DNA from: Ardenticatena maritima
GTDB taxonomy: Bacteria > Chloroflexota > Anaerolineae > Ardenticatenales > Ardenticatenaceae
Assembly: GCF_001306175.1 (NCBI RefSeq)
Contig: NZ_LGKN01000006.1
Span: forward strand, 1 to 64,000
Reading direction: 5' to 3'
DNA length: 64,000 bases
Under the pieces are notes generated by a model that saw only the letters and a program-made list of their open reading frames with translations, made no database searches and had not been told where the DNA came from. The position numbers were made by a program, and so were the translations under genes. Positions 1 to 64,000 of this stretch are shown piece after piece (position 1 is the stretch's first letter; every line of letters begins with the position of its first letter).

Positions 1-127
1 CCGCCCAGCCCTTCGTGCTCAATACGCGCGTAATCGCCGCCGTCAGCGTGGTCTTCCCGTGGTCAACGTGACCAATGGTCCCCACGTTGACGTGCGGTTT
101 TGTACGTACAAATTTTTCCTTCGCCAT
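1..127 (-). CDS. tuf: elongation factor Tu, N-terminal fragment (cut by window start)
   Basis: EF-Tu is the GTPase that delivers aminoacyl-tRNA to the ribosome. Only the first 42 codons are inside the window, reading [20 protein letters not shown] and then the P-loop [10 protein letters not shown], which is diagnostic. The ATG at 127 follows a GAGG/GGAG ribosome-binding site and lies 28 bases after the fusA stop, so it is probably the last gene of the rpsL-rpsG-fusA-tuf operon. The rest lies outside the window. Confidence 0.97.
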
Positions 128-155
128 AATTCCTCACTCCTCTTTCGCGTCTACT

Positions 156-2249
<2,094 letters not shown>

Positions 2250-2273
2250 CTCTCCACTCTCATTCTCTCGGCA

Positions 2274-2744
2274 TTACCAGCGGAAGTGGCTATACGCCTT
2301 GTTCGCTTCCGCCATGCGGTGCACTTCTTCCTTCTTCCGCACCGCCGCGCCGGTGTTGTTGTATGCGTCTACAAGTTCAGCGGCCAATTTTTCGGCGAAC
2401 GAACGCCCATTGCGGGCACGCGCGGCCTGCACCAGCCAGCGCAAAGCCAGCGACACACGACGTTCAGGGCGCACTTCCATCGGCACCTGATACGTCGAGC
2501 CACCCACACGCCGCGGGCGCACTTCCAACAGCGGCGTCACATTTTTGACAGCCTGCTCAAAAACTTCGAGCGGTGGCTTGTTCAAGCGCTCCGACGCCAT
2601 ATCGAACGCCTGGTACACCAAGCGCTGCGCCAGACTCTTCTTGCCGCCAATCATCACCTTGTTGATGAGGCGCGCCACCAACTCACTATTGTATTTCGGG
2701 TCGGGTTGAACGGGCCGACGTGGGGCCCTTCCGCGTCTCGGCAT
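2274..2744 (-). CDS. rpsG: 30S ribosomal protein S7
   Basis: S7 binds the 3' major domain of 16S rRNA and nucleates assembly of the small-subunit head. The protein is 156 residues, the normal length, starting [11 protein letters not shown], with a conserved core including [16 protein letters not shown] and [13 protein letters not shown]. The ATG at 2744 has a GAGGGG ribosome-binding site 6 bases upstream. It is separated from rpsL by an unusually long 204-base gap that holds several inverted repeats (see the 2798-2932 entry). In E. coli, S7 represses its own operon through the rpsL-rpsG gap, so control here is plausible but not shown. Confidence 0.98.
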
Positions 2745-2797
2745 TTTTCACCCCTCGACTTTCTTACAAATTCATACTTCCGTCTTTCGACAACAAA

Positions 2798-2932
2798 AAT
2801 CCCTCGCGTGGGCTCGACCGCAGACTTCACCCCAGCCGTTTTCAAGCGGCTGCCGCGAGGGATTCCAGATTCACTCTGTGCAGCGCCGATGCGCTGTTCC
2901 CTAAGCCTGCGGTTCTTATAGCCCAACGGCTA
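2798..2932 (-). promoter_or_regulatory. structured rpsL-rpsG intergenic region (possible S7 leader or attenuator)
   Basis: Three inverted repeats sit in the gap. The arms 2798-2808 and 2854-2864 are 11 bp perfect complements (AATCCCTCGCG/CGCGAGGGATT) that enclose a 6 bp stem at 2833-2838/2847-2852. A 6 bp stem with a 4-base loop lies at 2881-2896. A 5 bp stem lies at 2919-2932. Read on the minus strand, the outermost stem runs directly into a TTTTT tract, so it could work as a terminator or attenuator in front of rpsG. The structure is seen; the regulatory role is inferred from the known E. coli S7 target in the same gap. Confidence 0.5.
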
Positions 2933-2948
2933 CAGCGGAACCGACACG

Positions 2949-3365
2949 TTACTTACCCTTCTTCGTGCCGTACTTGCTACGACTCCGCTTACGTCCTTCA
3001 ACACCACCAGCGTCCAACGTCCCACGGACGATGTGGTAGCGCACACCGGGCAAGTCCTTCACACGACCACCGCGCACAAGCACCACAGAGTGCTCCTGCA
3101 AGCGGTGCCCTTCACCCGGAATGTAGGCCGTCACTTCAATACCGTTCGTCAAGCGCACACGGGCAATCTTGCGCAATGCCGAGTTCGGCTTCTTCGGCGT
3201 CATCGTACGCACAACCGTGCAGACGCCACGCTTTTGCGGCGAACCTTTCGGCAAGCGCACACGCTTCCCTTTCAGCGCGTTGTACGTGTATTGAAGCGCG
3301 GGAGCCTTACTCTTCTTCTTTGTCTTTTTGCGGCCTTTTCGGACCAACTGGTTGATCGTCGGCAC
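2949..3365 (-). CDS. rpsL: 30S ribosomal protein S12
   Basis: S12 lies at the decoding centre and influences accuracy and streptomycin response. The 138-residue product starts [13 protein letters not shown] and contains the near-invariant segment [19 protein letters not shown] and then [28 protein letters not shown]. Both streptomycin-response lysines are present (in PKKPNS and GGRVKDLPG contexts, where the second stretch has the usual RVKDLPG). The start is GTG at 3365 with GGGAG 8 bases upstream. It is the first gene of its transcript: a near-consensus promoter lies at 3511-3538. The C-terminal tail is Lys/Arg-rich. Confidence 0.98.
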
Positions 3366-3510
3366 TGCTCAACTCCCACTCTTTGGTCTGAATTTCGTCT
3401 CGACTCGGTCTTCTTCACACAACGAACGGCCTCGCGGGACGATGCGGGCCGTTCTTCGTTTCACAAATTCCACACAGGGATTTGTTGCCCTTCCGGGCTC
3501 ACAGCCGCGT

Positions 3511-3538
3511 ACTATAGCATATCACGAAGTTTTGTCAA
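3511..3538 (-). promoter_or_regulatory. sigma70-type promoter for rpsL-rpsG-fusA-tuf
   Basis: On the minus strand a perfect -35 TTGACA (3533-3538) is followed after 16 bases by a -10 TATAGT (3511-3516). It lies about 145 bases upstream of the rpsL GTG and downstream of the hairpin that follows rpoB, so it should drive the str operon independently of rpoB. Confidence 0.8.
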
Positions 3539-3567
3539 ATGCTTTTTCTTTGTGAACGGGAGACGGT

Positions 3568-3600
3568 GTGGGGGCGGTCTGTTCACGCCACCGCCCCCAC
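3568..3600 (-). terminator. hairpin after rpoB
   Basis: Perfect 11 bp arms GTGGGGGCGGT (3568-3578) and ACCGCCCCCAC (3590-3600) enclose an 11-base loop, starting 10 bases after the rpoB stop. There is no T tract on the minus strand, so it is either a weak intrinsic terminator or a processing/stability element. Confidence 0.55.
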
Positions 3601-3609
3601 GGAAGACGC

Positions 3610-6600
3610 TTAGGAATCGAGGTTGGGCAACCCGGAAAGGTTGAGCCCACCAAAGCCCAGTTTGGGCACTGGTTCTTCCTTGACTTCCTTGACACCCAAG
3701 GGGATGCGCTGGTCGTTCTCATCAATCACTTCGACGCTCAAGCCGAGGCTTTGCAGCTCCTTGACCAGCACGCGGAACGATTCGGGAATGCCCGGCTCGC
3801 CAATCGGTTCACCCTTGACAATGGCTTCGTATGTCTTCGTGCGGCCTGTGACGTCGTCCGACTTGACGGTGAGCATTTCTTGCAGGGTGTAGGCGGCGCC
3901 ATAGGCTTCCAGCGCCCAGACTTCCATTTCACCGAAGCGCTGACCACCGAATTGGGCTTTCCCACCGAGCGGCTGTTGCGTGACCAGGCTGTACGGCCCC
4001 GTCGAACGGGCGTGCACCTTGTCCTCGACGAGGTGCGCCAGTTTGAGCATGAAAATGACACCGACCGTTACGGGCTGGTCGTATGGTTCGCCGGTCTTGC
4101 CGTCGTAGAGAATTTGCTTGCCGCTGATGGGCAAGGGCCACCCGGTTTCCTGGCTCACTTCACGCGCCAGCGGGATGACGTCGTCATCTTCACCCAACGC
4201 CTGCAAGCGGTCGCCATACCCACGGTGCTCGATCCAGAGGCGCAACCCCACCTGGATGGCTTTTTCATCGGCGGCATGGCGTTCTTCAAGGGAGCGCGGG
4301 TCGTCTTCCCACACCAGCAGACTATCGGGGTCGTAGCCCTTTTCTTGCAGCCAGAGGTGCAACCAGGCGCGGCGCATGGCCGTGCGGTCTTGCAACACTT
4401 CGTCAGGGTTGGGCCACTCCGCTTCGACCAGTTTTTCGTAGAGGTACAATTGCCGCGCTTCGTGGTCGTCCCACAACTGGCTGAAATCGAAGTCCTGTTC
4501 TTTGAGCCAGGCAATGGCGCGCTCGGTCAGATCCAGCCAGGCGCGGTCAATCATCCAGGCGCGCGCCAATTCGGCGGCGATTTCGTCTTCCGTCGCACCG
4601 TCGAACACGGGGGTAATCGCGCGGAACCCAAGGCGCGATGCCGCCCAGCCAAGGTGTGTTTCCAAAATCTGCCCGATGTTCATACGCCCGGGCACGCCCA
4701 ACGGGTTGAGGATAATTTCGACGGGCGTCCCGTCTTCCAGATAGGGCATGTCCTCGATGGGCACCACCTTGGAAATGACACCCTTGTTCCCGTGGCGACC
4801 AGCCATCTTGTCACCCTCGGTAATCTTGCGCACCTGGGCGACGCTGACGCGCACCATCTGTTCGACGCCCACGGGTAGCTCGCTGTGGGTCTCACGCGTG
4901 AATTCTTGCACATCCACAACCTTCCCGCGTTCACCGTGCGGCAGGCGCAGGGACGAGTCCTTGACTTCGCGAGCTTTTTCACCAAAGATGGCGCGCAGCA
5001 ATTTTTCTTCGGGCGTCAGTTCAGTTTCACCCTTGGGGGTCACCTTCCCTACGAGGATATCGCCGGGACCAACTTCGGCGCCGATGCGAATGATACCGCG
5101 CTCGTCCAGGTTCTTGAGCTGGTCTTCACCCACGTTGGGGATGTCGCGCGTGATTTCTTCGGGACCCAGTTTGGTATCGCGGGCTTCGACTTCGTGCTTC
5201 TCGATGTGAATCGAGGTGTACTTGTCACGGCGCACAAGGTCTTCGCTGATGAGAATGGCGTCCTCGTAGTTGCCGCCTTCCCACGAAATGAACGCCACCA
5301 AAACGTTCTGCCCCAATGCGAGCTCGCCGCCCTCAGTTGAGCTGGAATCGGCAAGCACGTCGCCCTTCTTGACCCACTGCCCCTTGTAGACGATGGGGCG
5401 CTGGTCAATGGTCGTGCTCTGGTTGGAGCGCGAGAAACGGCGCAGTTTGTAGGTTTCGAGGTTGCCATCCATTTCGCGCACAACAATGCGCTCGCTGGTG
5501 ACGCTAATCACCTGCCCATCGGCGCGGGCAAGCACTACCTGCCCCGAATCGCGAGCGGCGGGTGCTTCAACGCCCGTCCCCACAATGGGCGCATCGGCAG
5601 ATACCAGTGGCACTGCCTGGCGCTGCATGTTCGAGCCCATGAGCGCGCGGTTGGCGTCGTCGTGTTCCAGGAAGGGAATGAGTGACGCCGAGACACCCAC
5701 CACCTGCTTGGGCGACACGTCCATGTAGTCCACTGTGTAGATGCTGTCGCGGCGGAAGTCTTTCCCACGGCGCACCGAGGCGCGGTCGTTGATGAAATAG
5801 CCTTCGGCGTCCAGGCGCGAGTTGGCTTGTGCGATGGTGTATTGTTCCTCTCTATCCGCCGTCAAGTACTCAATTTCATTTGTCACCTTGGGGCGAATCT
5901 TAATGGTCGGGCGGTCAAGTTTCGCCAGGCGCTCGGCTTGTTCCTTGGTTGCCTTCTGCCCGGCTTCGATGATGGGGTCGCCCGTTTCGGGATCGAGGAT
6001 GGTATCACGCACAATCAAGCCCACAACCGAGACGCCATCGTTGGGAACTTCCTTCAACACTTTGCGATAGGGCGTCTCAATGAAGCCGTAATCGTTGACG
6101 CGCGCATACGTCGCCAGGCGGCCGATCAGACCAATGTTGGGCCCTTCTGGCGTTTCGATGGGGCAAATACGCCCATAGTGCGAGTGGTGAACGTCGCGCA
6201 CGTCGAAGCCGGCGCGCTCACGCTTCAACCCACCAGGCCCTAACGCACTCAGCGTGCGCTTGTGCGTCAATTCCGAAAGCGGGTTGGTTTGTTCCATGAA
6301 CTGGCTCAGCTGTGAACCGCCAAAGAATTCACGCACGGCGGCCACAACCGGGCGAATGTTCACCAGCGAAACGGGGCTGATCTGTTCCGGGTCGCGGGTG
6401 CTCATGCGTTCACGCACCACGCGCTCCATGCGCATCAAGCCAATGCGCAGTTGGTTCTGCAAGAGTTCGCCCACCGTCTTCACACGGCGGTTGCCCAGGT
6501 GGTCAATTTCTTCGGGCTCAATTTCGCCGTTGTTGATTTGAATGAGACGACGCACAATGGCGAAGATATCCTTGTGCGTGAGCATGCGCCGATCGAGAGG

Positions 6601-7482
6601 AACATCTACGCCCAGCGTATTGTTGACTTTGTAGCGACCAACACGCCCCAGGTCGTAGCGGCGTTCGTCAAAGAAGAGCGATTTAATGTACGATACCGCG
6701 TTTTCGACCGTGGCGGGGTCGCCCGGGCGCATTTTCTTGTAGAATTCCACCAGCGCCTCTTCGGCGTTGTGCGTGGGGTCGCGTTCCAGCGTGGCTTGCA
6801 AATACTGGTGGTCGGGGTTGTTGTCCACATCGCCCAACAGCGCCCACAATTCTTCATCGGTTCCTTCGGTGAGCAACGGCGTGTCGTGGGTGCCATCGGG
6901 CACGAGCGCCAGCGCACGCAGGAAAATCGTGGCGGGAATCTTGCGCTTGCGGTCAACTTTCACGCTAATCACATCGCGCTTGCTGGTTTCAAATTCCAGC
7001 CACGCCCCACGGTTGGGAATCACCTTCGCCGACGCCAGTTCGCGCCCGCTGGTGCGTTCTTCTTCCAAAGAGAAGTAAACGTTTGGCGAGCGAATCAACT
7101 GACTGACGACGACGCGCTCTGCGCCGTTGAAGATAAACGTGCCTTTAGGCGTCATCATGGGGAATTCCCCCATGTAGACATCTTGCTCCTGAATCTCGCC
7201 CGTTTCCTTATTGATCAGACGCACGTTCACCCACATGGGCGCCGCATAGGTCAAATCCATGATGCGGCATTCTTCTTCGCTGTATTTGGGGTCTTCAAAG
7301 CGATAGTCGCCAAATTCGAGGGAGAGCGTGCCGTTGTACGAGTCAATGGGCGAGATTTCATCAAAGAGCTCTCGCAGGCCTTCTTCCAGGAACCATTGGT
7401 AACTCTTCTTCTGAATCTCGATGAGGTTGGGAAGGGGCAAAACTTCGGGAATCGCGGCGTACTTTTTCTTTTTCATAGGCAT
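3610..7482 (-). CDS. rpoB: DNA-directed RNA polymerase beta subunit
   Basis: The beta subunit forms half of the RNA polymerase active-site cleft and the rifampicin pocket. I take the ATG at 7482 ([22 protein letters not shown]), 11 bases after AAAGGAG, giving 1290 residues; ATG at 7476 is also possible. Family landmarks include the rif region with [20 protein letters not shown] and [20 protein letters not shown], then GYNYEDAI-like [27 protein letters not shown] and the C-terminal [20 protein letters not shown]. Between [16 protein letters not shown] and LYDGKTGEP there is an acidic, Trp-rich insertion of about 147 residues where Thermus has roughly 65. rpoC does not follow, which is unusual; a hairpin and then a new promoter for rpsL come next. 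Its own promoter is at 7745-7773. Confidence 0.98.
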
Positions 7483-7879
7483 TTGGGAACACACTCCTTT
7501 TGGTGTTGACCGACTCTCACTTCTTCGCGCACAACCTGCTGACCTGGCAACACAAGAAGCAGACAGCGTGGCGCATTCGAGGCTTGCACGCAATGCGGAT
7601 GCTCGCCATCGTGGACTGAGCCACACTGTTGCCCATGTGTCGCAATCAGAGGGTCCAGTCCGCGCGACGACGAGCGTTCGGTCCCCTCCAACTCAAACCT
7701 GAGGCACACCAAAATGGCGCCGACAGGTGTCGTCGCAACAGGTGAGTATAGTGAGGCACGCCACGGCTGTCAAATGGCAATGAGAAGCGAAGATGAAGCC
7801 CTCACACTTGCCCAAAAGCGCAGTTTGTGGACAATCGCACAATCAAACAGATTCTATTCAAGAAACAGGGTGAAGAACA
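7483..7879. other. divergent rpoB/argS intergenic region
   Basis: This 397-base gap carries no convincing gene. It contains the rpoB promoter (7745-7773), which leaves an rpoB leader of about 255 bases. No consensus promoter for argS was recognised in the plus-strand part, and no L10-type leader could be identified because rplJ/rplL are not here. Confidence 0.6.
7745..7773 (-). promoter_or_regulatory. sigma70-type promoter for rpoB
   Basis: Minus-strand TTGACA (7768-7773), a 17-base spacer and TATACT (7745-7750) make a near-perfect consensus. Transcription would start about 255 bases before the rpoB start codon. This supports rpoB being the head of its transcript here, not a downstream gene of rplJL. 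Confidence 0.8.
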
Positions 7880-9553
7880 ATGCGTCTTATTCATCTCCAA
7901 TTACAGGACATTCTTGCCGACGCTCTTCAAGCCGCTATGCAAAGCGGCGCACTGCCCGAAGTGGCGCCTGAAGCGTTGCCCGAGATTATCGTCGAACGCC
8001 CCAAGCGCGCCGAGCACGGCGATTTCGCCTCGCCGATGGCGCTCCCGTTGGCGCGCCCCATGCGCCGTGCACCACGCCAGATTGCCGAAGTGATTGTCGC
8101 GCATTTACCCGACAATGAATTGATCGCCTCGGTCGAATTGGCCGGACCGGGCTACATCAACATCCGCCTCAATCCCGGCTGGCTGACGAAGCAGGTGGAC
8201 CGCATTTTGCAAGAAGGCGAAGCCTTCGCCGACCTGGACATTGGCGCGGGCAAAACCGCCCAAGTGGAATTTGTCTCCGCCAACCCTACCGGTCCCCTGA
8301 CAGTGGGACACGGGCGTGGTGCGGTGCTGGGCGACACGCTCGCCAGCATTTTGCAAGCGGTCGGCTGGAACGTCACTCGCGAGTACTACTACAACGACGC
8401 CGGCCGCCAAATGCGCGTGCTGGGTGATTCGGTGCGCCTGCGCCTGCTGCAACTGCTGGGGCAAGAGGTCGAATTTCCCGAGGATTACTATCAGGGCGAG
8501 TACATCATTGACATCGCGCGCGATATTCTCAACGAGTACGGGTCCGAAGCGGCGGAAAAAGATTGGCAATTCTTCAAACACATTGCGCAGGATGTCATTT
8601 TTGCCGACATTCGCCAGACGCTAGAGCGCCTCAACATTCACCATGATGTGTACACCAACGAAGCGACCTTCTACGAAACGGGCGCGATTTGGGATGTGCT
8701 CGAACGTCTGCGTGAAAAAGGCTACGTCTATGACAAAGACGGCGCGGTTTGGTTCAAAGCAACTGAATTTGGGGCGGACAAAGACCGCGTGCTGGTTCGT
8801 TCAACCGGTGAGCCGACGTACCGCCTGCCCGACATTGCTTATCACGTCAACAAACTGGAACGCGGCTTTGATTTGATTGTGGACGTGTTGGGCGCCGACC
8901 ATATCGCTGAGATGCCCGATGTCATCAACGCGGTGTATGCGCTGGGGTACACCGATGCCCCCCAACGTATCCAGCCCATTTTCCACCAGTTCGTCACACT
9001 GGTGCGTGGCGGGCAAGCCGTCAAGATGAGTACGCGCCGCGCCAACTTCGTCACGCTGGATGAGTTGATTGACGAGGTCGGCCCCGATGCAGTGCGCTAC
9101 TTCATGATTAGTCGCTCCCCGAACGCTCAAATGGAATTTGACCTGGAGCTGGCGACCCAACAATCGGATGAAAACCCCGTCTACTACATTCAGTACGCAC
9201 ACGCGCGTACAGCCGGGATTCTGGAACGCCAGGCGCCCGAACGGGGGATTTCCTTCGACCCCAACGCGGACGTTTCGGTGCTCACTCACCCTTCAGAATT
9301 GGCCCTCATCCGCGAGATGTTGCGCCTGAGCGATGTGCTGGCACACTGCGCCGCCGAACTCGCGCCGCACCACCTGACGTTTTACGCGCGCGAGCTGGCA
9401 AGCACCTTCAACCAATTCTATCGCGATTGCCCAGTGCTGACCGCCGAGGATGAAGCCCTGGTGAAAGCCCGCTTGAAACTGGTCAAAGCAGCGCAGATTG
9501 CGCTTGCACGCACGCTCCACTTGCTGGGCATGCAAGCCCCCAGCGAGATGTAA
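7880..9553 (+). CDS. argS: arginyl-tRNA synthetase
   Basis: This class I synthetase charges tRNA-Arg in the cytoplasm. The 557-residue protein has the N-terminal additional domain, the HIGH-type signature in SANPTGPLTVGHGRG (about residues 130-145), the KMSK-type loop as KMSTRRANFVTLDEL (about 379-393) and a helical DALR anticodon-binding domain at the C terminus ending in LARTLHLLGMQAP. ATG at 7880 follows AGGGTGAAGAACA. It stands alone, reads away from rpoB and ends 8 bases before a strong terminator. Confidence 0.97.
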   Translation: MRLIHLQLQDILADALQAAMQSGALPEVAPEALPEIIVERPKRAEHGDFASPMALPLARPMRRAPRQIAEVIVAHLPDNELIASVELAGPGYINIRLNPGWLTKQVDRILQEGEAFADLDIGAGKTAQVEFVSANPTGPLTVGHGRGAVLGDTLASILQAVGWNVTREYYYNDAGRQMRVLGDSVRLRLLQLLGQEVEFPEDYYQGEYIIDIARDILNEYGSEAAEKDWQFFKHIAQDVIFADIRQTLERLNIHHDVYTNEATFYETGAIWDVLERLREKGYVYDKDGAVWFKATEFGADKDRVLVRSTGEPTYRLPDIAYHVNKLERGFDLIVDVLGADHIAEMPDVINAVYALGYTDAPQRIQPIFHQFVTLVRGGQAVKMSTRRANFVTLDELIDEVGPDAVRYFMISRSPNAQMEFDLELATQQSDENPVYYIQYAHARTAGILERQAPERGISFDPNADVSVLTHPSELALIREMLRLSDVLAHCAAELAPHHLTFYARELASTFNQFYRDCPVLTAEDEALVKARLKLVKAAQIALARTLHLLGMQAPSEM

Positions 9554-9560
9554 AACGCGA

Positions 9561-9587
9561 GGGCGTGGCATGGTGCCACGCCCTTTT
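9561..9587 (+). terminator. intrinsic terminator after argS
   Basis: A 10 bp perfect stem, GGGCGTGGCA (9561-9570) with TGCCACGCCC (9574-9583), a 3-base loop and then TTTT. It starts 8 bases after the argS stop. Confidence 0.85.
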
Positions 9588-9606
9588 GCTTTGCCAAAGA
9601 GAGGCG

Positions 9607-10194
9607 ATGCCTATGCGTCGGTGTGAGTATCTCGATTGGCTCGTGTTCACAAGGCAACCCCGTCCTTACGATGCGCGTATCCTGCGCCTGTTGGAAGCCA
9701 TCGCCCAAACACCCACAGGTGCGCCCCTCGTCGCCTATGTGCTGCGGCGCTGGCCCCGTATCGTGTGGGGGAGACCGCCCGTAGGCAACGCCTTCGCGTT
9801 CCCCTGGCCACTTGAAACCATCATCATGCGAGACGCCGGCGATGAAGCCACCAATCTGGAAGTGCTGGCGCATGAACTGGCGCACCTGGCGCGGTGGCGT
9901 GGGCACCTTGTGGGGTCGTTGGAGCAAGAATACGACGCCTACCTGACGGGGGTGCGGGTACGTGCTGAGTGGGAAGGGCTTGACTGGCGCGACCCCAACG
10001 GTCCCGCCGCACGCCGCTGGCCGCTGTTGTTTGGGCATGAAGCCTCGCCGCAACGGTTTATGGCGTGGGTGCGTTCCCGCAATGCGTTTTATGCGTTGTT
10101 GCCGTGGAATCAACCCCGCACGTTGCCCGAAGTGGTGCGGGCACTCATCACGCAGGCGGGGTTTGGCGTGAAGATGCTGTTGAAGCGTGCATAA
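9607..10194 (+). CDS. uncharacterised protein with an HExxH metalloprotease-like motif
   Basis: I do not recognise a named family. The 195-residue protein has LAHELAHLARW, an HExxH motif at about residues 89-93, followed 12-17 residues later by EQEYDAY, which could supply a third zinc ligand. No signal peptide or membrane segment is obvious. Two starts fit: ATG at 9607, and ATG at 9613, which has better spacing from AGAGG. It lies just past the argS terminator and converges with the FtsB-like gene. A soluble zinc-dependent peptidase is an inference from the motif only. Confidence 0.65.
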   Translation: MPMRRCEYLDWLVFTRQPRPYDARILRLLEAIAQTPTGAPLVAYVLRRWPRIVWGRPPVGNAFAFPWPLETIIMRDAGDEATNLEVLAHELAHLARWRGHLVGSLEQEYDAYLTGVRVRAEWEGLDWRDPNGPAARRWPLLFGHEASPQRFMAWVRSRNAFYALLPWNQPRTLPEVVRALITQAGFGVKMLLKRA

Positions 10195-10208
10195 GGGGGT
10201 ATCGCCCT

Positions 10209-10631
10209 TCAGGGCGCCACGCTTTCATCAAGGGGACCGAAGAAGGTTTCCCACCACTGTTGCCAATAGGGCAAGGTGGGCATTTGTGCTTCGCGCAAGA
10301 TGACCGTTTCTTCCGCCACCTCTTTCCTTCGCAACGTATCGCCCCCCAACACCACCAGGCGGCGCTCGTTCGGAGCGTACAACCCCAATTCGTGGGCGAG
10401 GCGCGCCTGATACTCAGGAGAGGCAACATAGGCTTTGCGCGCCAGCAAGCGGGCTTGTTCTTCGCGCTCGGCGGCAATCGCGGCTTGCAAGACTTCCGCG
10501 CGGTGGCGCAAGCGGTAGCGTTCGACCGCACGCAAGCCAAAATTGGCCAACGACAACAGCAAAATCGTTAGCAAAAGTAGGGTCACAAACTGTGAAATTG
10601 TGAGGCTCAAACGGTTTGATTGCGCGGTCAT
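10209..10631 (-). CDS. FtsB/DivIC-like septum-formation initiator protein
   Basis: The 140-residue protein has a short cytoplasmic N terminus, one membrane segment at about residues 13-33 (FVTLLLLTILLLSLANFGL) and then a charged coiled-coil (about 38-72) with a DivIC-like boundary YQARLAHELGLYAPNERRLVVLGG. This single-pass plus coiled-coil layout fits the bitopic division proteins that link the Z-ring to septal wall synthesis. The ATG is at 10631. It has its own near-consensus promoter at 10669-10697 despite lying downstream of dinG. Assignment is by architecture, so FtsL or an unrelated coiled-coil protein cannot be excluded. Confidence 0.7.
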   Translation of the reverse strand: MTAQSNRLSLTISQFVTLLLLTILLLSLANFGLRAVERYRLRHRAEVLQAAIAAEREEQARLLARKAYVASPEYQARLAHELGLYAPNERRLVVLGGDTLRRKEVAEETVILREAQMPTLPYWQQWWETFFGPLDESVAP

Positions 10632-10668
10632 ATTTGACGGCTCTTTGTCGGTGCGGTTGCTCCACTTG

Positions 10669-10697
10669 ATGATATGTCAACCAGTTGCCGCTGTCAA
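10669..10697 (-). promoter_or_regulatory. sigma70-type promoter for the FtsB/DivIC-like gene
   Basis: Minus-strand TTGACA (10692-10697), 17 bases, then TATCAT (10669-10674). It lies between the dinG stop and the start at 10631, about 35 bases from the start codon. Confidence 0.7.
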
Positions 10698-10750
10698 CGA
10701 AAAACGCGCCCCTGAGGCATTTTCAAACAATCCTCGCACGAGAACCTCAC

Positions 10751-13570
10751 TCACTTGAAGAACAATTTTTCGGGATGCAACCAGCGTTCCGCCAAGGGGG
10801 GCAAATCACGGGCGGGACCATAGACGATTTCGCATTCAGGAAGGGCGTTGAGGAAGTGTTGCCCGTAGGCTTTGCTTGCCACACGCCCATCGAAAATGGC
10901 GACAATGCCATGGTCGTCCTGGCTGCGAATGAGACGCCCAAACCCCTGGCGAAAGCGCAAAATCGTTTGCGGGATGGTGTACTGGTAAAAGGCGTTTTCG
11001 TAGGTTTCAGCACGCGCTTCGATAATCGGCTCACTGGGCACCGGAAACGGCAAGCGTGTGATGACCAGACAACTCAGCGCCTCACCGGGGATGTCCACAC
11101 CTTCCCAAAAACTTTGTGTGCCCAACAAGACCGTGCGCTCCGCCACCTTGAATTGTTCAATCAGCGTATGCCGCGAGCCGTCAAAGTATTGCGCGATGAC
11201 GGTAATCTCCTCACGCGCGAGGGGGTCGGCAACGGCTTCGTAGAGGCGGCGCAATTGCGTTTTGCTGGTGCAGAGCACCAACATGCGCCCTTGTGTGGCG
11301 CGCGCCAAATCCATGACGGATTGCGCCAGTGCGCGCGCGTAGTTGGGGCTGTTTGGTTCCGGCAGGTCGGTTGCCACATAGACCAAGGCCATTTCGCGGT
11401 AGTTGAAAGGCGAGCCAACCGCCAATTCTGCCGCATGGGGAACACCGAGGCGGTCGCGAATGTACTGGAAGCCGCCATCGCTTTGCAGGGTGGCGGACGT
11501 GAGCACCACACTGCGCCGCTTGCCAAACAGGTTCTCGCTGAGCATGTTGCCCACATGCAGAGGGGCGCGGTTGAGTTCGAGGCGGTTCCAGCGTGTGTTG
11601 ACCCGCACCCAACAGACGTCGTTGGCGTCGGGGGCGATGACGATGCGGCGCAAGTTGAGCGCCAATGTGTCCAGTTGGGTATGGGTGACGTAGAGCATGT
11701 TCAACAGAAGCGACCAGCGGTCCAGGTCCAGGTCTTCGATGAGCATGTTGAGGCTGCTGGTCAGGCGGTCAATGCCCTGCATGACACGTGTGAGCGTGTC
11801 GGCGGCTTCCTCGGCGTCCTGCGCGGCGTGGTGCCAGGCGGCGGTTTCGCGAATGTCGGGCAGCAGGCGGATTTTCGCGTCGTATTCGCCACGGCGCGGC
11901 GTGTGCGGCTGGATGGCGAGTTCGACCGATTCGAACATGCGATCAAGGTGGTTGGCGGCTTGTTGGACGCCCTGCATGAGTTCTTCGGTCAGGCGGCGCA
12001 AGGGTGCTTTCTGTTCTTCGGGCAACACCGTTTTGTCTTCGCGCAAGAGCCGCGCCAACGCGCGGAAGACGCCGGGAGCGCCATGTTGCGGCTGGGCAAT
12101 CAAGCCGCGCAGAAATTCGCGCGTTTCGGCGGCGTCTATGCGCCCGCCAAAATGCTCGGTGGCGCGGTCTTCCAGGTGGTGGGCTTCATCTACGATGACG
12201 TAGCGATGTTCTGGCAAAATGGCGTTATCCATCGCGGCGTCGGCAAGCAGCAAGGCATGGTTGATGACGACGATATGCGCGCCCTGCGCCTGCGCCCGTG
12301 CGCGGTAGAAGAAGCAATCGGTATGCGGACCACACCCCAGCGAGCGGCAGGCGTGCTGGTCGGCGCAGATGTATGGCCAGTACTTCTGTTCGTCGCGCTG
12401 GATAAGCAGTTCGCTGCGGTCGCCTGTGGTGGTTTGCGGCAACCAGACGAGTACGCGGGCGATGAGCCGCGCTTCGGCTTCGGTGAAACGCTCGCGCTGC
12501 AAGTAGTCGCGGAAGCGGCGCGGGCAGATGTAGTTGGCGCGCCCTTTCAGCAGTGCAATGCGGAAGGGCTTGTCGAAGGCTTGTTGCAAGCGCGGCAAAT
12601 CTTTGTGGAAGAGTTGTTCCTGCAAATTGATGGTGTTGGTGGAGATGATGACCGGTTCTTGCGCCTGCACAGCATGTTCAACCGCCGGTAGCAGGTAGGC
12701 AAGCGATTTCCCTGTGCCTGTGCCGGCTTCCACCAGCAGGTGCTGCCCACGGTTGAAGGCCTGCGCCACGGCTTTCATCATCGCAACCTGTTGAGGGCGC
12801 GGCTCAAACGTCTCGAATGTTTGCGCCAGTGGTCCATCGGGGGCGAAAAACTGTTCCAGGCGGGCGATGTCAAGCACCGGCGGCGCGCCCTCGCGAAAGG
12901 TGAGCGCGGGCGGAATGGGCGGCAGTTCGCGCACCTTGCGCGGACCGCCTTCCCCCACCCCTTGCCGACGCAAGGCGGCGGCGAAGAAAGAGCGCAAGCG
13001 CCAATCGCTGCGTTGCGCCACAGCGACGATGGCGTGCAGAACGTCGGGCGGCAAGCGCCAGGCGCGTTCCCACAACGCCAGAAAGAGTTGGCGCGACATG
13101 TCGGCGTCATCCAGGGCGCGGTGGCGCGTGGGAAACTCGATCCCCAGATATTCAGCCAACTTCCCCAGGCTATAGCGCGGCGCATTGGGGAGCAAAATGC
13201 CCGCCAATTCAAACGTATCAACGCCAATAGCGCCTTGCAACGCTCCATTGGCTTGCAGAAAACGCAAATCGAAGTTGATGTTGTGCCCCACCACGGGGTA
13301 GTAGCCGACAAATTGTTCCAGGTCGGGCAGGACGGCTTCAAGCGGCGGCGCGTCGGCCACGTCTTCCTGGGTGATGCCCGTCAGGTTGATGGTGTTGCGG
13401 GCGAGTTTGCGGTAGGGGTTGACGAAGGTTTGAAACGTGTCCAGGATTTCGTCTTCTTCACCAGGCTGGTCGGCAACGCGAAATTTGACGGCTCCAATCT
13501 CGATGATGCGGTCGTTTTCGGGGTCCAAGCCTGTCGTTTCAAGGTCAAGCGCGACGTAGATACGTCCCAT
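10751..13570 (-). CDS. dinG: DinG-family ATP-dependent helicase with N-terminal DEDD exonuclease domain
   Basis: The product combines a 3'-5' exonuclease of the DnaQ type with a superfamily 2 XPD/DinG helicase, as in Gram-positive DinG. Exo motifs are DLETTGLDPEND near the start, HNINFDLRFL and HRALDDADMS. The helicase has the Walker A EAGTGTGKSLAYLLP, DEAHHLEDRA as motif II and GVDIPGEALSCLVITRLPF near the C terminus. Four cysteines in a CP...C(x6)C(x4)C-like arrangement around CADQHACRSLGCGPHTDC suggest the DinG iron-sulfur cluster. I use ATG at 13570 (939 residues), 10 bases after AAAGGTAG; a TTG at 13579 has poor spacing. Likely role: unwinding damaged or R-loop DNA. Confidence 0.93.
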   Translation of the reverse strand: MGRIYVALDLETTGLDPENDRIIEIGAVKFRVADQPGEEDEILDTFQTFVNPYRKLARNTINLTGITQEDVADAPPLEAVLPDLEQFVGYYPVVGHNINFDLRFLQANGALQGAIGVDTFELAGILLPNAPRYSLGKLAEYLGIEFPTRHRALDDADMSRQLFLALWERAWRLPPDVLHAIVAVAQRSDWRLRSFFAAALRRQGVGEGGPRKVRELPPIPPALTFREGAPPVLDIARLEQFFAPDGPLAQTFETFEPRPQQVAMMKAVAQAFNRGQHLLVEAGTGTGKSLAYLLPAVEHAVQAQEPVIISTNTINLQEQLFHKDLPRLQQAFDKPFRIALLKGRANYICPRRFRDYLQRERFTEAEARLIARVLVWLPQTTTGDRSELLIQRDEQKYWPYICADQHACRSLGCGPHTDCFFYRARAQAQGAHIVVINHALLLADAAMDNAILPEHRYVIVDEAHHLEDRATEHFGGRIDAAETREFLRGLIAQPQHGAPGVFRALARLLREDKTVLPEEQKAPLRRLTEELMQGVQQAANHLDRMFESVELAIQPHTPRRGEYDAKIRLLPDIRETAAWHHAAQDAEEAADTLTRVMQGIDRLTSSLNMLIEDLDLDRWSLLLNMLYVTHTQLDTLALNLRRIVIAPDANDVCWVRVNTRWNRLELNRAPLHVGNMLSENLFGKRRSVVLTSATLQSDGGFQYIRDRLGVPHAAELAVGSPFNYREMALVYVATDLPEPNSPNYARALAQSVMDLARATQGRMLVLCTSKTQLRRLYEAVADPLAREEITVIAQYFDGSRHTLIEQFKVAERTVLLGTQSFWEGVDIPGEALSCLVITRLPFPVPSEPIIEARAETYENAFYQYTIPQTILRFRQGFGRLIRSQDDHGIVAIFDGRVASKAYGQHFLNALPECEIVYGPARDLPPLAERWLHPEKLFFK

Positions 13571-13674
13571 TTTCGGCAACTACCTTTCTAGCACTGTTCG
13601 GTCGGCTGGTTGTGAGGCGAGATTATAGATGAAGGTGGGCATTTCTGAAAGCAGATGCGCGAGGCATGCATGGT

Positions 13675-15393
13675 TCACGGCGTAGTTGCCCACAACGCCG
13701 CCACAGTGTCAAGCGTCAACGGCGACGGCGGCGGAATGCGGCGGGCAGCGAGCAAACGCGCCAGCGGCGGGGCTTCCAAGCCCCACTCGGCAAGCCGCTC
13801 ATGCTGAATGAAGAGGTCGCGCGGGGTGGTGTCGGCAACCAGACGCCCCGCATGCAAGACCAGCACGCGCTCCGCCAGGGCGCCCACCAGCGCCATGTCG
13901 TGTGTGATGAGCAGGATGGTATGCCCCTCGGCGTGCAGGCGGCGCATGTGGTCGGCGAGGATGGCGGTGTAGTGGGCGTCCAGCCCGGTGGTGGGTTCGT
14001 CAAGCACCCAGATGGGGGGGCGCATTGCCCAGACTGCGGCGACCGTCACGAGCCGCCGAAGCCCGTAGCCCAGCACGGCGGGCGGCACGTCGGCGTAGAC
14101 GTGCAAGCCAAAGCGCTGTAAGGCGTCGTCTACGCGGCGGGCGGTCTCGGACGCCGATACGCCGAGGTTGCGCAAACCGAAGGCGATTTCTTCGCGCACG
14201 GTGGGGGCGAAAATCTGATGGTCGGGGTTTTGGAAGACGTAGCCCACCATGCGCGCCAGGAATGAGACGGGGTGCGCGTGGGTTTCGTGCCCCATGACGC
14301 GCACACGCCCCTGCTGGGGTTTCAGCAAGCCGTTCAGATGGCGGGCGAGCGTGCTTTTGCCGCTTCCATTTGCACCAACGAGTGCCACGAATTGCCCTTG
14401 CGGCAAGGTACACGAGACTTCTTGCAAGGCGGGCACGGGGACGGTTTCCTGTTCGTAGGCAAAGGAAACGTGTTCGATTTCGACGGCGGGGGGTGCAGTG
14501 CGCGCCGGCGGCACAGGCGGCGCGACCACGCGGCGCGGGGCGGGAAGCGCCTGCGCGGCTTCTTCCACATGGAGACAGAGCGGCACGTCCAGCCCGTGCG
14601 CCCGCAGGCGGGCGGTGAGAGCCGCCATTTGCGGCACGGGGACGCCGTGCGCTTCCAGCAGGTGGACGTGGGCAAAGACTTCGCGCGGCGTGCCGTCCAG
14701 CCGGAGCCGCCCATCGGCGACAACGAGCACGCGGTCCGCCCAGCGCGCCACAAATTCAGCATGTTGCTCGATGAGCAGAATGGTGACGCCGTGCCGCGTG
14801 CGCAAGCGTTCCAGCAACGCCATGACCGTGCGGCGTCCCACGGGGTCAAGTCCGCCGAGCGGCTCATCCAGTACGAGGATGGGGGGGCGCATTGCCAGCA
14901 CAGCGGCGATAGCCAGACGCTTCTGCTGACCGCCCGAAAGTTGCCACGGGGGACGTTCTTCCAGCCCTTGCAACCCCACATCGGCAAGGATTGCGGCAAG
15001 GCGGCGTTCGATTTCATCCGGGGGAAGCGCCAGCCCTTCCAGCCCAAACGCGATTTCGTCGGCGACGGTCATGTTGAACAATTGCTGGTCGGGCGACTGG
15101 AAGACCAAGCCCACGTCGGTGCTCATGTGTGCAGGTGGGGTGTGCGCCACATCGCGCCCATTGACGCGCGCCACGCCTTGCAGGGTGCCGCCTGTCATAT
15201 GGGGCGCAAGCGCGGCGAGAATGTACGCCAGCGTGGTTTTTCCGCCGCCCGTAGGGCCGAGCAGGGCAACACGTGCGCCGGGTTCAACCTGCAGCGAAAG
15301 CCCCTGATACACGCGGACGGGGTCGCCGTTGTGTATCAGGGGCGGGTACGCGAACGTCAGATCGCGCAGAGCGATGGCCGGCTGTTCACTCAT
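13675..15393 (-). CDS. ECF transporter, fused double ATPase (A plus A' components)
   Basis: Two ABC ATPase domains lie in one 572-residue chain, so it can replace the EcfA1/EcfA2 heterodimer that powers vitamin or metal uptake. Domain 1 has Walker A LLGPTGGGKTT, signature LSGGQQKRLAIA and Walker B ILVLDEPLGGLD. Domain 2 has Walker A VGANGSGKST, a much altered signature region (VLGYGLRRLVTVAAVWA in place of LSGGQ-x-R) and Walker B WVLDEPTTGLD. The domain 2 signature is divergent, so one ATP site may be inactive. The ATG at 15393 overlaps the S-component stop (ATGAGTGA), implying translational coupling. No T component is nearby. Confidence 0.9.
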   Translation of the reverse strand: MSEQPAIALRDLTFAYPPLIHNGDPVRVYQGLSLQVEPGARVALLGPTGGGKTTLAYILAALAPHMTGGTLQGVARVNGRDVAHTPPAHMSTDVGLVFQSPDQQLFNMTVADEIAFGLEGLALPPDEIERRLAAILADVGLQGLEERPPWQLSGGQQKRLAIAAVLAMRPPILVLDEPLGGLDPVGRRTVMALLERLRTRHGVTILLIEQHAEFVARWADRVLVVADGRLRLDGTPREVFAHVHLLEAHGVPVPQMAALTARLRAHGLDVPLCLHVEEAAQALPAPRRVVAPPVPPARTAPPAVEIEHVSFAYEQETVPVPALQEVSCTLPQGQFVALVGANGSGKSTLARHLNGLLKPQQGRVRVMGHETHAHPVSFLARMVGYVFQNPDHQIFAPTVREEIAFGLRNLGVSASETARRVDDALQRFGLHVYADVPPAVLGYGLRRLVTVAAVWAMRPPIWVLDEPTTGLDAHYTAILADHMRRLHAEGHTILLITHDMALVGALAERVLVLHAGRLVADTTPRDLFIQHERLAEWGLEAPPLARLLAARRIPPPSPLTLDTVAALWATTP

Positions 15394-15913
15394 TGGCGCG
15401 GAACCGAGCCAGCGGCGGGTAGGCGCGTTGCACAAGAATGACGAGCGGAATGGCAACGATGCCGCCGCCTACGTTTTGAAGCAGGTTGGGCACCACTTCG
15501 GCGGTGGCTTGCGCCGGTCCACCCCAGCCGAACGCCGCGCCGAAAAATTCACCCACAAAGTAGATGCCTGCCATGGCGATGGTGCCGCCCAACCAGCCAA
15601 CAAGCATTTTGTTCAGCGGCGCGCCGTGAACGCGGTCGTAGAGATAGCCCGCCAAAAAGCCTTGCAAGCCGTGCGCCAGGAACGTGAGCGGCGCAAATGA
15701 GGCGTAGCCCAGCGAAATATCCGCCAGCGCTGTGCCCAAACCGCCCGCAATCAAGCCCATCCAGGGGCCAAAGGCGAAGGCGATAAAGTAAATCGCCACG
15801 TCCGAAAAGTTGAAGAAGCCTTGCCCAACAGGTACGACGACAAAGCGAGTGACCACCATCACAAGCGCCGTCAGGACGCCAGCCAGCGCGATGAAACGCG
15901 GATTGGTACGCAT
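15386..15913 (-). CDS. ECF transporter S component (substrate-binding membrane protein)
   Basis: This 175-residue, five-to-six-pass membrane protein resembles the PF07155 group of S components: FNFSDVAIYFIAFAFGPWMG, then GLGTALADISLGYASFAPLT and HGLQGFLAGYL. S components capture a vitamin or related substrate for the ECF module; the substrate cannot be read from sequence. I choose ATG at 15913, which is 4-8 bases after GGAGGGG, rather than an upstream GTG. It overlaps the ATPase gene that follows. No riboswitch precedes it because the upstream membrane protease gene ends only 17 bases away. Confidence 0.82.
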   Translation of the reverse strand: MRTNPRFIALAGVLTALVMVVTRFVVVPVGQGFFNFSDVAIYFIAFAFGPWMGLIAGGLGTALADISLGYASFAPLTFLAHGLQGFLAGYLYDRVHGAPLNKMLVGWLGGTIAMAGIYFVGEFFGAAFGWGGPAQATAEVVPNLLQNVGGGIVAIPLVILVQRAYPPLARFRANE

Positions 15914-15930
15914 ATCTCCCCTCCTCTGTC

Positions 15931-16704
15931 TCACGAAAATGAAAACCGACCTCGCAACCCACCAACAATGAGGATGCCGATATTGAACAACAACAAGATG
16001 GGAACGTCAACCAAAATGGTGATGGAAAAGGCGAAGATGAGATACCACCCCAGTGAAACGAGCAGCCAGAGCAAGAAGGCGGGAACGTTGGGTCCACGCA
16101 AGCCAAATATCAGCAGGAAGGTGAACAACGCCACCCAAAAGAAGGCGCGTCGCCATTCCACGCGGTCGCTTTCACTCGGCACCATGGCATTGCTCACGCT
16201 AAACAGAATGTAGAACCAGAGCGGCGCGTCGGGCACGGATTGGATGCGGTGAACTTCTTGCCAAAACAGTGCGAGCATATCACGCCAGGTGATGGTTTCT
16301 TCAAAGAAGAGGAAAGGCCATGTCATGCCAAAGATGCGTGTGGCAATTGTGACAACCACCACCGTCCCGACGAAGAGCGGCGCCAAGCCAACCAGCGCGC
16401 TGCGAATGGGGTCGCTTTTGCGCACGAGCACATGCCCCATGACGAGTTGCCCATTCTCGAAGCGGGGGATGAGTGAAAAGCCGGACGTGGGGACGCGCAT
16501 GAGTTTCGCCATGAACCAGTGGCTGGTTTCGTGCAAGAGCGTCCCCGGCAGGAGCACCAGGGCGTAGAGGTAGTAGGCGGCGCGTTCGCTGTTGGTGAGC
16601 AAGTAGAAAAAGGTGAGAATGGCGCGCGTGGTCGCGCGATCCAGCGCCAGGAAAAGGAAGAGCATGAGCAAGAACACCAACCCGAACGCCAGCAAGCCGT
16701 TCAT
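15931..16704 (-). CDS. membrane protein with HExxH, M50-like metalloprotease
   Basis: The 257-residue protein is strongly hydrophobic, with about 6 transmembrane segments. GTLLHETSHWFMAKLM carries HETSH at about residues 58-62, inside or next to a membrane helix as in site-2 proteases, followed by FENGQLVMGHVLVRKSDPIRSALVGLAPLFVG, where an S2P-like second region might supply the third ligand. The typical LDG motif is not seen, so a non-canonical or inactive member is possible. Its ATG overlaps the coaX stop by 4 bases (ATGA), so the two are co-translated. Confidence 0.65.
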   Translation of the reverse strand: MNGLLAFGLVFLLMLFLFLALDRATTRAILTFFYLLTNSERAAYYLYALVLLPGTLLHETSHWFMAKLMRVPTSGFSLIPRFENGQLVMGHVLVRKSDPIRSALVGLAPLFVGTVVVVTIATRIFGMTWPFLFFEETITWRDMLALFWQEVHRIQSVPDAPLWFYILFSVSNAMVPSESDRVEWRRAFFWVALFTFLLIFGLRGPNVPAFLLWLLVSLGWYLIFAFSITILVDVPILLLFNIGILIVGGLRGRFSFS

Positions 16705-17474
16705 GAGCCGTGGTGCCGCTTCCAGATTTCGTACAGCCCATCCACGGTCAGCGCCTGGTCAACAACGGTGATACAGGCGGTATGTTCCGCCATGGCTTCG
16801 GCAAGCCCACCGGTGGCAATCACAGTCGGTTGCGCACCCAATTCGGCGGTAATACGCGCGACAATGCCTTCAATCAGCGAGGCGTACCCCCACATGAGCC
16901 CGCTTTGCATGGCGGTCGCGCTGGTGTTGCCAATGACACGGGGCGGGAAGACAAAATCCACCTTGAAGAGGCGCGCCGCACGCGAAAAAAGCGCCGACGC
17001 CGAGAGTTGCAAGCCGGGCGCAATCACCCCGCCGATGTACGCCCCTTCGGGCGACACCACGTCGAACGTGGTTGCTGTGCCCAGGTCAATGACGATGGCG
17101 GGCGCGCCGTACCGTTTCACCGCTGCGACGGCATTCACCAGGCGGTCGGCGCCCACTTCGGCGGGGTTGGGCACTTGTACGGGAATACCGATGTCAATCT
17201 CGGCGCTGACAATGAGCGGCTCGGTGTGCAGATAGCGGCGCACCATTTCACTCACGGCGGCGGTGGCAGGCGGCACAACCGAGGAGATGATGCAATGCCG
17301 CAGTTCGGCAAGGCGATACCCACGCAACGCCAAAAACCGCTCGACAAGCACGCCCCATTCGTCGGCGGTGCGGTCGTGGTCGGTGACGGCGCGCCAGTCG
17401 GCGACCAGCGCGCCGTTTTCATCGAAAATGCCAAATTTGGCATGCGTGTTGCCGATGTCCACTGCCAGCAACAT
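16701..17474 (-). CDS. coaX: type III pantothenate kinase
   Basis: CoaX phosphorylates pantothenate, the first step of coenzyme A synthesis, in the ASKHA fold. The 257-residue protein begins MLLAVDIGNTHAKFGIFDENG (phosphate-1 motif), then GADRLVNAVAA, DLGTATTFDVVSPEGAYIGGVIAPGL and ATGGLAEAMAEH. I prefer ATG at 17474 because GAGGTG sits 6 bases upstream; an ATG further up would need translation through the guaB stop. It follows guaB by 15 bases and overlaps the next membrane protein, so a punA-guaB-coaX transcript is likely. Confidence 0.94.
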   Translation of the reverse strand: MLLAVDIGNTHAKFGIFDENGALVADWRAVTDHDRTADEWGVLVERFLALRGYRLAELRHCIISSVVPPATAAVSEMVRRYLHTEPLIVSAEIDIGIPVQVPNPAEVGADRLVNAVAAVKRYGAPAIVIDLGTATTFDVVSPEGAYIGGVIAPGLQLSASALFSRAARLFKVDFVFPPRVIGNTSATAMQSGLMWGYASLIEGIVARITAELGAQPTVIATGGLAEAMAEHTACITVVDQALTVDGLYEIWKRHHGS

Positions 17475-17488
17475 GGCCTGCACCTCGT

Positions 17489-18919
17489 TCACAAGACTTC
17501 GACGTCGTGCGGCTTGCTTTCCTGCATGCCCGCGAGTGTGATGGGCACAAATTCGGCGTTGGCTTGCAACTCAGGGATGGTGTAGGCGCCGGCATAACTC
17601 AGCCCACTCCGCAAGCCCCCCACCAACTGGCGCACAATGTCCACCACACTGCCGCGGTAGGGCACCATGGCTTCCACGCCTTCGGGCACCACCTGTTCGA
17701 TGTCAATCTCGGCGCTGTCCTGGCGGCTCATCGTTGCGCCCAGGCTGGCCATGCCGCGCGTGACTTTGTAGCGCCGCCCCTGGCGCTGAACGATGCGCCC
17801 CGGGCTTTCGCGTGTGCCGGCAAAGAGACTGCCAATCATGACCGATTGCGCCCCGGCGGCGAGGGCTTTGGTGAGGTCGCCTGAGGTGCGAATGCCGCCA
17901 TCGGCAACGATGGGCACACCGTATTCGCGCGCGGCTTCACTGCATTCAATCACGGCGGAGAGTTGCGGCACGCCAAACCCCGTCACAATGCGCGTGATGC
18001 AAATTGAACCGGGACCAACCCCGACTTTGACGGCGTCCGCCCCCGCTTCAGCGAGGTCGCGCACGCCTTCGGCGGTCGCCACGTTGCCCGCCATGATGCG
18101 CACGTCTTCGCCATAGGTATCGCGCAACCATTTGAGCATGTCGAGCGCGTTGTCGCTGTGCCCATGCGCAATGTCAAGCACGAGGATATCCGCACCGGCG
18201 CGAATCAGCGCTTCGGCGCGTTCACGCTCGCCCCGCTTCACGCCAATCGCGGCGCCCACGCGCAAACGCCCTTTCTCATCTTTGGTCGCCTGCGGGTATT
18301 GGCGGCGTTTGACGATGTCCTTGGCGGTAATCAAGCCGTGGACGCGCCCGTTTTCGTCCACCAGGGGCAATTTTTCCACCTTGGCGCGATGCAAAATTTT
18401 GCGCGCTTCCTCCAACGAGGTTCCCGGTGGGGCGGTCACAAGGCGCTCGCGCGGCGTCATCAATTCCGCGACGGGGCGGGTTTCGTCGTCTTCAAAAAGA
18501 ATGTCGCGCGTGGTGAGGATGCCCAGCAAGTTGTCTTCGGCGTCCATCACCAGCAAACCGCCGCTTCCCCACTCGTCCATGAGGCGGCGGGCTTCTGCGA
18601 CGGTGGCGGTGGGCGCGATGCGGTACGGGTCTTCGACAACCAGGTTTTCGGCACGTTTGACGCGCAACACTTCGGCGACTTGCCGCTCAATCGTCATAAA
18701 ACGGTGGATGACGCCCAGACCGCCCAGGCGCGCCATGGTGATGGCCATTTCGCTTTCCGTCACGGTATCCATGTTGGCGCTGATGATGGGGATTGCCATC
18801 CGAATGCCGCGCACCAGGTCGGTGGACGTGTCCACGTCGCGGCGGGAGCGCACGGGTGAGCGACGTGGGACAAGCAAAACATCGTCGAATGTGAGTGCAT
18901 GTTGGTCTCGGATACGCAT
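17489..18919 (-). CDS. guaB: inosine-5'-monophosphate dehydrogenase
   Basis: IMPDH oxidises IMP to XMP, the committed step to GTP. The 476-residue protein starts [21 protein letters not shown] and has the usual pair of CBS domains around residues 95-205, the catalytic loop [15 protein letters not shown] and the [17 protein letters not shown] phosphate site and [10 protein letters not shown] flap region. ATG at 18919 has GGAGG 10 bases upstream; an upstream ATG at 18973 would overlap the purine nucleoside phosphorylase gene without a good binding site. The SICIT variant also occurs in human IMPDH, so it is not a defect. Confidence 0.96.
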
Positions 18920-18969
18920 AGGCGGTTTGCCTCCGTTTGCTGCTTTTATCAACCAGCCAGGTACACGGG

Positions 18970-19827
18970 TCATGCGCCCAAACGCGCGACAATGCCGCGC
19001 ACCAGTTCGCGCAGGACGGCGGCGCGCTGGTTGCCAATCGCCACCACTTCTTCGTGCAGTTCCATCGGTTCGTCGCTTTCGCGCGGTTCGGTGATGACTT
19101 TGTTGGTGATGAGCGAAAACCCAAGCACCTTGACGCCCTGATGCCGCGCCACCACCACTTCGGGCACGGTGCTCATCCCGACCGCGTCGGCGCCAATGGC
19201 GCGCAAAAAGCGCAGTTCGGCGGGCGTCTCATAACTGGGACCACTCACCATGACGTAGACGCCATCGCGCAGGTCAATGCCTTGCTCGGCGGCCACCTCG
19301 TGCGCCAGACGGCGCAGGGTGGGGCTGTACGCGTTCGACAAATCGGGGAAGCGGGGTCCCAAGCGGTCATCGTTGGGACCAATCAGCGGGTGATGCCCAG
19401 CCATACCGGGGATGAAAATGTGATCGTTGATGCACATGATGTCGCCCACGTTGAAGGCGGGATTGATACCGCCGGCGGCGTTGGTCACAATCAGCGTCTC
19501 GATGCCCATCGTCGCCATCACACGCACGGGCAACGTCACGCGGTGCATTGAGTGCCCTTCATAGAAGTGAAAACGCCCCTGCATGACAACGACCGGCACA
19601 TTCGACAAACGCCCCAGCACCAGGCGGCCGGCATGCCCCGCCACGGTGCTTTGCGGAAATTGGGGGATGTCGCCGTAGGGGAACACGTGCGCACTCTCCA
19701 ACCCATCGCCCAAGCCCCCCAAGCCTGAACCGGCGATGATACCAACACGGGGGCGGTGTGGCGTGCGTTCCAAAATCCAGCGGGCAATCGCGCGGTAATC
19801 TTCAAACGTAAATGATGCTTCGTTCAT
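18970..19827 (-). CDS. punA: purine nucleoside phosphorylase, class I trimeric type
   Basis: This enzyme splits inosine or guanosine with phosphate for purine salvage. The 285-residue length fits the class I trimeric family. It shows [46 protein letters not shown] and the substrate loop [16 protein letters not shown], followed by [16 protein letters not shown]. The ATG at 19827 has GAGGAAG upstream. guaB follows closely, so salvage and GTP synthesis may be co-transcribed. Confidence 0.95.
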
Positions 19828-19876
19828 GGCAACTTCCTCGTTGTCTTCAAAATTGATTGGTTGTCAGACAGGCGAC

Positions 19877-20509
19877 CTACAAACGCGCCAGCAACTCGGC
19901 TTTCTTGCGCTCGAATTCTTCTTCGGTAATCAATCCGCGCTGGCGCAATTCCGCCAGGCGTTCAATCGCTGCAAAAACGTCATCTTCAAGTGTGCGGGGG
20001 GCGGCTTCCACTGTGCGGCTGGCGCCCGTGTGCAAATCGGTTTTGGCATTCAGCATGGCTTGTTTGAAGCGGACCGGGTGATGAATGCGCTCAAAGTGGT
20101 TGACGCCGATATCGCTTCCCGTGATGATGTGAATGTCGCCATAGCCCAGCATGCGCCCCAGCACAGATTGTTCCAACACGACATCGTTGACTTTTTCCAG
20201 CGAAGAGTCCGTCACCTGTTTGTTGAAGATGCCTTCCACTTTGAGCACACGCCGATTGGTGATGATGTAGCGTTCGTTATTCCACGCCACCAACACCAAC
20301 GCCAACCGCGCCAGAACAACCGCATCTGCCAGGAGCAAGACCAGCCATGAAGGGTTTTGTTGGGCTTGCCAGAGCACGATCGCAACAACGAAAATTCCCA
20401 GCGCCAACAGGCCGTACACCAATACCGCCCGCGCAATGACAATGGGGTGCTGGCGTGTTTCAAACAAAATGGTTTCGTCTTTGCCCAACAGTTCTTCGAT
20501 ATAGCCCAT
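19877..20509 (-). CDS. PH-domain membrane protein with C-terminal SHOCT motif
   Basis: Two membrane segments (about residues 26-48 and 54-73) are followed by a bacterial PH-like domain: NNERYIITNRRVLKVEGIFNKQVTDSS and LGYGDIHIITGS. The last 26 residues, LAELRQRGLITEEEFERKKA, match the SHOCT oligomerisation motif. Function is unknown, as for most YdbS-like proteins. ATG at 20509 has AAGGAGCG upstream. It sits between the purine gene and an Xer-like recombinase on the same strand. Confidence 0.78.
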   Translation of the reverse strand: MGYIEELLGKDETILFETRQHPIVIARAVLVYGLLALGIFVVAIVLWQAQQNPSWLVLLLADAVVLARLALVLVAWNNERYIITNRRVLKVEGIFNKQVTDSSLEKVNDVVLEQSVLGRMLGYGDIHIITGSDIGVNHFERIHHPVRFKQAMLNAKTDLHTGASRTVEAAPRTLEDDVFAAIERLAELRQRGLITEEEFERKKAELLARL

Positions 20510-20526
20510 AAACGGCGCTCCTTTCG

Positions 20527-21402
20527 TCAGGCGTCGGCAGATTCATCGGGCTGTGAGGCGGCTTCATCAAGTCCTTCGTACATGTGCAGACTGCGTTCGG
20601 TGAGATTTCCCAACGCCTCGCCTACATCGTGCGGGGCAGTTTGGTCTTGCATGTGGTGAACGGCAAATGTGTGGCGCAAGGTGTGCGGGCTCACCTCTTT
20701 CTCCAAGCCCGCCTTTTCAGTATATTCACGGATGATCAGCCAAACCCCCTGGCGCGTGAGTTTCGTGCCGCGCGCATTCACGAACAGCGCCTGCTCATCG
20801 GGTGAAGCGACCAGCGCGAGCCGTGCTTCTTCAACATAGCGGCGCAAGGCTTCGCACGCTGCTGTGGAAAGCGGCAGCACACGTTCGCGCCGCCGCCCTG
20901 AACGCACGCGCACCGAGCAACTGGAAAGGTCTACATCTTGCAAGCGCAGGTTGACCAGTTCGCTCACACGCACGCCGGTTGCGTACATCACCTGCAACAT
21001 GGCGTGATCGCGCAAGCCTTTGGCGCCGGGTTCGCCGGCTGCCGCCGCCAGCAAGCGCTCCACTTCGTCGTGTGTGAGGACGATGGGCTTTTTCTTTTCG
21101 ACGCGCGGGCTGCCGACCTTTTTGGCGGGGTTTTCGGCGAGGTCGCCACGTTTTTTCAAGAACGCAAAGAAGCGCCGCACCGCCGCCATCTTGCGCGCCA
21201 CGCTGGAATTGGCGTACTCGCGTTCACGCAAGAAAAAGACAAACGCCTGCACATGCTCGGTGGTGACCTCCTGCCACGAGCGCGGGGGGGGGTCTTGTTG
21301 CCGCAAGAAATCGAGAAACTGCGTGAGATCGTTTTGGTATGCCAGGCGCGTGTTTTGACTGCTCGATAAGGTTTCAATAAATGCGGCGATTTGTTCCTGC
21401 AT
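20527..21402 (-). CDS. tyrosine recombinase of the Xer family with altered active site
   Basis: The 291-residue protein has the N-terminal SAM-like DNA-binding domain and a C-terminal catalytic domain. I can see R145 (ATGVRVSEL), the H240/R243 pair (SPHTLRHTFAVHH) and Y275 in SLHMYEGLDE. Two usual residues look changed: the beta-hairpin lysine region reads SGRRRERVLPL, and the second histidine (LGH in XerC/D) is N266 in EALGNLTER. Typical XerC/D would read GKGNKER and LLGHSSLSTTQIY. It may be less active or use another mechanism. RBS AAGGAG precedes the ATG. Confidence 0.85.
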   Translation of the reverse strand: MQEQIAAFIETLSSSQNTRLAYQNDLTQFLDFLRQQDPPPRSWQEVTTEHVQAFVFFLREREYANSSVARKMAAVRRFFAFLKKRGDLAENPAKKVGSPRVEKKKPIVLTHDEVERLLAAAAGEPGAKGLRDHAMLQVMYATGVRVSELVNLRLQDVDLSSCSVRVRSGRRRERVLPLSTAACEALRRYVEEARLALVASPDEQALFVNARGTKLTRQGVWLIIREYTEKAGLEKEVSPHTLRHTFAVHHMQDQTAPHDVGEALGNLTERSLHMYEGLDEAASQPDESADA

Positions 21403-21483
21403 GCAAAGACTCCTTGCCCAATGGTCTCTGCCTCAATATGATTGAACGTATCAGAGACATGAGTTTATGTCAAACAAAAGCCG

Positions 21484-21729
21484 TCATCGCCCCAAACGGC
21501 TCGCCAGCCAAAGCAAGAGATTCAACCCCACGGTGAGCAAGAGGCTAAGCACAATGGACGTGGCGATAGGCACCCAACAACTCACATTGTCGCGTTCGAT
21601 GTAAATGTCGCCGGGCAAACGCCCCAAGCCGGGGAGACGAGGCAACACAACGAAAAAGAGCCCCACGAGAACGAGCAACACCCCCATGAGAATGAGCGTT
21701 CGCCCGAAAGCCGATAGTTCCGGCGGCAT
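21484..21729 (-). CDS. small membrane protein, DUF2905 family
   Basis: The 81-residue protein has two membrane segments (about residues 12-30 and 54-78) flanking a conserved loop, RLPGLGRLPGDIYIERDN, which is the DUF2905 signature. Function is not known. It is often found next to ruvB/ruvA in bacteria; here it follows ruvB by 23 bases on the same strand. ATG at 21729 has GGAGGGAACC upstream. Confidence 0.85.
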   Translation of the reverse strand: MPPELSAFGRTLILMGVLLVLVGLFFVVLPRLPGLGRLPGDIYIERDNVSCWVPIATSIVLSLLLTVGLNLLLWLASRLGR

Positions 21730-21752
21730 GGTTCCCTCCTTCTCCCTCGATG

Positions 21753-22796
21753 CTACAAAAGCGGCGGTTGAATGGGTCCCTCACCGCGCTCATCGCGGTT
21801 GAACGGAATGCCCAAATGCTCGTAGGCGCGGCGCGTAACGACACGCCCACGCGGGGTCCGTTCCAAAAAACCGAGTTGGAGCAAGTAAGGTTCGTACACG
21901 TCCATAATCGTGTCGGATTCTTCGCTGATGGCGGCGGCGATGGTTTCCAGTCCTACCGGACCACCGTCAAACTTTTCGATGATGGTGAGTAAGACGCGGC
22001 GGTCAATGTCATCGAGCCCAAGTTCGTCAATTTCCAGCAACGCTAGGGCATCCTGCGCCACCTGGCGGGTAATCACGCCATCGGCGCGCACTTGCGCGTA
22101 ATCCCGCACGCGTTTGAGCAGGCGATTGGCAATGCGGGGCGTCCCGCGTGCGCGGCGGGCAATCTCTTCTGCGCCCTCGGCGTCAATCTGAACGCCCAGA
22201 ATGCGCGCACTGCGCTGGACGATTTGCACCATTGCGGGCAAATCGTAGAAATCGAGGCGTTGCACCACGCCAAAGCGGTCGCGCAAGGGTGAGGAAAGCA
22301 ACGCCAGCCGCGTTGTCGCCCCCACCACGGTGAAACGGGGCAATTTGAGGCGCACGTTGCGCGCGCTCGGACCTTTGCCGATGATGAGATCGAGCACGAA
22401 GTCTTCCATGGCGGGGTAGAGAATTTCTTCCACAGCGCGGCTCAGCCGGTGAATTTCATCAATGAAAAGGATATCGCCTTGCCGCAAGTTGGTGAGAATG
22501 GCGGCCAAATCGCCCTGGCGTTCAATGGCAGGACCAGCGGTCACCTTGATGTTGACGCCCATCTCGTTGGCGACGATGGTGGCCAGGGTCGTTTTCCCCA
22601 ATCCCGGCGGTCCGTAGAGCAAGATATGGTCAAGTGGTTCATGACGCTGACGCGCCGCTTCGATGAGAATTTGCAAGTTGGTCTTGACACGCTCTTGCCC
22701 AATGTACTCCGCCAAGCGTTGGGGGCGCAACGTCTGTTCCAGCGCGCTATCTTCTTGTGTTTCTTGTGGTGTTATGGTGCGTTTTGGTTCAGTCAT
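21753..22796 (-). CDS. ruvB: Holliday junction branch-migration helicase RuvB
   Basis: RuvB is the hexameric AAA+ motor that drives branch migration with RuvA. The 347-residue protein has Walker [15 protein letters not shown], the Walker B/DEIH signature [10 protein letters not shown], arginine finger region [15 protein letters not shown] and the C-terminal winged helix with [20 protein letters not shown]. The start has no strong Shine-Dalgarno, but the upstream minus strand shows an extended -10 (TGGTACAAT, with TACAAT at 22840-22845), which would give a short leader. DUF2905 follows. Confidence 0.96.
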
Positions 22797-22885
22797 GGTC
22801 TTGTGAAAATACCTTACCGTTTACGCCTCACATTTTTGGATTGTACCATAGATACGCCAGGCTGAATACAAAAACCCGACTTGTC

Positions 22886-23785
22886 CTAGGAAAGAGCAAT
22901 CCCCACCGCCAGCAACAGGCTGAACACCAACGCCAAACGCGCCGTTCCAGCCAGCATCTCGTTGAGCGCGGTCCCCTGCAACTGCGCCACACCACGTACC
23001 AAGCGCAACGCCAGCGGGAACGTCAACCAGGGGAGCATCACAAAAGGCGACAAGCCCCCCACGCGCCACAAAAAGGGCAAGATGGCGTATGCCCCGCCCA
23101 CCAACAAGGCGTATTCGCGTCGTGTACCACGTTCACCCAGTAGAACCGCCAGCGTGCGCTTGCCGGCGCGCGCATCGGTACGAATATCTCGCAGATTGTT
23201 GACCACAAGAATGGCGGTGATGAGCAACCCCGGCGGTACTGAAACAGCAAGCGCCAGCGGGGTTAGTGCGCGCGCCTGCACGTAGTACGTCCCCGCCACA
23301 GCCACCACCCCAAAGAAAATGAAGACGAACACATCACCCAATCCCACATAGCCATAGGGCAACGGGCCACCAGTGTAGAGCACCGCCGCGACAATCGCCG
23401 CCGCGCCCACCCAGAGCAAATGCCAGCCTGCGGTTGCCGCCAAGTAGAGCCCCGCCACTGCTGCAATGCCAAAAACAACCACCATGCCCATTTGCAACTC
23501 GCGGGGCGAAAGCAAGCCGCTCGCCGCCACGCGCACAGGGCCTACCCGGTCAGGCGTATCAGCCCCTTTGACGAAATCGAAATAATCGTTGGCAAAGTTT
23601 GAACCAATTTGCAGAAACAGCGCCACAATCAGCGCCGCGAACGCCGCCGACCAGTTGAAAACGCCGTCATGATAGGCAAGCGCACACCCCACCAGCACAG
23701 GCGCCACCGATGCAGGCAAGGTTTTGGGGCGTGCCGCCATCAGCCAGGCACGCCACTTTGGCACAGCAAGCGTCTCGTGTGCCAT
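22886..23785 (-). CDS. menA: 1,4-dihydroxy-2-naphthoate polyprenyltransferase
   Basis: MenA attaches the polyprenyl tail in menaquinone synthesis, in the membrane. The 299-residue product is multi-pass and carries the two Asp-rich motifs NDYFDFVKGAD (about residues 66-76) and DIRTDARAGKRT (about 196-207), plus the N-terminal ARPKTLPASVAPVLVG typical of the UbiA superfamily's MenA branch. I select ATG at 23785, 7 bases after AAGGAGGCG, over an upstream alternative. It points to menaquinone-based respiration. Other men genes are not in the window. Confidence 0.93.
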   Translation of the reverse strand: MAHETLAVPKWRAWLMAARPKTLPASVAPVLVGCALAYHDGVFNWSAAFAALIVALFLQIGSNFANDYFDFVKGADTPDRVGPVRVAASGLLSPRELQMGMVVVFGIAAVAGLYLAATAGWHLLWVGAAAIVAAVLYTGGPLPYGYVGLGDVFVFIFFGVVAVAGTYYVQARALTPLALAVSVPPGLLITAILVVNNLRDIRTDARAGKRTLAVLLGERGTRREYALLVGGAYAILPFLWRVGGLSPFVMLPWLTFPLALRLVRGVAQLQGTALNEMLAGTARLALVFSLLLAVGIALS

Positions 23786-23923
23786 GCAACGCCTCCTTGA
23801 AGAGATTGAATGTTGGCGCGTTCTCCACACACCAGCGCGGGAGAGGCAGTGTACCACAGCCCGCCTGTGCGTCAACGAGTTGCCGAAAGAGGGGCAGAGG
23901 CGGTGCGCCGTGTCGAGCCGCAC

Positions 23924-23953
23924 AAAAAACCCCCAGGCGAGAATGCCTGGGGG
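23924..23953 (-). terminator. intrinsic terminator after proline dehydrogenase
   Basis: Perfect 9 bp arms CCCCCAGGC (23930-23938) and GCCTGGGGG (23945-23953), with a T6 tract on the minus strand (23924-23929). It is 20 bases past the proline dehydrogenase stop. Confidence 0.85.
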
Positions 23954-23973
23954 CGCTCCCTACCCGCGCGCAT

Positions 23974-24900
23974 TTACCCACGCACGATATTCTTCAACAG
24001 GAAAATGACATTTGCAGGGCGCTCCGCCAAACGCCGCATAAAATAGGGATACCAATGCGTCCCATACGGCACATAGACGCGCATGCGATACCCCTGCTCT
24101 GCCAACTCCAGCTGGCGCTTGGTGCGAATGCCGTAAATCATCTGAAACTCAAACGCATCCGCGGGGATACCTTGGGCACGCACCTCATCGAGCGTCGCCG
24201 CAATCATCTTCTCATCGTGAGAGGCAATAGCAGGATACACACCTTGCTCACGGGCTTCAGGGCTGAACATGAGCCGCATGAGCCGCACAAAATTGGCGTC
24301 CACATCGGCTTTGGCGGGGAACGCCACGCTGGGCGGTTCATCATACGCTCCCTTGACAAGACGAATGCGCGGCGCCAGCGGCATCAAATCGCGGATATCC
24401 TGTTCTGTGCGATACAAGTATGCCTGCAATGCCACCAGCACATCAAACCCCGCTTCACGCAAGCGACGATAGAGCGCCAGAGTAGGGTCTACATAGGGGT
24501 GCGACTCCATGTCAATCTCAACGCGAATGCCATATTGGTGCGCCCGTGCAGCGATGGTGTGCAAATTCTCATAGCAAAACTCGAAATCAATGTCCAGCCC
24601 CAACGCCGTGGGCTTCAACGAAATATCAGCCTGCAATCCTTCGCGTGCGATGGCTTCCAGCAAACGCAGATACTCATTCATGTGGGCTTGCGCCGTCTCA
24701 CGCTCGAAGACACTTTCGCCCAAAAAGTCAATCGCCGCCCACAACCCCTGACGGTTGAGCGTGCGGACAACCTCCAGGGCTTCGCTCATGGTATCGCCGG
24801 CTACGAAACGGCGCGTCATGCGGCGGGAAGGGGGAAATCGGGTGATAAAACGTTCCGCAGTCTGACTCGTTGAAAGCCGTAAAAAAACCTTGCGTAGCAT
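23974..24900 (-). CDS. proline dehydrogenase (monofunctional)
   Basis: FAD-dependent oxidation of proline to pyrroline-5-carboxylate. The 308-residue protein fits the short PRODH TIM-barrel family. Landmarks are DISLKPTALGLDID, the IRVEIDMESHPYVD stretch, RIRLVKGAYDEPPSVAF and YGIRTKRQLEL, with a C-terminal YVPYGTHWYPYFMRRLAERP that carries the conserved substrate-binding YxxRRxxERP motif. ATG at 24900 has AAAGGAG upstream. It is divergent from an amino-acid-binding lipoprotein at 25083; no P5C dehydrogenase is nearby. Confidence 0.93.
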   Translation of the reverse strand: MLRKVFLRLSTSQTAERFITRFPPSRRMTRRFVAGDTMSEALEVVRTLNRQGLWAAIDFLGESVFERETAQAHMNEYLRLLEAIAREGLQADISLKPTALGLDIDFEFCYENLHTIAARAHQYGIRVEIDMESHPYVDPTLALYRRLREAGFDVLVALQAYLYRTEQDIRDLMPLAPRIRLVKGAYDEPPSVAFPAKADVDANFVRLMRLMFSPEAREQGVYPAIASHDEKMIAATLDEVRAQGIPADAFEFQMIYGIRTKRQLELAEQGYRMRVYVPYGTHWYPYFMRRLAERPANVIFLLKNIVRG

Positions 24901-25082
24901 GGGTACTCTCCTTTGAGTAAACAGTATTGAATTGACGCCGCCATTATCGCCAAACACGCCCAGAAAGCAAAGGTAAGTAGTACCATTTGGCGAGTGCCTT
25001 CGCAGGTCAAAATCCATATACTTTGAAGCGGCATCTACGACGCCAAATGCACTCGGCAACCAAATGAAACGTGAGGCGGGCA

Positions 25083-26264
25083 ATGAAAAAATCGCTTCTC
25101 TTCCCTCTTCTAGCCTTGCTCGTGAGCCTTACTGGTCTCGCCTGCCAAACCGTCTCCAGCGCCACGACACCATACGGCGGGGTCATCCGTATCGGGCATA
25201 ACGCCCCATTTACCGGCGCGATTCCACTCGTGGCGCTTTCCGGGCGCGAAGCGATAGACCTGTGGCTTGAAGAACACAACAACCAGATCGAATTGGACGG
25301 CAAGGTGTATCGGTTTGAAATTATCGAACGCGACAATCAGACATCCCCTGAAGTCGCCGCACGCATCACCGAAGAACTGATCACCGAACACGATATCCTT
25401 GCCATGATTGGCCCCTACGCTTCGGCTCAGGCTATTCCAGCGGGCGAGGTGGCAAACCGCCTGAAAACACCGATGATTAGCCCGTGGTCTACCAATCCCA
25501 ACACCACGCGCAACCGCCCATATGTGTTCCGCATTCCCTTCCTTGATGATTTTCAAGCCGAGGTCATCGCCTATTTTCTTGCTGAAGAACAACGCGTCCA
25601 GAACGTTGCTATCCTGTACAGTGAACAAAGCGATTACTCACGCGATATTGCCCGTTTCTTCCGCGAAAACGCCCAAGCATCGGGCATGAACATCGTTTTC
25701 GATGAATCGTTCGACGCCAATGATTTGGTGAATATTTCATCACACCTGGAACGCCTCGCCCAAACCAACGCCGAAGTGCTGTTCTTGCCCCAGTATTACA
25801 ATGAAGTCCCCATCATCGTGAACCAATTGGCGCAAATTGGCTGGACAGGACGAGTCATTGGCAGTGATTCATGGGCGTCAACGGAACTGCTGACGGCGTG
25901 CGGTATCAACTGTGAAGGGTTCTACTTCTCAACGCACTGGACGCCTTCCAACACAAGCGAACCCGCCCAGCGCTTCATCAAACTCTATCAAGCACGCTAC
26001 AACCGCCTGCCTGACGACCTTGCCGCCCTAACGTGGGATGCCATGGAAATCCTCGCGCTGGGGCTGCAAAACTGCGGTTCGCTCAGCGGCAACCTGGAAC
26101 AAGACCGCGAATGCTTGCAGCAAGGCTTAGCGGCCATTGATGCCTTTGAAGGCGCCACAGGGAAAATGCGCTTCAACGAAGAAGGCGACCCCATCAAGTG
26201 TGTGTTGCTGGTGCGCATCGAAAGTCAGCAAGCGCAGTTTTACAAACAAGTCTGCCCGCGCTAG
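25083..26264 (+). CDS. branched-chain amino acid ABC transporter substrate-binding lipoprotein
   Basis: This is a type 1 periplasmic-binding protein of the LivJ family, 393 residues from the ATG at 25083. The N terminus MKKSLLFPLLALLVSLTGLAC is a lipoprotein signal peptide, with the lipidated Cys in LTGLAC. Landmarks are IRIGHNAPFTGAIPLVALSGREAIDLWLEE, MIGPYASAQAIPAGEVANRLKTPMISPWST and the C-terminal domain TWDAMEILALG. No permease or ATPase genes adjoin it, so it may serve a transporter encoded elsewhere or a sensory role. The divergent neighbour is proline dehydrogenase, which hints at amino-acid use. Confidence 0.88.
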   Translation: MKKSLLFPLLALLVSLTGLACQTVSSATTPYGGVIRIGHNAPFTGAIPLVALSGREAIDLWLEEHNNQIELDGKVYRFEIIERDNQTSPEVAARITEELITEHDILAMIGPYASAQAIPAGEVANRLKTPMISPWSTNPNTTRNRPYVFRIPFLDDFQAEVIAYFLAEEQRVQNVAILYSEQSDYSRDIARFFRENAQASGMNIVFDESFDANDLVNISSHLERLAQTNAEVLFLPQYYNEVPIIVNQLAQIGWTGRVIGSDSWASTELLTACGINCEGFYFSTHWTPSNTSEPAQRFIKLYQARYNRLPDDLAALTWDAMEILALGLQNCGSLSGNLEQDRECLQQGLAAIDAFEGATGKMRFNEEGDPIKCVLLVRIESQQAQFYKQVCPR

Positions 26265-26270
26265 CCGCTC

Positions 26271-26306
26271 AAAGGGCTGTGTGCGCAGAGGACACAGCCC
26301 TTTTTT
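26271..26306 (+). terminator. intrinsic terminator after the binding protein
   Basis: GGGCTGTGT (26274-26282) pairs with ACACAGCCC (26292-26300), followed by T6 at 26301-26306, just past the stop codon. Confidence 0.88.
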
Positions 26307-26448
26307 CACCCCTCAGGCTTCCTCCGCAGACGCCCCCCGTGTTTGACCGAACCTGCCCCCTGCATAAAGTGTTAGCCGCCTGACATCGCAACAGCGCGGT
26401 TGCGAGCCATACTCGCGAAGCAACCGATACATCTCGGAGGATACACCT

Positions 26449-28113
26449 ATGACACTGACCAAAGGCTCGATGCGTCTGACGCTTGGCGTGTATGAACGCG
26501 CCATACAACAACGTCTCAATGAATGGGAAGCACAAAATCTCGCAGGGCGCATCTGGCAACGCGACGCCACGGTTTGGACGGCGCAAACCCCACCGCCCCC
26601 GGAGTTGCTGGACCGGCTCGGTTGGCTGGACCTGCCGGTGGAGATGCGCGCCCATGTGGATGAATGGCGCACGTTTGCCGAAGAAATCCACGCAGAAGGG
26701 TTTACGCATGCCGTTTTGCTGGGCATGGGCGGTTCCAGTCTCGCCCCAGAGGTGTTTCAACAGACGTTTGGCAACCGCAACGGGTATCCCGAACTCCTTG
26801 TGCTCGACAGTACCCACCCCGACGCGGTGCGTGCGATCGAAAACCAGATTGACCTGACACGCACCCTTTTCATTGTGTCGAGCAAATCCGGCACAACGAT
26901 TGAAACCATCTCGTTCTTCCGCTACTTCTGGCATCTGATGCGCGAAGCCACCGACACCCCCGGCAGCCGTTTCATCGCCATCACCGACCCCGGCACACCG
27001 CTGGAAGAACTCGCCCACGCGCGCCACTTCCGCCGCGTCTTCAACGCCCCGCCCGACGTCGGCGGGCGCTACTCAGCGCTTTCGCCCTTCGGGCTGGTGC
27101 CCGCCGCGCTCATCGGCGCGGACGTGGCGCACTGGCTGCAACTCGCCGGCGACATGGCCGACGCCTGCCGCTTGCCCGCTTCGCAAAACCCGGGGTTGGT
27201 GCTCGCCGCCGCTATCGGCGAAATGGTCCGCGCCGGGCGCGATAAACTCACGTTCATCACAGCCCCCGAAGTCGCCGCTTTCCCCGCTTGGCTGGAACAA
27301 CTCATCGCCGAAAGCCTGGGCAAAGAGGGCAAAGGCGTGGTGCCGGTGGTGGGGGAAGTGCTGGGCGAACCCGGCGATTACAGCAACGACCGCATCTTTG
27401 TCGTCTTTTCGATTGGCGAAACACTCACGCCGGACCGTGAAGCCCGCCTCGCCGCCCTCGAAAAAGCGGGGCACCCCATCATTCGGCTCATGCTGCCGAA
27501 CGCTGAAGCCATCATCCCCGAAATGTTTGCGTGGGAATTTGCCACCGCCGCATTGGGCGCTCTGCTGGGCGTGCATCCCTTCAACCAGCCGGACGTGCAA
27601 CTCGCCAAAGATCTCGCACGCCGCGCGATGAAAAACGCCGCCGACCCACAAGACGATGATGCGCTCTCCATCGAAAACATTGACACCGTCATCGAAGCCC
27701 TGCGCGACGTGGTGGAAAGCGTCGCCCCCGGCGATTACATCGCGCTGCAAGCCTTCCTGCCGCCCCTGCCGGACATCGAAGCCTCTTTGCAAGCCCTGCG
27801 GCTGGAAGCCCGCAGTCTCTTGCGTGTGGCGACGACGCTCGGTTTTGGGCCGCGCTTCCTACACTCCACGGGGCAATTGCACAAAGGCGGTCCCAAAACC
27901 GCCATCTGCCTGCAACTGGTGGATGCTCCCATGGTGGACCTGCTCGTCCCCGAGACGGATTACACATTCGCGCAACTCATCGCCGCCCAAGCACGCGGCG
28001 ACGCCGAAGCCCTGCGCCAACGCGGGCAGCGTATCGTACGCATCAACCTGGGGCATGACGTGCAGAATGGGTTGACAGCGTTGGCGGGCGCGCTCAACGA
28101 AGCCATGTTGTAG
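26449..28113 (+). CDS. pgi: glucose-6-phosphate isomerase
   Basis: The enzyme interconverts glucose- and fructose-6-phosphate in glycolysis. The 554-residue protein is the type otherwise found as the C-terminal half of transaldolase-PGI fusions: LLGMGGSSLAPEVF, then FIVSSKSGTTIETISFF, the PFGLVPAALIG region and LGFGPRFLHSTGQLHKGGPK. No transaldolase domain is present here. ATG at 26449 has GGAGG 9 bases upstream. It heads a plus-strand cluster of five genes with short gaps ending at rfbC. The upstream promoter could not be clearly identified. Confidence 0.92.
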   Translation: MTLTKGSMRLTLGVYERAIQQRLNEWEAQNLAGRIWQRDATVWTAQTPPPPELLDRLGWLDLPVEMRAHVDEWRTFAEEIHAEGFTHAVLLGMGGSSLAPEVFQQTFGNRNGYPELLVLDSTHPDAVRAIENQIDLTRTLFIVSSKSGTTIETISFFRYFWHLMREATDTPGSRFIAITDPGTPLEELAHARHFRRVFNAPPDVGGRYSALSPFGLVPAALIGADVAHWLQLAGDMADACRLPASQNPGLVLAAAIGEMVRAGRDKLTFITAPEVAAFPAWLEQLIAESLGKEGKGVVPVVGEVLGEPGDYSNDRIFVVFSIGETLTPDREARLAALEKAGHPIIRLMLPNAEAIIPEMFAWEFATAALGALLGVHPFNQPDVQLAKDLARRAMKNAADPQDDDALSIENIDTVIEALRDVVESVAPGDYIALQAFLPPLPDIEASLQALRLEARSLLRVATTLGFGPRFLHSTGQLHKGGPKTAICLQLVDAPMVDLLVPETDYTFAQLIAAQARGDAEALRQRGQRIVRINLGHDVQNGLTALAGALNEAML

Positions 28114-28122
28114 GAGCAGCCA

Positions 28123-28593
28123 ATGGACGTTCGCGAAGGCGACCTTGCGCCACCCTTTCACGCGCTGAAAACGCTCAACGGTGCGCCGTTGCAGGTGGAC
28201 GACCTGCGCGGCGCACCCGCGCTCTTGCTTTTCTTCCATGTGGGATGCGCCGGCTGCATGGGGCGCGCGCTGCCGCTCACACTGCGGCTTGCCCGCGAGT
28301 ATCCGCAACTGCGCCTCGTCGGCATTCACCTCACAGGCGACGATGAACCTGAGCGCGTCGAATACTCCTTGCAAAAGGTGATTGACTACTTCAAACTGCC
28401 CTACCCCATCATCATGGATGACGGCGACGCCACCTTTCGCGCCTACGGCGTCTCAGGCACACCCCATTGGGTGTTGCTGAATGCCGACGGCACCATTCGC
28501 AAGCACTTTTTCGGCTCAATGGAAGGCGCACAACAACGCCTGTTTTATTCACTCGCCGAACTCTTCGACAGCCCACCATCGGAGCCAAACTGA
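28123..28593 (+). CDS. TlpA/peroxiredoxin-like thiol protein
   Basis: The 156-residue protein has a thioredoxin fold like AhpC/TSA-TlpA proteins. The redox motif is VGCAGCMGRALPL (C-A-G-C), with the cis-proline loop VSGTPHWVLLNADGTI. There is no signal peptide or membrane anchor, so it is likely cytosolic. The CAGC motif is unlike the classic CxxC of thioredoxin (CGPC). It starts 10 bases after pgi with TAGGAGCAGCC upstream and is followed by a PIG-L gene at a 3-base gap. Confidence 0.78.
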   Translation: MDVREGDLAPPFHALKTLNGAPLQVDDLRGAPALLLFFHVGCAGCMGRALPLTLRLAREYPQLRLVGIHLTGDDEPERVEYSLQKVIDYFKLPYPIIMDDGDATFRAYGVSGTPHWVLLNADGTIRKHFFGSMEGAQQRLFYSLAELFDSPPSEPN

Positions 28594-28596
28594 ACC

Positions 28597-29370
28597 ATGC
28601 CGACCCGCCTCTTTCTCTCACCGCACCTTGACGATGCGATTCTTTCATGCGGCGGCCTCATAGCGCAAGCCCACGCCGCGGGCGACCGTCTCATCATCGC
28701 CACCATCTTCGCCGGCGACCCATCGCCACTCGCGGCGCAACTCCCGTTTGCACGCTACCAGCACACGCTGTGGGGCGACCCCATCGCCCCCATGCCGCTG
28801 CGCCGCGCTGAAGACCTCGCCGCCGCCGCCGCCCTCGGCGTGCATGACGTGGTACATCTGACGTTCGCCGACGCCGTCTATCGCCATCTTCCCACCGGTG
28901 AGGCGCTCTACACCAACGACGACGACCTCTTCGGCGCGCTGCACCCCGCCGACGAACCACTCATCAACGCCATTGCGAACGCCTTGCGCCCACTCATCGC
29001 CGAAGCCGACGACATCTACGCCCCGCTCGGTCTCGGCAACCATGTAGACCACCAACTCGTGGCGCACGCCGCCAGACGTCTCTCCACCGCCGCCCGCCTG
29101 GTCTGGTATGAAGAATTGCCCTACGCCGAATGGGACGACCCCACCGCCCACACGGCAACACGCACCAAACACCCGCACCTGGTCGCGATAGACGAAACCG
29201 CCATGATGCGTAAACTCGACGCCATGGGCTACTACCGCACCCAAATACCGGTGCTCTATCGCAACGAAATCGCCATGCACCGCCGCGTGCGCGCCTACGC
29301 CGCACGCCTTGCCGAGGGGCTATCCGCGCCCTACGCCGAACGATACTGGCTCGAAGGAGTGCCAACATGA
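28597..29370 (+). CDS. PIG-L family deacetylase
   Basis: The family hydrolyses N-acetyl groups from sugars (LmbE-like). The 257-residue protein begins MPTRLFLSPHLDDAILSCGG, with the PHLDD metal motif, and has GLGNHVDHQLVAHAARRL (a second zinc-ligand histidine). The substrate is unknown; mycothiol-related (MshB/Bca) or bacillithiol deacetylases share this fold, and no thiol-specific partner lies beside it. The thiol protein upstream makes a redox-thiol role possible but unproven. It overlaps thpR by 4 bases (ATGA). Confidence 0.85.
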   Translation: MPTRLFLSPHLDDAILSCGGLIAQAHAAGDRLIIATIFAGDPSPLAAQLPFARYQHTLWGDPIAPMPLRRAEDLAAAAALGVHDVVHLTFADAVYRHLPTGEALYTNDDDLFGALHPADEPLINAIANALRPLIAEADDIYAPLGLGNHVDHQLVAHAARRLSTAARLVWYEELPYAEWDDPTAHTATRTKHPHLVAIDETAMMRKLDAMGYYRTQIPVLYRNEIAMHRRVRAYAARLAEGLSAPYAERYWLEGVPT

Positions 29371-29987
29371 GTGAACGTGATACCATCCGCGCTTTCCTGG
29401 CGGTCGAACTCCCCGCCTCTGTGCGTCAGACCATCGCCCGCCTGCAACGCCAGTTGCAGCGCGAACTGCCGCACGCCGACATGTTGCGCTGGGTCAACCC
29501 CGACATCGCGCATATCACGCTCAAATTTTTGGGTGAAACGCCCGTCGCCGAGATTGGGCGTGTGAGCGACGCCGTCGAAGCCGTGGCGCGCCGCCACGCC
29601 CCCTTTACCACGTCGTTAGGCAGCCTGGGCGTCTTTCCCCACATTCAGCGCCCGCGCGTGCTGTGGGTCGAAGCGACTGATGAAAACGGCGCGTTCCGCC
29701 GCCTCGCCCGCGACATTGAAACCACCATGCAGGCGCTTGGGTTTCAGCCCGCGCAGGAAAAGCGCTACATCCCGCACATCACCCTGGCGCGTGTACGCCA
29801 ACGCATTCGCCGCCATGAACAGGCCGCCATCGGCGAAACCATCGGCGATTTAGAGGTGGCGCTGGACATGCAATGGCGCGTCGAAACCATTACCTTCATG
29901 CGCTCTGTCCTCACACCGCAAGGACCCCACTACACACCACTCAGCACGCACGCGCTCCAGCCGCCAACCGAAACCGAAGAAGCATGA
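29367..29987 (+). CDS. thpR: RNA 2',3'-cyclic phosphodiesterase
   Basis: The 2H phosphoesterase family, formerly called 2'-5' RNA ligase, opens 2',3'-cyclic phosphates. The two catalytic H-x-T/S motifs are visible: HITLKFLGETP at about residues 50-60 and HITLARVRQRI at about 138-148. The 206-residue length is normal. The ATG at 29367 has GAAGGAG upstream and overlaps the PIG-L stop. It precedes rfbC by 15 bases, so it is part of the same cluster. Confidence 0.92.
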   Translation: MSERDTIRAFLAVELPASVRQTIARLQRQLQRELPHADMLRWVNPDIAHITLKFLGETPVAEIGRVSDAVEAVARRHAPFTTSLGSLGVFPHIQRPRVLWVEATDENGAFRRLARDIETTMQALGFQPAQEKRYIPHITLARVRQRIRRHEQAAIGETIGDLEVALDMQWRVETITFMRSVLTPQGPHYTPLSTHALQPPTETEEA

Positions 29988-30002
29988 AGGAGCAACAGAG
30001 CG

Positions 30003-30548
30003 ATGAAAGCCATTCCCACCGCCATTCCTGACGTTCTCATTCTGGAACCACGCGTGTTTGAAGATGAACGCGGCTTCTTCTACGAAGCCTACAATGCGCG
30101 CACCTTTGAAGCCGTCACCGGCATTGTGCGCACCTTCGTACAAGACAACCATTCGCGCTCCGTGCGCAACGTCTTGCGTGGGTTGCACTACCAAATCAAA
30201 CACCCGCAAGGCAAACTCGTGCGCTGTACCGTGGGGCGCATTTTCGACGTCGCCGTGGACATTCGCCGCTCATCTCCCACATTCGGCAAATGGGTAGGCG
30301 TCGAACTGAGCGCCGACAACAAACGCCAACTCTGGATTCCCGAAGGCTTTGCACACGGCTTTGTTGTGCTCTCCGACGTCGCCGAGGTGCAGTACAAAAC
30401 CACCGACTACTATGCACCGGAATGGGACCGCACCATCCGCTGGGACGACCCCGACCTGGCGATTGAGTGGCCGCTTGAAGGCGAGCCCATCCTTTCGCCC
30501 AAAGACCGCGCCGGCAAATGGCTGCGCGAAGCCGACCTCTTCGACTAA
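30003..30548 (+). CDS. rfbC: dTDP-4-dehydrorhamnose 3,5-epimerase
   Basis: RfbC makes dTDP-4-keto-L-rhamnose in L-rhamnose synthesis for cell-surface glycans. The 181-residue cupin starts MKAIPTAIPDVLILEPRVFEDERGFFYE and has the family motifs DNHSRSVRNVLRGLHYQ (with the catalytic histidine) and GRIFDVAVDIRRSSPTFGKW, and the tyrosine-containing YKTTDYYAPEWDRTI. rfbA, B and D are not seen in the window. The ATG has GAAGGAG upstream, and a terminator follows. Confidence 0.95.
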   Translation: MKAIPTAIPDVLILEPRVFEDERGFFYEAYNARTFEAVTGIVRTFVQDNHSRSVRNVLRGLHYQIKHPQGKLVRCTVGRIFDVAVDIRRSSPTFGKWVGVELSADNKRQLWIPEGFAHGFVVLSDVAEVQYKTTDYYAPEWDRTIRWDDPDLAIEWPLEGEPILSPKDRAGKWLREADLFD

Positions 30549-30570
30549 ACCGTCGTTCACCTACGCCCAA

Positions 30571-30599
30571 ACAGCCCGTCCACGATGGCGGGCTGTTTT
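30571..30599 (+). terminator. intrinsic terminator after rfbC
   Basis: ACAGCCCG (30571-30578) pairs with CGGGCTGT (30589-30596), followed by TTTT. It lies 22 bases past rfbC and immediately before the cobA stop on the other strand. Confidence 0.8.
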
Positions 30600-30601
30600 G
30601 T

Positions 30602-31390
30602 TTATGACGCCCGCGCCACCGCATTGGCAAGCGTTGCCAGCGCCAACGCCTGCACCTGCGAACCGATAGCCACCACCTCGCCAATCACAATCGTCGCCGG
30701 CGGGCGAATACCATTGGCGGCAATCGTTTGCGCCAGCGTTCCCAACGTGGCAAACGCCACCTGCTGGTCGGGCAAGGTGGCGTTGGCGATAATCGCCACC
30801 GGTTCATCAGGCGAACGCCCCGCGGCTATCAGGCACTCGGCAATCTGCGCGCTGTTGCGCACCCCCATGAGCACCACCAGCGTTGGCACCCGCGCATACG
30901 CCGCCCACTCCACCAAACCGCCGCATTTGTCAGGCGCTTCATGCCCCGTCACTACGGCAAACGCGGGGGCAACCTCGCGGTGCGTCACCGGAATAGCCGC
31001 CGCGGCGGGCGCGGCAACAGCCGACGTAATCCCCGGTACCACCTCAAACGGAATGCCCGCCTCGGCAAGCGCCACCATTTCCTCGCCACCACGCCCAAAG
31101 ACAAAGGGGTCGCCCCCTTTCAAGCGCACCACTGTGCGCCCCAACCGCGCCTGTTCAATCAACAACGCATTGATTTCTTCTTGCGAGCACACATGCCGCC
31201 CAGGCGCTTTGCCCACGTAGAAACGCAACGCATGCGGCGGCGCTTCATCCAGCAATTCCGGCGGCGCCAGACGATCGTAGACCACCACATCGGCGGCTTG
31301 CAAAGCCCGCAACCCGCGCACGGTAATCAAATCCGGTGCGCCGGGACCACTGCCCACAAGATAGACCTTGCCAACACGCTGGTTCATCAT
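30602..31390 (-). CDS. cobA: uroporphyrinogen-III C-methyltransferase
   Basis: The enzyme uses SAM to make precorrin-2 for siroheme and cobalamin. The 262-residue protein begins MMNQRVGKVYLVGSGPGAPD and has the SUMT motifs VVRLKGGDPFVFGRGGEE and VVPGITSAVAAPAAAAIPVTHR. It lacks the HemD or CysG N-terminal domains, so it is a stand-alone SUMT. The ATG at 31390 overlaps the cbiX stop by 4 bases (ATGA), so the two are co-translated. Confidence 0.95.
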   Translation of the reverse strand: MMNQRVGKVYLVGSGPGAPDLITVRGLRALQAADVVVYDRLAPPELLDEAPPHALRFYVGKAPGRHVCSQEEINALLIEQARLGRTVVRLKGGDPFVFGRGGEEMVALAEAGIPFEVVPGITSAVAAPAAAAIPVTHREVAPAFAVVTGHEAPDKCGGLVEWAAYARVPTLVVLMGVRNSAQIAECLIAAGRSPDEPVAIIANATLPDQQVAFATLGTLAQTIAANGIRPPATIVIGEVVAIGSQVQALALATLANAVARAS

Positions 31391-32247
31391 GCAATCCCTC
31401 GCAATCCATGCTCTTCATCACTCGTTTGGGGTTGTCCAACTGCGGCTTCCATACCGGCAAAGGGGAACCGATACTTGCACGCGTCGCAATTCATCGCCGT
31501 TCGCCCATGCAACACTTCTTCCAGGCGCACATTCAGCAGGTCGAACAACAAAGGGTGCAGCCCCATATGTTCCGCGGCGATGAATTCCACCCCCCATTCC
31601 TGCGCCGCCGCCTCAGCCTGTTCGCGCACCCATTGCAGCGTCAACCCTGTGAAGAGAAAATGGGGCGCCAGCACCAGCCGCCGCGCGCCCAACCGCGCCG
31701 CACGCGCCACCGCATCGGGCACGCGGGGCGTCGTCAGGCTGAAAAAGGCAACCTCCACACTCAGCCAGGTATGCCCTTCCCAGAGCAAGCGCGCCAATTT
31801 GTAGACGTTGGAATTGGAATCGGGGTCAGTGCTGCCCCGCCCCGCCAGCAGAATGGCGGTTTCTTCCTCAACATAGTCCGGCAAAGCGGCAACCGCCTCG
31901 GCAATCCGCGCCTGCAACACGCGCACCACCAGCGCATGCGTATCGAAAGGCGTGCCATACTCAATGCGCACATGCGGCCACTGCGCCCGCGCCCAGTGAA
32001 TGAGCGCCGGAATATCATTCTTCTGGTGTCCAGCCGGTCCCACCAGCAGCGGCATCACAATCACATGGCGCTCACCTGACGCCACGAGCGAGCGCAACGC
32101 CACAGCCGCCGGCGGGTCGGTCAATTCCAGGAACGCCATGTGCACCGGATACGGCAAACGGCGCGCCGCCTCGCGCCCAAACGCCTGCATCTCGGCAATA
32201 CTCGCCGGGTCACGGCTTCCGTGAGCAATCAGCAAAATTGTCGGCAT
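31387..32247 (-). CDS. cbiX: sirohydrochlorin chelatase, CbiX long type
   Basis: This inserts cobalt or ferrous iron into sirohydrochlorin. The 286-residue protein contains two CbiX domains: the first, ILLIAHGSRDPASIAEMQAF, and the second near AILLAGRGSTDPDSNSN, each with the conserved His/Glu. The C terminus MNCDACKYRFPFAGMEA and HGLRG is the extended tail typical of long chelatases in Cyanobacteria and Chloroflexota. I choose ATG at 32247 with GGAGGG 8 bases upstream over an ATG at 32277 that would sit inside the leader terminator. Cobalt versus iron is undecided. A structured leader and promoter lie upstream (32280-32519). Confidence 0.9.
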   Translation of the reverse strand: MPTILLIAHGSRDPASIAEMQAFGREAARRLPYPVHMAFLELTDPPAAVALRSLVASGERHVIVMPLLVGPAGHQKNDIPALIHWARAQWPHVRIEYGTPFDTHALVVRVLQARIAEAVAALPDYVEEETAILLAGRGSTDPDSNSNVYKLARLLWEGHTWLSVEVAFFSLTTPRVPDAVARAARLGARRLVLAPHFLFTGLTLQWVREQAEAAAQEWGVEFIAAEHMGLHPLLFDLLNVRLEEVLHGRTAMNCDACKYRFPFAGMEAAVGQPQTSDEEHGLRGIA

Positions 32248-32279
32248 GGCACATTCCCTCCACATTGGTTGAACCAAAC

Positions 32280-32302
32280 AAAAAAGCGCCCGCGTGGGCG
32301 CT
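32280..32302 (-). terminator. intrinsic terminator-like hairpin in the cbiX leader
   Basis: AGCGCCC (32285-32291) with GGGCGCT (32296-32302) and a T6 tract on the minus strand (32280-32285). It is upstream of cbiX and after the cbiX promoter, so it could act as an attenuator, or as a plain terminator of an upstream short transcript. Confidence 0.7.
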
Positions 32303-32489
32303 TCGCTGCTTCCAGATCTCTCGCGCCCATCTCCTCACCAGCAGCGGGAGACGGGCAAGCCAACACTCAAACAGACCGGCGCGGGCTTGCACGCTCCCGC
32401 GTCGGACAACATATTGCCTGCCAGATATGTTGTGCGCGCTGTCGCCAAAACATGGTGTTGCGTTCACTCCGTTTCATGCGTCTGCGAGC
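32303..32489 (-). promoter_or_regulatory. structured 5' leader of cbiX-cobA, unidentified class
   Basis: Besides the terminator, two hairpins lie between promoter and start: ACAACATAT/ATATGTTGT (32406-32414 with 32425-32433, perfect 9 bp) and a two-part stem, 7 bp GCGGGAG/CTCCCGC (32344-32350 with 32394-32400) around GCAAGCC/GGCTTGC (32355-32361 with 32384-32390). A short reading frame begins at ATG near 32477 or, in frame, near 32453. No cobalamin B12 box or T-box consensus was recognised. The structures are seen; a switch is inferred. Confidence 0.55.
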
Positions 32490-32519
32490 ACCTTACTCCA
32501 CAACCCGCGCCGTTGTCAA
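32490..32519 (-). promoter_or_regulatory. promoter upstream of cbiX-cobA leader
   Basis: Perfect TTGACA (32514-32519), an 18-base spacer and TAAGGT (32490-32495) on the minus strand. The -10 is weak. The leader to the cbiX ATG is about 235 bases. Confidence 0.55.
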
Positions 32520-32577
32520 GGGGTTCCCCACCATTTTCACCCACTTGGGCGCCTCATTCAAGACTTTTGTTGCCTAT

Positions 32578-32606
32578 TTGGTCAACGCGCCTGCTTCTCA
32601 TATACT
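32578..32606 (+). promoter_or_regulatory. promoter for the unknown gene at 32658
   Basis: TTGGTC (32578-32583), a 17-base spacer and TATACT (32601-32606). This places transcription start just upstream of 32616 and supports using the ATG at 32658 over the one at 32616. Confidence 0.6.
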
Positions 32607-32657
32607 TGACACGGTATGCAACCATTGCAATTTGAAAACGTGAATACCGAGGGAACT

Positions 32658-33416
32658 ATGAGCGCACATCTGCTTGATCGTTCGTATTGGGAAAACGAAT
32701 GGTCGCTGACCGATGAAGTAAAAGAAGCCATCCTTGACCTCTTTTTGGACGTCAACCGTCCCATGACGCCGTACTATCTGGCAAAGCAGTACCTGACGCG
32801 GCTGGTCGAAACGGCAAAGGAAGAAAGCGCCGCCGTCGCTCAAGACGTGTACAATCCCACACAAGCCTATGCGGTAGGCGCGCGCTTGCTCTTCCCGCAG
32901 TTGAAAGGGCTGGCGGGCGAAGTCGTTGCCGTGCGCGAAGGGCACAACCCACGCTATGACCCCTTCAAAGTCATCGCCGTCCAGTTTCCCAACGAAGACG
33001 AACCGCGCGAATTCGTCGCCGAATTCAACCACCCCGCCATGCTCAACTTCGACACCGCCGCCAACCTGGCGGAACTGACCCCCGACGCGGTGCTGCACGT
33101 GGCGGGCGACATCGTCGAAGCCGCTTTCGCCCGCTACCTCGAAGAAGGCGACTTTGCCGAATTTGGCGGTCGCTATCTGCCGGAAGGCATGCTGGTCGAG
33201 GTCAATCTCGGCAACCGCAACATCGCCGAAGCCATGATTGACGTGCTCGGGCAACCATTGCCCACATCCGAACTGATGAAAGAAATGGAACTTCCCAAAG
33301 AGACCAACAAAGAGGTGCTGACGTTCTCCGTCAACGTCGCGCTCGCACGCGATGAACGGTTCTACAACGCCGGCGATGAAAAATCGCCGCAGTGGCACCT
33401 GCACCGTTTGAAATAG
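32658..33416 (+). CDS. uncharacterised protein with a winged-helix-like N terminus
   Basis: I do not recognise the family. The 252-residue product (ATG at 32658, GAGGG 5 bases upstream) begins MSAHLLDRSYWENEWSLTDE. A segment LDVNRPMTPYYLAKQYLTRLVE (about residues 29-50) could form a winged-helix-like module, and the next gene has the parallel phrase NNRPMTPKELYQRIRRG. The middle and C-terminal part is acidic and beta-rich (GEVVAVREGHNPRYDPFKVIAVQF). No signal peptide, membrane segment or enzyme motif is seen. It is followed by 33426 with a 9-base gap, so they form a pair. Confidence 0.7.
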   Translation: MSAHLLDRSYWENEWSLTDEVKEAILDLFLDVNRPMTPYYLAKQYLTRLVETAKEESAAVAQDVYNPTQAYAVGARLLFPQLKGLAGEVVAVREGHNPRYDPFKVIAVQFPNEDEPREFVAEFNHPAMLNFDTAANLAELTPDAVLHVAGDIVEAAFARYLEEGDFAEFGGRYLPEGMLVEVNLGNRNIAEAMIDVLGQPLPTSELMKEMELPKETNKEVLTFSVNVALARDERFYNAGDEKSPQWHLHRLK

Positions 33417-33425
33417 GAGGCATCT

Positions 33426-33848
33426 ATGCGGCTGGCACTGCTGCGCTCGACTGTGGATACACCCTTCCAAATTGATTTTTCGTGGTTCGAGAAGCAAAAC
33501 ATCAGCCTGGACGTGCTGTTGCGCGAGCAATTGTGCGACCAGTGCGCACGCGAGTTTGGCGACACCGTTCCCGACGAAACGCTTGACTACGTTGACCCGA
33601 ACACGGGCGAGGTCTTCCGCGTTGACCCGATACGCGAAGCGATTTTGTCACACTGCCAGTGGCGTCCCGATTACATCGGGAACGAAACCCCGCTGGCGAT
33701 TGCGGTTTTCCGCGCCTTGCTCGCCAACAATAACCGCCCGATGACGCCCAAAGAACTCTACCAGCGTATCCGCCGCGGTTCACCCGAAACGATTTTGCAA
33801 CTGCTCACGCGCGGCGGTGTGAAGTACGGCATTCTCCCCGCCCGCTAA
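33426..33848 (+). CDS. uncharacterised protein, partner of the 32658 gene
   Basis: A 140-residue protein of unknown family. It carries LCDQCAREFG (C-x2-C at about residues 37-40) with another Cys near SHCQW, which might bind zinc. The C-terminal half has ALLANNNRPMTPKELYQRIRRGSPETILQLLTRGGVKYGI, a winged-helix-like segment ending in GVKYGI. The NRPMTP phrase recurs in the gene before it. A terminator follows 15 bases after the stop. A transcription-related role is a guess from the fold-like pattern only. Confidence 0.65.
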   Translation: MRLALLRSTVDTPFQIDFSWFEKQNISLDVLLREQLCDQCAREFGDTVPDETLDYVDPNTGEVFRVDPIREAILSHCQWRPDYIGNETPLAIAVFRALLANNNRPMTPKELYQRIRRGSPETILQLLTRGGVKYGILPAR

Positions 33849-33862
33849 CGCTGGTCCCACCC

Positions 33863-33897
33863 AGTGCGGCACACGGCGCAAGTGTGCCGCACTTTTT
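33863..33897 (+). terminator. intrinsic terminator after the paired unknown genes
   Basis: AGTGCGGCACA (33863-33873) pairs with TGTGCCGCACT (33883-33893) in a perfect 11 bp stem, followed by a T run. Confidence 0.88.
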
Positions 33898-33929
33898 CTT
33901 TGCACCCGCCCACCGCGCCCACAGAACAC

Positions 33930-33958
33930 TTGACACCCTCGCCCGCCCACGCTAGCAT
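33930..33958 (+). promoter_or_regulatory. promoter for the M29-like gene
   Basis: TTGACA (33930-33935), a 17-base spacer and TAGCAT (33953-33958), 46 bases before the ATG at 34004. Confidence 0.65.
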
Positions 33959-34003
33959 GAGCGCCGCTCACACCAACAATAAAACAGGAAAGCACGAAAC
34001 ACT

Positions 34004-35062
34004 ATGACGACGTGGCGCGATGTAGCCGAACACGCTATCCGAGGCTTGGGTGTACGACCAGGCGAACTCATACAGGTGCGTGAACACACCGGACGCCTGG
34101 ACGTGATTCTCGAAATGCTGCTTGCCATCGAACGGGCGGGCGCAACGCCTTTGCTCGAACTGACCCCGCCGACCTACATCAAGCGTTTGCTGGATGAAGC
34201 GCCGCTTTCGTACCTGCTCAATTGGGATGAGCACCGTATCCGCTGGATGGAAGAAGTAGACCGCGTGCTCGTCTTGCAAGGGGCTGGCGTGGATGCGAAC
34301 GACCTCGACCCCGACGCGCTGGATGCGTGGAGTAGCGCTGTCCAGCGGCTGACAGCCCTGGAAGAAGAGCGCCACTTGCCCTACATGCTTGTGGCGGTGC
34401 CCACCGAAGAACGCGCCCAACGCGTGGGCATGTCGCTCCGCGACCTGGAAGCCTACATCCTGCCGGCGCTGGTGGTGCCGGTGGAAACATTGCGCGAGCG
34501 TATTCAAGCCGTCTTGAACGCCGTCTATCAGGCGCAAACACTCACCATCATCACCGATGGGCACGAACTCTACCTGCACCGTGGGCGTCGCCGCTGGCTC
34601 ACCGACGACGGCTATGTGGATGAAGAAGACCGCATTACGGGGGCGATTACCAGCAACTTGCCCGCCGGCTCCGTTTACACCACCGTCATCGAAACAGCGA
34701 CAACCGGCACGCTACGCGCACGCTACAACCGACTTCCCGTCCTGCTGACTTTCAAAGAGGGCACTATCACCGAGGTTGAGGGTGCAGGCGCTGATACGTT
34801 CCTCGCCTTGCTGGAACGCCACACCGGCGATTGCCGCCGCGTTGGGCATGTCGGCGTCGGGCTGAACCCCGCGCTCGACCACCCCATTCAGTGGACGGTC
34901 ATTGATGAGCACGTGGCGGGGGCGGTGTTCATCTCGTTGGGCGAAAACCGCTACATGGGGGGACAGAACGCGAGTTCGCTCAACATTGATTTGCCCCTGG
35001 AACGGGCTACCCTGCTCGCCGACCAAACGCCCATCGTGCGCGAGGGACGCCTGGTTGTCTAA
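34004..35062 (+). CDS. M29-fold aminopeptidase-like protein lacking metal ligands
   Basis: The 352-residue chain aligns by eye with the thermophilic aminopeptidase T (peptidase family M29): EAYILPALVVP, SNLPAGSVYT, GHVGVGLNP, GAVFISLGENRYMGGQNASSLNID. In active members the corresponding motifs read AGEVFT, LGE-or-AELG, HIAFGDN and HxD, supplying Glu and His metal ligands. Here they read S, H, F and N, so the enzyme site appears lost. No signal peptide. It may be a binding or regulatory relative. The comparison uses family motifs from memory, not a computed alignment. Confidence 0.7.
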   Translation: MTTWRDVAEHAIRGLGVRPGELIQVREHTGRLDVILEMLLAIERAGATPLLELTPPTYIKRLLDEAPLSYLLNWDEHRIRWMEEVDRVLVLQGAGVDANDLDPDALDAWSSAVQRLTALEEERHLPYMLVAVPTEERAQRVGMSLRDLEAYILPALVVPVETLRERIQAVLNAVYQAQTLTIITDGHELYLHRGRRRWLTDDGYVDEEDRITGAITSNLPAGSVYTTVIETATTGTLRARYNRLPVLLTFKEGTITEVEGAGADTFLALLERHTGDCRRVGHVGVGLNPALDHPIQWTVIDEHVAGAVFISLGENRYMGGQNASSLNIDLPLERATLLADQTPIVREGRLVV

Positions 35063-35075
35063 CGTTTCACCCAAA

Positions 35076-35114
35076 CAAAAAACGCGACGCACCTGGCATT
35101 GTGCGTCGCGTTTT
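35076..35114. terminator. bidirectional terminator between the M29-like gene and enolase
   Basis: ACGCGACGCAC (35082-35092) with GTGCGTCGCGT (35101-35111) make an 11 bp stem. TTTT follows on the plus strand and T6 on the minus strand, so it can serve both convergent genes. Confidence 0.88.
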
Positions 35115-35134
35115 GCTGTTGTCAGCAGAATGGG

Positions 35135-36565
<1,431 letters not shown>

Positions 36566-38893
36566 CTATGCGCTTTTCAGCCGCACAATGTTGCCCTCGT
36601 AGGCGTCCACCAGCACCATATCGCCGTCGGCGACCTGTTCGACAATGCCATGCACGCCCATCACCGTCGGCACGCCATACTCGCGCGCGAGCACAGCCGC
36701 ATGGCTGAGCAAACTGCCGTGCTCGGTGACGAGCGCCGCAATCTGCTCGAACATGGGCGCCCAACCTGGGTCGGCGGTGGGGGCAACCACCACCTCGCCC
36801 GGCTGAACGCGCACGAGGTCTTGTTGCGTGCGCACGATGCGCACACGCCCTTGCGCCACACCGGGGCTGACGGGGCGTCCCTGCCAGGTATCGCCCGTGT
36901 GGGTTTCCACAAGCGGCTTGTTCCCCCGCAAAAAGGTGGGGAAATGCGCATTCGGTGCGCGTTTCCACGCCGCCAGCAAGCGTTCGCGTTCGCGCATGCG
37001 GGCGGTTGCCAGGCGCGCCAGGGCAGGCGAAAGGTCTGCCGTCAAGAGTTCGCCAAACGTCAAGCCGAAGATGTGCGCCGGTTGTTGGGGGGCTTCGTGC
37101 GGGGCGGCGCTCTGCCAGGCGCGCCACATGGTGAGCGCCAACCGCCGTTGAACCGCCAAAATGCACTGCCAGGCAAAGCGCTGTTCTTCGCGCAGGCGCA
37201 ACACGCCCCGCAGCCAGCGCACAAACGCCCGCAACCAGAAAGGCGGCGGCTCCGGCGGGGGGAGCGGCGTATCGCGGGCAGTGGCGAGCAGGTCGGCAAG
37301 GGCGGCGGGGGCTTCCGCCAGGGGTGGGTCGGCGCAGTCGAGCGTGAAGAAGCGATGCCCAAAGCGATGCGTGAAGTCGCGCAGGGCGGCGGCAAAGGGC
37401 GTCTCACCCAGGCGGGCGGCGGCTTCGTCGCAAGTGGGGGCGGCGCGCAAGAGCGCCAGGTCGTCGGGGGTGGCGAGCGCGGCGAGATGCGCCAGCGCTT
37501 TGTTGAGCCGCGTGGTTGAAGTATCCAGCCCACGGGTGTACGCCGCGGCGCGTTCCGCCGCCTGGGGCGCACGATGGCGCAGGCGCAGCAGGCGCAAGAG
37601 CAAGGTGTACCCCACTTCGGCGTAGAGCAGGCTCCAGCGGTGCAGGCGCAACAAGGTGTGCACTTCGCTTTGGGTTTCAGCCAACAACTGGCGGGCGGCT
37701 TGCACGGTATCATCAGGTTCCAACAGCGCAAGCGCGTTCATGCGCACGCGCCATTCCACCAGCCGCGCTTGCAAACGCCGCTCGAACGCCGACCAACGGG
37801 CGGCGTTCGCCCACGGCAACACCATGCGCCCGTCGGTGCGAAACGCCAGCCAGGCATTCCGCACGAGATGCACGCCCCAGCGCGGCTTGGACGGGATGCG
37901 CCGCTGGTTCACGTCGCCCTGCGGGAAGTAGCGGCGGGCGTCTTCGGGCAAAAGCCAGGCGGGAAAGAGTTTGTAAAGCCGCTGCCAGACCGCCACGCGC
38001 ACGTAGGGGTGCCCGTTCCAGAGTTTCCAGAGCGGTCCATCTATGTCGTCCGCCCCCAACAGGATGAGCGGCCAGCGCAGGGCGTGCCATTCCAGCCCAT
38101 CCGCCACCAGGCTCCACCCAAAGGGCGAAACGGGGTGCGGCAAGCGTTCGTTGAGAAACGCCGCCGTCCAGAGCCACTCATCATCACCGTAGGCGTGGGT
38201 GAAAAAGCCGGTGCTGAACGCGGTAATGGGGCGCACCTGCACGACCCACAAGCGTTCGCCGTCCCACGCCCATTCGAGGTCTTGGGGAACGCCAAAGCGC
38301 TCTTCGGCACGCCGAACAAGCGCCGCCAATTCGCGCACCACGTCTTCGGGAAGCAGGGGCGCGCCTTCCCAGGTGATGGTGTCGCCGCGCACGGTGAGCC
38401 GCACGCCGTCGGTCGTGCCGCTGAGCAACGTATCCGCCACGCCTTCCACCATTTCAACCAGCAGGGTATCCCCTTCGGTGGGATGACGCCCAAAAGCGAC
38501 GCCCGCCACACGGGCGTTCACCTGCTGTTGCACCAGCACCGCCATCTCCACCCCGTTGGACGCCGAGCGCCGCACTTCTTCCACGGCACGGCAGACCGCC
38601 TCAAAGCCGCGCACATGCAGGCGCGAGAGGAATTGCCCCGCCTGGCTGGCGGTTTCGCCGTCTTCATTCGCCGCCGAGGAGCGCACGGCAACGGTGGTGT
38701 CGGGCGCCAGCCCACTGCGGGCGAACGCTTGCGCCAACATGTCGGGTGTGCAGGGGAGACCGGGGGGAATGATGAACGCCGGCGGCACAGGCCAGCCCTC
38801 GGCGGCAAGTTGCGCCAGGCGGGCGGCTTTCGCGCCCACCAGCGCCGGGTCGCGGGCTTGGGGGTCGTTCAGGGTGAAGATGTGCGCCGCCAC
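36566..38893 (-). CDS. PEP-utilising enzyme related to PEP synthase or rifampin phosphotransferase
   Basis: The 775-residue chain has an N-terminal ATP-grasp part with LVGAKAARLAQLAAEGWPVPPAF and AVRSSAANEDGETASQAGQF, a long middle domain rich in Arg and Leu, and a C-terminal swivelling domain RPVSPGVAQGRVRI then TEHGSLLSHAAVLAREYGVPTV, where the phosphorylated His is SH. This layout and length fit RPH-type phosphotransferases rather than PEP synthase (which has an extra PEP-binding TIM barrel). The substrate is unknown. The start is GTG at 38893 with GAGGA 6 bases upstream, 18 bases after holB. Confidence 0.8.
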   Translation of the reverse strand: MAAHIFTLNDPQARDPALVGAKAARLAQLAAEGWPVPPAFIIPPGLPCTPDMLAQAFARSGLAPDTTVAVRSSAANEDGETASQAGQFLSRLHVRGFEAVCRAVEEVRRSASNGVEMAVLVQQQVNARVAGVAFGRHPTEGDTLLVEMVEGVADTLLSGTTDGVRLTVRGDTITWEGAPLLPEDVVRELAALVRRAEERFGVPQDLEWAWDGERLWVVQVRPITAFSTGFFTHAYGDDEWLWTAAFLNERLPHPVSPFGWSLVADGLEWHALRWPLILLGADDIDGPLWKLWNGHPYVRVAVWQRLYKLFPAWLLPEDARRYFPQGDVNQRRIPSKPRWGVHLVRNAWLAFRTDGRMVLPWANAARWSAFERRLQARLVEWRVRMNALALLEPDDTVQAARQLLAETQSEVHTLLRLHRWSLLYAEVGYTLLLRLLRLRHRAPQAAERAAAYTRGLDTSTTRLNKALAHLAALATPDDLALLRAAPTCDEAAARLGETPFAAALRDFTHRFGHRFFTLDCADPPLAEAPAALADLLATARDTPLPPPEPPPFWLRAFVRWLRGVLRLREEQRFAWQCILAVQRRLALTMWRAWQSAAPHEAPQQPAHIFGLTFGELLTADLSPALARLATARMRERERLLAAWKRAPNAHFPTFLRGNKPLVETHTGDTWQGRPVSPGVAQGRVRIVRTQQDLVRVQPGEVVVAPTADPGWAPMFEQIAALVTEHGSLLSHAAVLAREYGVPTVMGVHGIVEQVADGDMVLVDAYEGNIVRLKSA

Positions 38894-38911
38894 CGAACCG
38901 TCCTCAGGTGC

Positions 38912-39958
38912 TCAGGTCGTCAGGCGGGGGAACGCGAGCAACAGCGTTTCCCACAACAATTGCGGTTGCACGTTGGTTTCGTGCAACAGGCGCAGTGTGG
39001 TTTGCAACTTGCGCAATACCGCCAGCACGCGCTCGCGCGGCACATGCTGGGCGACACGGCGCAACGTAGCCAGATCGTCTATGTTGGTGATGTCCTCTTC
39101 GGCGTGTGCGCCAACAAGCATGACGTCGTGCCACCAGGTTGCCCAGGTATGCAACACGTCCAGCCGTTCGGCTTGCGCCAGATGCGCCGCCTGTTCGAGG
39201 CGGTCGGTGTACGAGGCGTGCAGAAGCGTATGCACCAGGTCAACGGCTTCGCGGCGGGCGTTCAACACGTCGGGCTGGGTGGCGGCTTGCAACGCCCACC
39301 CCACGCGCCCCGCGCTCAGCCGGGCAATCAGGGCGGCTTGCTCGGCGTCGGCGACGTGTTCGCGCACCAGCGTTTCAATCTCGGTGCGGGGTACGGGGCG
39401 CAACGTGAGCACCTGACACCGCGAGCGAATGGTGGGCAACAGCAAGGCTTCGTCGGTTGTGGTCAGGACGATGACGACGAATGAGGGCGGTTCTTCCAGC
39501 GTTTTGAGGAACGCATTGGCGGCTTGCGTTGTCATGCGTTCGGCGTCGGCGACGATGAGCAGTTTGTAGCGCCCTTCGACCGGGCGGCGCGCCAATTCGG
39601 TCTGCAAGGCGCGGATGGCGTCCACCTTGTAGGCGGCGGCAACGGTTTTCTCGCCCAGCAATTCGCGCTGTGTTTCGGGTGTGAGCGTGAGCACGTCGGG
39701 ATGGTGCGCCTGTTCGATGAGCGTGCAGGTGCGGCACACACCGCACGGGGCGGCGTCGCGTTGTTCGCAGAGCAGGGCTTGGGCGAAGCGTCGGGCGAGT
39801 GTTTTGCGCCCGCTGTGGGGCGCGCCGACGAACAGGTACGCATGGCTGGGTTGTGTGTGGGCGGCATGCGCCAGCAGGCGCACGGCGTGCGCATTGCCGA
39901 TGAAGCGCCAACGCGCGATGGTCTGGTTGTCAGGCGTGGTTGTGGGGGATGTGGACAT
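38912..39958 (-). CDS. holB: DNA polymerase III subunit delta prime
   Basis: HolB is the rigid clamp-loader subunit. The 348-residue chain has an AAA+ N domain with GAPHSGRKTLARRFAQALL (Walker A-like), a zinc-binding CEQRDAAPCGVCRTC (C-x8-C-x2-C-x2-C), and IVADAERMTTQAANAFLKTLEEPP with SRCQ after it, both typical of delta prime. ATG at 39958 overlaps the preceding phosphoesterase gene by 29 bases; its ribosome site is weak, so a shorter start is possible. Confidence 0.9.
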   Translation of the reverse strand: MSTSPTTTPDNQTIARWRFIGNAHAVRLLAHAAHTQPSHAYLFVGAPHSGRKTLARRFAQALLCEQRDAAPCGVCRTCTLIEQAHHPDVLTLTPETQRELLGEKTVAAAYKVDAIRALQTELARRPVEGRYKLLIVADAERMTTQAANAFLKTLEEPPSFVVIVLTTTDEALLLPTIRSRCQVLTLRPVPRTEIETLVREHVADAEQAALIARLSAGRVGWALQAATQPDVLNARREAVDLVHTLLHASYTDRLEQAAHLAQAERLDVLHTWATWWHDVMLVGAHAEEDITNIDDLATLRRVAQHVPRERVLAVLRKLQTTLRLLHETNVQPQLLWETLLLAFPRLTT

Positions 39959-40436
39959 GCGTGAATGTTCCGCTCTCGGTCTCGTAAATGCCAAAGGTTG
40001 GTTCGCCAAAGCGCCCCATAACTTCGCCGGGGTTGGCGAGCAGGGTGCGCCCCACCATTTCGCTATGGCGCGTGTGGTCGTGTCCGTAGAAGACGGCGTC
40101 GAACGCGCCGCTTTCGGCAATGCGACGGGCGATGTCGGGATAGTGGTTGATGGCAATGCGCCGCCCCCCGTATTCGAGTTCGGCGTATTGCCCATGCAAG
40201 GTGACATGCGCAAACCGGGCGGCAACCTGCGAGAGCAAGAAGGGGTCGCCGTCGTTGTTGCCAAAGACGGCGTGGATGGGACCGGCAAATCCTTCGGCAA
40301 TCTGCGCCAGTGTGAAGGGGGCGCAAAAATCGCCCAAGAAGAGCAAAACGGCGGCTCGCTCTTCGTTGACCAGCCGCAAGGCTTCCGCCAGGTTCCAAAT
40401 GTTGTCGTGGGTATCACTCATGACGGCGATGCGCAT
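39930..40436 (-). CDS. YfcE-like metallophosphoesterase
   Basis: A 168-residue calcineurin-fold phosphoesterase. Metal motifs are visible: MRIAVMSDTHDN, LFLGDFCAPF, GNNDGDPF, NHYPDIA and YGHDHTRHSEM. The YfcE group hydrolyses small phosphodiesters such as 2',3'-cAMP, but the substrate is not determined here. ATG at 40436 has GGGAGGGG upstream, 8 bases away. It lies between glyQS and holB on the same strand. Confidence 0.88.
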   Translation of the reverse strand: MRIAVMSDTHDNIWNLAEALRLVNEERAAVLLFLGDFCAPFTLAQIAEGFAGPIHAVFGNNDGDPFLLSQVAARFAHVTLHGQYAELEYGGRRIAINHYPDIARRIAESGAFDAVFYGHDHTRHSEMVGRTLLANPGEVMGRFGEPTFGIYETESGTFTHVHIPHNHA

Positions 40437-40507
40437 GGTTCCCCTCCCTGTGCAGTCGGATGGGGGCGGCGCAGATTGGGCATGCGCCGCCCCCGTGTTC
40501 AACGCGG

Positions 40508-43498
40508 TTAGAAGCCCTGAATGTGCGACAAGTCCACAATGCCGTCAGCCAATCCGGCAACAGCAGCCATGAGCGCCAGGCGGTTGGCGCGCACCGTTTC
40601 ATCTTCCGCCATGACAAAGACGTTCTCGAAGAAGGTGTCAATGGGCGCGACCAGCGTCTCGAAAGCGTCCACAAATTCGCGCACACTGCTTTCGGGCGAG
40701 AGGCAAGCACGCGCGGCGAGATAGGCTTCCCACAAGGCGCGTTCTTCCTCATGCTCAAAAAGGTCGGGGTTGACGGTGGCGCTCACCTCGCGCCCGCGCA
40801 CAATGCGCGCGGGGCGGGAGTAGGCGGTGAGCACGCGCTGGAAGCGTTCGGTCTCCACCAGGTCGGCGAGTTCTTGCAACGTTGCCACCGCCCAGGCGGG
40901 GTCGTAGGCGCGGGTAGCCAGCACGGCTTGCACCAGGTCGTGCCGCCAGTTTTGTTCAAGGAGCCACTGTTCCAGGCGGCGCGTGATGAACGCCAGCACG
41001 TCGGCTTGCACGTCTTCGCTGACGGGCACAGGCTGTACCTCAGCCGCGGCGCGAATGGCGGCGCGGAGATCGAGGCGGATGTTGTTTTCGACCAGGATTT
41101 GCACCACCCCCAACGCGGCACGGCGCAAGGCGAAGGGGTCGGCGGTTGCTTTGGGCTGCAACCCGACGGCGAACAAGCCCACCAGGCTATCGAAGCGGTC
41201 CGCCAGCGCCAGCACGATGCCGGGTTTGCTGGTGGGCAGTTTATCGCCGGCGTAGCGGGGCAGGGTGTGTTCGAAAATGGCATTGGCAACGGCGGGGCGT
41301 TCGCCACTGTGCAGGGCGTAGTAGCGCCCCATGATGCCCGCCAGCGAGGTAAATTCGACCACCATTTGCGTCACAAGGTCGGCTTTGCAGAGGTAGGCGG
41401 CGCGCTCGGCAACGGCGCGCTCGTCAGCGTTCAACCCCAGCATGTCGGCGAAGAGCGGCGTCAAGCGTTCAATGCGCTCGTTCTTGTCGAGCATGGAGCC
41501 GAGTTTTGCCTGGAAGGTGAGCCCGCTCAGTTTGGGGCGAAAGGCTTCCAGCGGCTGGGCGATGTCGTGTTCCCAGAAGAAAGCGGCGTCGGCGTAGCGG
41601 GCACGGATGACGGCTTCGTTGCCCGCCCGCACGGTGGGAATGTCCACACGCCCGTTGGCGACGGTGATGAAGTAGGGCAAGAGGTTGCCTTGGGCGTCTT
41701 CCACCGGGAAATAGCGCTGGTGCTTGCGCATGACGGTCACCAGCACTTCACGCGGCAGGCTGAGATACTTTTCTTCAAACGCACCGCGCAGGGGCACAGG
41801 CGCTTCGTTGAGGTTGGCGACTTCATCAAGCAGGTCGCCTTTGGCTTCTTCGGGCACGCGCCCGCCCACTTCGGCGGCGAGGGTTTGGGCGGCTTCCCAG
41901 ATGGTTTCGCGGCGCTCGTCCATGTCCAGCATGATGCCGTGCGCGGCGAGCGTGCGTTCGTACACGTCGGCGCTGGCGATGTCGAGGGTCTCCGGCTGGG
42001 CGCGGCGCACGTTGCGCGTGGTGCGCCCGCTCACCACACCGGCGTACTCGAAAGGAATCACCTGTTCGCCCAGCAACGCCACAATCCAGCGCAGGGGGCG
42101 GGCGTAGGCGACGTTGGTCCAGTTCCAGCGCATGCTCTTGGGGAAGGAGATGCCGGCAATGAGCGCGGGCAAGGCTTCGGCGAGCACGTCGCCGGCGGGG
42201 CGACCTTCTTCACGCACATGGGCGACAACGTATTCGCCCCCGTCTATCTCGCGCCGTTCGAGGGTGCTCACGTCCACGCCTTGCGAGCGGGCAAAGCCCA
42301 GGGCGGCTTTGGTGGGGTTCCCCTCGGCGTCGAATGCGATGCGTGCGGGGGGACCCTTCACCACTTTTTCTTCATCGCGCTGGCGCGGCGACATGCCCTC
42401 GACAATCACGGCGAGACGGCGCGGCGTTCCTTCAACGCGCACGCGCTCGTAGTCAAGGCGCAGGTCGCTGAGCAGTGTGGGAACACGCTCGCGCAGTTGC
42501 GCCACCGCCAGCGGCACGTTATCGGCGGGCAATTCTTCGGAACCGATTTCCAGCACGAAGGTTTGCGGTTTGTCCAGCACCCAGGCGGGGCGCGGCGGCA
42601 CTTTGACGTCCGGCGGGGTGATGGTGCCAAGCGGGAAGCCCATTTCCTCGCGCTTTTCGAGCCACAAACGCGCCACGTCGCGGGCGAGGTCGCGCATGCG
42701 CTGGAAGTAGCGCTGCCGTTCGGTCACGCCAATCGCGCCGCGCGCGTCCAGGATGTTGAAGGTGTGCGATGTTTTGAGCATGTAGGAATAGGCGGGAATG
42801 GGCAGGCGCTGTTCGATGAGCATTTTGGCTTCGGCTTCGTAGAGGTCGAAGAGTTGCGCCACCCGTTCGACGTTGGCGGCGTCGAGGTTGTAGACGCTCA
42901 TCTCGTATTCATTTTGCCCCAGCACTTCATCGTAGGTAATGCCCGGCGCGTAGATGATTTTCTTGAAGTGGTCTACCCCCTGCAACGCCATGATGATGCG
43001 TTCCAGCCCGTAGGTGATTTCCACCGCCACGGGGTCCAGGTTGAAGCCGCCCGCCTGCTGGAAGTAGGTGAATTGCGTGATTTCCAGCCCATTCAGCCAG
43101 ACTTCCCAGCCCAGCCCCCAAGCGCCCAGCGCGGGTGATTCCCAGTTGTCTTCGACAAAGCGCACGTCGTTTTTGCTCAGGTCAATGCCCAACGCTTCCA
43201 GGCTTCCCAGGTAGAGTTCTTGCGGGTTGCCGGGGTCGGGTTTGAGGATGACCTGGTACTGCGTGTGCATTTGGATGCGGTTGGGGTTTTCGCCGTAGCG
43301 GCTATCGTCGGGGCGCACGCTCGGCTCGACGTAGCCGACGTTCCACGGTTCGGGTCCCAACACGCGCAGAAAGGTGGCGGGGTTCATTGTGCCCGCGCCG
43401 ACTTCGGTGTTGTAGGGTTGCCACAACAAACACCCGGTTTTCGCCCAGTAGTCTTGCAGGCGCAAAATCATGTCTTGGAAGGTGAGTTGGTCGCTCAT
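40508..43498 (-). CDS. glyQS: glycyl-tRNA synthetase, fused alpha-beta
   Basis: A single 996-residue chain joins the class II alpha subunit (about residues 1-305; [32 protein letters not shown] near the start) and the beta subunit (from [12 protein letters not shown], near residue 316, through HD-like and DALR anticodon domains to the end). In most bacteria with the alpha2beta2 enzyme these are separate genes, glyQ and glyS. ATG at 43498; the leader has one 9 bp hairpin (43597-43605 with 43614-43622) but no T-box motif was recognised. Confidence 0.93.
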
Positions 43499-43666
43499 GG
43501 TCTGCCTCTGTGTTTTGGGTTGGGTTCTTTTGGCTGGGGAAAAGGATATGCGATGTGGGGGAGAAGGCAAGGAGTGGTGAACGGGTAGGCAGACGAGCAA
43601 CGGCGCACCTGCTCGCCGTTGCGTGCGCGGTGCGCCGTCTTCGCGCTGTGGGGTGATGGGGTGTGC

Positions 43667-45397
43667 TCAGGGATGTTGGGTATGCCAGGGCGTGGCGGCT
43701 TCATACGCCGCGCCGATGCGCAAAATGGTGCGCTCCTCGAAGGGACGCCCCACCAGTTGCAAGCCCACGGGCAATCCGTGCGGTGTGAAGCCGCACGGCA
43801 CGGAGAGCGCAGGCTGTCCGCTGACGCTGAAGGGCGCTACAAAGCGAATCATCGCTTCCTGGACGGCTTCTTCCTGCCCGTCAGGGTAGCGCCAGCGTTG
43901 TTGCCCAATGCGCGGCGCGGGGATGGGCATGGTGGGGGTGGCGATGGCGTCGAACGTCTGCATGACCAGCGCCATTTCGCGGGCGAGTTCGCCACGCAAG
44001 CGTTGCCCTGTGAGGTAGTCGCGAGCGGTGATGAATTGCGCCACTTCCAGGCGCGCGCGCACGTCGGGCGCGTACTGGTCGGCAAAGCGGCGGAGCAAAT
44101 CGGCGTGGTAGGCGCCCGCTTCGCCCATGGTAATCAGGCGGTTGACGAGCGTCATCACGTCGGCGGGCGGCAGGTCGGCGGGTTCGACGGTTGCCCCCAG
44201 TTCGCGCAGAACGTCCAGCGCGGTGTCGAATGCGGCGCGCACGTCGGGGTCCACGCGCGTATCGAGCCACGCGGTGGGAACGCCAATGCGCAAGCCGCGC
44301 AGGGTCTCCTCGCGCCCCCGACGGACGGCGTGCTGGTAGTCGTCGGGCGGGATGGGGACGGTGCTGGGGTCGAGCGGGTCGCCCCCAGCGAGCAGACGCA
44401 ACGCCAAGGCGGCGTCGGCGACGGAGCGCGCCAGGGGTCCCACGTGGTCAAGCGACCAGGAGAGCGGCAGGACGCCGAATTTGCTCACGCGCCCGTAGGT
44501 GGGTTTGAGCCCCACCACGCCGCACGCGGCGGCGGGCATGCGCACAGAGCCGCCCGTATCGGTGCCCAAGGCGAGCGGCACGATGCCCGCAGCCACGGCC
44601 GCCCCAGAGCCGCCGCTGGACCCCGCCGGCACGTGGTCGGGGTTCCAGGGGTTGCGTGTGGGTCCCAGGTAGGGGCTATCGGTTGTCGGTCCAAAGGCGA
44701 ATTCGTGGGTGGTGGTTTTGCCCAGGCTGACGGCGTCGGCGGCGAGCAGGCGGCGCACGGCGGTGGCGTCGCGTGTGGGGACGTAGTCGGCAAGGACGTG
44801 CGAGCCGCCTGTGGTGCGAACGCCCGCCGTCTCGAAGAGGTCTTTGAACGCGACGGGGACGCCCGCCAATGCGCCGGCTTCGCCACGCGCCAGCGCGGTT
44901 TCGAGCCGTTGGGCGGCGGCGCGCGCCTGGTCCTCGGTGACGGTGACGAAGGCGTTGAGCGTCGGTTCGAGGGCGTGGAGCCGTGCGAGCGCGGCTTCGA
45001 CCACTTCGGTGGGGCGCAGGTCGCCTTTGCGGAGCGCCGCCGCCAGCGTGGTCGCGTCCCACCAGAGCCATTCGGGGCTGTCGTTGGCGATGGGCTTGGG
45101 TGTGTGGGGGGCGGCTTCCACGCCGGTGGTGCCGCGTCCGCCGTAGCCGGTGCCTTCGCCCTGGGCGAGCGGTTCCCAGACGGGCGGCGTTTGCGGGGGC
45201 ACGGCGTAGGCGGCGGCTGAGGGGTTGAACGCCATGGCGGGCAAGAGATCGCGCAGGCGGGTTTCGTCGAGCGTGCGCAGGCGGGCGAGCAAGGTGTTCA
45301 GGCGGGCGGCGGTTTCGTTGGCGATGTCGTCGGGGAAGTTCTCACGTTCGAGCCATTCACGGGCAAACCGTTGTAGCAATTCGGGAGAAACGGGCAT
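43667..45397 (-). CDS. amidase (amidase signature family)
   Basis: The 576-residue protein has the Ser-cisSer-Lys triad of the amidase family: VPVAFKDLFE (Lys), GSSGGSGAAVAAGIVPLALGTDTGGSVRMPAA (both Ser) and the following GVVGLKPTYGRVS. It carries an N-terminal extension of about 95 residues, partly Pro/Thr-rich, absent from GatA. GatA-type amidotransferase function is not supported since no gatB or gatC is near; a generic or aryl-acylamide amidase is more likely. ATG at 45397 has AAAGGATG upstream. Confidence 0.85.
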   Translation of the reverse strand: MPVSPELLQRFAREWLERENFPDDIANETAARLNTLLARLRTLDETRLRDLLPAMAFNPSAAAYAVPPQTPPVWEPLAQGEGTGYGGRGTTGVEAAPHTPKPIANDSPEWLWWDATTLAAALRKGDLRPTEVVEAALARLHALEPTLNAFVTVTEDQARAAAQRLETALARGEAGALAGVPVAFKDLFETAGVRTTGGSHVLADYVPTRDATAVRRLLAADAVSLGKTTTHEFAFGPTTDSPYLGPTRNPWNPDHVPAGSSGGSGAAVAAGIVPLALGTDTGGSVRMPAAACGVVGLKPTYGRVSKFGVLPLSWSLDHVGPLARSVADAALALRLLAGGDPLDPSTVPIPPDDYQHAVRRGREETLRGLRIGVPTAWLDTRVDPDVRAAFDTALDVLRELGATVEPADLPPADVMTLVNRLITMGEAGAYHADLLRRFADQYAPDVRARLEVAQFITARDYLTGQRLRGELAREMALVMQTFDAIATPTMPIPAPRIGQQRWRYPDGQEEAVQEAMIRFVAPFSVSGQPALSVPCGFTPHGLPVGLQLVGRPFEERTILRIGAAYEAATPWHTQHP

Positions 45398-45492
45398 GGT
45401 CTCATCCTTTCGTCGCTTTGCACCCACCTCTTTGTGGAAGAAAAGCGGGGTGAGCGTGGATGCGGCGCTCACCCCGCACAAGCAACGAAACG

Positions 45493-46743
45493 TCAGGCGC
45501 CGAACTTCTTCATTTTGAGCGCGTTCGCCAGCACCAGCGGCATGAGGTCGAGATGGCGCAGAGTGCCCAGACTGCCGCCGCGTGCGTCCATTTCGGTGAA
45601 GCGGCGACCGTCGCGGCGCACATGCGGACCGTAGATGAGCACCGGCAGCGGGTGCCACGAGTGCGCCTTGACGCCCACGGGCGTCGAGTGGTCGCCTGTG
45701 ATGAGCACCACGTCAGGCTTCCACGCCAGCAAGTCGGGCAAAATGGCGTCGAAGTCTTCAATTTGCTTCTTCTTCATTTCAAAGTTGCCGTCTTCGCCGT
45801 AACTGTCGGTCTTCTTCACGTGGAAGAAGATGAAGTCGTACTTGTCGCCATGCTCGCGCAAGAGTTTGAGTTTGGTTTCGGTGCGTTCGCCGCTGCCGCT
45901 CCAATCGGCGGGCGGGGTTTCCATGCCAACCAACCGCGCCACGCCGCGGTACATGGGATAACTGGCAATCGCGCCGGGCGTGAGTTTGTACACTTGCTGG
46001 AAGGGCGGCAAGTTGGGCTTGGTGTCCACACCGCGGATGAGCACGGTGTTGGGCGCGGGGTCATACTCTTTGACAATATCGGCTTCATGCAGGACGTGCG
46101 TGGCTTTTTCGACAAACTGCTGAATGATGCGCGCCGTCTTCTGGTCGCGCGGGTCCTGGGTGGTGGCTTGCGCAGGGCGCGGCGGTTCGCCGGTGCGGCC
46201 GGGGTCGGTGTCGGCGACGCGCCCGCCAAGCCCGTCGCCCGTCAGCACCAGCACGAAACGGTACTCGGCTTCGGTGTAGAGGTTCACCTGCACGTCCTCG
46301 ATGGATGGGATGGCGTCTTGCAAGAGCGCGATGAGGCGCTTGTTGAGGTCGGTGGGGATGCGCCCCGCGCGACGGTCGGCGATGGTGCCGTCGGGGGCAA
46401 GGGTGGCAAAGTTGCCGCGCGCCGCCACCTGGTTGGGCGACAGGTCCAGCCCGATGCCCAACGCGGAGAGCACGCCACGCCCGACTTCGTAATGCAGTGG
46501 GTCGTAGCCAAAAAGCGCCAGGTGTCCCGGTCCACTTCCCGGCGCAACACCAGGCGCAACGGGGGTTGAAAGCCCAAGCGAGGCGTCACGGGCAAGCGCG
46601 TCGAGGTTGGGGGTGTTGGCGGCTGAAAGCGGTGTTTCCCCATTGATGGGCACGTCGCCCACCCCGTCCAGCACGACGAAGAGGATACGGCTATCGGTCT
46701 TGATGGCGAGTCTTTCGGTCCAATGCAATGGGTAGGGCAGCAT
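45493..46743 (-). CDS. apgM: 2,3-bisphosphoglycerate-independent phosphoglycerate mutase, archaeal type
   Basis: ApgM isomerises 3- and 2-phosphoglycerate, the step before enolase. The 416-residue protein has RILFVVLDGVGDVP (catalytic metal Asp), then AANTPNLDALARDASLG, SGPGHLALFGYDP and the C-terminal ITGDHSTPVGVKAHSWHPLPVLI metal motif. This is the aPGAM family rather than GpmI. ATG at 46743 has AAGGAGC upstream. It lies 96 bases upstream of the amidase on the same strand. Confidence 0.9.
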   Translation of the reverse strand: MLPYPLHWTERLAIKTDSRILFVVLDGVGDVPINGETPLSAANTPNLDALARDASLGLSTPVAPGVAPGSGPGHLALFGYDPLHYEVGRGVLSALGIGLDLSPNQVAARGNFATLAPDGTIADRRAGRIPTDLNKRLIALLQDAIPSIEDVQVNLYTEAEYRFVLVLTGDGLGGRVADTDPGRTGEPPRPAQATTQDPRDQKTARIIQQFVEKATHVLHEADIVKEYDPAPNTVLIRGVDTKPNLPPFQQVYKLTPGAIASYPMYRGVARLVGMETPPADWSGSGERTETKLKLLREHGDKYDFIFFHVKKTDSYGEDGNFEMKKKQIEDFDAILPDLLAWKPDVVLITGDHSTPVGVKAHSWHPLPVLIYGPHVRRDGRRFTEMDARGGSLGTLRHLDLMPLVLANALKMKKFGA

Positions 46744-46766
46744 GGTCTCGCTCCTTCCTGTTGGTT

Positions 46767-46970
46767 TCAGAGGGCTTGCCACGCCAGGTAGAGCAAGCCC
46801 AATAAAATGAAAAGCGGCGCCACCGTCCAGAGCCATTCGATGGGGCGATTTTGAGACGTGAGGCCCCGTTGCCGCACGGTGCGCCGTGTAGAGACGATGA
46901 TACCAATTTGCGCCAGAAGGACAATCAGCGCGAGGAAGAGAAAAAGCCAAAAACGGAGTGGCGATGTCAT
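46767..46970 (-). CDS. small two-pass membrane protein
   Basis: A 67-residue protein with membrane segments at about 6-26 and 48-66. The second, IEWLWTVAPLFILLGLLYLAW, resembles the second transmembrane helix of cytochrome c oxidase subunit II (typical WTxxP). No copper domain is present, so it is not a COX2. It ends 24 bases before apgM. Function unknown. Confidence 0.6.
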   Translation of the reverse strand: MTSPLRFWLFLFLALIVLLAQIGIIVSTRRTVRQRGLTSQNRPIEWLWTVAPLFILLGLLYLAWQAL

Positions 46971-46994
46971 GATGTCAACCCTCGTGTTCTTCTT

Positions 46995-47816
46995 TCAAAC
47001 AGACGCTTTACCGCCGATGCGCACAACCTGCACACGTGCGCCGGAGCCAATGCCCCATTGACGGCGCGCATTGCCCTGGCGCACCGCCAGTTCCAGAAAG
47101 CCGCTACTGCCGATGTAGGCGACGGGCATACCGGGCGGCACGTCGCCAAATGTGCGCGAAATGCCTTGAATCTGCACGGGTCCCGCCACCACCAGCCACT
47201 TTTGCATGTCGGGTTGCAGGTCTTCGGCGCGCAGATTTGTGATCAAATTGCCGAAATGGTCGGCGTGGATGATGGTCGCCACCCAGCCGCTGGCATGCGG
47301 TTCGGGGTGAGGCCATTCAAGGCGCACCATCGCATCGCTTGCCAGGGGCGTGCCAACGTCGGCAAGGGGGACGCCCGCCGCCAGGTGCGCCGCCACGGGG
47401 GCAAAGATGTCGCGCCCGTGGAAGGTGTGGCTCACGTTGGGGAGATGATACCGTGGGTTGTCGAGTACCACCACCTGTTCGAGGCTGTTTTCGTCCAGAA
47501 GCGGCGTCAGCAAGCCGTTGTCGGGCAGGACGAAGGTGTAGCGTGCACCGTTCGGCGTGCGCAAGGCGGCGGCAATGGGACGCCGCGCCGTACCGACGCC
47601 GGGGTCCACCACGACGCAAAACACCGTGTCCGCGGGAAAATAGCGGTACGAGACCAGCAGATGAAACGCGCCCGCGCGCACGTCTTGCGGCGGGACGTGG
47701 TGGTTCAGGTCCACGATGGCGGCGTTCGGCGCAATGCCGCGGATGACGCCCTTCATCACGCCGACGTAGGTATCTTCAATGCCAAAATCGGTGAGCAAAG
47801 CGATGGTGGCCGACAT
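46995..47816 (-). CDS. S-adenosylmethionine hydrolase (DUF62 / SAM hydroxide adenosyltransferase family)
   Basis: The 273-residue protein fits the family that converts SAM to adenosine and methionine. Landmarks are IALLTDFGIEDTYVGVMKGVI, VVVDPGVGTARRPIA, NGLLTPLL and HGRDIFAPVAAHLA, plus the C-terminal domain ending in GNARRQWGIGSG. ATG at 47816. The neighbours include a cell-wall-type lipoprotein upstream and a tiny membrane gene downstream, without pathway logic. Confidence 0.88.
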   Translation of the reverse strand: MSATIALLTDFGIEDTYVGVMKGVIRGIAPNAAIVDLNHHVPPQDVRAGAFHLLVSYRYFPADTVFCVVVDPGVGTARRPIAAALRTPNGARYTFVLPDNGLLTPLLDENSLEQVVVLDNPRYHLPNVSHTFHGRDIFAPVAAHLAAGVPLADVGTPLASDAMVRLEWPHPEPHASGWVATIIHADHFGNLITNLRAEDLQPDMQKWLVVAGPVQIQGISRTFGDVPPGMPVAYIGSSGFLELAVRQGNARRQWGIGSGARVQVVRIGGKASV

Positions 47817-47835
47817 GCGCTTCTCCTTCTGCGTG

Positions 47836-48918
47836 TCAGGGTTGCAAGAGTTCGCTGAGCGTCACGGCTTCGTAGCCTTCCTGCGCCAGCAAATCGAGGA
47901 TTTCGGGCAAAGCGGCAAGGCTGGCTTCGCTACTGCCATGCTGAACGATGATAGCGCCGGGGCGCAAACCGCGCGCCACCGTCCAGCGCACTTCATCAGG
48001 GCGAATGCCTTCCAGCCAGTCGAGGCTGTCAATCGTCCAATCCACGATGTAGAAGCCTTCTTCGCCGGCTACGCGCTGAACTGTTTCGTTGACATAGCCA
48101 AAAGGCGCACGGAAGAAGGGGCGCGTGGTCGCCGTGGGGACGATGCTTTGCACAATGGCTTCGGTGTCCAGTAGTTCGGCGCGCACTTGCTCGGCGCTCA
48201 TTTTGGTCATGTCTTTGTGGCTCCACGAATGGTTAGCGAGTTCGTGCCCATTGGCGACGATGTCGCGCACCACGTCGGGGTACTGCTCAACACCGCTCCC
48301 CACCACAAAGAAGGTCGCCCGAACGCCACGCTCAGCGAGCATTTGCGCAATCTGGCGGTTGATGTCGGGGTTGTAGCCGGTGTCGAACGTCAGCGCCACC
48401 TGCTTGCGCTCCGGTCCCAGGTAGATGATGGGGGCTTCGGCGGGCGGCACATTGGCGACAAACGTGGGCAGAGGCACAGGCGTGGGCACAGGCCACTGTT
48501 CGGGGGGAATCGCCCCCTCGGGCAAGAGCAACACAGTGCCTTTCTTGATGATGTTGGCGTCCTCGCGGGTCAGGTTGTTCACCGCCAGCAACGCATCCAG
48601 CGAGACGCCGGCGTTGAGCGCCACCGCGCCCAACGTATCGCCGGGGCGCAGGCGGTAGGTGGCGGGGCCCGGCGTGGGCGTGGCGGTGGGCGTCGCCGTG
48701 GGGGAAGCCGTCGGCGTCGGGGATGGTGTGGCGGTCGGCGACGCAGGGATGGGGGTTGACGTTGGGGCGGGTTGCGCCGCCAACGCGGTTGTCGGTTCCG
48801 CCGATGGGGGTTCAGCCGGCGCTGTCTGGGTGGCGGGGGCGGCGGTTTCAGCCGGCACGCCACACGCCGCCAGTGCGAAAATGCTCAGCAGAGCGAAAGC
48901 CAGCACGCGCAAACGCAT
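47836..48918 (-). CDS. LysM-NodB polysaccharide deacetylase lipoprotein
   Basis: A 360-residue lipoprotein (MRLRVLAFALLSIFALAACG, lipidated Cys19) with a long Thr/Pro/Ala-rich linker (about residues 20-82), a LysM domain (TYRLRPGDTLGAVALNAGVSL, about 86-130) and a NodB domain: TFDTGYNPDINRQIA, GHELANHSWSHKDMT and PFFRAPFGYVN. The second Asp of the usual TFDDG is Thr, as in some PdaA-like variants, so the metal site may differ. Likely acts on peptidoglycan at the outer face. RBS AAAGGATG. Confidence 0.9.
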   Translation of the reverse strand: MRLRVLAFALLSIFALAACGVPAETAAPATQTAPAEPPSAEPTTALAAQPAPTSTPIPASPTATPSPTPTASPTATPTATPTPGPATYRLRPGDTLGAVALNAGVSLDALLAVNNLTREDANIIKKGTVLLLPEGAIPPEQWPVPTPVPLPTFVANVPPAEAPIIYLGPERKQVALTFDTGYNPDINRQIAQMLAERGVRATFFVVGSGVEQYPDVVRDIVANGHELANHSWSHKDMTKMSAEQVRAELLDTEAIVQSIVPTATTRPFFRAPFGYVNETVQRVAGEEGFYIVDWTIDSLDWLEGIRPDEVRWTVARGLRPGAIIVQHGSSEASLAALPEILDLLAQEGYEAVTLSELLQP

Positions 48919-49017
48919 AGGTGTTCATCCTTTCTCTTGCAAGAGTTTGACGCTGTGGATGGTATTCAGAATGGCGCAGTGAACAAGGTCAGAGCGCCGC
49001 ACAACGCCGCCAAACAT

Positions 49018-49045
49018 TTGTCGGTGGACAACAGGCGAGTACGAT
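49018..49045 (+). promoter_or_regulatory. possible promoter for the propeller-DsbA gene
   Basis: TTGTCG (49018-49023), a 16-base spacer and TACGAT (49040-49045), 43 bases before the TTG start. Each box matches consensus at 4 of 6 positions. Confidence 0.4.
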
Positions 49046-49087
49046 AAGGGACGTCGAAGTCGTACAAACGAAATGGAGGAAGTTCCT

Positions 49088-51751
49088 TTGAAACGTCTGC
49101 GTTTTTTGTTGTTCGCACTGGTGCTTGTGCTCAGCGCCTGTGGCACGTCCACAACGTCTGAACGTCAGCCAACCCCAACCAACGCCCCCGAAGTGAAGGC
49201 GTCTTCTCCCGCCAATACATCCGCAGAGGCCACAACGGGGCGCGTTGCGTTCATGGGACCTTACGCGCAAAGTTTCCAGGTCTTTGTGATGAACGCCGAC
49301 GGTAGCGGTTTGCGCCTCGTCTCGGACGGCGAGACCGAATCGCTCTTCCCGTCGCTCTCCCCCGATGGGCGCTATGTCGCCTACACCGCCGTGGTGGGCA
49401 ACAACAACCTGGATATTGTGCGCTACGACCTTGAAACCGAAGAACGCACCCTGCTCACCAGCGGCCCCGACATTGACAGTCAGCCGGTCTATTCGCCCGA
49501 CGGGACGCGCATTGCCTTTGTGAGCAACCGCGATGGGCGCTTGGGGCTGTTCATCATGGATGCGAACGGGCAAAATGTGCGCCGCCTGATTGACCTGGAA
49601 GGCGAAACCATCAACCCACTGGGCAATTGGAGCCCCGACGGGCGGCGTCTGGTGTTTGCCGACACACAGCGCGACGGCACGCAAACGATTCGCGTGGTGG
49701 ATGTTGAAACCGGCGAGGTTACCACGCTTGTCGAGCGCAACGGCGTGGACACCGCACCCACCTTCTCGCCGGACGGCACGCGCATTCTCTTCTTCTCCGA
49801 CCGCGACGGCGGTATGGACGTGTATGTCATGGACACGGACGGGCAAAACGTCCAGCGCCTGACGCAAGACGGCGACAGCATTTACCCCGTCTGGCACCCT
49901 GAGGGCGACGGTTTTCTCTTCACCCGTGTTGACCATGAGCGCTTTGTCATTTTCTGGCGCGGGCTTGATGAGACGACCGCCACGCCTATTCCCAACGTGG
50001 AAGGTGTGGTGACGTCGTGGGTGACCGCGAGCGAACCGCTTGCCGATATTGGCTTTGAGCAGAAGCCGCGCGTCAGCGAGGCGCTTTTACGCGACGCCCC
50101 CGCGAAAGGCAACCCCGACGCGCCGGTGACGATTGTGGCGTTGAGCGATTACCAATGCCCCTTCTGCAAAGAGTTCGCCGAAACCACACTCCCCGAATTG
50201 AACACACTCATCGAAGAGGGGAAAATCCGCCTGGTCTGGCTGGATTTGCCGCTGGACAATCTGCACCCCAACGCACGCGCCGCCGCCCAAGCCGCGCACT
50301 GCGCCCGCGCGCAAGGCGGCGATGACGCTTACTGGGCGATGCATGATGCGCTCTTTGCCGAACAAGCCACGTGGGGCAACGCCCCCGACCCCCTGCCCAC
50401 GTTCGCCAAACTGGCGCAACAAGCCGGGCTGGACGGCAAGGCGCTGCGCGATTGTGTGGTCGCCGAGACGTATGCCGAGACCGTCGAGGCGGGTGTGCAG
50501 GAAGCCAAGCGGCTGAACGTCACCAGTACGCCCACCTTCCTCATTGGCGATACGGTCATCAGCGGGGCGCAACCGCTGGATGTGTTCTACGAGGTGATTG
50601 GCGAGGCGTTGGGCGAAGACCTGCGCCCCACCTACACGGTGAACGCCGACATTGTGGCGAACGCCCCCGCCAAAGGCGACCCCGACGCGCCGATCACCGT
50701 GGTTGAATTCAGCGATTACCAGTGCCCGTTCTGCGAACGGTTCTATCAGGAGACGCTGCCGCAATTGCAACCACTGATTGACGAAGGCAAAGTGCGCCTG
50801 GTGTATGTGGATTTCCCGCTGGAGCAGATTCACCCACAGGCGCGCATGGCGGCGCGCGCCGCGCACTGCGCCCGTGAACAGGGGGGCGATGAAGCCTACT
50901 GGGCGATGCACGACCTGCTGTTCGACAATCAGCAAGCGTGGGGCGTCGCCAACCCGGTGCCGGTCTTTGCTGAGTTGGCGCTCCAGGCGGGGCTGGACCC
51001 AAAAGCGCTGCAAGCCTGCCTTGAAAGCACGCGCTACGATGAGACCGTCACCAGCGGGCTGCGCGAAGGGTTGCGGCTGGGCGTCAGCGGCACGCCGACG
51101 TTCTTCATCGGGGGTGAACGCCTGGTGGGTGCGCAACCCGTCTCGGCGTTCTTCAGCATTTTCGAGCGCCTGCTGGGTGAACCGCTTGCCGCGCCCACGC
51201 CCACGCTGGACGAAGCCGCACTTGCGGCTTTTCCCGCCAAAGGCGACCCCAACGCGCCCATTACGGTGGTCGAGTTCAGCGATTACCAGTGTCCCTTCTG
51301 CGAACGGTTCTATCAGGAGACGCTCCCACAACTTGAACCGCTGATTGATGCTGGTGAAGTCCGCTTCGTCTATGTGGATTTCCCGCTCACGAACATTCAT
51401 CCGCAAGCCTTCGACGCCGCCCAAGCCGCGCACTGCGCCCGCGAACAGGGGGGCGATGCGGCCTACTGGAGCATGCACAACGCGCTGTTTGAGGCCCAGG
51501 CGGAGTGGAGCACCAACAACGCGCTTGATGTGTTCGCCGCGCTTGCCGCGCAACAGTGGCTGGACGGCGAGGCGCTGCGCACCTGCGTTGCCGAGGGGCG
51601 CTATGCCGCGCTGGTGGAGCAAGGGCTGCAACTGGGCATGCAACTGCAAGTGAGCGGGACGCCAACGTTCTTTGTGGAAGGGGAGCGTCTTGTAGGGGCG
51701 CAACCGTTCAGTGCGTTCGAGGCGGTGTTTGCCCGCGTGCGCGGCGAATAA
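49088..51751 (+). CDS. lipoprotein fusing a TolB-like propeller with three DsbA-like domains
   Basis: I choose the TTG at 49088 because GGAGG lies 8 bases upstream and the product then starts MKRLRFLLFALVLVLSACG, a lipoprotein signal with Cys18. Residues about 50-320 form a TolB/WD40-like propeller with repeats such as SPDGTRIAFVSNRDG and FSPDGTRILFFSDRDG. Then come three thioredoxin-fold modules with CPFC at residues 357-360, 546-549 and 735-738, each with a cis-Pro loop (TSTPTFLIG, SGTPTFFIG, SGTPTFFVE). The protein is 887 residues. The last two modules are nearly identical in DNA (about 50650-51200 and 51210-51750), suggesting recent duplication. It diverges from the LysM-NodB lipoprotein. 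Disulfide handling at the envelope is inferred. Confidence 0.92.
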   Translation: MKRLRFLLFALVLVLSACGTSTTSERQPTPTNAPEVKASSPANTSAEATTGRVAFMGPYAQSFQVFVMNADGSGLRLVSDGETESLFPSLSPDGRYVAYTAVVGNNNLDIVRYDLETEERTLLTSGPDIDSQPVYSPDGTRIAFVSNRDGRLGLFIMDANGQNVRRLIDLEGETINPLGNWSPDGRRLVFADTQRDGTQTIRVVDVETGEVTTLVERNGVDTAPTFSPDGTRILFFSDRDGGMDVYVMDTDGQNVQRLTQDGDSIYPVWHPEGDGFLFTRVDHERFVIFWRGLDETTATPIPNVEGVVTSWVTASEPLADIGFEQKPRVSEALLRDAPAKGNPDAPVTIVALSDYQCPFCKEFAETTLPELNTLIEEGKIRLVWLDLPLDNLHPNARAAAQAAHCARAQGGDDAYWAMHDALFAEQATWGNAPDPLPTFAKLAQQAGLDGKALRDCVVAETYAETVEAGVQEAKRLNVTSTPTFLIGDTVISGAQPLDVFYEVIGEALGEDLRPTYTVNADIVANAPAKGDPDAPITVVEFSDYQCPFCERFYQETLPQLQPLIDEGKVRLVYVDFPLEQIHPQARMAARAAHCAREQGGDEAYWAMHDLLFDNQQAWGVANPVPVFAELALQAGLDPKALQACLESTRYDETVTSGLREGLRLGVSGTPTFFIGGERLVGAQPVSAFFSIFERLLGEPLAAPTPTLDEAALAAFPAKGDPNAPITVVEFSDYQCPFCERFYQETLPQLEPLIDAGEVRFVYVDFPLTNIHPQAFDAAQAAHCAREQGGDAAYWSMHNALFEAQAEWSTNNALDVFAALAAQQWLDGEALRTCVAEGRYAALVEQGLQLGMQLQVSGTPTFFVEGERLVGAQPFSAFEAVFARVRGE

Positions 51752-51773
51752 AGCCGACTTTGCCATACATGCG

Positions 51774-51805
51774 ATGCGACGCACGTAAGGTGCGTCGCAT
51801 TTTTG
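51774..51805 (+). terminator. intrinsic terminator after the propeller-DsbA gene
   Basis: TGCGACGCAC (51775-51784) pairs with GTGCGTCGCA (51790-51799), 5-base loop, then a T run. Confidence 0.88.
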
Positions 51806-51868
51806 TTTGGCATGTTGCGCTGCGCACTTTCCGCCCGGAGGCAAGGCGTCCGGCTGACGAGTGACGGT

Positions 51869-52195
51869 TCATGAACGCAGAATCTTCTCTAGCGGTTTCC
51901 CACGGGCGAGTTCATCAATCAATTTATCCAAATAGCGGATTTCGCGCATCAAGGGGTCTTCAATTTCTTCGACCTGCACCCCACAAACTTTCCCTTTGAT
52001 CAACGTACGGTTCAGGTTCAGCGCCGGAGCCTGCGCCAAAAAGGTTTCGAGATCGTTGCCTTGTTCGATTTGTTGCTGCAAGCCGGCTGGGTCATAGCCC
52101 GTCAACCAGCAGATAATGCAGTCAACTTCTGCTCGCGTACGCTGCTTGCGTTCCGCTTTTTGCACATAGAGCGAATATATTTTGGCAAAGGGCAT
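51869..52195 (-). CDS. DUF2200 family protein
   Basis: The 108-residue protein matches DUF2200 closely: [38 protein letters not shown] and [20 protein letters not shown] then [20 protein letters not shown]. Function unknown. ATG at 52195. It is the last gene of the minus-strand island and lies next to the propeller-DsbA terminator. Often such genes are mobile between unrelated bacteria, but transfer here is an inference. Confidence 0.85.
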
Positions 52196-52348
52196 AGCGA
52201 AAAAACGCGGTTTAGATATTGTCTTGCTCCTCTCGTTTGAATCTGAATGCGCCTGCTATCGTGGCAACTGGGCTGCCTCATCATCGCCACCAGCGCATGG
52301 TTTGCGGAAGACGCTTGCGGGCGGTGGAGTATGGGGGCATGAAGCATT

Positions 52349-52371
52349 GGGGGGCGGTTTTGCCGCCCCCC
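52349..52371 (-). terminator. hairpin after the 52390 gene
   Basis: GGGGGGCGG (52349-52357) and CCGCCCCCC (52363-52371) form a perfect 9 bp stem 18 bases past the stop. There is no T tract, so termination is uncertain. Confidence 0.45.
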
Positions 52372-52389
52372 TCACACACCAAATCCCTT

Positions 52390-52602
52390 TTATTCAGAGT
52401 CGCACGGTACTTTCCACACCAAAGCACGCCCGCATCCCTTTGTCCGCGTAAGCCCAATCTCTTTCTCAAGACGCGCAACCCAGGAAGGACAAGGGCGGCG
52501 ATAGGGCAGGTCAAGCGCCTCGCGCAACTCCGACCAAGTCATTCCCTCTGGTGTGCGCTGCAATTGGTGTTGGATGATATCTCGAAACTCTGTGTAGCGC
52601 AT
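52390..52602 (-). CDS. small uncharacterised protein, helix-turn-helix-like
   Basis: A 70-residue basic protein (MRYTEFRDIIQHQLQRTPEG) with SWSELREALDLPYRRPCPSWVARL-like helices that might form a winged helix. Family not recognised. ATG at 52602 lies 11 bases downstream of the inverted repeat at 52613-52676. Part of the minus-strand island. It could be a short spurious frame, but strand, spacing and the repeat make it plausible. Confidence 0.5.
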   Translation of the reverse strand: MRYTEFRDIIQHQLQRTPEGMTWSELREALDLPYRRPCPSWVARLEKEIGLTRTKGCGRALVWKVPCDSE

Positions 52603-52612
52603 GGCTTATTTT

Positions 52613-52676
52613 CTCCGACGGCTAGCGGGAGCGTGAGCGCGCCGAGAAGGCGTCCCCCGCATTGAGTATGGTAGGC
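52613..52676 (-). repeat. imperfect attC-like inverted repeat, copy b (degenerate)
   Basis: It lies 4 bases after the stop of the 52681 gene. Left box GCCTACC and right box GTCGGAG (minus-strand reading) are weak versions of the RYYYAAC and GTTRRRY core boxes. Between them are GGACGCC/GGCG-like arms. Downstream of the box is GAGAAAATAAG, like copies c and f. Degenerate, so the weakest of the set. Confidence 0.3.
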
Positions 52677-52680
52677 TTTG

Positions 52681-52956
52681 TCAGCTTCCCAATTTTGTAA
52701 AGATACCGACCGCGAGCTCTGACCACACATAGAGAAATACCGCTGCGATCACAACACCGATTGCAAGCCAATACTTGCGATGCACCTTCCTCGCTACCAA
52801 GACACCTATGCTCCCAGCCCCAAAGAGGAGCGAGCCCATGACCACGAAATCTGAAATGCTCCAGTTGACTGCGTCCGTGAACTGCATAGCGACCAAAGGG
52901 ACAAGCAATATGACAACTGTTGCCAGGGCAATCCACACAAACACATTTTTTCGCAT
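52681..52956 (-). CDS. small membrane protein, uncharacterised
   Basis: A 91-residue protein with three likely membrane segments (about 7-26, 36-54 and 64-84). Starts MRKNVFVWIALATVVILLV. Family unknown. It is part of the island and is flanked by attC-like repeats on both sides. ATG at 52956. Confidence 0.6.
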   Translation of the reverse strand: MRKNVFVWIALATVVILLVPLVAMQFTDAVNWSISDFVVMGSLLFGAGSIGVLVARKVHRKYWLAIGVVIAAVFLYVWSELAVGIFTKLGS

Positions 52957-52987
52957 GATGAAGCTCTTCGCTGTTGTACTTATTGGT

Positions 52988-53041
52988 TCCTACGCCCCAT
53001 CGTCTGGTGATGGCGTCAGCAGCTGATACGAGTGGTTAAGC
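52988..53041 (-). repeat. imperfect attC-like inverted repeat, copy c (degenerate)
   Basis: Starts 13 bases after the PD-(D/E)xK gene stop. Minus-strand left box is GCTTAAC (perfect RYYYAAC, 53035-53041). The right box reads GTAGGA (52988-52993), a GTTRRRY with one T missing. Arms ACGCC/GGCGT lie between. The following bases AACCAATAAGT resemble AGGCAATAAC next to copy f. Confidence 0.4.
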
Positions 53042-53054
53042 CGCCTTCCAAATC

Positions 53055-53510
53055 TCAAAGGCCAAGTAAATCCCAGCGTTCCAAGAATTGTCCTTCCGGA
53101 TCACGAAATTTCCGTACGGGATTATCTTTATGAGGCTGCCCATCTTTCCCTGGCGTCTCTAACCAATTTTGATGGTCAGTCCTAACAAAGTTGGCGACAA
53201 CCTTGCTGGGAACGATATAAAAATCTGGGCGCTCATTAGGGCTCTTCAGATTTACAAACACGTAAAACAAATTGTCGGAATAGAAAGTCTCGACTTTTTT
53301 ATTCAAAACCCATTCCGGCTTACTTTTCTGGTTTGTCTTTACCTGAATTGCAACTTGCCGTGTAGCAGTAGCGTTGGACACAAGAATATCAATACCTCTT
53401 GTGTTCCGTAATGTGATAGATGCAACGTAACCAAGACGTGATAGTTCGGCCGCTACAAAGTACTCTCCCGCCACGCCAGTCAGCCCTTTTGGTAGTTTAT
53501 TAGACGGCAT
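53055..53510 (-). CDS. putative PD-(D/E)xK nuclease-like protein
   Basis: A 151-residue protein with a restriction-endonuclease-like core: GVAGEYFVAAELSRLGY (Glu16), RGIDILVSN (Asp41) and QVAIQVKTN (Gln56-x-Lys58), followed by DNLFYVFVNLKSPNERPDFYIVPS. This matches the small family of such proteins that often stand alone in mobile regions. Nuclease activity is inferred. ATG at 53510 with GGGAGG upstream. Lower GC than the core genes. Confidence 0.65.
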   Translation of the reverse strand: MPSNKLPKGLTGVAGEYFVAAELSRLGYVASITLRNTRGIDILVSNATATRQVAIQVKTNQKSKPEWVLNKKVETFYSDNLFYVFVNLKSPNERPDFYIVPSKVVANFVRTDHQNWLETPGKDGQPHKDNPVRKFRDPEGQFLERWDLLGL

Positions 53511-53547
53511 AAATGTCCTCCCAAATGGTAATGATGATCATGTTACG

Positions 53548-53674
53548 GCCTAACGATAAGCGTCAGCGGCGCGGCGCTGATGTCCTTCTACCATCGCTCG
53601 CGCATGATTTTGGGCCGAAAATTCAACAACATTGGCTCGCTGCACAGCCACGCCTGCCGGACGCTGGGTTAAGA
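53548..53674 (-). repeat. attC-like site, copy d (best supported long copy)
   Basis: 127 bases, starting 3 bases after the stop of the DUF4236 gene. On the minus strand the left box reads TCTTAAC (53668-53674) and the right box GTTAGGC (53548-53554), a perfect GTTRRRY. The inner arms pair as AGCGTC/GACGCT, then CGGC/GCCG and GGCG/CGCC, with unpaired bases between, as in integron attC sites. Seen in sequence; recombination competence is untested. Confidence 0.6.
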
Positions 53675-53677
53675 TTC

Positions 53678-54799
53678 TCATTGTTCAAAAGGCTCTATAG
53701 CCGATATTACTCCTGTCTTTGAGATTTTCCGGCGAACTTCAAAGCGATCAAAACTCGCTACTACATCCAACGCCACCAAGTTAGAAAAATTAATTTCGCG
53801 CCATTTATCCCTAGGAACACGCACACTGTAGAGATATTCATCTTTTATGGTACCAGTCCGTTTATCAACCCGTTGGGAATACGCTGACAACACCACCACT
53901 TCTACTGTGGGTAAATGCGCAAATATCTCCCCGATAATGCGAAAGCCTACAGCGTGTATATGCTTTAGATAATCCAACCGAATTTGCTTTTGAGAGCGTT
54001 TCTGAATAGTGAGCCGTAAATCCCTCCGATTAACCTTCGCCTCCTTGGTAGGCATATCTTCTATTTCTGGTAAATCCACATCTACAAGAACCTTGCGTCC
54101 ATCATCTGCTATCTCAAAATTGACAATAGTTTCTCGAGGCCATTGCAACGAAGAAAGCGCTTTGCCCAAAACCTGCTCCATTACATCAACATTCGTCCTA
54201 AGAGATTCTTCTGCTTGTTTCCACTTTTCCAAAGCCTTCAAATATTTTTGCTGAGCGGCTTTGTTCTTCTCTTCTATCCGCTTTCGATACCCCTCAAATA
54301 TCTTTGCCATTATTCCTGGCTTCTCCAAACGCGGCGGCTTGGGTTTAGGATTTACTATCACCTTACCTTCAGGCGGTGGGGTGGACAGGTGAATGTTGAG
54401 GAAATCTTGAAGATTAGCATTATATTGATGACATTGTTCCTCTAACCAAGCCTCGATAGAAGCCCTTTGCTGTTGCTTAGCTTTCCTAACTACAGCATCG
54501 GGAAGGGGCTGCCCTTTCCCATCCTCAAAAATCAGTGAACCATCTTCTGAAAGTTTCAGAGTTACTTGAAGGATTTCTTTCTTCGTCTTACTCCGAGAAG
54601 TGCGAGTTTTCCCGCGAGAAGTACTACCACCTATTTTGGTCCGATACGAGATACCAGTACCGGGGATACTAATGTTTTGATAGATACCCCTTTTCCCAAT
54701 GTTAGTCTTTCCTACACTGATACTACTCACACCTCGTTTCCCTACATTCACACGCACTCCCGGAGCAATTTTTATAGATTTACGGAATCGGAATCCCAT
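53678..54799 (-). CDS. DUF4236-domain protein
   Basis: A 373-residue protein with an N-terminal DUF4236 domain: MGFRFRKSIKIAPGVRVNVG, then SVGKTNIGKRGIYQNISIPGTGIS, of unknown role. The middle is a Lys/Glu-rich coiled coil (about 175-215), and the C terminus is a beta-rich segment with EVVVLSAYSQRVDKRTGTIKDEYLYSVRVPRDKW. No signal peptide. ATG at 54799, with AAGGAGAAAG upstream. AT-rich compared with core genes, so likely acquired. Confidence 0.82.
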   Translation of the reverse strand: MGFRFRKSIKIAPGVRVNVGKRGVSSISVGKTNIGKRGIYQNISIPGTGISYRTKIGGSTSRGKTRTSRSKTKKEILQVTLKLSEDGSLIFEDGKGQPLPDAVVRKAKQQQRASIEAWLEEQCHQYNANLQDFLNIHLSTPPPEGKVIVNPKPKPPRLEKPGIMAKIFEGYRKRIEEKNKAAQQKYLKALEKWKQAEESLRTNVDVMEQVLGKALSSLQWPRETIVNFEIADDGRKVLVDVDLPEIEDMPTKEAKVNRRDLRLTIQKRSQKQIRLDYLKHIHAVGFRIIGEIFAHLPTVEVVVLSAYSQRVDKRTGTIKDEYLYSVRVPRDKWREINFSNLVALDVVASFDRFEVRRKISKTGVISAIEPFEQ

Positions 54800-54823
54800 A
54801 ATGCTTTCTCCTTATTCATAAAA

Positions 54824-54888
54824 AGCCCAATGGTCTGCATTTCACTTATCGCCGCTTCGCGGTGTCGGCTGGATACGCGGATTAGGCT
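54824..54888 (-). repeat. imperfect attC-like inverted repeat, copy e
   Basis: 65 bases, 25 bases after the stop at 54914. Minus-strand boxes AGCCTAAT and ATTGGGCT pair across the site, but the recombination base reads A in ATT instead of G in GTT. An inner CCGC/GCGG stem with a 3-base loop and TATC/GATA arms lie between. Confidence 0.4.
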
Positions 54889-54913
54889 GGCATTCTAAAT
54901 TATCATCCCTTGG

Positions 54914-55397
54914 TTATCCCATAGACAAACGGACGTATCTGACACCAGAGTCGCGCGCCCATTCAACCACACGCAGGAGATCAACCAAATCCTGTTTGAA
55001 GAATCCTTTTACAAAGTATGGCTTGGAAACGCCAAGTCTAAAGAAAACATCGGGCGAATTGTCCAAGGCTTGAATGAATGTCTGAAGATATTGAATCAGT
55101 TCCTGAGGAGATTGCCAAGCAGCTCTATTCATTTCCATCTGCTTGCGCCATTCCACTTCATCACCATGGCCTTCAGCCAACCAATCTTCAAGACTGATGT
55201 CTTCTGATGCCACCTTCAACAAGGGTTCGATCTCAAGACCAAAGTGCTCTTTTAGCATCCCTACAACATCTGGATCGTATCCAACTTGCCATAGATGCTC
55301 AATGAAAACATAGATGCAGAAGAACCTTGGAGTTCATTTTGGTGAACCAGTATAGACACGGTTGACCCGTATCTGTTGCGAGATGTAGGGTGAACAT
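54914..55397 (-). pseudogene. uncharacterised gene with a probable 5' frameshift
   Basis: A clean 114-residue frame runs from ATG 55258 to 54914 (MLKEHFGLEIEPLLKV), but it has no ribosome site and the frame stays open upstream of 55258 until about 55350. A second frame starts at ATG 55397 with GGAGG 7 bases upstream and reads MFTLHLATDTGQPCLYWF before stopping near 55299. The two overlap and differ by one base, so one indel would join them to about 161 residues. A sequencing error is the alternative. Family unknown. Confidence 0.5.
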
Positions 55398-55406
55398 GTT
55401 ATTGCC

Positions 55407-55479
55407 TCCTAACGGTTTGCGATTCAGCCGCAGTGCTACACAAGGGTAGTGTCGGCTCTAACTTGCTAGTTAGTTAGGT
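55407..55479 (-). repeat. attC-like site, copy f (best supported short copy)
   Basis: 73 bases, 10 bases after the stop of the Ymh-like gene. On the minus strand, ACCTAAC (55473-55479) faces GTTAGGA (55407-55413); CCTAAC/GTTAGG is a perfect 6 bp pair. Inner arms AGCCG/CGGCT and CTAC/GTAG flank a short loop, with unpaired bases between. GGAGG inside the right box is the ribosome site for the next gene. Confidence 0.6.
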
Positions 55480-55489
55480 GGTCAGATGA

Positions 55490-56299
55490 TTATACAGTCG
55501 TATTCTCAGATTCATCTATTAATTTTATAAGTAAATCTACAAGGACTAGCAATTTCATTGCCATTTGTTCATTCTCTTCAACGGTCCTGTGCATTCGTGG
55601 GTTTCGAAAGACAGCATAGGCTCCAGACATAAAATTACGTGCTCCAACTCGTTCTGATGGTACGGTTCCATAACTCAGATTACCATTTCCACCATAAGCC
55701 TGATTTATAAGATTTTCACCATAGAGTTCTAATCCGGCACCAATTCTTTTACGAAGGTGAGATTCAAACGAGGTAAACGCATATTGCACAATCGCTTGAG
55801 GATTTCTTCGTACATCTGCATACGTAATACGTCCTAAACTACGTGCTTCCAATGAAACAGGCATAACTTCACAAATGAGCTCGCCAGTGTTCTCTACTAC
55901 TCCTTGAACTTTAGTTCTCAATCTGTCCACCACTGTCATCAGCTGATTGTTTGAAAGAACAAATTGGTCTAAATTTCTATAGGATTTTACTTGCTGAATA
56001 AGATCTATAACATCGTTAACAGCCTCTAGGAGTGTGCTAATGTCAAGGTACAGGCCACAGCCTCTGAAGGCAATTGCTAGTGCTTCTGCTCGATCTCTGA
56101 TTCTTCTTGCACACTCATCAATGCTCGAGAGATGTACTTGAAGTTCTACAGGTTCATCAACCCCATCACGATATCCTACGCTTTCCATATTTTCCAAATA
56201 TGAGATGATGGCAGCATCGTGATAGAGTTCTCCCAAATCGCAAATGATTTGACTTATCAGAGCACTAGACTTAACAGCCAATTGTCCCACTCGATGCAT
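55490..56299 (-). CDS. TIGR02391/Ymh-like protein with a HEPN-like motif
   Basis: A 269-residue protein. The C-terminal half matches the Ymh/TIGR02391 type: FTSFESHLRKRIGAGLELYGENLINQAYGG then GARNFMSGAYAVFRNPRMHRT, in which R-N-P-R-M-H gives an Rx4H motif like that of HEPN RNases. The N-terminal half is alpha-helical without known motifs. Such proteins are often found in defence-type and mobile loci, so a toxin-like role is possible but inferred. ATG at 56299 with AGGAG upstream. AT-rich. Confidence 0.65.
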   Translation of the reverse strand: MHRVGQLAVKSSALISQIICDLGELYHDAAIISYLENMESVGYRDGVDEPVELQVHLSSIDECARRIRDRAEALAIAFRGCGLYLDISTLLEAVNDVIDLIQQVKSYRNLDQFVLSNNQLMTVVDRLRTKVQGVVENTGELICEVMPVSLEARSLGRITYADVRRNPQAIVQYAFTSFESHLRKRIGAGLELYGENLINQAYGGNGNLSYGTVPSERVGARNFMSGAYAVFRNPRMHRTVEENEQMAMKLLVLVDLLIKLIDESENTTV

Positions 56300-56798
56300 T
56301 TTTTTCTCCTGAATGCCGCTATTGTGAGTCTGTTTGGTCCCTTAAGGGGCGGTTGCAAGCGCATGTTAGCCAGCGTTAGATGGCGTAGTAGCCTACGACG
56401 TGGGCACGCCTCCACGCGCTTGTGGCAACACACCACCACACCGCGCTTGCCAGCCCACCAACACGCCCCCGCATCTAACCAGTCCCCACCTTTCTGAGAA
56501 GGTGCACACAAGCCGTCTTGCCCTTCAGTTAGTCAGTGCTGGAATGAAATGACAAGCAACGCCGACAAGCCATAGCCTCACTCTTCGTTCGTCACGCCAG
56601 GTCAAGCGGCCTGCTTGGACCGGCTGTGTGTGAAGATGGCGGCAAGGTGTCTACAGCGTTCTTGCCATCACTTGAGCAATGTCTCCCCACACGAGATGGA
56701 GCGCTGACAAAGAGGCCTTTCTGGTACGGTGTGCGCTTCGTCCTGTCAAAGTACAAGCGAATGAGAGGCTGGTTAGCCTGTCGCACGATTTAATCAAA
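56300..56798. other. gene-poor gap in the island with core-box-like sequences
   Basis: No convincing gene in 499 bases. It holds GTTAGAT at 56375-56381 (plus) and ATCTAAC at 56473-56479, and a 62-base element 56473-56534 whose outer ends pair as CTAAC/GTTAG around a 6 bp stem CACCTT/AAGGTG. This could be an attC-like site followed by a cassette with no gene, or chance. It is much less clear than copies d and f. Confidence 0.3.
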
Positions 56799-57398
56799 TC
56801 ATATCCATCCCTTGGTGTACTTGCAGTAATTGTACTCGTCTATTGCTTTCAATGGATTTCGGCCAATGGTTTGTTCTCCACCAAGGCTTTGAACTTGCTC
56901 CTTCACAATTCGCATAAAACGACAGTACCTTTCGGCATTTGTGCCTATCTTCCCTAGGGGAAAACCGTAAGCCTTAGCTATAGCGCGGTCCCAAAGGGGA
57001 AAGAAATGCGGTGCTAGCAAATGCAAACACTTTGCAGCACCTACAGGGCCAAGTATCACCTCAAAAGCCTTGAAAACACTCCTAATTTTGCCTTCGTCCT
57101 CTTGGTTAAAGTCTTCTATAGACCGTTGCCTGAAAGTGAGCAATAGCGAATAATGGTCACTGATAAGTCGCTCTATGTCGGCAAAATGTTGGCTATCAAA
57201 TTTTCTATATTGATAGAACATCTTGTTCCAAGTCTGCAGGAGTACAGCCAAAGCTTCGGCAACACTCAATGATGTCCTGCCTTCCAGTGCAAGTGATACC
57301 AATTCCGTTGCAGCACGATAAAAAAGATCTCGGGGCTCATTTGCCTCAAAAGATCGCCTAGCTGCTTCAATATCCTGTATGGTTGGTATTTGAACCAT
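56799..57398 (-). CDS. uncharacterised protein of the island
   Basis: A 199-residue protein (ATG at 57398, AGAGAGACG upstream; a TTG at 57416 would add 6 residues). Family not named with certainty. The stretch LGPVGAAKCLHLLAPHFFPLWDRAIAKAYGF is a recognisable helical motif of proteins that sense or bind DNA-like partners, but this is a weak impression. No signal or membrane segment. AT-rich; furthest upstream gene of the minus-strand run. Confidence 0.6.
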   Translation of the reverse strand: MVQIPTIQDIEAARRSFEANEPRDLFYRAATELVSLALEGRTSLSVAEALAVLLQTWNKMFYQYRKFDSQHFADIERLISDHYSLLLTFRQRSIEDFNQEDEGKIRSVFKAFEVILGPVGAAKCLHLLAPHFFPLWDRAIAKAYGFPLGKIGTNAERYCRFMRIVKEQVQSLGGEQTIGRNPLKAIDEYNYCKYTKGWI

Positions 57399-57669
57399 TC
57401 GTCTCTCTTGCCTCAAGACAGGCTAACTATTGATTAGACACACCACCTCAGAAACAACAACAACAGCGGATTCCATCTTTGCCACCATTATTATCCAGCA
57501 CACAGCCTGTGTCAACCCCCCAGAGGTCTCCAAAGCAACAACACCCTCACCAAAGAGCCAACAAAGCGCGAGGGCACATCCTTCTCCAGTGTCTCTTGCA
57601 CCTCTGTGGGAGGCAATCTGCCCAATCCGGTAGTGCGTTCAGATTGTTGGAACAGTTCATTTCCCAGAT
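57399..57669. other. gap between island and tRNA-Asn
   Basis: No gene seen. It contains GGCTAAC at 57421-57427 (reads GTTAGCC on the minus strand, close to a core box) and an ACAACAACAACAG-type low-complexity run. The tRNA promoter follows at 57670. Confidence 0.4.
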
Positions 57670-57697
57670 TTGACAACTTTCCACCTTCGACTATACT
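57670..57697 (+). promoter_or_regulatory. promoter for tRNA-Asn
   Basis: Perfect TTGACA (57670-57675), a 16-base spacer and TATACT (57692-57697), 12 bases before the tRNA. Confidence 0.85.
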
Positions 57698-57709
57698 TGC
57701 GCGCGGTAA

Positions 57710-57785
57710 TCCTCGGTAGCTCAATTGGCAGAGCGCCCGGCTGTTAACCGGGTGGTTGCAGGTTCGAGTCCTGCCCGGGGAGCCA
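57710..57785 (+). tRNA. tRNA-Asn (GTT)
   Basis: A full cloverleaf reads by eye: acceptor TCCTCGG paired with CCGGGGA, D-loop with GCTCAATTGGCAGAGC, anticodon arm CCCGGCTGTTAACCGGG with anticodon GTT, and T-arm GCAGGTTCGAGTCCTGC. CCA is encoded at 57783-57785. It has its own consensus promoter and a terminator just downstream. It borders the cassette island on its 5' side, not the usual 3' integration side. Confidence 0.96.
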
Positions 57786-57791
57786 CGAAAA

Positions 57792-57818
57792 ACGCCCGAC
57801 TGAGAGTCGGGCGTTTTT
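57792..57818 (+). terminator. intrinsic terminator after tRNA-Asn
   Basis: ACGCCCGAC (57792-57800) pairs with GTCGGGCGT (57806-57814), 5-base loop, followed by a T run. Confidence 0.88.
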
Positions 57819-57859
57819 GCTTTGTCAGGCGCAACCAAACAAACAGATACCACTCCGCC

Positions 57860-58930
57860 TCATGTCAACTTCTGTTCAACCGCCCACGCATAAGCGCGCC
57901 AATAGGGGTCTTCCCGCGGCGGCGTGAATGGACGCTCCCCGTCTACATCCACAAGCATCAACCCTTCTTCACGCGGGCGCAATTCGCCAACGTCAAAGGC
58001 GGCTATGCCTTCATCAGCCAGCGCCTGTTGAACCGCCGCCACGCGGTGCGGGCGTACTGCCAGAATCAACGTGCCTTCGCTCAGCGTGATCAACGGGTCG
58101 AGATCGAACGCACGGCAAATACACGCCGCTTCCTCGCTCAGCGGCAAAGCGGCTTTGTCCACCCGCACACCTACCCCCACGCCCAACGCCAACTCAGCAA
58201 TCCCGCCCAGCACACCCCCTTCGGTCGCGTCGTGCATGGCGCTCACCCCCGCATCGCCCACCCCGACACGCACCGCTGTCAACGCATCGCGCACGGTGCT
58301 CAACTGCCAGAGCATGGCTTGCGCACGTTGAAGCAACTCGGCATCGCACATGTGGCGCAGAAAATTGGGAAACAGATGGCTGAAATAGCCCACCGCCGAC
58401 AACGCAATCCCCTTCGTCACGAGCAGGCGATCGCCCGGCTGCGCCATCTCGGTGGAGACCACCAGCCGGTCGCGTTCCCCCACCGCCAACATCGTCAGAC
58501 TCCCCACGATGGGCCCCATGACGCCCTCATACCGCCCGGTGTGCCCCGTCACAACGGCAACCCCCAATTCGGCAAAAGCCGCGTGCATAGCGTCCCAATA
58601 GCGGCGCATCTGTGCATCGCTCATGTGCGGGGGAAAAGCCAACGTGGGGATAGCGTACATGGGCGGCAACCCACTTGTCGCCAAATCGGACGCGACCAGT
58701 TGGACCGACAACCAGGCGGAGGCTTCCATCCCCAGACGTTCAATAGCGGCGATGGGGTCAGTGGTGCTGACAAGCACACGCTGGGCGTCCAGTGCAATCA
58801 CGCCCGTATCCACACCCACCCGCGGCGGCACCAGCACTTCGGGACGCGGCGCTCCCAAACGGGCGAGAATGGTGCTTTCCAGCAGATTGGGGGGCAGTTT
58901 GCCCAGGTGGTCGCTGGATGCGGCACTCAC
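57860..58930 (-). CDS. AIR-synthase-related protein (HypE/ThiL-type fold)
   Basis: A 356-residue protein of the PurM-like ATP-binding family: GKLPPNLLESTILARLG, DPIAAIERLG after VLVSTTD, LVASDLATSGLPPMYAIP, TGHTGRYEGV and MHDATEGGVLGGIAELA. These fit the HypE/AIR synthase-related branch. No Cys/Sec motif typical of SelD is present and no hyp genes are nearby, so the substrate is unknown. ATG at 58930. It lies 24 bases after maf. Confidence 0.8.
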   Translation of the reverse strand: MSAASSDHLGKLPPNLLESTILARLGAPRPEVLVPPRVGVDTGVIALDAQRVLVSTTDPIAAIERLGMEASAWLSVQLVASDLATSGLPPMYAIPTLAFPPHMSDAQMRRYWDAMHAAFAELGVAVVTGHTGRYEGVMGPIVGSLTMLAVGERDRLVVSTEMAQPGDRLLVTKGIALSAVGYFSHLFPNFLRHMCDAELLQRAQAMLWQLSTVRDALTAVRVGVGDAGVSAMHDATEGGVLGGIAELALGVGVGVRVDKAALPLSEEAACICRAFDLDPLITLSEGTLILAVRPHRVAAVQQALADEGIAAFDVGELRPREEGLMLVDVDGERPFTPPREDPYWRAYAWAVEQKLT

Positions 58931-58954
58931 GCGCTGTTGCTCCCTTCCCGTTTT

Positions 58955-59629
58955 TCAGGTCTGCTGTTCGACATCGGGCATGACGTAGTTGGTGATGGCG
59001 CAGTGATAGCCGTAGCGAATATCGCAATGCGTTGGCGGCGTATCGGGCAGGTTGACACCCAAGCGGCGCAGGTTGCGCACTACGTGGCAAACCGGCAAGC
59101 CCATCACATTCGCCGGACACCCCACAACCTTTTGCACAGGCGCAAACTCGACGTTTTGCACGGCATAGGCGCCCGCTTTGTCCATGGGGTCGCCGGATGC
59201 GATATAGGCTTCGATCTCCTCGTCCGACATGGCGCGCATGAAGACGGTACTTTCGCAGGCTTCGGTAATGGTTTTGCCCGTTGCGACCTCAATCACCGTG
59301 ATGCCGCTGATGACGCGGTGGCGCTCGCCGCGCAAGCGCTGAAGCATGGCGCGGGCTTCATCAGCATTGGCGGGCTTGCCCAAAATATCGCCACGGTGAA
59401 TAACGGCGGTATCCGCCCCGATGACAATGCCTGCGGCAAGCGTTTCCGCCACGGCGCGGGCTTTGAGCAGGCTCAGGCGTTTGGGGTATTCCGCCGGCGG
59501 TTCGCCGGGCAAGGGGGTTTCATCAACATCGGCGGCGCGCACGTCAAAAGGTACGCCGAGCAACGCCAGCAATTCACGCCGACGCGGCGAAGCGCTTGCC
59601 AAGATAATGGGCGGTGGTGTGTTGATCAT
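58955..59629 (-). CDS. maf: Maf-family nucleoside triphosphate pyrophosphatase
   Basis: Maf proteins hydrolyse non-canonical or dNTPs to monophosphates. The 224-residue protein has the signature ILASASPRRRELLALLG, VIGADTAVIHRGDILGKP and GAYAVQNVEFAPVQKVVGCPANVMGLP. The C terminus is extended with CDIRYGYHCAITNYV, which adds two Cys and may be a clade feature. ATG overlaps the Ste24 stop by 4 bases (ATGA). Confidence 0.9.
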   Translation of the reverse strand: MINTPPPIILASASPRRRELLALLGVPFDVRAADVDETPLPGEPPAEYPKRLSLLKARAVAETLAAGIVIGADTAVIHRGDILGKPANADEARAMLQRLRGERHRVISGITVIEVATGKTITEACESTVFMRAMSDEEIEAYIASGDPMDKAGAYAVQNVEFAPVQKVVGCPANVMGLPVCHVVRNLRRLGVNLPDTPPTHCDIRYGYHCAITNYVMPDVEQQT

Positions 59630-60783
59630 GTTGGTTCTCCCTGAACAGTTGATTCGGACTGCATGAAACGATGGGCGGCTTCAATCCGCTCGCGGATGGG
59701 TGGGTGCGAATAGAGCAACCAGACCACCCAACGCGGCGGGTCGGCTTCCGCCAGATTTTGGTTTGCCAGGCGGGTCATGGCGCGGGCAAAGGCTTCCGGT
59801 TTGCCGGTGGTGCGCAGGGCAAACGCATCCGCCAGTCGCTCGCGCCAACGTGAATAGGCATTGCCCAGCGGCATGGTGATGAGCGCGAAAAGGCTCATCG
59901 CCAGGACGAAAAGCGGCAAGCCGGCGATATCGGCAACGCCCTTCAGCCCAAACACGCCCACGCCCCACTGCAAAAAGCGGTGCGCCAGGTACAACCCGCC
60001 AAATGTGAGCAGGCTCTGCACGAGAATGCCCAATTCAAGGTCGTGGTGGACTTGGTGCCCCAATTCGTGCGCAAGGATGGTTTCGATTTCGTCGGCGTCA
60101 TACTCGTTGTAGAGGGTGTCGCCCAGGGCGATGCGTTTCGTGCGCCCCAGCCCCATGACCATGGCATTCGCGGCGCGCGTGCGTGAACTGAGGTCGATGG
60201 TGTAGACGTCGGCAATGCGTACTCCCACGCGCTGCGCCAGACGTTCAATGCGGCGACGCAATTCTTCGTCATCGAGCGGTGTGAGGGTGTAGAACAAGGG
60301 AACGATGAGCACAGGCGCGAGTTGCCCCAGTACGATGGTGAGGAAGAGCAGGAACATACCGCCAAAAATCCACCAGGTGGTGGGGTAGGCGCGCAAAAGC
60401 CAGTAAAGCACTTCGGCGATGGGAATGCCCAGAAGCAGCGAGAGCGCAAACGATTTCAGTTGGTCAATCAACCAGCCACGCGGGGTTTGGGTACTCAATT
60501 CAAACCGGTGCGGCAGGACATAGCCTTCATACCAATCCAGCGGCAGAAGCGCCAAGGTGTAGGCTGTCATGCCAAGCGCAACATACGCCGCCACCAGCGC
60601 CCACGGTGAATGCAGACCATGCGCAACCAGCCAATCACGCAGCCACACGGAGAGCCCGCTGGCTTGCACGAAGACCAACCCGCCAAATGTCAAGCCGATG
60701 TTGAGCAGTAACAAGCGGCGGCGTATGCGTGCATATTCGCGCGCCCGTGCCTGTCGTTGTGGGTCAAGCCGCGGTTCGTTCAT
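59626..60783 (-). CDS. Ste24-type M48 metalloprotease
   Basis: A 385-residue membrane protease. The zinc site HELGHQVHHDLELG lies at about residues 241-254, and the third ligand is in the YSRWRERLADAFALRTTGKP segment (E-x3-D). There are about 5-6 transmembrane segments and GLGRTKRIALGDTLY, typical of the Ste24/CAAX-protease-like group, which in bacteria has unclear substrates. ATG at 60783 with GGGAGAA upstream. It overlaps maf by 4 bases. Confidence 0.88.
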   Translation of the reverse strand: MNEPRLDPQRQARAREYARIRRRLLLLNIGLTFGGLVFVQASGLSVWLRDWLVAHGLHSPWALVAAYVALGMTAYTLALLPLDWYEGYVLPHRFELSTQTPRGWLIDQLKSFALSLLLGIPIAEVLYWLLRAYPTTWWIFGGMFLLFLTIVLGQLAPVLIVPLFYTLTPLDDEELRRRIERLAQRVGVRIADVYTIDLSSRTRAANAMVMGLGRTKRIALGDTLYNEYDADEIETILAHELGHQVHHDLELGILVQSLLTFGGLYLAHRFLQWGVGVFGLKGVADIAGLPLFVLAMSLFALITMPLGNAYSRWRERLADAFALRTTGKPEAFARAMTRLANQNLAEADPPRWVVWLLYSHPPIRERIEAAHRFMQSESTVQGEPT

Positions 60784-60800
60784 CGTGCTTTCTCCCTGCG

Positions 60801-61598
60801 TTATGGCACCGCCGGCACAATCACACGCACGGTGCAGGGCGGCGGGAAGTTGCCGGTGATATCCACCACAGTCAAACGCAGCCAGTAGGTGCCGGCTGGG
60901 AACGCCCCCGCCGGCCAAGTCGCGAGCAGGCCGTTTTCCACCGGCTGGCGCACCACATCGCCAATAACAGCCCACGCCGAATCGGCAGGCTGTTCACCAG
61001 GCGCGAATTCGACTTTGTAGAACTGAAAGTTGGGAATGTTGGCGGTCCCGATAATGGCGACGCTACCGCTCACGGTCTGGTTCATGCCGGGCGAGAGAAT
61101 ACGCACACCGGGGTTGGGGCAGTTGGGCGGGATGACCTGCGGCGTCGGCGTCGCCTGTGGCGTTGGAGTAGGCGTCGGTGTCGTCGCCGGCGTGGGCGAC
61201 GCCAGCGGCTGCACGGGCACAAGCGGCGTGGGCGTGTTTTCAATGACAGGCGTGGGGGTGGCTGTTGGGATGGGCGTCAACGTCGGCCCGATGATGGGGG
61301 GCGTAGGTGTCGGCGAAGCCGCCAAGCCCAGCACCGGCATTTCATTGGACGGCGCCGCAGGGCGCAACACCACCATGTTGAGGTAGGCAGTCGTCAAGAC
61401 CAGGGCGGCAAACATGCCCGCAAGAAGAAACGCGCGCTGTGCATCGCGGCGGCGCTCTTCGCGTTCCAGCGAAAAAATGGAGTAGCGCGCTTCTTGCCAG
61501 GCAATGCGCCCGATGTTGAGATAGAGGAGCACCCCCAGAAGCCCCACGATGTAAATCAGCCAATCGTATTGTTCGATGTAAGCCAAAATGGTTTCCAT
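60801..61598 (-). CDS. membrane-anchored protein with Thr-Pro linker and Ig-like domain
   Basis: A 265-residue protein: membrane segments at about 13-31 and 57-76 with charged residues between, then a Thr/Pro-rich linker of TPTP repeats (about 93-155), and a C-terminal domain PNCPNPGVRILSPGMNQTV... with TYWLRLTVVDITGN that resembles an Ig-like or chaperone-usher-type fold. Function unknown. The same linker style occurs in the LysM-NodB lipoprotein at 47836. ATG at 61598. Confidence 0.7.
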   Translation of the reverse strand: METILAYIEQYDWLIYIVGLLGVLLYLNIGRIAWQEARYSIFSLEREERRRDAQRAFLLAGMFAALVLTTAYLNMVVLRPAAPSNEMPVLGLAASPTPTPPIIGPTLTPIPTATPTPVIENTPTPLVPVQPLASPTPATTPTPTPTPQATPTPQVIPPNCPNPGVRILSPGMNQTVSGSVAIIGTANIPNFQFYKVEFAPGEQPADSAWAVIGDVVRQPVENGLLATWPAGAFPAGTYWLRLTVVDITGNFPPPCTVRVIVPAVP

Positions 61599-61700
61599 AC
61601 GCTTTGTTCCCTCGCCCCCTCGTCCTCTTCTGAGCGTTCAGATTGTATGGTATGCCGAAGGCGTGTCAAAGCCTTTTGCGTCTGCCGAACAAAGGCGGCA

Positions 61701-61729
61701 TTCGCATTTCATGTTAGCCATGCTATACT
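61701..61729 (+). promoter_or_regulatory. promoter for tdh
   Basis: TTCGCA (61701-61706), a 17-base spacer and TATACT (61724-61729), 35 bases before the ATG at 61764. Confidence 0.55.
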
Positions 61730-61763
61730 GCGCCCGACAAACCCTCGAAGAGGAGGCTTCTCA

Positions 61764-62813
61764 ATGAAGATGAAGGCGCTTGCCAAAACCCGCCCCGCAC
61801 CGGGGCTTGAACTCATCGAAATTGACGTTCCTACTCCGGGTCCTCATGACGTTCTCATCAAAGTGACTGCAGCCTCGATTTGCGGCACCGATGTTCACAT
61901 TTACCGCTGGGATGAATGGAGCCAACACCGCATCAAACCCCCGCTCATTCTTGGGCATGAGTTTGCAGGTGAAATTGTCGCGCTGGGTGAAGCCGTCACA
62001 GGGCTGGAAGTAGGCATGCCTGTCTCGGCGGAAGGGCACATTGTGGACCACACCTGCGCCGCCTGCCGCGCCGGGCAAGCCCATCTCTGCCGCAACACGC
62101 AAGTGATTGGCATTGACCGCCACGGGGCGTTCGCCGAATATGTGCTGGTGCCCGCCGAAAATGTCTGGGTGAACGCGCCCGATACGCCGCCGGAAATCGC
62201 CTCGCTGCAAGACCCCTTCGGGAATGCCGTCCACACCGCTTTTGCGTTTGACCTGGCGGGACAGCATGTGCTGGTGAATGGGTGTGGTCCTATCGGGCTG
62301 ATGGCGATTCCTGTGGCGCGCGCTATTGGCGCGAAAACCATTTTCGCGACCGATGTCAACGAGCAACGACTGGCGCTGGCGCGTCAAATGGGCGCCGACC
62401 ACACACTCAACCCCCGCCATGATGATGTCGTCGGCGAGATTCTGGCGGCGACCGAGGGCGACGGGGTGGATGTGGTGTTGGAAATGAGCGGCGCCGCGCC
62501 AGCGATTCGCACCGCGCTGGAAGCCTTGCGCCCCGGCGGGAAAGTAGCCGCCCTGGGGCTTGTCGGTAATGCGCTGGAACTCGATTGGAGCGACCTGATT
62601 GTCATCAAAGGCGCCACCGTGCAAGGCATCTACGGGCGCAAAATCTGGGACACTTGGTACCGTATGCGGGCGCTCTTGCAGACAGGTGCGGTCAATTTGG
62701 CACCGCTGATTACGCACCGCATCGCGCTTGACGAGTTCGAGCGCGGGTTTGAGTTGCTGATGAACCCCGGCGACGAAGTAGTCGCCAAGGTGGTGATGTA
62801 TCCCAACGCGTAG
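61764..62813 (+). CDS. tdh: L-threonine 3-dehydrogenase
   Basis: Zinc-dependent oxidation of threonine to 2-amino-3-ketobutyrate, the first step of the Tdh-Kbl route to glycine. The 349-residue protein has [35 protein letters not shown] (catalytic Cys and GHE), the structural zinc region [17 protein letters not shown], and the NAD site [15 protein letters not shown] at 61764 follows GAGGAGG. kbl starts 31 bases after the stop, so this is an operon. Confidence 0.96.
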
Positions 62814-62844
62814 CCCAACAAATGCTGAACAAGGAGGATGGCGC

Positions 62845-64000
62845 ATGAACACACAACATGACCCGTTAGCCTGGATTGACGATGAAATTGCCGCACTGAA
62901 AGAAGCCGGGTTGTACACGCATATTCGCGTGATTGATTCACCCCAAGGAGCGTGGCTGACGATTGACGGTCGCCGCGTGCTCAATCTCTGCTCGAACAAC
63001 TACCTGGGGCTTGCCAACCATCCGCGCCTTGTCCAAGCCGCCAAAGAAGCCATGGACAAGTATGGCGTGGGACCGGCAGCGGTGCGCACCATTGCCGGCA
63101 CGATGTCGCTCCACGTGGAATTGGAGCGGCGGTTGGCGGCATTCAAAGGCGTGGAAGCCGCCATCACCTTCCAAAGCGGTTTCACGGCGAACCTGGGCAC
63201 GATTCCCGCCATTGTGGGGCGTGAGGATGTGATTTTCAGCGACCAACTCAACCACGCCAGCATCATTGACGGTTGCCGTCTGAGCCGCGCGAAAATCATC
63301 GCCTATCCGCACAATGATGTGGACGCGCTGGAAGACCTCATCAAGGAACACCGCGGCAACTACCGCCGCGCGCTCGTTGTCACCGATGGCGTATTCAGCA
63401 TGGACGGCGATATCGCCCCCTTGCCGCAACTGGCGGAAGTCGCCAAGCGGCACAACTGCATTTTGATGGTGGATGACGCGCACGGCGAAGGCGTGTTGGG
63501 GCGTGGCGGCCGCGGGATTGTGGACCACTTCGGTTTGCACGGCATTGTGGATATTGAAGTAGGGACGCTGTCGAAAGCGTTTGGTGTGGTGGGCGGCGTC
63601 GTGGCGGGCAGCAAGCGGCTGGTGGAATGGCTCCGCCAGCGCGGGCGGCCGTTCCTCTTCTCCAGCGCGATGACCGTGCCCGATGTAGCGGCGTGCCTGG
63701 CGGCGCTTGATTTGCTGGAAGAAAGCACCGAACTGGTTGACCGCTTGTGGGAAAATGCGCGCTACTTCAAAGCCGAAATGCAGGCGCTGGGCTTCGACAC
63801 GGGGCAAAGCGAAACGCCGATTACACCGGTGATGTTGGGTGAAGCGCCGCTGGCGCAAACCTTCAGCCGCCGCCTGTTTGAAGAAGGCGTCTTCGCCACC
63901 GCCATTGGCTACCCCACCGTCCCGCGCGGCGCGGCGCGTATTCGCGTCATGCCGAGTGCGGCGCACACCAAGGAAGACCTGGACTTTGCGCTGCAAGCCT
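62845..64000 (+). CDS. kbl: glycine C-acetyltransferase (cut by window end)
   Basis: Kbl (2-amino-3-ketobutyrate CoA ligase) cleaves the Tdh product with CoA to glycine and acetyl-CoA. The first 385 codons are present: [29 protein letters not shown], the aspartate [10 protein letters not shown] and the PLP-lysine segment [14 protein letters not shown] at 62845 follows AAGGAGG. Only the end of the C-terminal domain is missing. Confidence 0.96.

Follow-up and report, generated by a model that had tools for sequence, protein, structure and literature searches.

The gene considered here, at positions 49088–51751, lies on the forward strand of a window comprising the first 64,000 nucleotides of contig NZ_LGKN01000006.1 from Ardenticatena maritima, as do all features of the gene given below. 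The organism is a thermophilic Chloroflexota bacterium, and its genus consists of filamentous iron reducers. The open reading frame runs from a TTG start to the stop codon and encodes 887 amino acids. The TTG is preceded, at a distance of 8 nt, by the Shine-Dalgarno sequence GGAGG (49075–49079). This site overlaps an in-frame ATG at 49073. The ATG is absent from the second Ardenticatena species, where only GGAGG and TTG are kept, which identifies the TTG at 49088 as the right start.

The protein begins with MKRLRFLLFALVLVLSAC, in which a basic n-region and a hydrophobic stretch lead to the lipobox LSAC, as expected of a bacterial lipoprotein signal peptide ending at Cys18 (49088–49141). Lipobox-like starts are also present in further Ardenticatenales members. 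The initial annotation had proposed a single secreted lipoprotein of 887 residues, and the reading frame, start codon, and lipobox bear this out. Published descriptions class the genus as monoderm (PMC5808234; PMC4653789), so that a lipid anchor would place the domains of the protein on the outer face of the membrane. Residues 19–49 (49142–49234) form a low-complexity linker. The AlphaFold2 (AF2) model has a pLDDT below 50 over residues 16–48, and residues 1–46 share 45% identity between the two Ardenticatena species. The whole protein contains 13 cysteines, which are Cys18 and four in each of three redox modules, with none in the propeller that precedes them.

The gene is flanked by a divergently oriented gene for a LysM-polysaccharide deacetylase and, upstream, by housekeeping genes; SAM hydrolase, phosphoglycerate mutase, amidase, and GlyRS genes are also among the neighbors. 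A 12-pair hairpin followed by a T-rich tail (51773–51801) was returned by a consensus scan for terminators, which is expected to return about as many in the region by chance. No neighboring gene is conserved outside the genus and no synteny exists there, so that the genomic context points to no partner. Around the locus, no linkage was found to a gene for DsbB, CcdA, a cytochrome, a client, or a signaling protein. Directly downstream, between positions 52000 and 57700 of the window, the GC fraction falls from about 0.62 to 0.43–0.50. This stretch encodes DUF2200, DUF4236, and Hypoth_Ymh proteins along with a weak match to an Mrr-like nuclease, and is probably an acquired island.

Residues about 50–320 (49235–50047) form a TolB-type beta-propeller of about six blades, judged by repeat spacing. 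A Pfam profile search of the protein finds four stretches of PD40 (PF07676; 104 bits, E 3e-30). In the AF2 model, the region is all-beta, and its blocks mostly have pLDDT values of 73–96. TolB structures head the list in Foldseek searches against the PDB (E 5e-18, with about 275 columns aligned). Both the repeats and the fold are therefore those of a TolB-type PD40 propeller, located where the initial annotation had put it, and the region folds as one unit in structure prediction.

The propeller is followed by three DsbA-like modules. Module 1 (residues 335–515; 50090–50632) is delimited by profiles, the AF2 model, and alignment, and modules 2 (residues 524–704; 50657–51199) and 3 (residues 713–887; 51224–51748) by profiles and the model. 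Thioredoxin_4 (PF13462) matches in three stretches with 329 bits against a cut-off of 23.2 (E 6e-99), and DSBA (PF01323) likewise in three stretches with 179 bits against 25.6 (E 1e-52). In the AF2 model, each module has the thioredoxin fold with helices inserted between strands. Each also carries a CPFC active site, at Cys357 and Cys360 (50156–50167), Cys546 and Cys549 (50723–50734), and Cys735 and Cys738 (51290–51301), exactly as first annotated. The accompanying cis-proline loops are TSTP in module 1 (residues 479–482; 50522–50533) and SGTP in modules 2 (667–670; 51086–51097) and 3 (856–859; 51653–51664). The best redox match in Foldseek searches against the PDB is TsdA/DsbA of Corynebacterium diphtheriae (E 6e-11, 30–32% identity). 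The architecture first described, a lipoprotein bearing a propeller and three CPFC DsbA-like modules, is thus upheld by profile searches, structure prediction, and Foldseek.

A second cysteine pair is found in each module (405/456, 594/644, and 783/833) and is nearly invariant in relatives as far off as archaea and Patescibacteria. The pair probably forms a structural disulfide. The AF2 model, computed from a nine-row alignment, has a mean pLDDT of 83.9 over the whole protein and a pTM of 0.47, with low-confidence stretches at residues 16–48, 320–326, and 702–705. The domains are therefore only loosely placed relative to one another. A fusion with a single module (L031) is predicted with a pTM of 0.66, too low to fix how the module is turned relative to the propeller. 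Among the distant DsbA-like relatives, three from Patescibacteria, two of Daviesbacteria and one of Harrisonbacteria (L044:5818-6555, L066:5845-6645, L064:5893-6558), look circularly permuted. Their C-terminal half, with the last helices, the GTP cis-proline loop, and GAQP, stands first and is followed by the CPFC half; in L044, profile positions 91–172 precede positions 4–94.

Relatives within the class are tandem lipoproteins of two or three modules that lack a propeller. The Ardenticatena modules are members of this group, the tandem (seleno)lipoproteins of Chloroflexota, and are not novel in themselves. In 10 relative loci, an in-frame TGA falls exactly at the first cysteine of the motif, giving UPFC or UPYC. 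SECIS-like hairpins lie just downstream of these sites, and tRNA-Sec is present in 8 of the 10 genomes. Selenocysteine (Sec) at the first CxxC position, together with these hairpins and tRNA-Sec, marks that residue as the catalytic nucleophile. The Ardenticatena gene itself is not a selenoprotein gene, as it encodes cysteine at all three sites although the genome has tRNA-Sec. A paralog (C3:144290) with a TGA within its match has no Sec site there, and its active site reads SDYSCPHC. Six two-module lipoproteins (L019, L022, L023, L024, L025, and L027) pair a Sec-containing module 1 (UPFC or UPYC) with a module 2 that has no CxxC, an arrangement that recalls the a and b domains of PDI. A further protein (L017, frame + offset 0, residues 502–1038) has two successive Sec sites, UPFC and UPAC, in tandem modules, and after them a third module without CxxC.

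The Sec-bearing relatives belong, on sequence grounds, to or near NF041057, the Rcas_1661 family of thioredoxin-like (seleno)lipoproteins, which is listed as a DsbG-like UxxC selenoprotein family (PMC13188914). The Ardenticatena protein scores 364 bits against the NCBIfam cut-off of 190 for this family. It also has the lipobox and the CxxC expected of a lipoprotein with UxxC or CxxC, Sec being confined to its relatives. Taken singly, the modules score 122–126 bits. Since no single module reaches 190 bits, the automatic name would rest on summed repeats. The modules are of the same family as NF041057; the protein differs in having no Sec, in leaving the first 83 positions of the profile unmatched, and in its additional propeller. 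For repeat proteins in general, this is a caution that summed scores may confer names that no single domain would earn.

The fusion of propeller and module is present in 7 of 7 Ardenticatenales genomes examined. Two of these, both of the genus Ardenticatena (G000 and G001; record L028), have three modules, and the remaining five (G002–G006) have one. Scans that started from the naturally single-module protein of G004 found no fusion in 389 further class genomes or in 399 others of a phylum-wide Chloroflexota sample; they scored the best three candidates per genome, and rare divergent fusions may escape them. A contig scan across phyla, which reaches near relatives only, finds the fusion in L028 and L031, both Ardenticatenales. 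Literature searches found no description of a propeller-Thioredoxin_4 fusion. The architecture is therefore not a common one, in keeping with the initial impression that it matches no named family. A PD40 protein near a thioredoxin lipoprotein (L034) proved to be a protein-kinase-like fusion and was set aside as evidence. In G005, the single-module fusion (C18:14236-15770; L010) is interrupted within its module and continues in a second frame, which reflects either a misassembly or a damaged gene.

The modules repeat every 567 nt, which is the 189 residues first noted. Protein identity is 58% between modules 1 and 2, 53% between modules 1 and 3, and 67% between modules 2 and 3. The initial annotation further saw near-identical DNA and a recent duplication in the last two modules. 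Neither holds, as their DNA agrees at 76% of positions in the first 100 codons and at 57% in the last 70, and a tree of 93 modules speaks against recent duplication as well, a local conversion tract excepted. In this tree, all modules of propeller fusions form one clade (100/98). Nested within it is a clade of the six modules from the two Ardenticatena species (100/88), which splits module 1 from modules 2 and 3 (99/89), and each module pairs with the module at the same position in the second species (98–100% bootstrap). The triplication is therefore older than the split of the two species and is placed, from these sequences, in the stem of the genus Ardenticatena. Within codons 0–51 of modules 2 and 3, 9 sites are shared within species vs 6 by position; within codons 51–170, the counts are 5 and 63 (Fisher p 2e-5 for the contrast between the two tracts). 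This pattern fits later gene conversion restricted to a short tract around the active site, where parallel change may be an alternative source of the sharing within species.

Ratios of NG86 values between the two Ardenticatena species, which are rough figures because synonymous distances are near 1, give a dN/dS of about 0.11 for the propeller and about 0.12, 0.09, and 0.06 for modules 1, 2, and 3. All domains are under purifying selection. With CPFC, the cis-proline, and the second cysteine pair kept in all three modules and dN/dS low everywhere, no module is decaying. In contrast, the last module has no CxxC in many of the class relatives.

What the protein does can be predicted only in broad terms. 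The initial annotation guessed at an envelope disulfide catalyst, which is reasonable and agrees with TsdA. Elsewhere in the genome are a DsbB homologue and two CcdA/DsbD_TM homologues. VKOR has no match in the genome and is rejected as a recycling partner. With these possible partners, either redox direction could operate. We hold with middling confidence that the protein is a disulfide oxidoreductase tethered to the membrane outside the cytoplasm, in which all three modules are active and the propeller serves for docking, and that it oxidizes or isomerizes exported proteins together with DsbB. The exported lipoprotein would be anchored through Cys18 at the outer surface of the one membrane of the cell, where the propeller would serve as a docking platform for a protein partner or client. 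The three tandem modules would act as independent catalysts of thiol-disulfide exchange, with the first cysteine of each CPFC as the attacking residue. Their likeliest task would be the oxidation or isomerization of disulfides in exported and surface proteins, and electrons would be handed to the DsbB-type membrane protein of the genome. From the features above we infer catalysis by all three modules, the redox direction, the recycling partner, the clients, and a binding function for the propeller. The propeller most likely binds a partner, given that it has no cysteine and is as constrained as the modules.

The oxidizing or isomerizing direction is favored at modest odds, and its main competitor is the reverse. 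CcdA would feed cytoplasmic electrons to the three modules, which would then reduce wrong disulfides or oxidized thiols of surface proteins, such as apocytochromes. The two CcdA/DsbD_TM homologues would suit such a pathway, as would the active site itself. CPFC lacks the histidine of CPHC, which is tied to strong oxidases, and TsdA, whose authors think for this reason that it is not primarily an oxidizer, reduces insulin better than MdbA does (PMC9974433). Sec at the attacking position in relatives also suits the chemistry of a reductase or isomerase. Multiheme cytochromes at the cell surface have been reported in the genus (PMC5808234), and this iron-reducing organism is rich in multiheme proteins. 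Yet the gene is linked to neither CcdA nor cytochrome genes and DsbB is present too, which leaves the reducing direction somewhat improbable.

The part played by the propeller is a separate matter. It could be a mere spacer, or a part that lends stability, keeping the redox modules at a distance from the membrane; it would then have been taken from the abundant PD40 lipoproteins and would bind nothing in particular. A stand-alone PD40 propeller protein is encoded in the same genome, these genomes are very rich in propeller domains, and the tandem-module relatives of the class manage without one. However, the propeller is as constrained as the catalytic modules and is kept in every genome of the order examined, and some positions of its first blade and of the C-terminal strand that closes it are conserved across these genomes. 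This argues against a spacer, which we regard as unlikely. At the other extreme, the protein could be a client-selective, multi-headed disulfide catalyst whose propeller recruits one class of surface proteins, such as multiheme cytochromes, for the three tethered sites to act upon. No description of such a foldase was found in the literature for monoderm bacteria, and we give this specific version a small chance. Very improbable is a cell-surface thiol redox sensor or thiol buffer whose modules signal through the propeller, for although several redox sites are tethered to one binding domain and the thioredoxin-like domain of NHLRC2 showed no insulin reductase activity (PMC6107167), the active sites here are canonical CPFC with cis-proline, unlike the CCINC of NHLRC2, and no signaling gene is linked.

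The gene shows how a small clade joined a TolB-type propeller onto a redox lipoprotein and later went from one catalytic module to three, with strong purifying selection throughout. Should the propeller select clients, nature would have set up a test of how extracytoplasmic folding enzymes of monoderm thermophiles tune their choice of substrate and their number of active sites.

Several named systems resemble parts of this protein. TolB of the Tol-Pal system shares the PD40 propeller fold, but the Ardenticatena protein scores 172 bits on the TolB equivalog TIGR02800 (176 bits for the propeller alone) vs a cut-off of 343. As the genus is also described as having no outer membrane proteins or LPS genes (PMC4653789), membership in Tol-Pal is rejected. 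Proteins of the NHLRC2 and SOQ1 type likewise join a thioredoxin fold to a six-bladed propeller, and in human NHLRC2 the thioredoxin site sits in a cleft against its own propeller (PMC6107167). Their thioredoxin domain is, however, N-terminal and TlpA-like with CCINC, and the propeller is made of NHL repeats. The domain order is reversed, and no common origin is implied. The Chloroflexota tandem Thioredoxin_4 lipoproteins (L029, L030, L033, and L021) are nearest in the tree and have two or three DsbA-like modules with CPFC or CPYC, behind a lipoprotein-type signal where this was read (L029, L030, and L033). They differ in having no propeller, and by the tree their arrays arose apart from the Ardenticatena triplication.

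Among characterized proteins, the homologue nearest by both sequence and fold is TsdA of C. diphtheriae (7UNN/4PWO), a membrane-tethered protein with CPFC and a Thr-cis-Pro loop that forms a disulfide in FimA and reduces insulin (PMC9974433). It resembles the Ardenticatena modules in all of these structural features and in the DsbA-like fold, but has one module, no propeller, and no second cysteine pair at the aligned positions. The parts of the Ardenticatena protein are thus ordinary. Their combination, found only in its own order and with one or three copies of the enzyme, is a lineage-specific variant and not a new kind of system.
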